Positions 1 to 10,719 of a stretch of DNA of 10,719 nucleotides are shown in pieces. The first letter of the stretch is position 1; every line of letters starts with the position of its first letter. Under the pieces are notes generated by a model. It was given only the letters and a program-made list of their open reading frames with translations. It did not search any database and was not told where the DNA came from. The translations under genes were made by a program, and so were the position numbers. This DNA is from Burkholderiales bacterium (GTDB taxonomy: Bacteria > Pseudomonadota > Gammaproteobacteria > Burkholderiales > Usitatibacteraceae). The stretch is taken from the NCBI GenBank assembly GCA_017880705.1, contig JADGRS010000067.1:1-10719 (forward strand), given 5' to 3'.

Positions 1-2491
1 GGTCAAGATCGACGGCGGCGCGCTCGGCGCGAGCGATTACCGCGTCGATGCAAGGCATCTCACGATCGCCAAGGTTCCCGCATCGTTCACGCTCGAGACC
101 GTCGTGCGCTTCGACCCGTGGAAGAACACCAAGCTCGAGGGCCTCTACGCGACGAAGTCCGGCCTTGTCACCCAGTGCGAGGCCGAGGGCTTCCGCCGCA
201 TCACCTATTTCATCGACCGTCCCGACGTGATGGCGACGTATGCCGTCACGCTATGCGCGGACCCGGCGCGGTTCCCGCGATTGCTCGCGAACGGAAACCT
301 GGTGGCGCAGGGCGAGGGCGAGCCGGCCGACTGGTTCTCGCGGGGAGAAGGCGCCCGCCACTGGGCGCGCTGGGAAGACCCGTTCCCCAAGCCATGCTAC
401 CTCTTCGCGATGGTGGCGGCGAACCTCGAGCTGAACGAGGATCACTTCACGACGCAGTCCGGGAAGAAGGCGTTGCTGCAGATCTACGTCGAGCCGGGCA
501 AGCTCGACCAGGCGGGCTTCGCGATGCAGGCGCTGAAGAAGTGCATGCGCTGGGACGAGGAGATCTTCGGCCTCGAGCTCGACCTCGAGCGCTTCATGAT
601 CGTCGCGGTCTCCGACTTCAACGCGGGGGCCATGGAGAACAAGGGCCTCAACATCTTCAACACCAAGTACATCCTCGCGCGCTCCGACACCGCGACCGAC
701 GGCGATTACTTCGGCGTCGACAAGGTGGTCGCCCACGAGTATTTCCACAACTGGACCGGCAACCGCGTGACCTGCCGCGACTGGTTCCAGCTCTCGCTGA
801 AGGAAGGCCTCACGGTCTATCGCGACCAGGAATACAGCGCCGACGAATACTCCCGCCCCGTGGTGCGGATCCAGGAGGTTCGCGAGCTTCGCAGCCGCCA
901 GTTCCCCGAGGACGCGGGCCCGATGGCGCATCCGGTGCGGCCCGAGTCGTACGTCGAGGTCAACAACTTCTACACGTCCACCGTCTACGAAAAGGGTGCC
1001 GAAGTGGTGCGCATGTACGCGACCATCGTCGGCAAGGAAGGCTTTCGGCGCGGCATGGACCTCTACTTCAGCCGCCACGACGGCCACGCCGTCACCTGCG
1101 ACGACTTCCGCGCGGCGATGGCCGACGCGAACGACGCGGACCTGTCGCAATTCGGCCGCTGGTATTCGCAGGCGGGCACGCCGGTGATCGAGTGCAGCGG
1201 CGACTACGACGGCGCGAGGGAAACGTACACGCTGCACGTGAAGCAGTCGTGCGCGCCCACGCCGGGCCAGCCGGACAAGGAGCCGTTCGTGATTCCGTTC
1301 GCGGTCGGGCTCGTGGACCTCGACGGGCACGACCTGCCGATCAACATCGACTCGCAATCGCTGTTCAAGGGCTCGCGCGACCACGGCGCGCGCACCGCCG
1401 TCCTCGCGCTCACGCGAGCCGAGCAATCGTTCGTCTTCCGCCAGGTGCCCGAGCACCCGGTGCTTTCGCTGCTGCGCGGCTTCTCCGCGCCGGTTCATGT
1501 GCGCTTCGCGTACACGGAAGCCGAGCTCACGCATCTCATGACCTACGACTCCGACGCCTTCAATCGCTGGGAAGCGGGGCACGCGCTCGCGATCCGCACG
1601 CTCCTCGCGTCGGCCGAAAGCGTGCGCGCCGGCCGCGCGATGGAGGTGCCGGCGGCGTTCATCGAAGCGATGGGCCGCGTCATTTCCGACGGCTCGAAGG
1701 ACCCCGCGTTCGCCGCCGAGGCGCTGCAGCTTCCCGACGAGGGCTATCTCGCCGAGTGCATGGAGGTTGCCGATCCGGAAGCGGTCCACATCGCGCGTCT
1801 GCGGCTCATGCGCGAGATCGCGACACGGTATCGCACCCGGTTCGAGGGCGCCTTCCGCCATTTCACCGCGCCCGGCCCGTACTCTCCCGATGCGGCGGCC
1901 TCGGGGCGGCGGGCGCTTCGCAACTCGGCCCTCGGCTATGTCAGCACCATCGACGACGCGACTTCGCGGGCCCTCGCATTCCTCGAACTTCGCCGCGCCG
2001 AGAACATGACCGACGCGATGGCGGCCCTCACGTGCCTGGCGAATTCGGCGGGCGCGGAGCGCGAGCGTGCCCTATCGATGTTCTACGAGAAGTGGAAGGG
2101 CGAAGCGCTCGTCGTCGACAAGTGGTTCCGCGTCCAGGCGACGTCGTGGCTGCCCGGAACCCTCGATCGGGTGAAGGAACTCATGGGCCACGAGGCCTTC
2201 GACCTCAAGAACCCCAATCGCGCCCGCGCCCTGCTGCACGCCTTCGCGATGGACAACCCGCTGCATTTCCATGCGGGCGACGGCAGCGGCTATCGCTGGG
2301 TCGCCGAGCAGGTGATCGCGCTCGACAAGATCAATCCCCAAGTCGCATCGCGCCTCGCGCGCGCCTTCGATCGCTGGAAGAAGTATGACGAGGGACGCCA
2401 GGCGCACGCACGCGCGGCGCTCGAATCGATCCGCAATGCCCCCGGCCTTTCCGGCAACGTGGGCGAGGTGGTCGGACGCGCGCTTGGCTAG
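1..2491 (+). CDS. pepN: Aminopeptidase N, M1 family zinc metallopeptidase (5' end missing)
   Basis: Cytoplasmic aminopeptidase that removes N-terminal residues from peptides in the last steps of protein turnover. The reading frame is open from base 2 and gives 829 residues. Aligned by memory to E. coli PepN, the zinc and catalytic residues are offset by about 52, so roughly 50 N-terminal residues lie outside the window and the full protein would be near 880, normal for the family. Visible motifs: GAMEN exopeptidase signature at residues 209-213 (bases 626-640); zinc site HEYFH at 245-249 (bases 734-748) followed after 18 residues by the third ligand Glu268 (803-805); and the catalytic Tyr329 in VYEKGAEV (986-988). 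All key residues are present. The C-terminal helical domain is full length and ends at TAG 2489-2491. A hairpin terminator follows 28 bases later. An ATG at 104 is internal, not the start. Confidence 0.97.
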   Translation, partial: VKIDGGALGASDYRVDARHLTIAKVPASFTLETVVRFDPWKNTKLEGLYATKSGLVTQCEAEGFRRITYFIDRPDVMATYAVTLCADPARFPRLLANGNLVAQGEGEPADWFSRGEGARHWARWEDPFPKPCYLFAMVAANLELNEDHFTTQSGKKALLQIYVEPGKLDQAGFAMQALKKCMRWDEEIFGLELDLERFMIVAVSDFNAGAMENKGLNIFNTKYILARSDTATDGDYFGVDKVVAHEYFHNWTGNRVTCRDWFQLSLKEGLTVYRDQEYSADEYSRPVVRIQEVRELRSRQFPEDAGPMAHPVRPESYVEVNNFYTSTVYEKGAEVVRMYATIVGKEGFRRGMDLYFSRHDGHAVTCDDFRAAMADANDADLSQFGRWYSQAGTPVIECSGDYDGARETYTLHVKQSCAPTPGQPDKEPFVIPFAVGLVDLDGHDLPINIDSQSLFKGSRDHGARTAVLALTRAEQSFVFRQVPEHPVLSLLRGFSAPVHVRFAYTEAELTHLMTYDSDAFNRWEAGHALAIRTLLASAESVRAGRAMEVPAAFIEAMGRVISDGSKDPAFAAEALQLPDEGYLAECMEVADPEAVHIARLRLMREIATRYRTRFEGAFRHFTAPGPYSPDAAASGRRALRNSALGYVSTIDDATSRALAFLELRRAENMTDAMAALTCLANSAGAERERALSMFYEKWKGEALVVDKWFRVQATSWLPGTLDRVKELMGHEAFDLKNPNRARALLHAFAMDNPLHFHAGDGSGYRWVAEQVIALDKINPQVASRLARAFDRWKKYDEGRQAHARAALESIRNAPGLSGNVGEVVGRALG

Positions 2492-2513
2492 GAACCCGCT
2501 GGGAAACTAGCCA

Positions 2514-2547
2514 CGAAAAAGGGCCGCGTTCAGCGGCCCTCGCTTTT
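2514..2547. terminator. Bidirectional intrinsic terminator
   Basis: A perfect 8 bp stem, AGGGCCGC (2520-2527) and GCGGCCCT (2533-2540), closes a GTTCA loop. It is followed by CGCTTTT on the plus strand and preceded by GAAAAA, which reads as TTTTTC on the minus strand. It should therefore end pepN transcription from the left and the minus-strand transcripts (42-residue gene, and perhaps the whole caspase operon) from the right. Seen directly; activity is inferred. Confidence 0.85.
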
Positions 2548-2564
2548 CCTGCCTTACGTCTCGC

Positions 2565-2599
2565 GTCGTTGAGCGGCGCGTAGCGTCCGCTCCAACGAC
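2565..2599. other. Bulged inverted repeat downstream of the 42-residue gene
   Basis: GTCGTTGAGCGG (2565-2576) pairs with CCGCTCCAACGAC (2587-2599): 12 base pairs with one bulged C and a 10-base loop. On the minus strand it lies 26 bases after the stop of the small gene, and the true terminator follows about 25 bases further on. It has no T tract on either side, so it is not a classical terminator. It could be a 3'-end stabilising structure or part of a 3'UTR RNA; the role is unknown. Confidence 0.5.
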
Positions 2600-2625
2600 C
2601 GCCGCGCAGCCCATTTACCGCTCGC

Positions 2626-2754
2626 TCAGTTCTTCTTGATGGTCTCGAGCATCTTGAAGATGCTCTTCGGCGAGCCCAGGAACAGGCGCTTGAAGGACTT
2701 GGGCAAGCACCGGCGCTCCAGGGTGTTGCGACGGACTCGTTTGCGTTCAGCCAT
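2626..2754 (-). CDS. Small, highly basic protein of unknown function (42 residues)
   Basis: I do not recognise this protein. Starting at ATG 2754-2752 and ending at TGA 2628-2626 it encodes 42 residues: an Arg-rich start (MAERKRVRRN), one Cys (residue 16), a middle with LPKSFKRLFLG, and a Lys-rich end (ETIKKN). It has 7 Arg and 7 Lys against 3 Glu, a net charge near +11. Three things support it as a real gene: a GGAGG Shine-Dalgarno (2760-2764) five bases before the ATG, a perfect TATAAT box (2780-2785) about 26 bases upstream, and a terminator downstream. Such composition suits a nucleic-acid or ribosome-associated protein, but it does not match bS21, bL34, bL36, bTHX or Sra as I know them. 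It follows the caspase gene by 47 bases with no terminator between, so read-through from the operon is also possible. Confidence 0.72.
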   Translation of the reverse strand: MAERKRVRRNTLERRCLPKSFKRLFLGSPKSIFKMLETIKKN

Positions 2755-2759
2755 GAAAA

Positions 2760-2785
2760 CCTCCGGAATCGATGCAGGAATTATA
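2760..2785 (-). promoter_or_regulatory. Promoter -10 box and ribosome binding site of the 42-residue gene
   Basis: On the minus strand TATAAT (2785-2780) is a perfect sigma-70 -10 box, in sharp contrast to the GC-rich surroundings. GGAGG (2764-2760) sits 5 bases before the ATG. The predicted transcript start is near 2773, giving a leader of about 18 bases. The -35 region at 16-18 bp spacing (CAACTG or TCAACT) is poor and lies over the stop codon of the caspase gene. Confidence 0.6.
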
Positions 2786-2801
2786 CCGCACCCGGCCTGC
2801 C

Positions 2802-4808
2802 TCAGTTGAGGAGCTTGGCATTGCCGTCGACGATCTCCGCGGGGACCCGCGATCCGTCCTGCTTCACGATCTCGCCGCGCGCGCGCGCGAGGCCACCCTC
2901 GAACTCGCCCTCGAAGCGGGTGCCGTCCAGGAACCAGAAGCTTCCCTTGCCCTGCGGCTGCCCGAGCCTGACTTCGCCCTCGTACTTCATCCCCGTCTTG
3001 TAGAAGTAGACGCCCTGGCCCGTGAGCTCCCCGGCCCTGATTTCACCTTCGTAGCGGTCTCCGTTGGAGAAGTAGTAGACGCCCGTGCCCTGCGGCTTGC
3101 CGTCGACGAACGGCGCCTCGACGCGATCGCCATTCTTCGAGTAGTAGCGGCCGCGGCCCTGCAGGCGCCCGGCGTCCATCTCGCCTTCGTAACGATCGCC
3201 GCTCGCGAAGCGATAGACCCCGACCCCTTGGGGCTTGCCGTTCTCGAACGAGCCGTCGAAGACGTCGCCGTTCTTCGACGTGTAGCTGCCGCGGCCCCCG
3301 ATGACGCCGAGCCTCACATCTCCTTCGTACGCGTCACCGTTCGCGAATTGATACTTGCCTTGGCCGTCGGGACGGTCGTTCGCGAAGCGACCCTGGTAGC
3401 GGTCGCCGTTCTCCCAGGTGTACGTTCCTTCTCCCTGCTTCAAACCCTCGTTGAATTCGCCCTCGTAGCGGAACGACTTCGAGACGTATTCGCCCTTGCC
3501 CTGAAGGCTCGCGCCTCGCATCGCGCCGCGATAGACCGATCCGTCGGCAAAGGTGAGCTCGCGTATCCCGGGCGCGATCTCGCGTCCGGGAATCGGATCG
3601 GGCTTGGCCGGTGCCGGATTCGGAAGCGCGGGCGATACCGGAGGCACCGCGGGTTGCGCAGCGAATTGCGCCGCGGGCTTCGGCGGCGGCGCAACCGCGA
3701 GCGCGACCGCGACGGTCACGGCAGGCTTCTCGGTGCGGGCACTTTCCGCGGGCTTGTCGGCGCTCCTCTCGGGGGCTTCGACTCGCGGGGCCGGCGCCGC
3801 GGTCTCGGGTTGCGAGCTGCGCGCTGCGGACGCCGGCTCGGCGGCGGCCACGCGCGTGGGCTTCACCAGCGCGTCGAGCTTGTTCTTCGCGAGCGACGCG
3901 AAGCTGCCGCTCGGATACTTGTCGAGATACGCGCGGATGTCCTCGGGACGCGTCGAGTCGCGGACGCTCACCCAGAACTCGCGCTCGATCTGCAGCGTCA
4001 TGTCGGCGCTCGGGCCCGCCGGCGCCTGCGCGGGGCGCGCGCCGCTGCTCGTCGCGAACGCAAAATCTCCCTTGAGCGACGACGAGTCCCACGGCGTCTG
4101 CAGCTTGCGCGTCTCGCGCTCGACGCCTTCGCGCACGCGCTTGAACATGATCTCGACGGGAAGATCGGGCACCTTGATGTTCTGCAGGATGTGCTTGGTG
4201 TAGATGCCGTTGCGCCCGAAGCCGTCCGCCGCGACCGACCCCGGCGAGGTCGCGTAGGCGATCAGCGTCCCCGAAGGCGAGCTCATCTGCGCGAGGCCCG
4301 CGCTCGTCAGCTTGAAGCTCGAGGCGAACGGGTTGTCGCGACATGCGTCGAGGATGATGAAGTTGAAGCGGGTGCGCGCGCGATCCATGCGGTCGAAGAT
4401 CTGGCCGATCTCGACGGAGAAGAACGTGACGTCCTCCTCCGATCCCATCGCGGCGTCGATCGGCACGAGGTAATTGCGGTCCTTGAACTGCATCGCGTGG
4501 CCCGCGTAGAAGAAGAGCGCCGTATTCGCTCCCTCGATCGCCGCGCCGAATTCACGGATCGCGTCGATCATGTCCTTGCGCGAGGCGTTCTCGCGCACGA
4601 TCACCTGGAAGCCCAGGTCCTTCAGCGCGTCGGCGAGATCGTGCGCATCGTTCGCGGCGTTGCGAAGCGGCGCGGAACCGTAGTTGTTGTTGCCGATGAG
4701 GAGCGCGACGCGATCGGCGGCGCCCGCGCAAAGGCTCGCCGCGCAGGCGATCGCCGCCATGAGCCACGCCAACCCGCGCATCGTCCCCGAAGTCGTCCCT
4801 GCCGCCAC
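2802..4808 (-). CDS. Exported caspase-like (C14) cysteine peptidase with C-terminal MORN repeats
   Basis: 668 residues from GTG 4808-4806. This start is chosen because AGGAGG (4820-4815) lies 6 bases upstream; an in-frame GTG at 4850 lacks such a site, and an ATG at 4781 is the other option. Residues 1-31 form a signal peptide ending CAGAA, so the protein should act in the periplasm or beyond. Residues 32-255 are a caspase/metacaspase p20-type domain: IGNNNY near 39-43, catalytic His104 in FYAGHA, catalytic Cys156 in LDACRDNPF, and YATSPGS near 185-191. Both catalytic residues are intact, so it is probably an active Arg/Lys- or Asp-directed peptidase; the specificity cannot be read here. Residues 277-314 match the short helical motif often found after bacterial caspase domains. 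Residues 315-410 are a Pro/Ala linker. Residues 426-654 hold ten MORN repeats. It is the last of four co-directional genes, 54 bases after the second FecR-like gene. Confidence 0.92.
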   Translation of the reverse strand: MAAGTTSGTMRGLAWLMAAIACAASLCAGAADRVALLIGNNNYGSAPLRNAANDAHDLADALKDLGFQVIVRENASRKDMIDAIREFGAAIEGANTALFFYAGHAMQFKDRNYLVPIDAAMGSEEDVTFFSVEIGQIFDRMDRARTRFNFIILDACRDNPFASSFKLTSAGLAQMSSPSGTLIAYATSPGSVAADGFGRNGIYTKHILQNIKVPDLPVEIMFKRVREGVERETRKLQTPWDSSSLKGDFAFATSSGARPAQAPAGPSADMTLQIEREFWVSVRDSTRPEDIRAYLDKYPSGSFASLAKNKLDALVKPTRVAAAEPASAARSSQPETAAPAPRVEAPERSADKPAESARTEKPAVTVAVALAVAPPPKPAAQFAAQPAVPPVSPALPNPAPAKPDPIPGREIAPGIRELTFADGSVYRGAMRGASLQGKGEYVSKSFRYEGEFNEGLKQGEGTYTWENGDRYQGRFANDRPDGQGKYQFANGDAYEGDVRLGVIGGRGSYTSKNGDVFDGSFENGKPQGVGVYRFASGDRYEGEMDAGRLQGRGRYYSKNGDRVEAPFVDGKPQGTGVYYFSNGDRYEGEIRAGELTGQGVYFYKTGMKYEGEVRLGQPQGKGSFWFLDGTRFEGEFEGGLARARGEIVKQDGSRVPAEIVDGNAKLLN
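2847..3533 (-). repeat. Ten tandem MORN repeats, 23-residue period
   Basis: Within the caspase gene the repeat anchor (YEGE-type) falls at residues 426, 448, 471, 494, 517, 540, 563, 586, 609 and 632: one 22-residue step and then eight exact 23-residue steps. Each repeat has the YxGxxxxGxxxGxGxY pattern typical of MORN beta-hairpins. Repeat 7 (VEAPFVDG) has lost the Tyr-Glu-Gly start, and repeat 10 is degenerate at its end. MORN arrays mediate lipid or protein contacts, or simply form an elongated beta platform. Confidence 0.9.
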
Positions 4809-4814
4809 GTGCTT

Positions 4815-4839
4815 CCTCCTCGAGCGAAAATTATCGCTC
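4815..4839 (-). promoter_or_regulatory. Leader hairpin and strong Shine-Dalgarno before the caspase gene
   Basis: On the minus strand GAGCGA (4839-4834), a TAATTT loop and TCGCTC (4827-4822) form a 6 bp hairpin. It ends one base before AGGAGG (4820-4815), the ribosome binding site that decides the GTG start at 4808. The AT-rich loop, GATAATTTT, also resembles a weak -10 element, so a separate caspase transcript is possible but not supported by a -35 box. This 54-base gap is the only real spacing in the four-gene cluster. Confidence 0.5.
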
Positions 4840-4862
4840 AAAGGGGGCACGCTTGCGTAGCC

Positions 4863-5684
4863 TTAACGCGAAAGGGCCGCAAGCTCCGTGAGGTCGGGCC
4901 GTTCGCGAGCGAGCGCCGCCCACGCCTCGCGGGCTTCTTGCGAGGCGCCGATGTCCTGCAGGAGGAGCGCGTGGAGCACACGCTCCGAGAAGGTCTTCGC
5001 CGAGACGCGCGACTTCTCGGCCTTCGCGGCAAGCGGCGCCGAAAGGGTCTCGAACCGCGCCTCGCCGAGCATCCCCTTGGGCGTCACGACCGTCCACCGG
5101 TACGCGCTCGCCGGCGCGAGCTTGACCGAAGGCCGGGCCGATCCCGCTTTCGCGCTTCCCTTCCAGATCTCCCGACCGCTCGCGTCGATCAAGGTGACCG
5201 TGGCTCCTTCCAGTCCGGGATCGCCTTTCCAGCGCATTGCCGGCTGCAGCGTTGTCACGCGCGTGTCGACCGGATACTCGAGCGCGGACACCGCTCGCGC
5301 CTGCGGCACGATGCCGCGCATGCGAAGGCTCGCCGTGGCGGTGCGCGACACCCGCGCGACGACGGTTGGATCGGGCAGCGCGGTCACGGTCCTGCGCGCC
5401 GGGCGCACGCCCTTCTCGGCGCTCACCTCGCGTTCGTCGATACGGAACTCGCCGGGTCCCGCCAACGTGAATTCGGTGCCGCTCGCGCCGTAGGTCACGG
5501 CGACAGTGGCGCCGCTGCCCACGAGCAGCTTCGTTCCCGCGGCGAGCTCGGCGAGGAAGGCCAGCATGCCGTCGCCCTCGATCGTGACATTGCCCTTCAC
5601 GTCGGAGACGAAGGCTACGGGAGCTCCCGCGTGCGCCGCGAACGCGAGCGCCGCGACGAGCGACGCTCCGGCGGCGCGAATCAC
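4863..5684 (-). CDS. Exported FecR-like domain protein, second paralogue
   Basis: 273 residues from GTG 5684-5682 to TAA 4865-4863. The start overlaps the stop of the preceding paralogue as GTGA and has no clear Shine-Dalgarno of its own, so translational coupling is likely. Residues 1-20 look like a signal peptide (cleavage after AAHAG). Residues 22-85 resemble the FecR-type beta-sandwich (VKGNVTIEGDG, then LLVGSGATVAVTYG and EFTLAGPGEFRI). Residues 130-215 look like an Ig/fibronectin-type segment (LQPAMRW, YRWTVVTP, RFETLS). Residues 232-273 are helical and TPR-like, ending in a motif shared with its neighbour (GASQEAREAW, then ELAALSR). Unlike iron-transport FecR there is no cytoplasmic anti-sigma region, sigma factor or TonB receptor nearby. 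It is probably a periplasmic structural or ligand-binding protein; its partner is unknown. Confidence 0.88.
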   Translation of the reverse strand: MIRAAGASLVAALAFAAHAGAPVAFVSDVKGNVTIEGDGMLAFLAELAAGTKLLVGSGATVAVTYGASGTEFTLAGPGEFRIDEREVSAEKGVRPARRTVTALPDPTVVARVSRTATASLRMRGIVPQARAVSALEYPVDTRVTTLQPAMRWKGDPGLEGATVTLIDASGREIWKGSAKAGSARPSVKLAPASAYRWTVVTPKGMLGEARFETLSAPLAAKAEKSRVSAKTFSERVLHALLLQDIGASQEAREAWAALARERPDLTELAALSR

Positions 5685-6514
5685 TTGGCGAGCGCGGCGA
5701 GCTCCGGGAGGTCGGAGCGTTCCTGCGCGAGCTTCGCAAATCCTTCGCGCGCTTCCTGGGTCGCGCCCATCTCCTGGAGCATAAGCGTGAAGAGCAGGCG
5801 ATCGGAGAACTCGGCCTTGTCGGAAGGCTTGCGCTTCTCGACTTGCGCGAGCGCGTCGTGCGAGAGCGTGCGGAAGCGCCCCGAGCCGACCTCATTCCCG
5901 GCGATCGTCACCGTCCACGTGTAGTCGGTATCGGGGAGGAGTTTCGCCGGAACGCGATAGGTACCCGCGGAGACCCTGGCGATATGGACGGGCTTGTCGT
6001 GACCCGCTACGAGGAGGACGAACTCGCCGCTCGCCTTCGGATCCGCGGCGCGCCAGCGAAACGTCGGTTGAAGCGTGGCGATGCTACCCTGCGTCGGGAA
6101 TAGGAGCTTCGGCTCGGTGTCGGGCTTCGGCAACGCGATCGAGCGCATGCGCACGCTCGCCGCGGAGGTCTGCGCCACCTGCACGAGGACCTTGTCGTTG
6201 GTGCGCCACGCCGTCTCGCGAGTCACCGGCGGCATGCCCGTGGAACCCGAGATCTCCGCGTCCTTCACGACGTAGTCCGCGGGACCCTTCAACACGTATT
6301 CCTTGCCGTTCGAGATATACATCACCGAAGCCTGGGAATCCCTGCCGACCGCGATCTTCTGGCCGCGATTCAATTCCGACAGGATCGCCGGGCGTGGATT
6401 GCCGTCGACCGCGACATCGCCCTTCAGGTTGGCAATGAACGCGATGCCGTCGGCTGCGAGGGCCGGCGCCGCGAGGAAAAGTGCCGCGAGGAATGCGCGC
6501 TGGATCGTTTTCAT
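5681..6514 (-). CDS. Exported FecR-like domain protein, first paralogue
   Basis: 277 residues from ATG 6514-6512, which overlaps the cyclase stop as ATGA. A GGAGG (6526-6522) lies 7 bases upstream inside the cyclase gene, giving a well-supported start. Residues 1-21 are a clear signal peptide ending in APALAA. Residues 23-85 match the FecR-type beta domain (NLKGDVAVDG, IAVGRDSQASVMY, EYVLKGPADYVV). Residues 140-217 form a likely Ig/Fn3-type sandwich (LQPTFRWRA, YTWTVTIAG, RFRTLS). Residues 235-277 are a C-terminal helical hairpin with QEMGATQEAREGFAKL. It shares domain order and several motifs with the next gene (VRMRSI versus LRMRGI; TLQPTFRW versus TLQPAMRW; QEARE near the end), so the pair arose by tandem duplication. 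Its place directly after a CHASE2 cyclase suggests the two work together at the envelope; this is inference. Confidence 0.9.
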   Translation of the reverse strand: MKTIQRAFLAALFLAAPALAADGIAFIANLKGDVAVDGNPRPAILSELNRGQKIAVGRDSQASVMYISNGKEYVLKGPADYVVKDAEISGSTGMPPVTRETAWRTNDKVLVQVAQTSAASVRMRSIALPKPDTEPKLLFPTQGSIATLQPTFRWRAADPKASGEFVLLVAGHDKPVHIARVSAGTYRVPAKLLPDTDYTWTVTIAGNEVGSGRFRTLSHDALAQVEKRKPSDKAEFSDRLLFTLMLQEMGATQEAREGFAKLAQERSDLPELAALAK

Positions 6515-8391
6515 TGGATTGCCTCCGCTCTTGCCGCAGCAGGCGCGGCACGCGCCGTGCGAATGCCCCAGACCTTGACCGGGCTATGGCCCTTTACGTT
6601 GTGGCTGCCCAGCGGATCGAAGTTGAAGCCTTCTCCGATCCTGCTCACCACGTCCTCGGTGATCACGATCTTTCGCCCGAGGTCCTTGGTGAGTCCTTCC
6701 ACCCGAGCGGCGACGTTCACCGCGTCGCCGATCGCCGAGTAATTGTGCCGCTCCGACGAGCCGATGTTGCCGACGGTTACGGTGCCGAAGTTTATGCCGA
6801 TCCCGATCGTGAGCGTCGGCAGGCCTTCGCGCGCGAACTCGACGTTCAGCTTGTCGAGCTCGTCCATCATCGCGAGGGCGCACTTCACCGCGTCGCCGCA
6901 AGGATCCCTCAGCTTCAGTGGAGCCCCAAAGAGAATCATCATGCCATCGCCGATGAACTTGTCAACGGTGCCGTTGAACCGATGCACAGCATGCACCATG
7001 CGGTCGAAATAGCGCTGCAGAACAGTCGTCACTACGCTCGGGGGCATCTTCTCGGAAAGAGTTGTGAAGTCGCGCACATCGCTGAAGAGGACGCACACCT
7101 CGGCGAGCTGGCCGCTCACGCCGGGCGACATCGTGCCGTCCAGCATTTCCTTCATCACCGCGGGGCTCACCTGGCCCGCGAAGTGCTGCTGCATCCGCAG
7201 GCGGTCGATCACCGCTTCGACCGCGTCGAAGATGCCGCGCGCGACGAGCGCGAGCCAGAAGGTCGCGGTCACTGAGGCGATGGGAAGGACGAGCTGCGCC
7301 GCGTATATCGTGGCGAGGCTCGCCGCGGCAAGGGCCGCCGGCACCAGGGCCGCCAGGGCGATGACGATCAGCGGGCGCACGCTGAGGAACACCGCGACCG
7401 CCGCCAGGGCCATCATCAGCCAGCGAAACGCTTCTGGAGTCGGACTCAGCAGCCCGCTGCCGAGCATGCTGCGCAACGCCTGCAGATGGACGAGCACGCC
7501 GGGCTGGTTGTATGCGAGGGTTCCCTCGTCGCGCGCGGCGCCGTCCTCGATCGCGGCGCCCGGATCCTTCGCGAGAAGTATCACCGGCAGGCGCCAGCGA
7601 TCCGTCGTGCGGATGAGGCTTCCCAGCAGCACGACGCGCCCGCCGAATTGCTTCTCGAGCCATTGCGCGTCGCCGCTCCTGTCGACGAGCACGTGCAGGG
7701 GAACGTACTCGAGGGGCGCCCCAAGGCTGTAGTCGATGTAACCCTCGCCGACGGGGCGGCCCATCACGCGCAGCAGCTGTCCCGCCAGCGTCGGCACCGG
7801 CTTGCCCGTTTGCGACGAGGCCCGCTCGCTGAAGAGGCGCGAGACCGAGTCCGGGTCGCGCAGCTGCTGGTCGATGCCGAGATTCTCAGGCCCGAGGATT
7901 CCGCGGGTGTAGTTCTCCTGCACGGGCACGAGCTCTCCGCGCCGGTTGACGGTCTGCACGAACACGATGGCGGCGCTGCGCTTCAAGTCGACGAGCCCCC
8001 GCATGAGCGCGAGGTCGCTGCCGGGAACGATCGCGTCATAGCTGTGCTCGGGCAACACGATGTCGACGCCGACCGCCCGGGGTTTCGCCAGGGCGAGCCC
8101 GTGGTACGCGCGCGCGAAGTGGCGATGCCAGAGCGCGTAGGGCTCCGGATAGGCGGCCTCGGTGTCGTCGTTGATGCCCACCAGCACGACGTCCTCGGCG
8201 AGAGGACGAGGCTTCAGCTCGCGCAACGCCCGCATCTGCAGGTCGAACGCGAGCCGCTCCGCATCGGTGAGCGGCGCTTCGTAGGGCGACGGAAGCAGCG
8301 CCGCCGCGAGTACGAGCAGCGCCACGACGAAGTAGAGGAATCCCCCCTTCAGCCGTTTCGAGCCGCGCAGTCCCTCCCAGAACCTGGCCAT
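6511..8391 (-). CDS. CHASE2-domain membrane class III adenylate cyclase
   Basis: 626 residues from ATG 8391-8389, stop TGA 6513-6511. It converts ATP to cAMP under control of an extracytoplasmic sensor. Order: short cytoplasmic start; TM1 at about 17-34; CHASE2 sensor at about 40-310, including VVLVGINDDTE (68-78) and GVDIVLPEHS (108-117); three membrane segments at about 322-386; a linker helix with FAGQVSPAVMKEML (404-417); and the catalytic domain at about 430-600. Metal-binding Asp438 (FSDVRDFT) and Asp482 (IGDGMM), adenine-selecting Lys478 (VDKFIGDG) and Asp556 (AIGDAVN), and transition-state Asn559 and Arg563 are all present, so it should be an active homodimeric adenylate rather than guanylate cyclase. 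The upstream ribosome binding site is weak (AAGAGAAT). It is the first gene of the four-gene cluster; no convincing promoter was seen in the 60 bases before it. Confidence 0.95.
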   Translation of the reverse strand: MARFWEGLRGSKRLKGGFLYFVVALLVLAAALLPSPYEAPLTDAERLAFDLQMRALRELKPRPLAEDVVLVGINDDTEAAYPEPYALWHRHFARAYHGLALAKPRAVGVDIVLPEHSYDAIVPGSDLALMRGLVDLKRSAAIVFVQTVNRRGELVPVQENYTRGILGPENLGIDQQLRDPDSVSRLFSERASSQTGKPVPTLAGQLLRVMGRPVGEGYIDYSLGAPLEYVPLHVLVDRSGDAQWLEKQFGGRVVLLGSLIRTTDRWRLPVILLAKDPGAAIEDGAARDEGTLAYNQPGVLVHLQALRSMLGSGLLSPTPEAFRWLMMALAAVAVFLSVRPLIVIALAALVPAALAAASLATIYAAQLVLPIASVTATFWLALVARGIFDAVEAVIDRLRMQQHFAGQVSPAVMKEMLDGTMSPGVSGQLAEVCVLFSDVRDFTTLSEKMPPSVVTTVLQRYFDRMVHAVHRFNGTVDKFIGDGMMILFGAPLKLRDPCGDAVKCALAMMDELDKLNVEFAREGLPTLTIGIGINFGTVTVGNIGSSERHNYSAIGDAVNVAARVEGLTKDLGRKIVITEDVVSRIGEGFNFDPLGSHNVKGHSPVKVWGIRTARAAPAAARAEAIQ

Positions 8392-8445
8392 CGACGCATT
8401 CTCTTACGGCGCGCCCCAAAAGCAAACGGGGGTCCGCCCGGGCCC

Positions 8446-8454
8446 TGCTACACT
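8446..8454 (+). promoter_or_regulatory. Probable extended -10 promoter for the SpeE-like gene
   Basis: TGCTACACT is an extended -10 element (TG, one base, then TACACT with 4 of 6 matches to TATAAT). No good -35 box lies 16-18 bases upstream, which an extended -10 can tolerate. A transcript from about 8461 would run into the membrane protein gene. The remainder of 8392-8600 is open in the frame of that gene and shows no other gene or structure I can support. Confidence 0.45.
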
Positions 8455-8600
8455 TCGGTGCCTTCGCGTGGCCTTGGCCGCGCCATCACGAGACCGGGAG
8501 CCACGCAATCGTAACCCGAGCCCCGCACAGCAGCTGGCGGGATGATCCCGCCGTCGAGCTGGGCCTGACCACTTTCGCGATCCTGGTCCTCGAGCTGGCC

Positions 8601-10607
8601 ATGATTCGCTGGCTGGGCACCCAGATCCGGGTCGCCGCCTACTTCGCGAACCTGGTTCTCGTCGCGACATTCCTCGGAATGGGACTCGGTGTCGGGCTCG
8701 GGCGCACCCGCCCGCAATGGGCACGCTGGGCGCTTCCCGTGCTCGCGTTGTCGTCGCTGCTGATCGCCGCGGCCGGGCCACTGGGGCTGACGCACCTGAG
8801 GTTCCCGGATCCCACGATCAGCCTGTGGGGCAACGACTCGGGCGCCACCTGGGCTCAATTCTTCGGCTCCACCGTGGTGGTCACCGCCTGCTTCTGGGGC
8901 ATCGCAAGCATCTTCATGCTCCTTGGCATCCGCGTCGGGATCCTGTTCGACCAATTGGCGCCGCTGAAGGCTTACGCGGTCGACCTGGGCGGGTCCCTGG
9001 CGGGCGTGATCGCGATGGCGGTCGCCGCGGCGCTCTGGTCTCCTCCTCCCGTGTGGCTCGCGCTGGGCGTGTTGCCCATCGTGTGGATACGCCGTGACCG
9101 CCTGAGCGTGGCCGCGGCGATCGTGGCGATCGTGGCGGCCGGTCTCTCCGTCAACGGCGCGCGCTTTTCACCCTACAACCGGATCGATCTCGAGCGCGGC
9201 GTCGAGTCGCACTTCGGACAGCCTTCGAGCGGATCCACCGAGTGGATGCTCAACGTCAATCGGGACTATCACCAGAGGATGCTCGATCTGCGCCCTGCGG
9301 CGAGCCAGGCCAACGAGTTCCGCGACTTCATCCGGCGAGTCTACGAATTGCCATTCAGCTTCAGCGCGGGGGCGAATCGCTCGGCGCTCGTGGTCGGTGC
9401 GGGGACCGGCAACGACGTGGCGGCGGCATTGCGGCGAGGGTTCGATCGCGTGGTGAGCATCGACATCGATCCGGCGATCCTGCAGACTGGTGCGGAGCTG
9501 CATCCGGAGCACCCCTACTCCGATCCGCGGGTCTCCCGCGTGACCGACGACGCGCGCGCGTATTTCGGGAATCCCGCTGAGAATCGCCGATTCGACGTCG
9601 TGTGCTATGGCCTCCTCGATTCGCACGCGATGTTCTCCTCGATGTCGTCGTTGCGCTTGGACAATTTCGTCTACACGGAGGAAGGTCTCTCCGCGGCGTG
9701 GGCCCACGTCGCCGACGGCGGCATCCTGAGCGTCTCGTTCTCGGTTGCCGGCGGCGAATGGATCTACCGGCGCCTTCTCGGCCTCGTGCGCAAGGCGACG
9801 AGCCTCGATCCCGTGGTTGTCCAGCACAACTACGACTACGGCGTTACGTTTTTGGTCGGGCGCCAGCTGAACCTGGCCCAGGTGCAGGCGCTGATGCCGA
9901 TGGCGATACGCGGAGAGCCCGACGCGGCGTGGATCCGGATTCCGAGCGACGATTGGCCGTTCCTGTATCTGCGTCCGCAAACGGTGCCATGGACGTACCT
10001 CAGTGTATTTCTGCTCATCGCGCTGAGCAGCACTCTCGCCGTGCGGGGCGTCTTCGGACGCAGCTTGTTCTCGCGCGGACGGTTCGACCTGCAGATGTTC
10101 CTGCTCGGGGCAGCATTCCTCCTCCTGGAAACGCGCGCCGTGACGCAGCTGAGCCTCCTGTTCGGCTCGACCTGGATCGTGAACACCAGCGTGTTCGGCG
10201 GTGTCCTCGCGATGGTGCTGGCGGCGAATGGCGTCGCGGGGCGCCTGCGCGGCTATGAACGCAAGCTTTGGTATTCGCTGCTGGCGCTCTCGCTGCTTGG
10301 CCTGTGGCTTCTGCCGCTACGGCTCCTCGTCGAGCTTCCGTTGCTTGCGCGCGCCGCGATCGGCGGCATCGCTTTCGCCATCCCGATCTTCTTCGCGGGC
10401 GTCATCTTTTCCTCCGAGCTGCGCACGCGCTCGGACTCGGCTGCCGCGCTGGGATGCAATCTCTGCGGAGCCGTCGTTGGAGGACTGCTCGAGAATCTGT
10501 CGATGCTGATCGGGCTGAAGGCGATCGGCCTCCTGGCGCTGGCCATTTATCTCGGCTCGCTGCAGGTCGCGATGCGGCGCCCCGCGCAAGCGCAGAGCGC
10601 TCCCTAG
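8601..10607 (+). CDS. Polytopic membrane protein with spermidine-synthase-like Rossmann domain
   Basis: 668 residues from ATG 8601, the first ordinary start codon in frame; stop TAG 10605-10607. The frame stays open upstream, and that stretch (ELGLTTFAILVLELA) completes the first membrane helix, so the true start is probably earlier, perhaps ATC 8508 behind GGGAG (8496-8500). N-terminal membrane helices reach about residue 185. Residues 195-450 are a SpeE/methyltransferase-type fold: GAGTGND at 266-272 for a nucleotide or SAM-like ligand, acidic SIDIDP at 286-291, and DDARAYF at 316-322. Residues 460-655 add further membrane helices, including LLLETRAVTQLSLLFGSTW (507-525), typical of large membrane-bound spermine/spermidine-synthase-like proteins. 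The usual catalytic DSTD motif is replaced by YGLLDSH (336-342), so aminopropyl transfer is doubtful. The substrate is unknown. It diverges from the cyclase operon. Confidence 0.85.
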   Translation: MIRWLGTQIRVAAYFANLVLVATFLGMGLGVGLGRTRPQWARWALPVLALSSLLIAAAGPLGLTHLRFPDPTISLWGNDSGATWAQFFGSTVVVTACFWGIASIFMLLGIRVGILFDQLAPLKAYAVDLGGSLAGVIAMAVAAALWSPPPVWLALGVLPIVWIRRDRLSVAAAIVAIVAAGLSVNGARFSPYNRIDLERGVESHFGQPSSGSTEWMLNVNRDYHQRMLDLRPAASQANEFRDFIRRVYELPFSFSAGANRSALVVGAGTGNDVAAALRRGFDRVVSIDIDPAILQTGAELHPEHPYSDPRVSRVTDDARAYFGNPAENRRFDVVCYGLLDSHAMFSSMSSLRLDNFVYTEEGLSAAWAHVADGGILSVSFSVAGGEWIYRRLLGLVRKATSLDPVVVQHNYDYGVTFLVGRQLNLAQVQALMPMAIRGEPDAAWIRIPSDDWPFLYLRPQTVPWTYLSVFLLIALSSTLAVRGVFGRSLFSRGRFDLQMFLLGAAFLLLETRAVTQLSLLFGSTWIVNTSVFGGVLAMVLAANGVAGRLRGYERKLWYSLLALSLLGLWLLPLRLLVELPLLARAAIGGIAFAIPIFFAGVIFSSELRTRSDSAAALGCNLCGAVVGGLLENLSMLIGLKAIGLLALAIYLGSLQVAMRRPAQAQSAP

Positions 10608-10624
10608 TTACCCGAGGCTGCAAG

Positions 10625-10662
10625 CGCAAACGCCCAACCTGTGTGGAGGTTGGGCGTTTGTG
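10625..10662. terminator. Strong hairpin between convergent genes (rRNA operon / SpeE-like gene terminator)
   Basis: CAAACGCCCAACC (10627-10639) and GGTTGGGCGTTTG (10648-10660) form a perfect 13 bp stem, extendable by two pairs, around an 8-base loop. It starts 19 bases after the stop of the SpeE-like gene. On the minus strand it begins about 10 bases after the 5S rRNA end, so it probably ends both transcripts. Neither side has a long T run (TGTTGT on plus, GCGCTTGC on minus); on the minus strand the stem itself ends in GCGTTTG. Confidence 0.75.
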
Positions 10663-10670
10663 TTGTAAGG

Positions 10671-10719
10671 CCCTGGCGATGACCTACTTTCTCACGGGCA
10701 ATCCGCAATATCATCGGCG
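10671..10719 (-). rRNA. rrf: 5S ribosomal RNA, 3' part only (cut by window edge)
   Basis: Read on the minus strand, the last ~49 bases contain the conserved 3' half of bacterial 5S rRNA: CGCCGATGATATTGCGGATT, then TGCCCGTGAGAAAGTAGGTC and ATCGCCAGG. This agrees with the betaproteobacterial form I remember (GATGATAGTGCGGATTGCCC, AAAGTAGGTCATCG). About 65 bases of the 5' part lie beyond the window, and the rest of an rRNA operon is presumably further right. The exact 3' end, near 10671, is estimated from homologous ends. Confidence 0.9.

Follow-up and report, generated by a model that had tools for sequence, protein, structure and literature searches.

The window analyzed here is a stretch of 10,719 nucleotides from a bacterium of the order Burkholderiales (family Usitatibacteraceae; contig JADGRS010000067.1). 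It makes up the entire contig, and the names of near-identical proteins put its draft genome near Usitatibacter. ORF calls in the window place four co-directional genes on the minus strand, in the downstream order cyclase, FecA, FecB and caspase-MORN (Table 1), where FecA and FecB are the names used here for two small FecR-like proteins. The cyclase and FecA genes overlap by ATGA (6511–6514) and the FecA and FecB genes by GTGA (5681–5684). The gap between FecB and the caspase gene is 54 bases if the GTG at 4808 is the start codon; an AGGAGG sequence lies six bases upstream of this GTG. The original prediction, made from the sequence alone, had described this arrangement, and the ORF calls and the printed sequence bear out its coordinates, both overlaps and the gap included. 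Its numbering of the catalytic cysteine as Cys156 is also correct with the GTG 4808 start. Promoter and terminator scans were uninformative, with one promoter-like site against 0.4 expected and one terminator-like site against 3.8 expected.

A 42-residue ORF on the minus strand (2626–2754) was considered as a fifth gene of the module and rejected, as it is also present in three genomes without a FecA match (G006, G011 and G013). It occurs in 28 of 100 relatives, the window's genome counted, and lies downstream of the caspase gene in the loci of genera g1, g3 and g4.

Table 1. Genes of the module and its flanks in the window.
Feature	Positions	Strand	Basis or remark
pepN (aminopeptidase)	2 to 2491	plus	flanks the four-gene module
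Caspase (Peptidase C14)-MORN protein, predicted exported	2802–4808 (or from 4850)	minus	ORF, Pfam
FecB, tandem paralog of FecA, 273 residues	4863–5684	minus	ORF, alignment with FecA
FecA, exported adaptor-like protein, 277 residues	5681–6514	minus	ORF, alignments
CHASE2 and class III nucleotidyl cyclase, 626 residues	6511–8391	minus	ORF, Pfam, hydropathy, key residues
Methyltransferase-like gene	8601–10607	plus	other flank of the module

Products of the four genes

The cyclase matches the Pfam families CHASE2 (E 1e-16) and Guanylate_cyc (E 2e-24). Hydrophobic stretches are located near residues 16–34, 320–338, 341–359 and 365–383, and the cyclase domain spans residues 428–610. D438, K478, D482, S552, N559 and R563 are all present; we take these to be the metal, purine and transition-state residues of the class III catalytic domain. 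The alignment for this gene (A3) comprises 19 sequences. By its domains and by these residues, the protein is a predicted CHASE2 receptor class III adenylate cyclase.

The peptidase matches Peptidase_C14 (E 3.7e-38) and MORN (E 7.5e-40), and consists of a caspase domain followed by a Pro/Ala-rich linker and the MORN repeats. Its catalytic dyad is His118/Cys170 when counted from the GTG at 4850, or His104/Cys156 from the GTG at 4808. Both catalytic residues, His118 and Cys170, are found in all 15 aligned sequences (counting that of the window) and, together with Asp68 and Asp168, in 120 of 120 database proteins (the best 120 of 3,668, the window's own included). The protein, with a caspase domain that carries the His-Cys dyad, belongs to Peptidase C14, and the alignments and residue checks confirm an earlier claim that the active-site residues of both cyclase and peptidase are intact. 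The positions of Asp68 and Asp168 are presumably those of the basic-residue (Arg/Lys) pocket of metacaspases. The solved sequences closest to the C14 part are MALT1 paracaspase chains (E 9e-22). The C14 domain is common to MALT1, the orthocaspases of Peptidase C14 and the window protein, which differs from them in its predicted export and its fusion to MORN repeats. Orthocaspases cut after positively charged residues, as described in the part of PMC6426788 considered here. Given this specificity, the conserved dyad and the Asp pair, the sequence indicates that the window peptidase is likely an active, exported and Arg/Lys-directed enzyme. Export signals had been predicted for three of the four products, and these stand as plausible hydropathy predictions (h-regions of 2.24–2.31).

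FecA comprises a predicted signal peptide, a FecR-like or anchoring-type β domain (residues ~22–106), an Fn3 domain (~135–217) and TPR-like helices (~219–276). It is 39% identical to FecB, and the two are tandem paralogs; FecB is included in alignment A1. The linker between the β domain and Fn3 carries the motif ASxRMR (119–124), whose residues are kept in 120 of 120 relatives among the matches listed; R124 is kept in 46 of 48. The proposal that this motif is a cleavage site limited to caspase-bearing loci was rejected. L056 and L122, in neither of which a caspase gene was detected, keep a related motif, so a role as a caspase site does not by itself account for it. Several loci that do bear a caspase lack the strict pattern (L121, L123 and L126–L129).

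Two exported proteins do lie where the original prediction placed its “two FecR-like proteins”, but the FecR label itself stands less firmly. Neither FecA nor FecB has a Pfam match at E≤1, and the FecR model (PF04773) is absent from the 17 families matched by any of 30 family members at E≤1; the Pfam FecR model does match other genes of the same genomes. The best agreement was obtained with hhalign, where 48 FecA-type sequences aligned with 26 N-terminally extended FecR domains with a probability of 40% (E 3e-4, 52 columns). Profile-profile comparison of alignment A1 with 27 trimmed FecR domains gave 0.4%. The Fn3-TPR part of FecA matches the architecture of MtxA, in which Fn3/Big is followed by TPR-like helices (PDB 4z29); the A1 profile gave no match to the MtxA chain among PDB sequences at E≤1. 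A fold match of a FecA-type protein is 5ix9 (“Cell surface anchoring domain”).

Recurrence of the module and exchange of its partner

A FecA match is present in 23 of 150 genomes (own counted), 18 of which are members of the family (own included). The order cyclase-FecA-caspase on one strand is found in all 17 family relatives with a FecA match, four of which have a contig-end cut or a split caspase frame (L039, L047, L048 and L051). FecB is present in eight of the 17. pepN adjoins the module in eight relatives; in eight others (L046–L053) it was not found in the stretch, yet the order and strand of the module are kept, and the contig of the last one, L039, is short. Of the ten family genomes in which FecA gave no match, two (G001 and G003) contain the caspase gene's MORN half and, as a result, are not countable as lacking the module. 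Among five genomes checked in genus g2, a C14 gene is present in the two with FecA (G009 and G015) and was not detected in the three without a FecA match (G006, G011 and G013); G013 has a partial, Fn3-only match to the FecA profile (E 5.6e-5). No relative was returned by a single-sequence scan of genome contigs. An alignment-based scan returned 17 loci, of which 15 are apparently from genomes already sampled and two are new Rhodoferax loci (L072 and L073).

Across the order, the FecA-family profile gave 50 rows in 36 of 399 genomes, corresponding to 43 loci, of which ten (counting the window) are from the family and 33 are not. The stretches of all 43 were scanned with profiles that we built (E≤1e-5). 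A CHASE2-cyclase gene adjoins the FecR-like gene in 33 loci, a caspase-fold gene (C14 or CHAT) is present in 26, and both are present in 25; for the 26 loci that match at least 150 of the 273 profile positions, the cyclase is present in 25 and the caspase-fold gene in 21. For caspase-fold genes, the count covered the whole stretch and both strands; their nearest ends are within ~3 kb of the FecR-like gene, and the partner is not always on the same strand. A cyclase neighbour was not detected in 10 of the 43 loci and a caspase-fold gene in 17, some of which end at contig edges; stretches with a contig edge near the match (L118, L125, L137, L142, L143, L146, L191 and L203) are uninformative on absent neighbours. 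Two borderline cases were left uncounted, a gene beside the FecR-like match of L141 (cyclase profile, E 6e-12) and a short C14 match in L145 (E 6e-6).

In the ten family loci, the partner is C14-MORN. L123 and L124 have two C14 genes each, L134 has C14, and L127 has WD40-C14. The partner is CHAT in L054, L055, L119–L121, L126, L128–L130, L133, L146 and L147, with TPRs in most of those scanned with Pfam. The caspase-fold partner is usually accompanied by a repeat scaffold, MORN in the window and WD40 or TPR elsewhere. On a tree of the cyclases from 20 C14 and 12 CHAT loci (L141 left out; a quick tree with long branches), five changes between C14 and CHAT are placed, at least three of them forced by well-supported branches. 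These changes indicate that one caspase-fold family has taken the place of the other next to a cyclase of the same kind.

In a control of 40 other CHASE2 loci, hand-picked, one per genome, from the top of the CHASE2 ranking and not random, FecR-like genes were found in 0, C14 in 0 and CHAT in 1 (E≤1e-5). At 1e-3, a single weak FecR-like match appeared (E 6e-4). Most control cyclases belong to another subfamily of ~740 residues, and L106, L109 and L117 match the cyclase profile weakly.

Thus, a CHASE2-cyclase gene is coupled to one or two exported FecR-like/Fn3/TPR-like genes and a caspase-fold gene. Counting how often the four families co-occur had been proposed with the original prediction; the link between CHASE2-cyclase, FecR-like and caspase-fold genes recurs, in changed form, across the order and also beyond it. 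Far from being usually unlinked, which would have spoken against that prediction, the genes are linked as a conserved module, both by their order in 17 of 17 family relatives and by this recurrence. The module is most probably one member of a recurring signalling cassette that is predicted to face the periplasm.

In a search of the phylum, the profile matched 28 of 398 genomes, own included. We fetched 15 of the 38 non-own rows, namely all seven full-length matches and eight hand-picked partial ones; 20 of the 23 others are Fn3-only. These 15 loci outside the order contain a cyclase beside the FecR-like gene in eight cases and a caspase-fold gene in ten (three and six, respectively, for the seven full-length loci). 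In four genomes of one genus outside the order (L192–L195), a C14 protein is encoded with the FecR-like gene, and a cyclase was not detected. Pfam identifies WD40 repeats in all three of these proteins that were scanned, and C14 is listed for at least two. Based on this pairing, the FecR-like and caspase-fold genes may form a unit in its own right.

A second cassette and published relatives

In three single-contig genomes of the same genus, a second, cyclase-FecR-CHAT cassette is present, and a divergent CRP-family gene adjoins its cyclase (L126, L128 and L129; Pfam was run on the CRP-family gene from L128). Each of these genomes has a single strong CHAT gene, located in this cassette in all three; one further CHAT match, in G002, is weak (E 2e-8). 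The genome of Usitatibacter palustris (G004) carries both this cassette and the first one, the latter lacking FecB. Three of the eight C14 matches of the three genomes are in the first cassette and five are elsewhere, and C14 genes are therefore not confined to cassettes. Only a remnant of the second cassette is left in the window's own genome. Its cyclase match ends at about residue 367, the CRP-family gene is retained, and the next same-strand gene shares 81–84% identity with the aminotransferase-like gene located after CHAT in L126, L128 and L129.

A CRP-family gene adjoins the cyclase in seven of the 43 loci (the three above, L054, L055, L119 and L142), with matches of E 8e-70 or better; a weak CRP-family match is present somewhere in the stretch in four of the 40 control loci (best E 1e-11). 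The gene immediately upstream in L056 codes for a cNMP-binding-GGDEF-EAL protein. The window itself has no detected CRP-family gene, and the window's genome contains 16 cNMP-binding matches. The CRP-family neighbours in sister cassettes are an indirect pointer to cAMP as the product of the cyclase.

Pairs of a CHASE2-cyclase with a FecR-type partner are already in print, and a caspase-fold partner was not found in the open-licence papers searched. In Magnetospirillum, mtxA is encoded beside a CHASE2 adenylate cyclase, and according to the part of the report considered here its deletion gave no phenotype under standard conditions (PMC4439547; MtxA is PDB 4z29). This system differs from the window in that mtxA precedes the cyclase, and the word “caspase” is absent from the main text of that paper.

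In Sinorhizobium meliloti, the FecR-domain protein SMc02177 is encoded next to smc02178 and near cyaD1 and clr (PMC5498481). SMc02177 and the periplasmic SMc02178 are described, in the portion of that paper considered here, as targets of cAMP-Clr that are dispensable for plant-signal perception and needed for infection control, and part of a second report describes an outer-membrane protein, NsrA, that takes part in sensing (PMC13001267). A CRP-type regulator, a CHASE2 cyclase and a FecR-domain gene lie close together in this clr-cyaD1-smc02177-smc02178 cluster, as they do in the CRP-CYC-FecR cassettes of L055, L119 and L142. In contrast to the window, the same portions of the two papers contain no caspase-fold gene for the S. 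meliloti cluster, and the FecR protein is among the pathway's targets.

The BiofilmReg operon of Burkholderia likewise encodes an exported FecR-domain protein beside a CHASE2 receptor, as described in part of PMC5192318. There, however, a histidine kinase paired with a response regulator acts as the receptor, the exported protein is LysM-FecR, and a DUF4136 protein is present instead of the caspase. A single metacaspase-CHASE2 protein is described for Trichodesmium in the part of PMC3501461 considered here, whose authors put the metacaspase in the cytoplasm; the operon section of that paper, as distinct from its supplementary operon table, names no CHASE2, cyclase or FecR partner. In the part of PMC8195603 considered here, CHASE2 is mentioned once, for another system, and FecR and MORN are not mentioned. 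The original statement that no described pathway joins the four parts holds for all four together, as we found no open-licence paper joining a caspase-fold partner to a CHASE2-cyclase and a FecR-like protein, but pairs and triples of the parts have been published (PMC4439547, PMC5498481 and PMC5192318). No open-licence report of CHASE2 with CHAT was found either, and DUF928 led to WD40 proteins only.

Possible roles of the cassette

To our knowledge, caspase homologs are common in prokaryotes, most of them with no pathway known, and the inputs sensed by CHASE2 domains are largely unknown. The recurring genetic unit links a CHASE2 cyclase with a caspase-fold protein via a small exported protein and provides a concrete, testable set of partners for both questions. 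It is highly probable that the parts of the cassette act in one pathway. We tentatively suggest that, within this pathway, the peptidase acts upstream of the cyclase, based on the coupling of the genes and on the repeated association of adaptor and caspase. The exported FecR-like protein would be an adaptor, with an Fn3-TPR part that docks partners, and would couple the caspase-fold protein to the periplasmic CHASE2 domain. The caspase would cleave the adaptor or another envelope protein, probably after Arg/Lys, and the cleavage would alter the state of CHASE2 and change the rate of cAMP synthesis; a CRP-family protein would then read cAMP in the cytoplasm. We consider it rather likely that cAMP is the product of the cyclase and a CRP-family protein its reader. 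The gene content suggests that cutting outside the inner membrane may be tied to signalling inside the cell, and such a pathway, if true, would lead in bacteria from proteolysis on the outer side of the inner membrane to cAMP.

A more far-reaching version of this proposal is unlikely. In it, a transmembrane adenylate cyclase would be gated, via an exported adaptor, by a secreted caspase specific for Arg/Lys, with interchangeable C14 and CHAT proteins as the input. Periplasmic proteolysis of the retention modules of adhesins is a known parallel, to which the fold match to 5ix9 drew attention; by this analogy, the adaptor itself would be cut.

Several observations count against an upstream peptidase. 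The FecR-domain partner and SMc02178 of S. meliloti behave as outputs in the published description, an mtxA deletion gave no phenotype under standard conditions, and the metacaspase of the Trichodesmium fusion has been placed in the cytoplasm. In our own data, five of the eight C14 genes of the three single-contig genomes lie outside the cassette, 10 of 43 loci are without a detected cyclase and 17 of 43 without a detected caspase-fold gene, the window lacks a detected CRP-family gene, the linker motif occurs in related form at loci without a detected caspase gene, and the trees are quick and long-branched.

The reverse order of events is a serious competitor. The CHASE2 cyclase could sense alone or via an outer-membrane protein, cAMP and a CRP-family protein would switch genes on, and the FecR-like proteins and the caspase would be effectors or provide feedback. 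This fits the S. meliloti system as described in the parts of the reports considered here, with cAMP-Clr activating smc02177 and smc02178, both dispensable for perception (PMC5498481), and NsrA acting in sensing (PMC13001267). The CRP-family genes that adjoin the cyclase in seven of 43 loci are also consistent with it. However, the genes for the exported proteins overlap or closely trail the cyclase gene and do not form a separate unit, and the window, where no CRP-family gene was detected, offers no such neighbour. For the window cassette we slightly prefer the peptidase as input to the cyclase.

It is improbable that the caspase-fold partner serves as a binding scaffold, in which the repeats and not cutting would matter. 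The repeat type does vary (MORN, WD40 or TPR) and CHAT can replace C14, as might be expected of a scaffold, but two scanned C14 partners (L123 and L124) show no repeat domain, and the conservation of His118/Cys170 (15 of 15 aligned sequences; 120 of 120 for the best 120 of 3,668) and of D68 and D168 argues for cutting. Even less probable is mere co-inheritance, an operon of functions that never meet. The recurrence across families and the phylum, the exchange of partners within one structural class and the near-empty control (0, 0 and 1 in 40) all argue against it, even though pepN and the 42-residue ORF also stay close in some genera without an evident functional tie.

An anti-phage defence unit, with a Pycsar-like cyclase and a suicide caspase, is very improbable. 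PADLOC models do point to it (Pycsar cyclase, E 6e-27; caspase, E 7.6e-14), but many class III cyclases and C14 domains would be expected to give such matches. The predicted export of the caspase and the CHASE2 receptor part of the cyclase speak against it, as does the position of the cassette, beside pepN in 8 of 17 relatives and not in a variable island. Pycsar comprises a cytoplasmic cyclase with an adjacent effector bound by cyclic pyrimidines; the window cyclase is of the receptor type, with CHASE2. Besides the cyclase and caspase models, the only PADLOC match for the five proteins at E≤0.1 was the mad2 model, with the protein encoded at 8601–10607 (E 1e-7).

Genes flanking the module

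The short basic open reading frame downstream of the caspase gene is an unannotated small protein of the Usitatibacteraceae. Matches at 68–100% identity were found in 28 of 100 genomes, its own included, and it also occurs in genomes that lack the module. On the other side, the plus-strand gene flanking the module encodes a protein with a PADLOC match to mad2 (E 1e-7).

Features in the window and in the fetched loci (L-numbers)
Feature	Location	Strand	Remarks
42-aa basic ORF	window 2626–2754	minus	GGAGG and TATAAT upstream; downstream of caspase gene
668-aa protein	window 8601–10607	plus	middle spermidine-synthase/methyltransferase-like (E 5e-5)
Second-cassette remnant	L138 (own genome, contig C293) 11947–13807		CHASE2 part without cyclase domain
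CHASE2-cyclase and FecR-like genes	L056 8303–12578	same as upstream cNMP-binding-GGDEF-EAL gene	
Second, short FecR-like gene	L124 8821–9513	opposite	between FecR-like and caspase genes
~740-aa CHASE2-cyclase gene order	L082, L085, L087, L093, L094, L096, L099–L103, L105, L107, L113		

Related gene arrangements

Outside the Burkholderiales, four genomes that share a genus (L192–L195) each have a C14 gene adjoining a FecR-like gene, with WD40 repeats in all three of the C14 genes scanned; no cyclase was detected beside the gene pair in any of the four. At the remnant of the second cassette (cyclase-FecR-CHAT) in the window's own genome, the divergent CRP-family gene is retained, and neither a FecR-like nor a CHAT gene was found there.

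A different gene order surrounds the ~740-aa CHASE2-cyclases and is repeated widely across the Burkholderiales. The neighbouring products are near 850, 275, 250–310, then ~255, 790 and 545 residues in length, with some variation.

Signalling and secretion neighbours

In L056, a gene for a cNMP-binding-GGDEF-EAL protein lies directly upstream of the CHASE2-cyclase and FecR-like genes, an arrangement that makes a link from cAMP to cyclic-di-GMP possible. Genes for two-partner-secretion exoproteins with a TPS domain lie close to the FecR-like/CHASE2-cyclase genes in three loci of one genus (L055, L118 and L119), accompanied in L055 by a ShlB-type transporter.
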